Assembly: GCA_947457025.1 (NCBI GenBank)
Contig: CANGUI010000028.1
Location: 1 to 12,848, forward strand
DNA length: 12,848 bases
Direction: 5' to 3'
Origin: Flammeovirgaceae bacterium
GTDB lineage: Bacteria > Bacteroidota > Bacteroidia > Cytophagales > Cyclobacteriaceae
The notes below the pieces were generated by a model. It saw nothing but the letters and a program-made list of their open reading frames with translations. It did no database searches and was not told the origin of the DNA. Positions 1 to 12,848 of this stretch are shown one piece after another (the stretch's first letter is position 1; each line of letters begins with the position of its first letter). A program made the position numbers and the translations under genes.

Positions 1-105
1 CACACGATGCAGGAGCGGCTGGAAAAAGAGGGCGTTCAGATTAAAAAAGATCTGGTGCAAAAATTCACAGACGTGTTCTGGGATCCGACAAAAGAGTTGC
101 TCTGA
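1..105 (+). CDS. C-terminal fragment of an unidentified protein
   Basis: The first 34 codons from base 1 are open in frame 1 and end at TGA 103-105. The piece is charged and probably helical (it contains QERLEKEGVQIKKDL) and finishes with FWDPTKELL. The start lies left of the window. The codons look like ordinary coding sequence, but the fragment is too short to name a family. It runs towards the downstream symporter, which is on the opposite strand, so the two genes converge. Confidence 0.55.
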   Translation, partial: HTMQERLEKEGVQIKKDLVQKFTDVFWDPTKELL

Positions 106-480
106 GCGACCAGACAATTCTTGTTGATGCCACCCGTTTGCGAAAACATGGCCACGCCGAAGATTCCGGGCCGGCAGATTTGGGTATCGGAATAAAACTC
201 CTGCTGCCCTGGCAATATACTAAGTCAGCGCCCGACAGCACGAAATACCTGGAGCATAAGAGAATCTACAGTAGGATAAAGTGGGAGAGTTTTTTTGCAC
301 ATCGTGCAGGAAGCCGGGCCAAGACTCAAATTAAGAAATTGAATCTGTTGGGCAACTCTTTCGCACGGGTGACTACCTTTTTGATTGTTCCGATCTTTAC
401 AGAAGCGGAACCATTTACCTGTGCCGCCCGAGTTGAAAGGGAGTACGGAAATCTCCCGGAAAGCGGTGATGCGGATCCCA
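106..480. other. Gene-poor stretch between convergent genes
   Basis: No convincing gene is seen here. A plus-strand frame opens from a TTG at 138 and runs through the symporter's 3' end. A minus-strand frame from a GTG near 494 also spans most of the stretch. Neither resembles a known protein and the two overlap each other, so both are treated as chance frames. Two small inverted repeats are visible: GGGAG/CTCCC at 439-457, and GTTCCG/CGGAAC at 387-411. The first lies about 24 bases beyond the symporter stop on the minus strand and is followed there by a short T-run, so it could be a weak terminator for that gene. Confidence 0.4.
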
Positions 481-1935
481 TTACTTCTTTTCACCCGGGC
501 TTGTTGAAATAAGCCATAGTCCGAGGAAGGTGACAGAGCCGTTCAACGCCAAAACTTCAAGCCCGATTTGGTAACCATTGAACCACACCGGAGTTTGCCG
601 GCTGAGCCAATAGCAAACAGCGGGGGCCAGAATACAAACGGCGAGCACGGGCCACCCTTTCACATGGCGCCGGGTGGTCAACCCAAAGACAAAAAGTCCC
701 AGCAGGGGGCCATATGTATAGCCCGCAACATTCAGTACGGCATCGATCAGCGAGCGCTGGTTAATTTCCTTGAAAATGAGAATGATCACCAGAAATAACA
801 CGGAAAAGCCGGCGTGTACCGCAAACTTTTGTCTTTTCTTGACGGACTCCGGTTTGTCTTTGAAGTTTAGGAAATCGATGCAGAAAGCGGTTGTCAGACC
901 AGCCAGGGCCGAGTCGGCACTCGCATATGACGAGGCGATGATACCCAACAGAAAGAAGATGCCGACTACCAAGCCAAACTCCTGTAGCGCGAGCGATGGG
1001 AATACATCATCTGTATTGGCGGGTATCGCAATACCTTTTTGTTGGCTGTAGATGTAAAGCAGTGCACCAAGTGTGAGGAACAAAAGATTTATGATCACCA
1101 GTACGAGGCTGTACCAAAACATATTCTTTTGTGCATCATATAATGAGCGGCAGGTAAGATTCTTCTGCATGATTTCCTGATCCATTCCTGTCATCGTGAG
1201 CGTGATCAGAGCGCCACCAAAAAATTGTTTTGGAAAGAAAAGGGTAGAGTTGGGGTCGTCAAAGAAAAATGTGCGCGAATAGTCGCTGTTACGCACGGTG
1301 CTGATCATATCGGCAAAAGACAGATCCAGGCGGGTGGCAATCTGCCATACGGTAATGATCACTGCCGAAACGAGGAAAAGGGTTTGAAAACTGTCTGTAT
1401 AAACAATTGTTTTTACGCCACCTTTAAAGGTGTAGACCCAGATCAGGATGATGGTCGTGGCCACTGTTACGAAAAAAGGCACTCCCCAGGCGTCAAACAA
1501 AAACAGCTGTAAAACGGTTGCAGCCAGAAAGAGGCGAAGAGCTGACCCAACCGAGCGCGAGAGTGTAAAGAAAAAGGAACCGGTTCGGTAGGCCCAGATA
1601 TCAAAACGTTTTTCCAAATAGGTGTAAATGGAGATCAGGTTCATGCGGTAGTAAAGAGGCATAAGTACTCCGATGATTATCCAGTAGCCAAGAATATAGC
1701 CGATGACAACCTGAAAATATCCGAAGCCCGTTTTGGCAACATTTCCCGGCACAGAAATGAAGGTAACGCCGGACAGGGAAGAACCGATCATGCCAAACGC
1801 CACAAGGTACCATGGTGATTGCCGATTGGCGGTGAAGAAAGTCTGCGTATCGGCACCGCGGCTGGTAACGTACGAGATGGCAATCAGCGCGATGAAATAA
1901 ACCACAAGGATGATGAGAACGAGGTAAGGGGACAT
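481..1935 (-). CDS. Sodium:solute symporter (SSS family)
   Basis: This is a 484-residue inner-membrane transporter of the SSS family, which imports a small solute together with Na+. About 13 hydrophobic segments can be counted, the usual number for the family, and the length is typical. Family hallmarks visible are the broken helix GSSLSGVTFISVPG (about 51-64), TDSFQ (about 180-184), MDQEIMQK (about 251-258) and SSYASADSALAG (about 335-346). The last has the serine pair expected at the Na2 sodium site. The substrate cannot be told from sequence; family members carry sugars, sialic acid, amino acids, vitamins or carboxylates. The ATG start places the first membrane helix directly at the N-terminus. 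The gene is divergent from clpS with about 90 bases between starts. Confidence 0.93.
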   Translation of the reverse strand: MSPYLVLIILVVYFIALIAISYVTSRGADTQTFFTANRQSPWYLVAFGMIGSSLSGVTFISVPGNVAKTGFGYFQVVIGYILGYWIIIGVLMPLYYRMNLISIYTYLEKRFDIWAYRTGSFFFTLSRSVGSALRLFLAATVLQLFLFDAWGVPFFVTVATTIILIWVYTFKGGVKTIVYTDSFQTLFLVSAVIITVWQIATRLDLSFADMISTVRNSDYSRTFFFDDPNSTLFFPKQFFGGALITLTMTGMDQEIMQKNLTCRSLYDAQKNMFWYSLVLVIINLLFLTLGALLYIYSQQKGIAIPANTDDVFPSLALQEFGLVVGIFFLLGIIASSYASADSALAGLTTAFCIDFLNFKDKPESVKKRQKFAVHAGFSVLFLVIILIFKEINQRSLIDAVLNVAGYTYGPLLGLFVFGLTTRRHVKGWPVLAVCILAPAVCYWLSRQTPVWFNGYQIGLEVLALNGSVTFLGLWLISTSPGEKK

Positions 1936-2009
1936 AATGCAGGTTAAACCCGAGCAAATTCCGAAAAAACTTTGACTTATTTGCGCCCCCGGTTGAGTGA
2001 CAAATTAAT

Positions 2010-2017
2010 TACCTTTG
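2010..2017 (+). promoter_or_regulatory. Candidate Bacteroidota -7 box for clpS-recR
   Basis: TACCTTTG matches the Bacteroidota -7 consensus TAnnTTTG exactly. It ends only 9 bases before the clpS ATG at 2027. TTG trinucleotides occur upstream at 1981 and 1993, but at spacings (26 and 14 bases) outside the usual range for the -33 element, so only the -7 half is well supported. If it is used, the 5' leader would be just a few bases. Confidence 0.45.
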
Positions 2018-2026
2018 GGCAAAATT

Positions 2027-2317
2027 ATGGCGAAGCGGGAAGCAACTCCAGCATGGGAATTGACGGACCTGGCCGAGTCGACTGAGGAAGTAGTCGACTT
2101 GCGTGAGCTGGTTGTTTTTAACGACGATGTCAACACGTTTGATCATGTTATCAAAACGCTAATGCGTGTATGCCGGCACACGCCAGAACAGGCAGAGCAG
2201 TGTGCCTGGATCATTCATCATAAAGGCAAATGTACGGTGAAGAGCGGAACGTATCCGGAACTTAAGCCTTTGCGGGAAGCTATCACAGATGCCGGGATTG
2301 ACGCCCGAATCCTTTAA
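2027..2317 (+). CDS. clpS: ATP-dependent Clp protease adaptor ClpS
   Basis: This 96-residue protein is the N-end-rule adaptor. It binds proteins with destabilising N-terminal residues and hands them to the Clp AAA+ unfoldase for degradation by ClpP in the cytoplasm. Visible hallmarks are VVFNDDVNTFDHVI, which contains the N-D-D of the N-degron pocket, followed by an AEQCAWIIHHKGKC helix with the conserved histidine pair. The N-terminal 25 or so residues are an acidic, probably flexible extension, as is usual in ClpS. An in-frame TTG at 2015 would add four residues, but it falls inside the -7 box, so the ATG at 2027 is preferred. recR follows after 11 bases on the same strand. Confidence 0.93.
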   Translation: MAKREATPAWELTDLAESTEEVVDLRELVVFNDDVNTFDHVIKTLMRVCRHTPEQAEQCAWIIHHKGKCTVKSGTYPELKPLREAITDAGIDARIL

Positions 2318-2328
2318 GTCTCCGGTTT

Positions 2329-2937
2329 GTGGAGTTTTCGTCCAAGCTCATCGAACAAGCTGTTACCGAAATAGCCCGGCTGCCTGGTATTGGCAAAAAG
2401 ACAGCCCTGCGCCTGGTGTTGCACCTGATAAAAGAAAATCCATCCCGAACAGAAGCACTGACGGGAGCCCTCACCCAGTTGCGAACCCAAATTCAGTTCT
2501 GCCAGGAGTGTCATAACATCAGCGATGATGCGGTCTGTATAATCTGCCGCAGTCACAAACGCGATCGCTCGGTCATCTGTGTTGTCGAAAACCCGCAAGA
2601 TGTCTGGGCTATTGAAAATACCGCACAATATCATGGTTTGTATCACGTACTGGGCGGCGTGATCTCGCCCGTACAGGGTATTGGGCCTGCTGACCTGAAA
2701 ATCGAAATGTTGTTGCAACGGTTAAAAAAAAGCGGCCATTCGATCACCGAGCTGATCCTCGCTCTCAGTCCAACAATGGAAGGAGATACTACTGCATTTT
2801 ACCTGCACAAGAGGCTTCACGATTTCTCGGGAAAGATTACGTCAATTGCACGGGGCGTGCCAATGGGTGGTGACCTCGAATATGCCGATGAGATCACGCT
2901 TGGTCGCAGTATCGCTGCGCGCACGCTTTTTTCCTAG
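2329..2937 (+). CDS. recR: Recombination mediator protein RecR
   Basis: This is a 202-residue RecR, which works with RecF/RecO to load RecA on single-stranded DNA at gaps. In order, it has an N-terminal helix-hairpin-helix (LPGIGKKTALRL, about 18-29), a four-cysteine zinc finger (CQECH and CIICR, about 57-74), and a Toprim domain starting at VICVVENPQDVWAIE. A C-terminal segment, ITSIARGVPMGGDLEYADEIT, matches RecR's conserved Walker-B-like end. Length is normal for the family. The start is GTG at 2329, and the residues after it (EFSSKLIEQAV) fit the usual RecR N-terminus. It lies 11 bases after clpS, so the two are probably co-transcribed. Confidence 0.96.
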   Translation: MEFSSKLIEQAVTEIARLPGIGKKTALRLVLHLIKENPSRTEALTGALTQLRTQIQFCQECHNISDDAVCIICRSHKRDRSVICVVENPQDVWAIENTAQYHGLYHVLGGVISPVQGIGPADLKIEMLLQRLKKSGHSITELILALSPTMEGDTTAFYLHKRLHDFSGKITSIARGVPMGGDLEYADEITLGRSIAARTLFS

Positions 2938-3147
2938 CCTGCGTCAGCGGAATGGCGGGTCTGGCAAACATAGAAACCAGCTAATGGCTGCCTTGGCCGG
3001 GCTTTGCGGAGACAGGTTTACATTCGCCCCGTGCCATCTCGTTGCCAACCTGGATCGGCAACCTCACCGCGGCCCCGTTTGGTTGCGGCCCTCTGCTGAA
3101 AATTGGAGAGCGAGCACAAAAAGCGTTAAGGCCCATGAATTCTTTGC

Positions 3148-3155
3148 TATTTTTG
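3148..3155 (+). promoter_or_regulatory. Candidate -7 box for the aminotransferase gene
   Basis: TATTTTTG fits TAnnTTTG and ends 16 bases before the ATG at 3172. No good -33 TTG is found at 17-23 bases upstream. The preceding 210 bases after recR contain no gene; a GTTGCC/GGCAAC inverted repeat sits at 3041-3062 but has no T-tract. Confidence 0.3.
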
Positions 3156-3171
3156 GCCGAATTTTTACCCC

Positions 3172-4368
3172 ATGAACAGACTTTCCAACCGGATAAATGC
3201 CATTCAAGAATCGGCCACGCTTGCGATGGCTGCCAAAGCCCGCGAATTTAAAGCCCGCGGAATAGATGTGATCAACCTGAGTCTGGGCGAACCCGATTTT
3301 AAAACACCCACTCACATCTGCGAAGCAGCTAAAAAAGCGATTGACGACGGGCGCTATTTTTCCTATCCTCCCGTGGCAGGTTATCTCGACCTGCGAGAGG
3401 CCCTGGCAGCCAAGTACAATCAGCAAAATCACGTACCCTATAAGGCTGAGCATATAGTTGTCTCCAATGGAGCCAAGCAATCCATCGCCAATGTCATGCT
3501 TGCACTACTGAATCCGGGTGATGAGGTGATTGTTTTCTCGCCCTACTGGGTGAGTTATGATGCACTTGTTCGCCTGGCCGAAGCGACCCCTGTGTTCGTG
3601 AAGGGGACACTCGAAAATGACTTCAAAGTTACAGCTGCTCAGGTGGCAGCAGCCATCACACCGCAAACGCGGGCTATCATTTTCTCTTCTCCCTGCAACC
3701 CGACGGGCTCGGTGTTTACACGAGCTGAGTTGCAGGCAATTGCTGATGTTGTGTTGAAACATCCAGATTTGCTCGTGATTGCTGACGAAATATATGAGCA
3801 CATTAATTTCACGGGCGAGCAGGTGAGCGTGGCCTCCTTGCCGGGAATGTTCGACCGCACGATTACCATCAACGGTTTTGCCAAAGGCTTCGCGATGACC
3901 GGTTGGCGTGTGGGCTACATGGCTGCGCCGAAGTGGGTGGCAGATGGTGCAAATAAGATGCAAGGGCAGCTTACTTCTGCGAACTCTTCGCTCTCCCAAC
4001 GGGCAGCGCTGGCTGCCATTACGGGTGATTTGGCGCCTACATTCGAGATGGTTGCAGCCTACCGGCGGCGGCGCGACCTGGTTTTTAAACTGCTCTCGGC
4101 AATACCGGGCATCAAATCAAACTACCCGGCGGGTGCATTTTATTTCTTTCCGGATGTGAGTTCATTTTACGGTAAGAAATTTCAAGGGAAAACGATTGCT
4201 AACGGCGATGACTTCTGCATGCTCATGCTGGAACATGCCCACGTATCGTTGGTGACAGGCGATGCATTTGGCGAGCCAGCCTGCATCCGGCTTTCTTATG
4301 CGGCAGCTGAAAATGACTTACAGGAAGCGTTGCGTCGGATGAAGGACGTATTGGCATTAGTCGCATAG
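3172..4368 (+). CDS. Class I pyridoxal-phosphate aminotransferase (aspartate aminotransferase-like)
   Basis: This 398-residue cytoplasmic enzyme is a fold-type I PLP aminotransferase, most like the bacterial subgroup 1-gamma aspartate aminotransferases that move the amino group from aspartate to 2-oxoglutarate. Visible features are the N-terminal LSLGEPDF (about 37-43), SPCNPTG with the PLP-contacting asparagine (Asn176), and ADEIYEH (about 204-210, Asp205 facing the pyridine nitrogen). The Schiff-base lysine Lys238 lies in NGFAKGFAMTGWRVGY, and the substrate carboxylate arginine Arg373 in CIRLSYA. The active-site loop reads F-A-K where most relatives have F-S-K, a mild change. The ATG is followed by the usual RLSNRI start. 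The kinase gene begins one base after the TAG. Substrate preference (aspartate, prephenate or aromatic) cannot be settled from sequence. Confidence 0.93.
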   Translation: MNRLSNRINAIQESATLAMAAKAREFKARGIDVINLSLGEPDFKTPTHICEAAKKAIDDGRYFSYPPVAGYLDLREALAAKYNQQNHVPYKAEHIVVSNGAKQSIANVMLALLNPGDEVIVFSPYWVSYDALVRLAEATPVFVKGTLENDFKVTAAQVAAAITPQTRAIIFSSPCNPTGSVFTRAELQAIADVVLKHPDLLVIADEIYEHINFTGEQVSVASLPGMFDRTITINGFAKGFAMTGWRVGYMAAPKWVADGANKMQGQLTSANSSLSQRAALAAITGDLAPTFEMVAAYRRRRDLVFKLLSAIPGIKSNYPAGAFYFFPDVSSFYGKKFQGKTIANGDDFCMLMLEHAHVSLVTGDAFGEPACIRLSYAAAENDLQEALRRMKDVLALVA

Positions 4369-4369
4369 G

Positions 4370-5356
4370 ATGAGTTCGCTGGCAGCAGAGATACAACGGT
4401 TTGCCGGGCTCAGGGTGCTCGTCATCGGAGACGTGATGCTGGATAGCTATATCTGGGGTACGGCAGAACGTGTTTCGCCGGAGGCCCCGGTTCCGGTAGT
4501 GCAAGTTCGCCGCCGCGACGTCCGCCTTGGGGGTGCCGCGAATGTGGCCAAGAACATCCAGGCGCTGGGGGCCATGCCCGTTTTGGTGGCGCTTGCCGGC
4601 GAAGACGAGGCAGGAAAAAAACTCCTTTCGATCCTGACCAGCGCAAACCTTGAAACGAGGGGAATTGTGCTTTCTGCCGCTCGCCCGACTACTGTAAAGA
4701 CACGCGTGATAGCCAGCCACCAGCATGTTGTGCGGGTAGACGATGAAACAGATCGGCCCGCGGCTCCCGAAGAGGAGCGGGCACTCATCTCTCGCCTGGA
4801 GGAGCTGCTGCCGGGCTGCCAGGTGGTCGTTTTTGAGGACTACGACAAAGGCACAATTACACCACCTCTTATCCGTCATGCGGTCGCCCTGGCCCGTCAC
4901 TACAATATCCCTACGGTGGTCGATCCGAAAAAAAGAAATTTTCTTGCCTATGAGCATGTAACCCTGCTCAAACCTAATCTGAAGGAACTGCGAGAGGGCC
5001 TTAAAGTTGATGTGAGGCCAGGCAATTTGTCGGAGATTAAAGAAGCCGTCTCCTTGCTAAAACGCAAGTTAGGAGTTGCAGGAGTTTTGCTGACACTGTC
5101 CGAACATGGCGTGCTGATCGATGCGGGCGACACGGTCACTCATTTACCCGCCCATGTGCGGGAGATAGCGGATGTGAGCGGTGCGGGAGATACGGTGGTA
5201 AGCATTGCCGCCTTAGGCCTCGCCATCGGATTGGCGCCGGTTGCCATTGCAACACTGGCCAACCTGGGTGGTGGTTTAGTTTGCCAGCACATGGGAGTGG
5301 TTCCTATAGACCGCAAGGAATTGATAGCAGAAGCTGCGGACATTCAACCGGTCTGA
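4370..5356 (+). CDS. rfaE1: D-glycero-beta-D-manno-heptose-7-phosphate kinase (RfaE1/HldA type, PfkB fold)
   Basis: This 328-residue PfkB-family sugar kinase phosphorylates D-glycero-beta-D-manno-heptose 7-phosphate at C1, an early step to ADP-heptose for LPS core sugar. Hallmarks are VIGDVMLDSYIWG (about 18-30) followed by RVSPEAPVPV (about 34-43), GGAANVAKN (about 54-62), DPKKRNF (about 185-191), KPNLKE (about 201-206) and the PfkB signature DVSGAGDT (about 268-275) with catalytic Asp274. Enterobacterial HldE carries a second, adenylyltransferase domain; this protein stops after the kinase domain, so a separate RfaE2-like enzyme should exist elsewhere. Its ATG lies one base after the aminotransferase stop, which suggests translational coupling. 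A strong hairpin follows at 5379-5398. Confidence 0.9.
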   Translation: MSSLAAEIQRFAGLRVLVIGDVMLDSYIWGTAERVSPEAPVPVVQVRRRDVRLGGAANVAKNIQALGAMPVLVALAGEDEAGKKLLSILTSANLETRGIVLSAARPTTVKTRVIASHQHVVRVDDETDRPAAPEEERALISRLEELLPGCQVVVFEDYDKGTITPPLIRHAVALARHYNIPTVVDPKKRNFLAYEHVTLLKPNLKELREGLKVDVRPGNLSEIKEAVSLLKRKLGVAGVLLTLSEHGVLIDAGDTVTHLPAHVREIADVSGAGDTVVSIAALGLAIGLAPVAIATLANLGGGLVCQHMGVVPIDRKELIAEAADIQPV

Positions 5357-5378
5357 TTGGCGGATATCATCGAAAAGA

Positions 5379-5398
5379 GGTGCCCCTCCAGGGGCACC
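5379..5398 (+). terminator. Hairpin after the aminotransferase-kinase pair, possible terminator
   Basis: GGTGCCCCT and AGGGGCACC form a perfect 9-base inverted repeat around two bases (in practice an 8-pair stem with a four-base loop), 22 bases after the kinase stop. No T-tract follows, so it may be a terminator of poor canonical form or an mRNA 3'-end stabiliser. Confidence 0.45.
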
Positions 5399-5605
5399 GG
5401 TACGATCGAAGTCAAACTCCAGGTGGCTGAATGTATCTTAGGGAAGTGCTCGGTGGACATCATGACCGGCGTTTCCGATAGACCGTCGCGGGCCCGCCTG
5501 GTGGGTTTAAAACGTCCGACAGCTCGCTATCTTCTTTTTCCGGATCGGTAAATGGGGCAGTAACCATCGCTGAACAAATCTTGGATATACCCAAGTTGAT
5601 GATGA

Positions 5606-6004
5606 TGGTATCTACAGTTTACGGCCAGAAAAAACCTGAAGTTGGCTAAATGGGCTCACCAAATTCTACTGTTTAAGTCTGGGTCTGCGGCAATGGCGTA
5701 TCTTCAAGAACACCAACAACACGGTCTGGCTGCCGGATTTTTATCGCTGAATAGTCAGATGTCAGATAAGGATGAGTGGATGTTTCGGGAAGGTTTTCAG
5801 GCTGTTTAGAATACACTGGCAAAGCAGGTCATTATCTTTCGGGTTAGTTCAACTATTGATCCGAAATACATCGTTGGGGCGAGTGCCCATCCGAGCGTTG
5901 GGAAAGACATCACTAAGCCCGTTTCTTCCCAATTGCCGGTGGAACTTGTTGCCCGAAGCCAACCGGTAGCAGCCAAGCGAAAGGTTGTTACCTTTACACG
6001 ATAA
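5606..6004 (+). pseudogene. Possible eroded gene in the 5357-6013 gap
   Basis: The 657 bases between the kinase and the E1 gene hold no intact gene that I can recognise. One frame, 5606-6004, is open for 67 codons, meets a TAG at 5807-5809, and is then open for another 64 codons up to TAA 6002-6004. Its internal ATG at 5693 begins MAYLQEHQQHGLAAGF, and the part after the TAG includes STIDPKYIVGASAHP. Both halves read like ordinary protein but match no family I know. Just upstream, another frame (5482-5649) reads VTIAEQILDIPKL before a GATGATGATG run, so a frameshift is conceivable. Random sequence could give this pattern, and a competing frame (5751-5969) is also open. Low confidence. Confidence 0.22.
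5989..5996 (+). promoter_or_regulatory. Candidate -7 box for the E1 dehydrogenase gene
   Basis: TACCTTTA is one base from TAnnTTTG and shares the 8-mer TTACCTTT with the clpS box. It ends 17 bases before the ATG at 6014. No TTG is found at the expected -33 spacing, so support is partial. Confidence 0.3.
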
Positions 6005-6013
6005 AGGTGTTGT

Positions 6014-7993
6014 ATGAAGTACTCCCGTCACGGTCTTTCCGATGAAATACTGATCAAGCTCTTCGAGGCATTAACCTTTCCTCGCCTGATTGAGGAGAAA
6101 ATGCTCATTCTCTTGCGCCAGAACCGGATTAGCAAATGGTTCAGCGGCATCGGGCAGGAGGCAATTGCTGTCGGGATCACCCAAGCGTTGGAACCGGATG
6201 AGTACATTCTGCCCATGCACCGCAATCTGGGTGTTTTCACCGGGCGGGCAGTCCCTTTCGACCGCCTCTTTGCCCAATGGCAGGGGACCCCGCGGGGCTA
6301 TACCAAGGGGCGCGACCGGTCATTTCACTTTGGAACAAACGAGCATCATATTGTGGGAATGATCTCCCACCTGGGCCCTCAAAATGGTGTGGCCGACGGA
6401 ATCGCATTGGCGACACTGCTCAAAAAGGAAAAAAAGGTGACCGTGGTGTTCAACGGTGACGGGGGAACCAGCGAGGGTGATTTTCATGAAGCCGTAAATG
6501 TTGCTGCTGTTTGGGACCTACCCGTGATTTTTGTTATCGAAAACAATGGCTACGGTTTGAGTACGCCCAGTCATGAACAATTCCGTTGTAAACATTTTAT
6601 TGATAAAGCCATAGGCTATGGTATAGAAGGCATTCAGGTTGATGGCAACAACGTGTTGGAAGTGTATACAAAGGTGAAAGCCCTTGCGGAGTCCCTGCGA
6701 GAAAGACCCCGCCCGATCCTGCTCGAGTGCATCACGTTCCGGATGCGCGGGCACGAAGAAGCATCCGGCACCAAGTACGTCCCGGCCGAGTTGATGGAGC
6801 AATGGGCAAAAAAAGATCCGGTCGAAAACTATGAGCAGTTTCTTATTCGGGAGGGCGTACTGACTGCTGCCGAAGCGGACCGCACCCGCAAGCGCCTGAA
6901 AAAGCAAATTGAATCGGGACTGGAGACAGCTTTTACCGAAACCCATCCCCTTCCCGATACGACTCTCGAACTGAGCGACGTACATGCTCCATTTATTCAG
7001 GTGGTTCATGAACCCGCAAATACCGCTCGCACCGAAAAGCGTTTCGTTGATGCAATCAGCGATGCCCTACGGCAAAGCATGGAGCGTTTTCCTCAGTTAA
7101 TACTCATGGGGCAGGATATTGCCGATTATGGAGGCGTATTCAAGATCACCGACGGATTTGTAGCTCAGTTTGGTAAGGATCGTGTACGCAATACCCCGCT
7201 GTGCGAGGCGGCGATTGTGGGTGCAGCGCTGGGCTTGTCGGTAAAAGGCATGAAGGCCATGGTCGAAATGCAGTTTGCGGATTTTGTCACCGAGGGGTTT
7301 AATCAGATTGTCAACAACCTCGCCAAAATTCACTGGCGATGGGGTCAACCGGCAGACGTTGTCATCCGGATGCCGACCGGTGCAGGAACGGCGGCAGGTC
7401 CTTTTCACAGCCAGAGTAATGAGGCATGGTTTTTTCACACCCCGGGTTTGAAAATTGTGTACCCCTCGAACCCGTGGGACGCCAAAGGTCTGCTCAATGC
7501 TGCCATTGAGGATCCAAACCCTTATCTGTATTTTGAACACAAACTGATGTACCGCTCGCTGAAAGCCGAAATCCCGAACGACTACTACACCGTGGAGATC
7601 GGCAAAGCCCAGCGGGTAGCTGCTGGCACCGATTTGTCAATCATCACCTACGGCATGGGTGTGCATTGGGCTTTGGAAGTGATGGCGGCGTTTCCGCACT
7701 GGCGGGCTGATATCATTGACTTGCGCACCTTGTTGCCCTGGGATCAACAGCTTGTTGCTGAGAGCGTGCAAAAAACGAATCGCGTACTGGTATTACACGA
7801 AGATACACTCACGGGCGGCATTGGCGCCGAGATTACTGCCTGGATCACCGAACATTGTTTTAGGTGGCTCGATGCGCCTGTTTTGAGGGTGGCCAGCCTC
7901 GATACGCCTATACCCTTTGCCCCGACGTTGGAAAATAATTTCCTGCCGCGCGCCCGCCTGGCTGAAAGGGTAAAAGCAATCATGGATTTTTGA
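6014..7993 (+). CDS. Fused alpha/beta 2-oxoacid dehydrogenase E1 component
   Basis: This 659-residue protein joins the E1-alpha and E1-beta subunits of a thiamine-diphosphate 2-oxoacid dehydrogenase in one chain. Such E1s decarboxylate a 2-oxoacid (branched-chain oxoacids or pyruvate) and pass the acyl group to the lipoyl E2. The alpha half (about 1-325) has the ThDP motif from GDGGTSEGDFHEA (about 148-160) to ENN (176-178), and FRMRGHEEASGTKY, the equivalent of the regulatory loop. The beta half (about 345-659) begins RFVDAISDAL and contains MGQDIADYGGVFKITDG, the catalytic glutamate region (TPLCEAAIVGAALGLSVKG) and PTGAGTAAGPFHSQSNEAWF. Fused E1s of this length are common in Bacteroidota. 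AAAGG lies 6 bases before the ATG. No E2 or E3 gene is adjacent. Substrate is undetermined; branched-chain oxoacids are my first guess. Confidence 0.92.
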   Translation: MKYSRHGLSDEILIKLFEALTFPRLIEEKMLILLRQNRISKWFSGIGQEAIAVGITQALEPDEYILPMHRNLGVFTGRAVPFDRLFAQWQGTPRGYTKGRDRSFHFGTNEHHIVGMISHLGPQNGVADGIALATLLKKEKKVTVVFNGDGGTSEGDFHEAVNVAAVWDLPVIFVIENNGYGLSTPSHEQFRCKHFIDKAIGYGIEGIQVDGNNVLEVYTKVKALAESLRERPRPILLECITFRMRGHEEASGTKYVPAELMEQWAKKDPVENYEQFLIREGVLTAAEADRTRKRLKKQIESGLETAFTETHPLPDTTLELSDVHAPFIQVVHEPANTARTEKRFVDAISDALRQSMERFPQLILMGQDIADYGGVFKITDGFVAQFGKDRVRNTPLCEAAIVGAALGLSVKGMKAMVEMQFADFVTEGFNQIVNNLAKIHWRWGQPADVVIRMPTGAGTAAGPFHSQSNEAWFFHTPGLKIVYPSNPWDAKGLLNAAIEDPNPYLYFEHKLMYRSLKAEIPNDYYTVEIGKAQRVAAGTDLSIITYGMGVHWALEVMAAFPHWRADIIDLRTLLPWDQQLVAESVQKTNRVLVLHEDTLTGGIGAEITAWITEHCFRWLDAPVLRVASLDTPIPFAPTLENNFLPRARLAERVKAIMDF

Positions 7994-7995
7994 TC

Positions 7996-8003
7996 TACCT
8001 TTT
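7996..8003 (+). promoter_or_regulatory. Weak candidate -7 box ahead of the CotH-like gene
   Basis: TACCTTTT in the 28-base gap after the E1 stop is one base off TAnnTTTG and ends 18 bases before the ATG at 8022. The same TACCTTT core occurs before clpS and the E1 gene. No -33 element is evident, and read-through from the E1 gene is equally possible. Confidence 0.2.
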
Positions 8004-8021
8004 TCAGTGAAGAGTTGGCAT

Positions 8022-9635
8022 ATGCAACGGGCACAGCTTTTGATCGGATTCCTCTTGGTGGGAATACCGGCATTATCGCAAAACTTCACATCGTCAAACC
8101 TGCCAATTGTTATTATCAACACGTTTGGAACAGCGATTCCAGACGAGCCGAAAATTCCCGCAACGATGGGGATCATCAATCGGGGTGCTGGCTTGCGCAA
8201 CCAGACTACAGATACCTTCAATGATTACAATGGCCGAATTGGCATTGAGATCCGTGGTTCTTCGTCGCAATCGTTTCCCAAGAAACAGTATGGCATTGAA
8301 CTAAAGACTGATGGAGGTGCTGATCGGAGTGCAAGTTTATTGGGCATGCCTCCGGAAGAAGACTGGGTGCTTTTTGGCCCCTACAATGACAAGTCGTTGA
8401 TGCGTGATGTCCTTACCTACCTGCTGACGCGCTCACTCCATCACGTGTATGCGCCCAGGGCCCGATACTGCGAAGTCGTCATCAACAACGAATATCAGGG
8501 TGTTTATGCCATGATCGAAAAAATTAAGCGTGATGATAATCGGGTGGATATTGCCAGGTTGGAGCCGAGTGATAATGCAGGGGTCGAGTTGACGGGTGGT
8601 TACATCCTGAAAATTGACAAAACAGAGGGCGATAGCGGCCCGGGCTTCAATTCCCGGATATCGCCATTTCCAAACCCACGTTTACAGACCATTACCTATC
8701 AATACGAGTATCCCGCTTTTGACGAAATCACAAATGCTCAAAAGACGTACATCCAGAATTTTATCCATGCATTTGAAGAGGCCCTGGCCGGGCCCAACTT
8801 TACGGATCGTCAAACTGGCTATTACCGGTATCTTGATGTTGATTCGTTTGTGGATTATCTGATTGTCAATGAACTCACCCGTAACATCGATGGGTATCGG
8901 ATCAGCACTTTCCTGTATAAGCAAAAAGATACCGACGGTGGAAAATTGGTAATGGGGCCAGTATGGGATTTTAACCTTGCATTTGGAAATGTTGACTATT
9001 GTTCCGGTGGCAACATCGCTGGTTTTGCCTATGATTTTAACTCTATTTGCAGTAATGATGGGTGGCTGGTACCCTTTTGGTGGCACCGTTTGTTGCAGGA
9101 TCATTCATTCAGAAATCGCCTCGGTGGTCGCTGGGAAAGCCTGCGAGCCGGGGTGCTGAGCACGGACCGGATCCATGCCCGTATTGACAGCATCTCCACC
9201 TTGTTGAACGAATCACAGCAACGTAACTTTCAGCGTTGGCCGGTTCTCGGCCGATATGTGTGGCCCAATTTTTATGTTGGACCAACCTATCAATCGGAGG
9301 TAAACTGGCTGAAGAACTGGATTTCGATGCGCGTAACCTGGCTGGATAACAATTTCCCGAAGTTTGATCCCACGGCAGTCACGGAATCAAATGGTGCTTT
9401 TCACATCTTCCCGAATCCCGTGCGCGAAAAGCTTTGGTTGCAATGGGGTGAAGCGAATGCCGAATCCGCTGAAATCCGAATCTACAACGTGCGGGGTAGC
9501 CTGGTCCGGGATATGCAGATTGTGGTTGATCAACCCGTTGCGCTTGATATCCGGGATCTCGGTCCCGGGTTTTATTATATCCAGGCTCGGAGCGGGGGCC
9601 TTACAGCGAGCGGAAAATTCATCATCCAGTATTGA
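8022..9635 (+). CDS. Secreted CotH-family kinase homologue with type IX sorting tail
   Basis: The protein has 537 residues from the ATG at 8022. A GTG at 8007 would add five residues, but the ATG gives a clean signal peptide (RAQLLIGFLLVGIPALS, cleavage likely before QN at about 20). The body is a CotH kinase domain, related to Bacillus spore-coat CotH, an atypical secreted protein kinase. Evidence is EIRGSSSQSFPKKQYGIELK (about 76-95), EDWVLFGPYNDKSLMRD (about 113-129), and the strongly conserved GPVWDFNLAFGN (about 312-323) with the metal-binding aspartate Asp316. Residues 458-537 form a Por secretion tail (FPNPVREKLWLQW, IYNVRGSLV, LGPGFYYIQ, ending KFIIQY), which directs export by the type IX system and often surface anchoring. 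Its substrate is unknown. The gene starts 28 bases after the E1 gene. Confidence 0.93.
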   Translation: MQRAQLLIGFLLVGIPALSQNFTSSNLPIVIINTFGTAIPDEPKIPATMGIINRGAGLRNQTTDTFNDYNGRIGIEIRGSSSQSFPKKQYGIELKTDGGADRSASLLGMPPEEDWVLFGPYNDKSLMRDVLTYLLTRSLHHVYAPRARYCEVVINNEYQGVYAMIEKIKRDDNRVDIARLEPSDNAGVELTGGYILKIDKTEGDSGPGFNSRISPFPNPRLQTITYQYEYPAFDEITNAQKTYIQNFIHAFEEALAGPNFTDRQTGYYRYLDVDSFVDYLIVNELTRNIDGYRISTFLYKQKDTDGGKLVMGPVWDFNLAFGNVDYCSGGNIAGFAYDFNSICSNDGWLVPFWWHRLLQDHSFRNRLGGRWESLRAGVLSTDRIHARIDSISTLLNESQQRNFQRWPVLGRYVWPNFYVGPTYQSEVNWLKNWISMRVTWLDNNFPKFDPTAVTESNGAFHIFPNPVREKLWLQWGEANAESAEIRIYNVRGSLVRDMQIVVDQPVALDIRDLGPGFYYIQARSGGLTASGKFIIQY

Positions 9636-9638
9636 GCA

Positions 9639-9794
9639 ATGAGAGGCCCTTTTTCGAAAATCATCCGGGTTCTACTGAGGCTGGCCGCCAGACTGATTTT
9701 TTTTGTGTTTCGGCTGGGGTCGCACCAGATAGGTTACGCGCACGATGCAAAACCAGAATGCTTACAACCTGGCGCTCCACGTGAGCTGTCATGA
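9639..9794 (+). CDS. Small hypothetical frame after the CotH-like gene
   Basis: An ATG three bases after the CotH-like stop opens 51 codons. The N-terminal half is basic and hydrophobic (KIIRVLLRLAARLIFFVF), like a single membrane helix or signal anchor, and the rest shows no pattern. Its TGA overlaps the next frame's ATG as ATGA. I do not recognise it, and it may be a chance frame or the head of a frameshifted gene. Confidence 0.2.
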   Translation: MRGPFSKIIRVLLRLAARLIFFVFRLGSHQIGYAHDAKPECLQPGAPRELS

Positions 9795-10213
9795 TGTTTT
9801 ACTGCATGAGAAGAATAGCTACACGCCCTTTTCTTGTCACTGCTGCCATGGCTGTTTGTCCTCGCTTGCTGCGTTTTCAAACAGAAATGGTTCCTGCCAA
9901 ATTCGTTATGAATTATTTCTTGGTGACTGGGTTTGGGTTTTTCCTGACGGCGTGTGTTTTGATGCCCGAGCGGGTTGCCTCGTGGAATCGTTTTCTCATG
10001 CCGTGTATCGCCGAATATGGGAAAGCCCCCAATCCCATGGAACGTGTACCGGTTGTAACGAGCCTGGAATCACGGTGTACCCGGATCGAATATGTAGCTA
10101 ACCTGCCTCAATGGCCTACCGTCGAAGTGCGCATGAGGTTCGCTACGCAGGGCCTTGCGATAGTCCTGTTTAAAGTGGATACTTCGACTGAAGAATACTA
10201 CTCGCGAACATGA
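9791..10213 (+). CDS. Hypothetical protein, doubtful
   Basis: This 140-codon frame begins with two ATGs. It overlaps the small frame upstream and the DUF2490-like gene downstream by ATGA at both ends. Residues 42-56 (NYFLVTGFGFFLTAC) are hydrophobic, and LTAC resembles a lipobox but is far from the N-terminus, so a later start (for example Met40) would give a short lipoprotein-like product of about 100 residues. The alternative frame 9745-10101 is also open but very cysteine-rich and less protein-like. The stretch between two secure genes is about 570 bases, so something may be encoded here, possibly in decayed form. No family recognised. Confidence 0.3.
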   Translation: MMFYCMRRIATRPFLVTAAMAVCPRLLRFQTEMVPAKFVMNYFLVTGFGFFLTACVLMPERVASWNRFLMPCIAEYGKAPNPMERVPVVTSLESRCTRIEYVANLPQWPTVEVRMRFATQGLAIVLFKVDTSTEEYYSRT

Positions 10214-10908
10214 GATCGCTTCTATGTCTTATCACTGCATTGGCCTCTGTTTCAGGGTTGGCACAGGTTCCTGTACGTGACAACTGGCTTTGGCTTTCGG
10301 CGGAGCTGCAAAAAGAGCTAGCGAAAGATCTGGTAATCGCCATTAACGCCGAGACTCGGCTAAATGAAAATTATCGAAACGTTCGCTCCTATTTTGGAGA
10401 AGTGGAAGTTAGCTATAAGCTGAATAAGTACTTTTCGGGAAGTATCCAGTACCGTTATGGGGGGCGGGAGAATGATGTTTCTGACTTCGTGCGCGGCCAA
10501 CGCATAACGGGCTACCTGTACGGGCGTTTCAAAATCAGAAAATTTTCCTTCGCCAACCGGCTCGGGTATTTCCAACAGTATCTCAAGTTGGATGCGGGTG
10601 ACGATCGAATCAATCCGGAAACCTACTGGCGCAATCGCTTTCAGGCCAAGTACAAGATGAGCAAGGCCATCGAGCCACTGATGAGCATCGAATTTTTTTA
10701 CCGGACATTTGATGATCGCAATCGCATAGATGAGTGGCGATATGCGTTGGGACTTGAAATCGAGTTGAATAAACAGCATACCTTGAAACCCGTATTTCTT
10801 CTCTCCCGTCAAGTCAATGTCCGGCGTCCCGACATCCGAAATATTCTGAGTGTCGGTTATGTGTATTCAATTCCCCTTAAAAAGCGGAACCAGAATAGCA
10901 AATCCTGA
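10210..10908 (+). CDS. DUF2490-like outer membrane beta-barrel protein
   Basis: This 232-residue protein has a signal peptide (RSLLCLITALASVSGLA, cleavage likely before QV at about 19). The rest alternates short amphipathic strands rich in Tyr, Phe and Arg: NWLWLSAELQKEL, VRSYFGEVEVSYKLN, SGSIQYRYGG, FANRLGYFQQYLKL, SIEFFYRTF, WRYALGLEIELN and ILSVGYVYSIPL. This layout and length match the DUF2490 family of Bacteroidota outer membrane proteins, whose function is unknown. The chain ends in a basic tail (KKRNQNSKS) after the last strand. The ATG overlaps the preceding frame's TGA by ATGA. The start is secure because the signal peptide begins there. The repeat-protein gene starts 43 bases downstream. 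Confidence 0.72.
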   Translation: MRSLLCLITALASVSGLAQVPVRDNWLWLSAELQKELAKDLVIAINAETRLNENYRNVRSYFGEVEVSYKLNKYFSGSIQYRYGGRENDVSDFVRGQRITGYLYGRFKIRKFSFANRLGYFQQYLKLDAGDDRINPETYWRNRFQAKYKMSKAIEPLMSIEFFYRTFDDRNRIDEWRYALGLEIELNKQHTLKPVFLLSRQVNVRRPDIRNILSVGYVYSIPLKKRNQNSKS

Positions 10909-10951
10909 TATCCGGTTTTTACCTATCTTACATCATATTTCTGTTGAGTGT

Positions 10952-12848
10952 ATGGTGTTCGTATACCCAAACCGGTTAACATTAGTGCGGTGGGCCATTG
11001 TCGGCTTACTCGTAACGGCCGTTGTGGGGTCTGGTTACGGTCAGAACACGAAGGGTGACCGCCCTCAGCAGAATCAGCGCCAGGTGCGGGAGACCCGCAA
11101 TAAATCGATCTTCCGAAAGGAGCGAACCCGAACACGGGATATTTCTGGCCGGCGGCTGCGAACCTTGAATAAGTCCTCCGCTAATCGGGCCAATACAACA
11201 TACCGACAACCCAATCCTTATGCCAGCCGCAGCCGGGTGAATAATAACGTACCTTCTCGCACGCGGGTGCGCGTGAATACATCCCGACCTCGGGAAACAC
11301 GACGGGCTTGGGTTGGCGATATCGCGGGCAAACCGATAAGACGAGTACAACCCAGAAAAACAGAGGCGGCTCGAACGAACATTTACGCACAACGCGGGCC
11401 CTTGGTGCGCAACTTCCGGCGTAGTCCGCGGGAACAGCGAACATTTCGGGTGACCGGCCAAACTGCCTCTGGTTCTCCGGTTATACGCCGAACGCCTAAA
11501 CCCATATCGAAGCCGTGGCGCGGTAATCTTAGGGGCCAACGGGTTCAGGTACGATCTGCTACCAGCCGGATAAAAAATATCTATCCGCAGCGAAATCCTT
11601 TTTCGGCTTTCGGGCGTTTTCCGGAGCCGTCCGATAAACGCGAAAAAAAGTCGAAGATGCGCAGCACACAGGTGCGTACTGTTTCTGCCCTGCGCCGTCG
11701 CGTGGGGGGGCAACCAGCGCCTGTTTCGGTTAGCGGTCGGTCGAGGGTTACACCCGGACGTAAAAATGTGTATTGGGGAAAGGAGAAACGCAAAGGCAGG
11801 GCCGTTACAACCGATCTGGCCGGCCGCCCCTTGCGAACCCGGAATTTCAGGTCTGCTACTCCCGCACTCGTTGATCGAGATACACTACGTACTTTTCGTA
11901 AGCGTCCTGTATCAACTGCACTGCGATGGAGTGAGCGTAAAAGGCCCGCGTCTGCAACACGTGGCCCTCGAGTGTGGAAAGGAGACCTTGCCGGAAGCCC
12001 GGTTCGGAAGCGGAAACCAAAAACGACATTCAATGTGAAAGGTCCGTTGGCCCCCACCTATCCCGGGGCCAGTGCCTGGTTCCTGGGTCGAGCTTTGAGG
12101 AAAACAAAGGGAGCAAAACCGTTCAAAGGTGGTGGGTCGGTAAGCGATGGAGCCCGTAACAATCGAGGTCAACCTATTCCGGTACGGCAGGGGGGTGGTG
12201 CTTCCGGGCCTGGCGCGCAATACCGCGGGCGTATAAACTTCTATAAACAACGTGGCTTTGAAACGCAGGGCAGCGGTTACCGTGGTAAACTCGACTTCTA
12301 CCGGCAGCGTGGTATCGAAACGAGCGGGGGGCGTTACCGGGGAAAGATCAAGTCTTCCAGGCCGCAACGTGGGGGAGGTAGTGTTAGTGGTCGCCCGCTC
12401 GATAATGGAGGGCGCCCCGTACTGGTGCGAATGGGTGGACGTGGTTCGCTTGAGGGTGGCGTCTATCGCGGCAAGCTGGACTTTTACAAACAGCGCGGAA
12501 TTCAAACAGCGGGTGGAAACTTTAAAGGCAGATTAAAGGGTTCGAAACCCGTGAAAGGCGGTGGCAGCGTCAGTAGTCGGTCGCGCAACAATGGGGATCG
12601 CCCGGTAGCGGTGCGTACCGGCGGCCGTGGCTCTCTTGAGGGAGGCATGTACCGTGGCAAATTAGATTTTTACAAACAACGCGGAGTCGAAACTGCCGGA
12701 GGAAAATTTAAAGGCAAATTAGATTTTTACAAACAACGCGGAATCGAAGCGGCCAGTGGAAACTTCAAAGGAAAATTAAAGGCTTCGAAACCGTTAAAAG
12801 GCGGTGGCAGCATCAGCAGCCGGCCGCGCAACAACGGTGATCGTCCGG
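10952..12848 (+). CDS. Exported arginine-rich repeat protein, 5' part (gene runs off the window)
   Basis: A single frame is open from ATG 10952 to the end of the window: 632 codons and no stop. Residues 13-32 (RWAIVGLLVTAVVGSGYGQN) look like a signal peptide with cleavage near GYG/QN, so the product should be exported. Residues 31-390 are rich in Arg, Thr, Ser and Pro. I count about 70 Arg in 360 residues (19%) against about 17 Asp plus Glu, and no cysteine anywhere. Four copies of a W-x-G-D-[IL]-A-G-x-P-x-R-like motif lie in this part. From about residue 391 it becomes a mosaic of K-G-G-G-S modules and 19-residue [YF]-[RK]-G-K-L-D-F-Y-K-Q-R-G modules. The strong positive charge suggests binding to polyanions such as LPS, DNA or teichuronic-like polymers, or to the cell wall, but that is inference. 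It follows a DUF2490-like outer membrane gene by 43 bases; a near-match to the -7 box (TATTTCTG, 10936-10943) lies in the gap. No named family recognised. Confidence 0.88.
   Translation, partial: MVFVYPNRLTLVRWAIVGLLVTAVVGSGYGQNTKGDRPQQNQRQVRETRNKSIFRKERTRTRDISGRRLRTLNKSSANRANTTYRQPNPYASRSRVNNNVPSRTRVRVNTSRPRETRRAWVGDIAGKPIRRVQPRKTEAARTNIYAQRGPLVRNFRRSPREQRTFRVTGQTASGSPVIRRTPKPISKPWRGNLRGQRVQVRSATSRIKNIYPQRNPFSAFGRFPEPSDKREKKSKMRSTQVRTVSALRRRVGGQPAPVSVSGRSRVTPGRKNVYWGKEKRKGRAVTTDLAGRPLRTRNFRSATPALVDRDTLRTFRKRPVSTALRWSERKRPASATRGPRVWKGDLAGSPVRKRKPKTTFNVKGPLAPTYPGASAWFLGRALRKTKGAKPFKGGGSVSDGARNNRGQPIPVRQGGGASGPGAQYRGRINFYKQRGFETQGSGYRGKLDFYRQRGIETSGGRYRGKIKSSRPQRGGGSVSGRPLDNGGRPVLVRMGGRGSLEGGVYRGKLDFYKQRGIQTAGGNFKGRLKGSKPVKGGGSVSSRSRNNGDRPVAVRTGGRGSLEGGMYRGKLDFYKQRGVETAGGKFKGKLDFYKQRGIEAASGNFKGKLKASKPLKGGGSISSRPRNNGDRP
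11309..12007 (+). repeat. Four degenerate W-x-G-D-[IL]-A-G-x-P-x-R motifs
   Basis: Within the arginine-rich part of the repeat protein the motif occurs as WVGDIAGKPIR (11309-11341), WRGNLRGQRV (11516-11545, degenerate), TDLAGRPLR (11810-11836, with a W 11 residues before the TD) and WKGDLAGSPVR (11975-12007). Spacing is irregular, from about 50 to 100 residues. These look like old, diverged copies of one module, separated by Arg/Pro/Ser-rich linkers. Confidence 0.6.
12221..12848 (+). repeat. Mosaic of 57-base (B) and 129-base (A) coding repeats
   Basis: In-frame modules follow each other without gaps: B1 12221-12277, B2 12278-12334, A1 12335-12463, B3 12464-12520, A2 12521-12649, B4 12650-12706, B5 12707-12763, A3 12764 onward, cut by the window end. 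B is 19 residues, consensus [YF]-[RK]-G-K-L-D-F-Y-K-Q-R-G-x-E-T-x-G-G-x. A is 43 residues: it starts [YF]-[RK]-G-[KR]-[LI]-K, then S-[KR]-P-x-[KR]-G-G-G-S-[VI]-S, an N-N-G-x-R-P stretch and G-G-R-G-S-L-E-G-G. An earlier, looser A-like segment (KPFKGGGSVS and NN) sits at about 12116-12220. A and B begin with the same [YF]-[RK]-G-[KR] edge, so they are probably relatives. Confidence 0.85.
12656..12742 (+). repeat. Exact 30-base direct repeat at 57-base spacing
   Basis: Bases 12656-12685 and 12713-12742 are identical over 30 bases, from GGCAAATTAGA through to CAACGCGGA, exactly one B module (57 bases) apart. Older B copies (B1-B3) encode the same residues with different codons, so B4/B5 is a recent tandem duplication or gene-conversion product. 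Confidence 0.8.

Follow-up and report, generated by a model that had tools for sequence, protein, structure and literature searches.

What kind of protein is encoded by the long, arginine-rich reading frame that runs off the end of this contig, and is it a member of a family with a recognizable place in the genome and in the cell? The window, i.e. the whole stretch of DNA analysed, is identical to the contig G000:C28 (12848 bases), and the open end of the frame is the end of the contig. Translation from the ATG at position 10952 remained open for 632 codons up to the window edge at 12848, in agreement with the long frame with a signal-like start given in the preliminary description. The remainder was found on a second contig of this genome; the features of the gene referred to below are as follows.

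10952..12848, plus strand: first 632 codons of the gene for the polycationic repeat protein (open frame; the rest lies on G000:C59).
G000:C59, 8598 down to 7633, minus strand: remaining 321 codons and stop codon (same genome, other contig).
10952..11041, plus strand: signal-peptide-like sequence, residues 1-30, ending in G-Y-G before Gln31 (from N-terminal hydrophobicity and the residues of relatives).
11042..11194, plus strand: conserved mature N-terminal block (QNTKGDRP ... RRLRT ... SSANRAN), residues 31-81 (alignment).
11765..11782, plus strand: NVYWGK motif of the central conserved block, residues 272-277 (alignments).
12128..12848, plus strand: start of the repeat array of GGGS[VI]S and YRGKLDFYKQRG-type units (unit starts at 12128, 12371, 12557 and 12800).

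A database protein of 955 amino acids (P0001) spans both pieces. It includes the complete translation from the window, agrees exactly with the C59 piece from residue 636 to its C-terminus, and is two residues longer than the two pieces together, the difference lying at the contig break. The assembly thus broke within the repeat array, which leaves the number of repeat copies in this particular genome uncertain. If P0001 represents the strain of the window, 955 amino acids would be the full length. A stop codon shortly after the window, which had been named as a possible objection, is ruled out by the 321 further codons on C59; with regard to a frameshift, the same frame was carried through in five database proteins that are about 99% alike.

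The composition of the protein was in accordance with the first account. Arginine makes up 70 of 360 residues between positions 31 and 390 (19.4%, where about 19% had been estimated), the acidic residues stated to be few amount to 17 Asp and Glu in the same region, and cysteine, described as missing, was found neither in the window part nor in full-length P0001. A lipobox cysteine at the cleavage site, the criterion for a lipoprotein, is likewise absent. Residues 31-955 of P0001 have a net charge of +161 and a pI of 11.7, and in all 25 tabulated members the net charge is positive and the pI at least 10.0. By a charge-hydropathy test the chain falls on the disordered side, a result hard to square with the strong sequence constraint reported below unless ligand binding makes the repeats fold. 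At the N-terminus, hydrophobicity peaks in the 11-residue stretch that starts at residue 15. In the relatives, a small-x-small pattern, most commonly A-x-A, mostly precedes the conserved mature start. Among the 100 of 166 proteins in which the start Q(NTKG or D[RK]) was located within the first 80 residues with at least 12 residues ahead of it, position -3 was occupied by Ala (58), Gly (14), Ser (14), Val (10) or Thr (2) and position -1 by Ala (65), Ser (20) or Gly (15). Judged from the N-terminus alone, the repeat protein would be exported via Sec with a cleavable signal peptide.

In P0001 the signal-like start is followed by the N-terminal block, a series of W-x-G-[DN]-[IL] modules, the central NVYWGK block, the repeat array and a C-terminal block. 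An alignment of 73 proteins showed conservation peaks at residues 31-90, 271-300 and 871-955, and conservation was lowest in the signal region and in parts of the repeat array. The mean share of the most frequent residue was 0.72 over residues 31-60 and 0.78 over residues 61-90. The NVYWGK motif was invariant among 25 aligned proteins; among the 73, YWGK was invariant and NV reached at least 90%. Inside the window, GGGS[VI]S units start at residues 393, 474, 536 and 617, at spacings of 81, 62 and 81 residues, and are interleaved with YRGKLDFYKQRG-type units, which corresponds to the C-terminal mosaic of two repeat types noted earlier. An aromatic-x-Gly motif ([YFW]xG[DNSKRTEFY][ILMVFY]), picked after the sequences had been read, occurred 16 times in P0001, whereas 500 shuffles gave 0.98 on average and never more than 5. 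Counts of at least 10 were obtained only in full-length relatives of the same family and counts of 0 to 5 in the other tabulated members; the motif is therefore not a family-wide repeat.

The repeat array varies in length between nearly identical proteins. Among five proteins with about 99% identity over their aligned parts, the numbers of GGGS units are 6, 5, 5, 5 and 4, and the differences consist of blocks of 62, 81 or 143 residues, plus 31 residues at the annotated start. In 12 hand-chosen proteins, units resembled each other more within one protein (0.586, n=206) than across proteins (0.439, n=2422), as expected under concerted evolution; P0064, with two units, was the exception, its units being no more alike within than between. 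Over the aligned parts, omega was 0.035-0.067 in the three of eight pairs with computable dS, rough values given that dS was 1.8-2.8 in these pairs and near saturation. The dN of the repeat protein was lower than that of BrxC, the product of a neighbouring gene, in seven of eight pairs. These values are signs of purifying selection on the repeat protein.

Searches of Pfam and NCBIfam matched no family, either with the window part or with full-length P0001, and PDB sequences searched with profile A2 gave no distinct match at E<=1, so the absence of a family name in the preliminary description stands. The lack of matches is probably explained by the repeats, which ordinary searches handle poorly. 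A protein search yielded 366 homologues among 7991 scored candidates, and these keep repeats at the protein level as well as the block order; the objection that homologues might not exist is thereby excluded. All names among the 120 matches listed were 'hypothetical protein', one of these proteins carrying a Pfam domain, and their sources were Cyclobacteriaceae, Flammeovirgaceae, other Bacteroidota MAGs and a soil metagenome. The 50 loci obtained from a scan of named genome contigs were all titled as MAGs. When a 316-amino-acid member (from locus L151, 6423-7370) was used as query, Cytophaga aurantiaca and Cytophagaceae MAGs were named as sources, again with 'hypothetical protein' wherever a name was given. 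Judged by titles and the openings of abstracts, no paper on the family was found in the literature; in the part of PMC6247017 consulted, the repeat-protein gene was not named, a search made without its locus tag.

The whole family has only one part in common, a conserved domain of about 95 residues at the C-terminus, marked by conserved HP, P-Y-D and E..W positions. Members were recognized by this domain, and the gene of the window has it with these positions, its copy lying on contig C59. All 36 genomes of the same genus, the window's own included, gave a match, whereas none of 22 genomes of other families did at the same sensitivity; the matched stretch contained stops in G024 and G028. A broken frame was seen in two relatives (L024:6597-9107 and L034:6252-9166), the L024 locus having ambiguous bases in addition. 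In genome G010 of the genus, which carries the full protein on contig C48, repeat-type matches occurred at a second place (C274:2232-2810, frame of 645 amino acids). A full-length family profile gave matches in 20 of the order's 291 genomes; these were long in other genera of the family and confined to the C-terminus in further genera and in two other families. The proteins at these loci have entirely different repeats, for example SPRLSAGSPFTKKDK, RSKGPKNDGSRVRVRE and GNTLGREEHKSMMAAKNEEL, together with the same C-terminus of about 95 residues, often in the same place. When 12 C-termini from other families were compared by hhalign with the profile of the window's family, a probability of 97.8% (E 7e-13) was obtained, versus 0.1% (E 0.48) with the reversed profile. 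Homology within the family is well supported.

At E<=0.01, a C-terminal profile of 27 rows (A6), built with ten more members found beside BrxC, matched 89 of the 291 genomes of the order, belonging to 56 of 115 genera; at E<=1e-15 it matched 63, belonging to 11 families. Rows of A6 had been supplied by 23 of the 89 matched genomes, and 66 (40 at E<=1e-15) had supplied none. The match was single in 88 of the 89 genomes. There may be false matches between E 1e-15 and 0.01, where the gene stood beside BrxC in only two of the 17 genomes with BrxC placed. No match to A6 was obtained in 202 of the 291 genomes, other genera of the window's family among them; the repeat protein is therefore not needed throughout the order. 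Beyond the order, A3, a profile weaker than A6, matched four of 395 genomes of the class and four of 296 of the phylum, all in the window's family. A6 matched five of 227 genomes of the class, one of which belongs to another order; this weak C-terminal match (G431:C19:140710-140967, E 1.8e-4) lies in a frame of 190 amino acids.

The neighbourhood of the gene was examined both in the window and in relatives. Upstream of the repeat gene, the window contains the following genes.

6014..7993, plus strand: fused E1 dehydrogenase with alpha and beta parts, the common upstream neighbour (family scan).
8007-9635: CotH-domain protein with a type A sorting domain of the type IX secretion system (T9SS) (PF08757, PF18962, TIGR04183).
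9791-10213: ORF of 140 amino acids without a Pfam match, between the CotH and DUF2490 genes.
10210..10908, plus strand: DUF2490 protein, directly upstream of the repeat gene (PF10677, E 7e-19).

The CotH gene, the 140-amino-acid ORF and the DUF2490 gene separate E1 from the repeat gene in the window, and none of them is a shared neighbour. DUF2490 was considered as a partner and rejected, since it was not such a neighbour in 20 relatives. Downstream, on C59, the next gene is BrxC, and the gene of the window thus occupies the position between the E1 dehydrogenase and BrxC by which the family was also recognized. The shared neighbours are the E1 dehydrogenase, BrxC, OsmC and an outer-membrane-type protein. 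They were present in 29 (E1), 26 (BrxC), 21 (OsmC) and 27 (outer-membrane-type protein) of 35 relatives' loci, counted within the fetched stretches of relatives that had been picked via the repeat protein and of which 20 belong to the window's genus. The names BrxC, OsmC, lipoyl synthase, IspF-type (YgbB) and M16 peptidase rest on checks of one or two examples per gene. A PorP/SprF-type neighbour, of which the first account had only a vague impression, could not be recognized among the genes scanned: the upstream gene encodes DUF2490, and the outer-membrane-type protein downstream has no Pfam or NCBIfam match.

Among 60 genomes in which both genes were placed, the repeat gene lay at most 500 bp upstream of the bacilliredoxin gene brxC on the same strand in 31, and at E<=1e-15 in 29 of 43. 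Ten of the 60 had been found through BrxC, their adjacency being given by construction; when these were left out, the figures were 21 of 50 and, at E<=1e-15, 19 of 33. The remaining 29 of the 60 genomes did not have the gene within 500 bp of BrxC, some of them with genes on short contigs. Distances between C-terminal domains followed those between E1 proteins in 37 loci (Mantel r 0.752; reached by none of 2000 permutations, the largest giving 0.338), which fits mostly vertical inheritance. By these sequence comparisons, the gene of the window represents, in an uncultured lineage of Cyclobacteriaceae-like bacteria, the ortholog of a Cytophagales family whose inheritance is mostly vertical. The agreement with E1 distances also bears on the suspicion, raised by the compositional bias and the repeats, that a biased open frame has been retained as a low-complexity by-product without function; together with the low omega, the conserved ends, the single match per genome and the shared place, it makes such an explanation scarcely credible.

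The common neighbourhood might suggest that the repeat protein is a redox- or lipoate-linked accessory of the adjacent enzymes (E1 dehydrogenase, BrxC, OsmC and lipoyl synthase). In 32 of 36 comparable loci, a candidate BrxC start fell in the interval from 50 bases before to 15 bases after the end of the repeat gene, start codons not being resolved, and this closeness or overlap is in favour of such a link. The signal-like N-terminus, however, would place the repeat protein in a compartment other than that of these enzymes, 24 of the 25 tabulated members have no cysteine beyond residue 30 and the other has a single one, and genome G154 (locus L117) has no ORF of at least 80 amino acids between E1 and BrxC at all. 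We regard a redox- or lipoate-linked role as very improbable.

Small genes were observed at several loci of relatives. In other families, a lipoprotein-like gene encoding 85-127 amino acids, with a cysteine after a hydrophobic stretch and a basic second half, was found directly upstream of the repeat protein in nine of 12 loci with BrxC adjoining; it was not seen for L099, L120 and L121. The nine genes are located as follows.

L098:8827-9135, L119:3220-3519 and L129:6287-6547: small lipoprotein-like genes.
L130:6342-6617, L132:5883-6143 and L133:4510-4833: small lipoprotein-like genes.
L145:5790-6173, L148:3355-3612 and L151:6149-6412: small lipoprotein-like genes.

The examples of L129 and L151 gave no NCBIfam or Pfam match. 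In the window's family, no lipobox pattern was matched between E1 and the repeat gene. An ORF of 97-99 amino acids between E1 and the repeat gene in three relatives was rejected as a lipoprotein because it had neither signal nor lipobox. In family f13, the usual place of the repeat protein between E1 and BrxC is occupied by short basic ORFs with signals (157 and 119 amino acids), which did not match the C-terminal profile.

L125:2388-2861, L125:2752-3396 and L126:2189-2548: ORFs of family f13 (those of L125 include a lipoprotein-like one).

The outer-membrane-type protein, of about 245 amino acids, is encoded downstream of BrxC (L003:6091-6822, minus strand; relatives in alignment A7), and the examples scanned matched neither Pfam nor NCBIfam. 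The presence of its gene in 27 of the 35 stretches fetched would suit a cell-surface or matrix protein that crosses the outer membrane by an unspecified route and acts as an adhesin or biofilm cement on exopolysaccharide, extracellular DNA or environmental polyanions; the large size, the repeats, their variable number between near-identical proteins and the strong positive charge point in the same direction. The outer-membrane-type protein was, however, present in all of 80 Cytophagales genomes, of which 40 matched the repeat protein and 40 did not, the latter being those not listed among the A6 matches rather than confirmed one by one; it was single in 78 and in pieces in two. Its adjacency is therefore no evidence of partnership, and it was rejected as a dedicated partner. 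Export was considered for T9SS. Cargo of this system in Bacteroidota is, like the protein of the window, large and provided with a signal-like start, and the lineage does possess such cargo, as the CotH neighbour matches both sorting-domain models (PF18962 and TIGR04183). In contrast, the window part and P0001 match neither model, and their conserved C-terminus is a different sequence. This result, which covers only that route of export across the outer membrane, argues against a surface protein, and we consider a surface or matrix role possible, if rather unlikely.

A further explanation is that the repeat protein belongs to, or assists, the machinery of gliding motility or type IX secretion, e.g. 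as a scaffold beneath the outer membrane. A member is annotated in Cytophaga aurantiaca, and Cytophaga is a gliding genus. The shared neighbours scanned were, however, not gliding or secretion genes. GldB (TIGR03514) was tried as a marker of a link to gliding and was uninformative: it was found in 39 of 40 genomes with the repeat protein and in 40 of 40 without, and with its presence in 79 of 80 genomes it cannot discriminate. A role in gliding or secretion thus appears improbable.

Homology, a shared locus, charge, repeat turnover and constraint are features of the family as observed; we infer export, an envelope location, an anchoring role and a polyanionic ligand. The repeat protein may be a Sec-exported polycationic scaffold of the envelope with a conserved C-terminal anchor and with repeats that bind an anionic polymer, a reading which we put forward tentatively, at somewhat less than an even chance. 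The protein would leave the cytoplasm via the Sec pathway, its signal peptide would be cleaved, and the mature polycationic chain would stay in the cell envelope. Because no T9SS sorting domain was matched, the default location is taken to be periplasmic or on the inner face of the outer membrane. There the C-terminal domain, as the sole part common to all members, might dock at a fixed site and serve as the anchor, while the Arg/Lys-rich repeats would bind peptidoglycan, LPS phosphates or exopolysaccharide as the anionic polymer; a cationic repeat at such a location would encounter peptidoglycan and the phosphates of lipid A. The number of repeats might set the reach of this binding.

Comparable proteins are known from other bacteria. 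The heparin-binding haemagglutinin of mycobacteria is exported and repetitive and binds sulphated glycosaminoglycans. Such polymers are also bound by a collagen-like protein of Legionella, according to the part of the source consulted (PMC11162425). Both resemble the protein of the window in being exported and repetitive, a likeness of description, and differ from it in that the latter possesses N-terminal, central and C-terminal blocks of its own and an order-wide place. A further comparison is with the shorter repeat proteins of Cytophaga and other families, which share the C-terminal domain, the place beside BrxC and the sign of the charge. They comprise 232-671 amino acids (ten loci), their repeats are unlike those of the window protein and, unlike in the window's family, the small lipoprotein-like gene mostly precedes them.

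A wider claim is that the family represents a new component of the envelope, a polycationic scaffold ancestral to the Cytophagales, in which the repeats have been replaced wholesale in place and the anchor and often the locus have been kept. We hold this to be unlikely as it stands; if true, the scaffold could link peptidoglycan to the outer membrane, or gauge their spacing, in the flexible cells of Bacteroidota. The family is distributed over 11 families of one order (E<=1e-15), shows signs of purifying selection and has a shared place, and yet has no match in Pfam, NCBIfam or PDB sequences; naming it would provide a testable gene in Cytophaga. It would also be a clear case in which the end domain, the charge and the locus are kept while most of the sequence of a protein is replaced.
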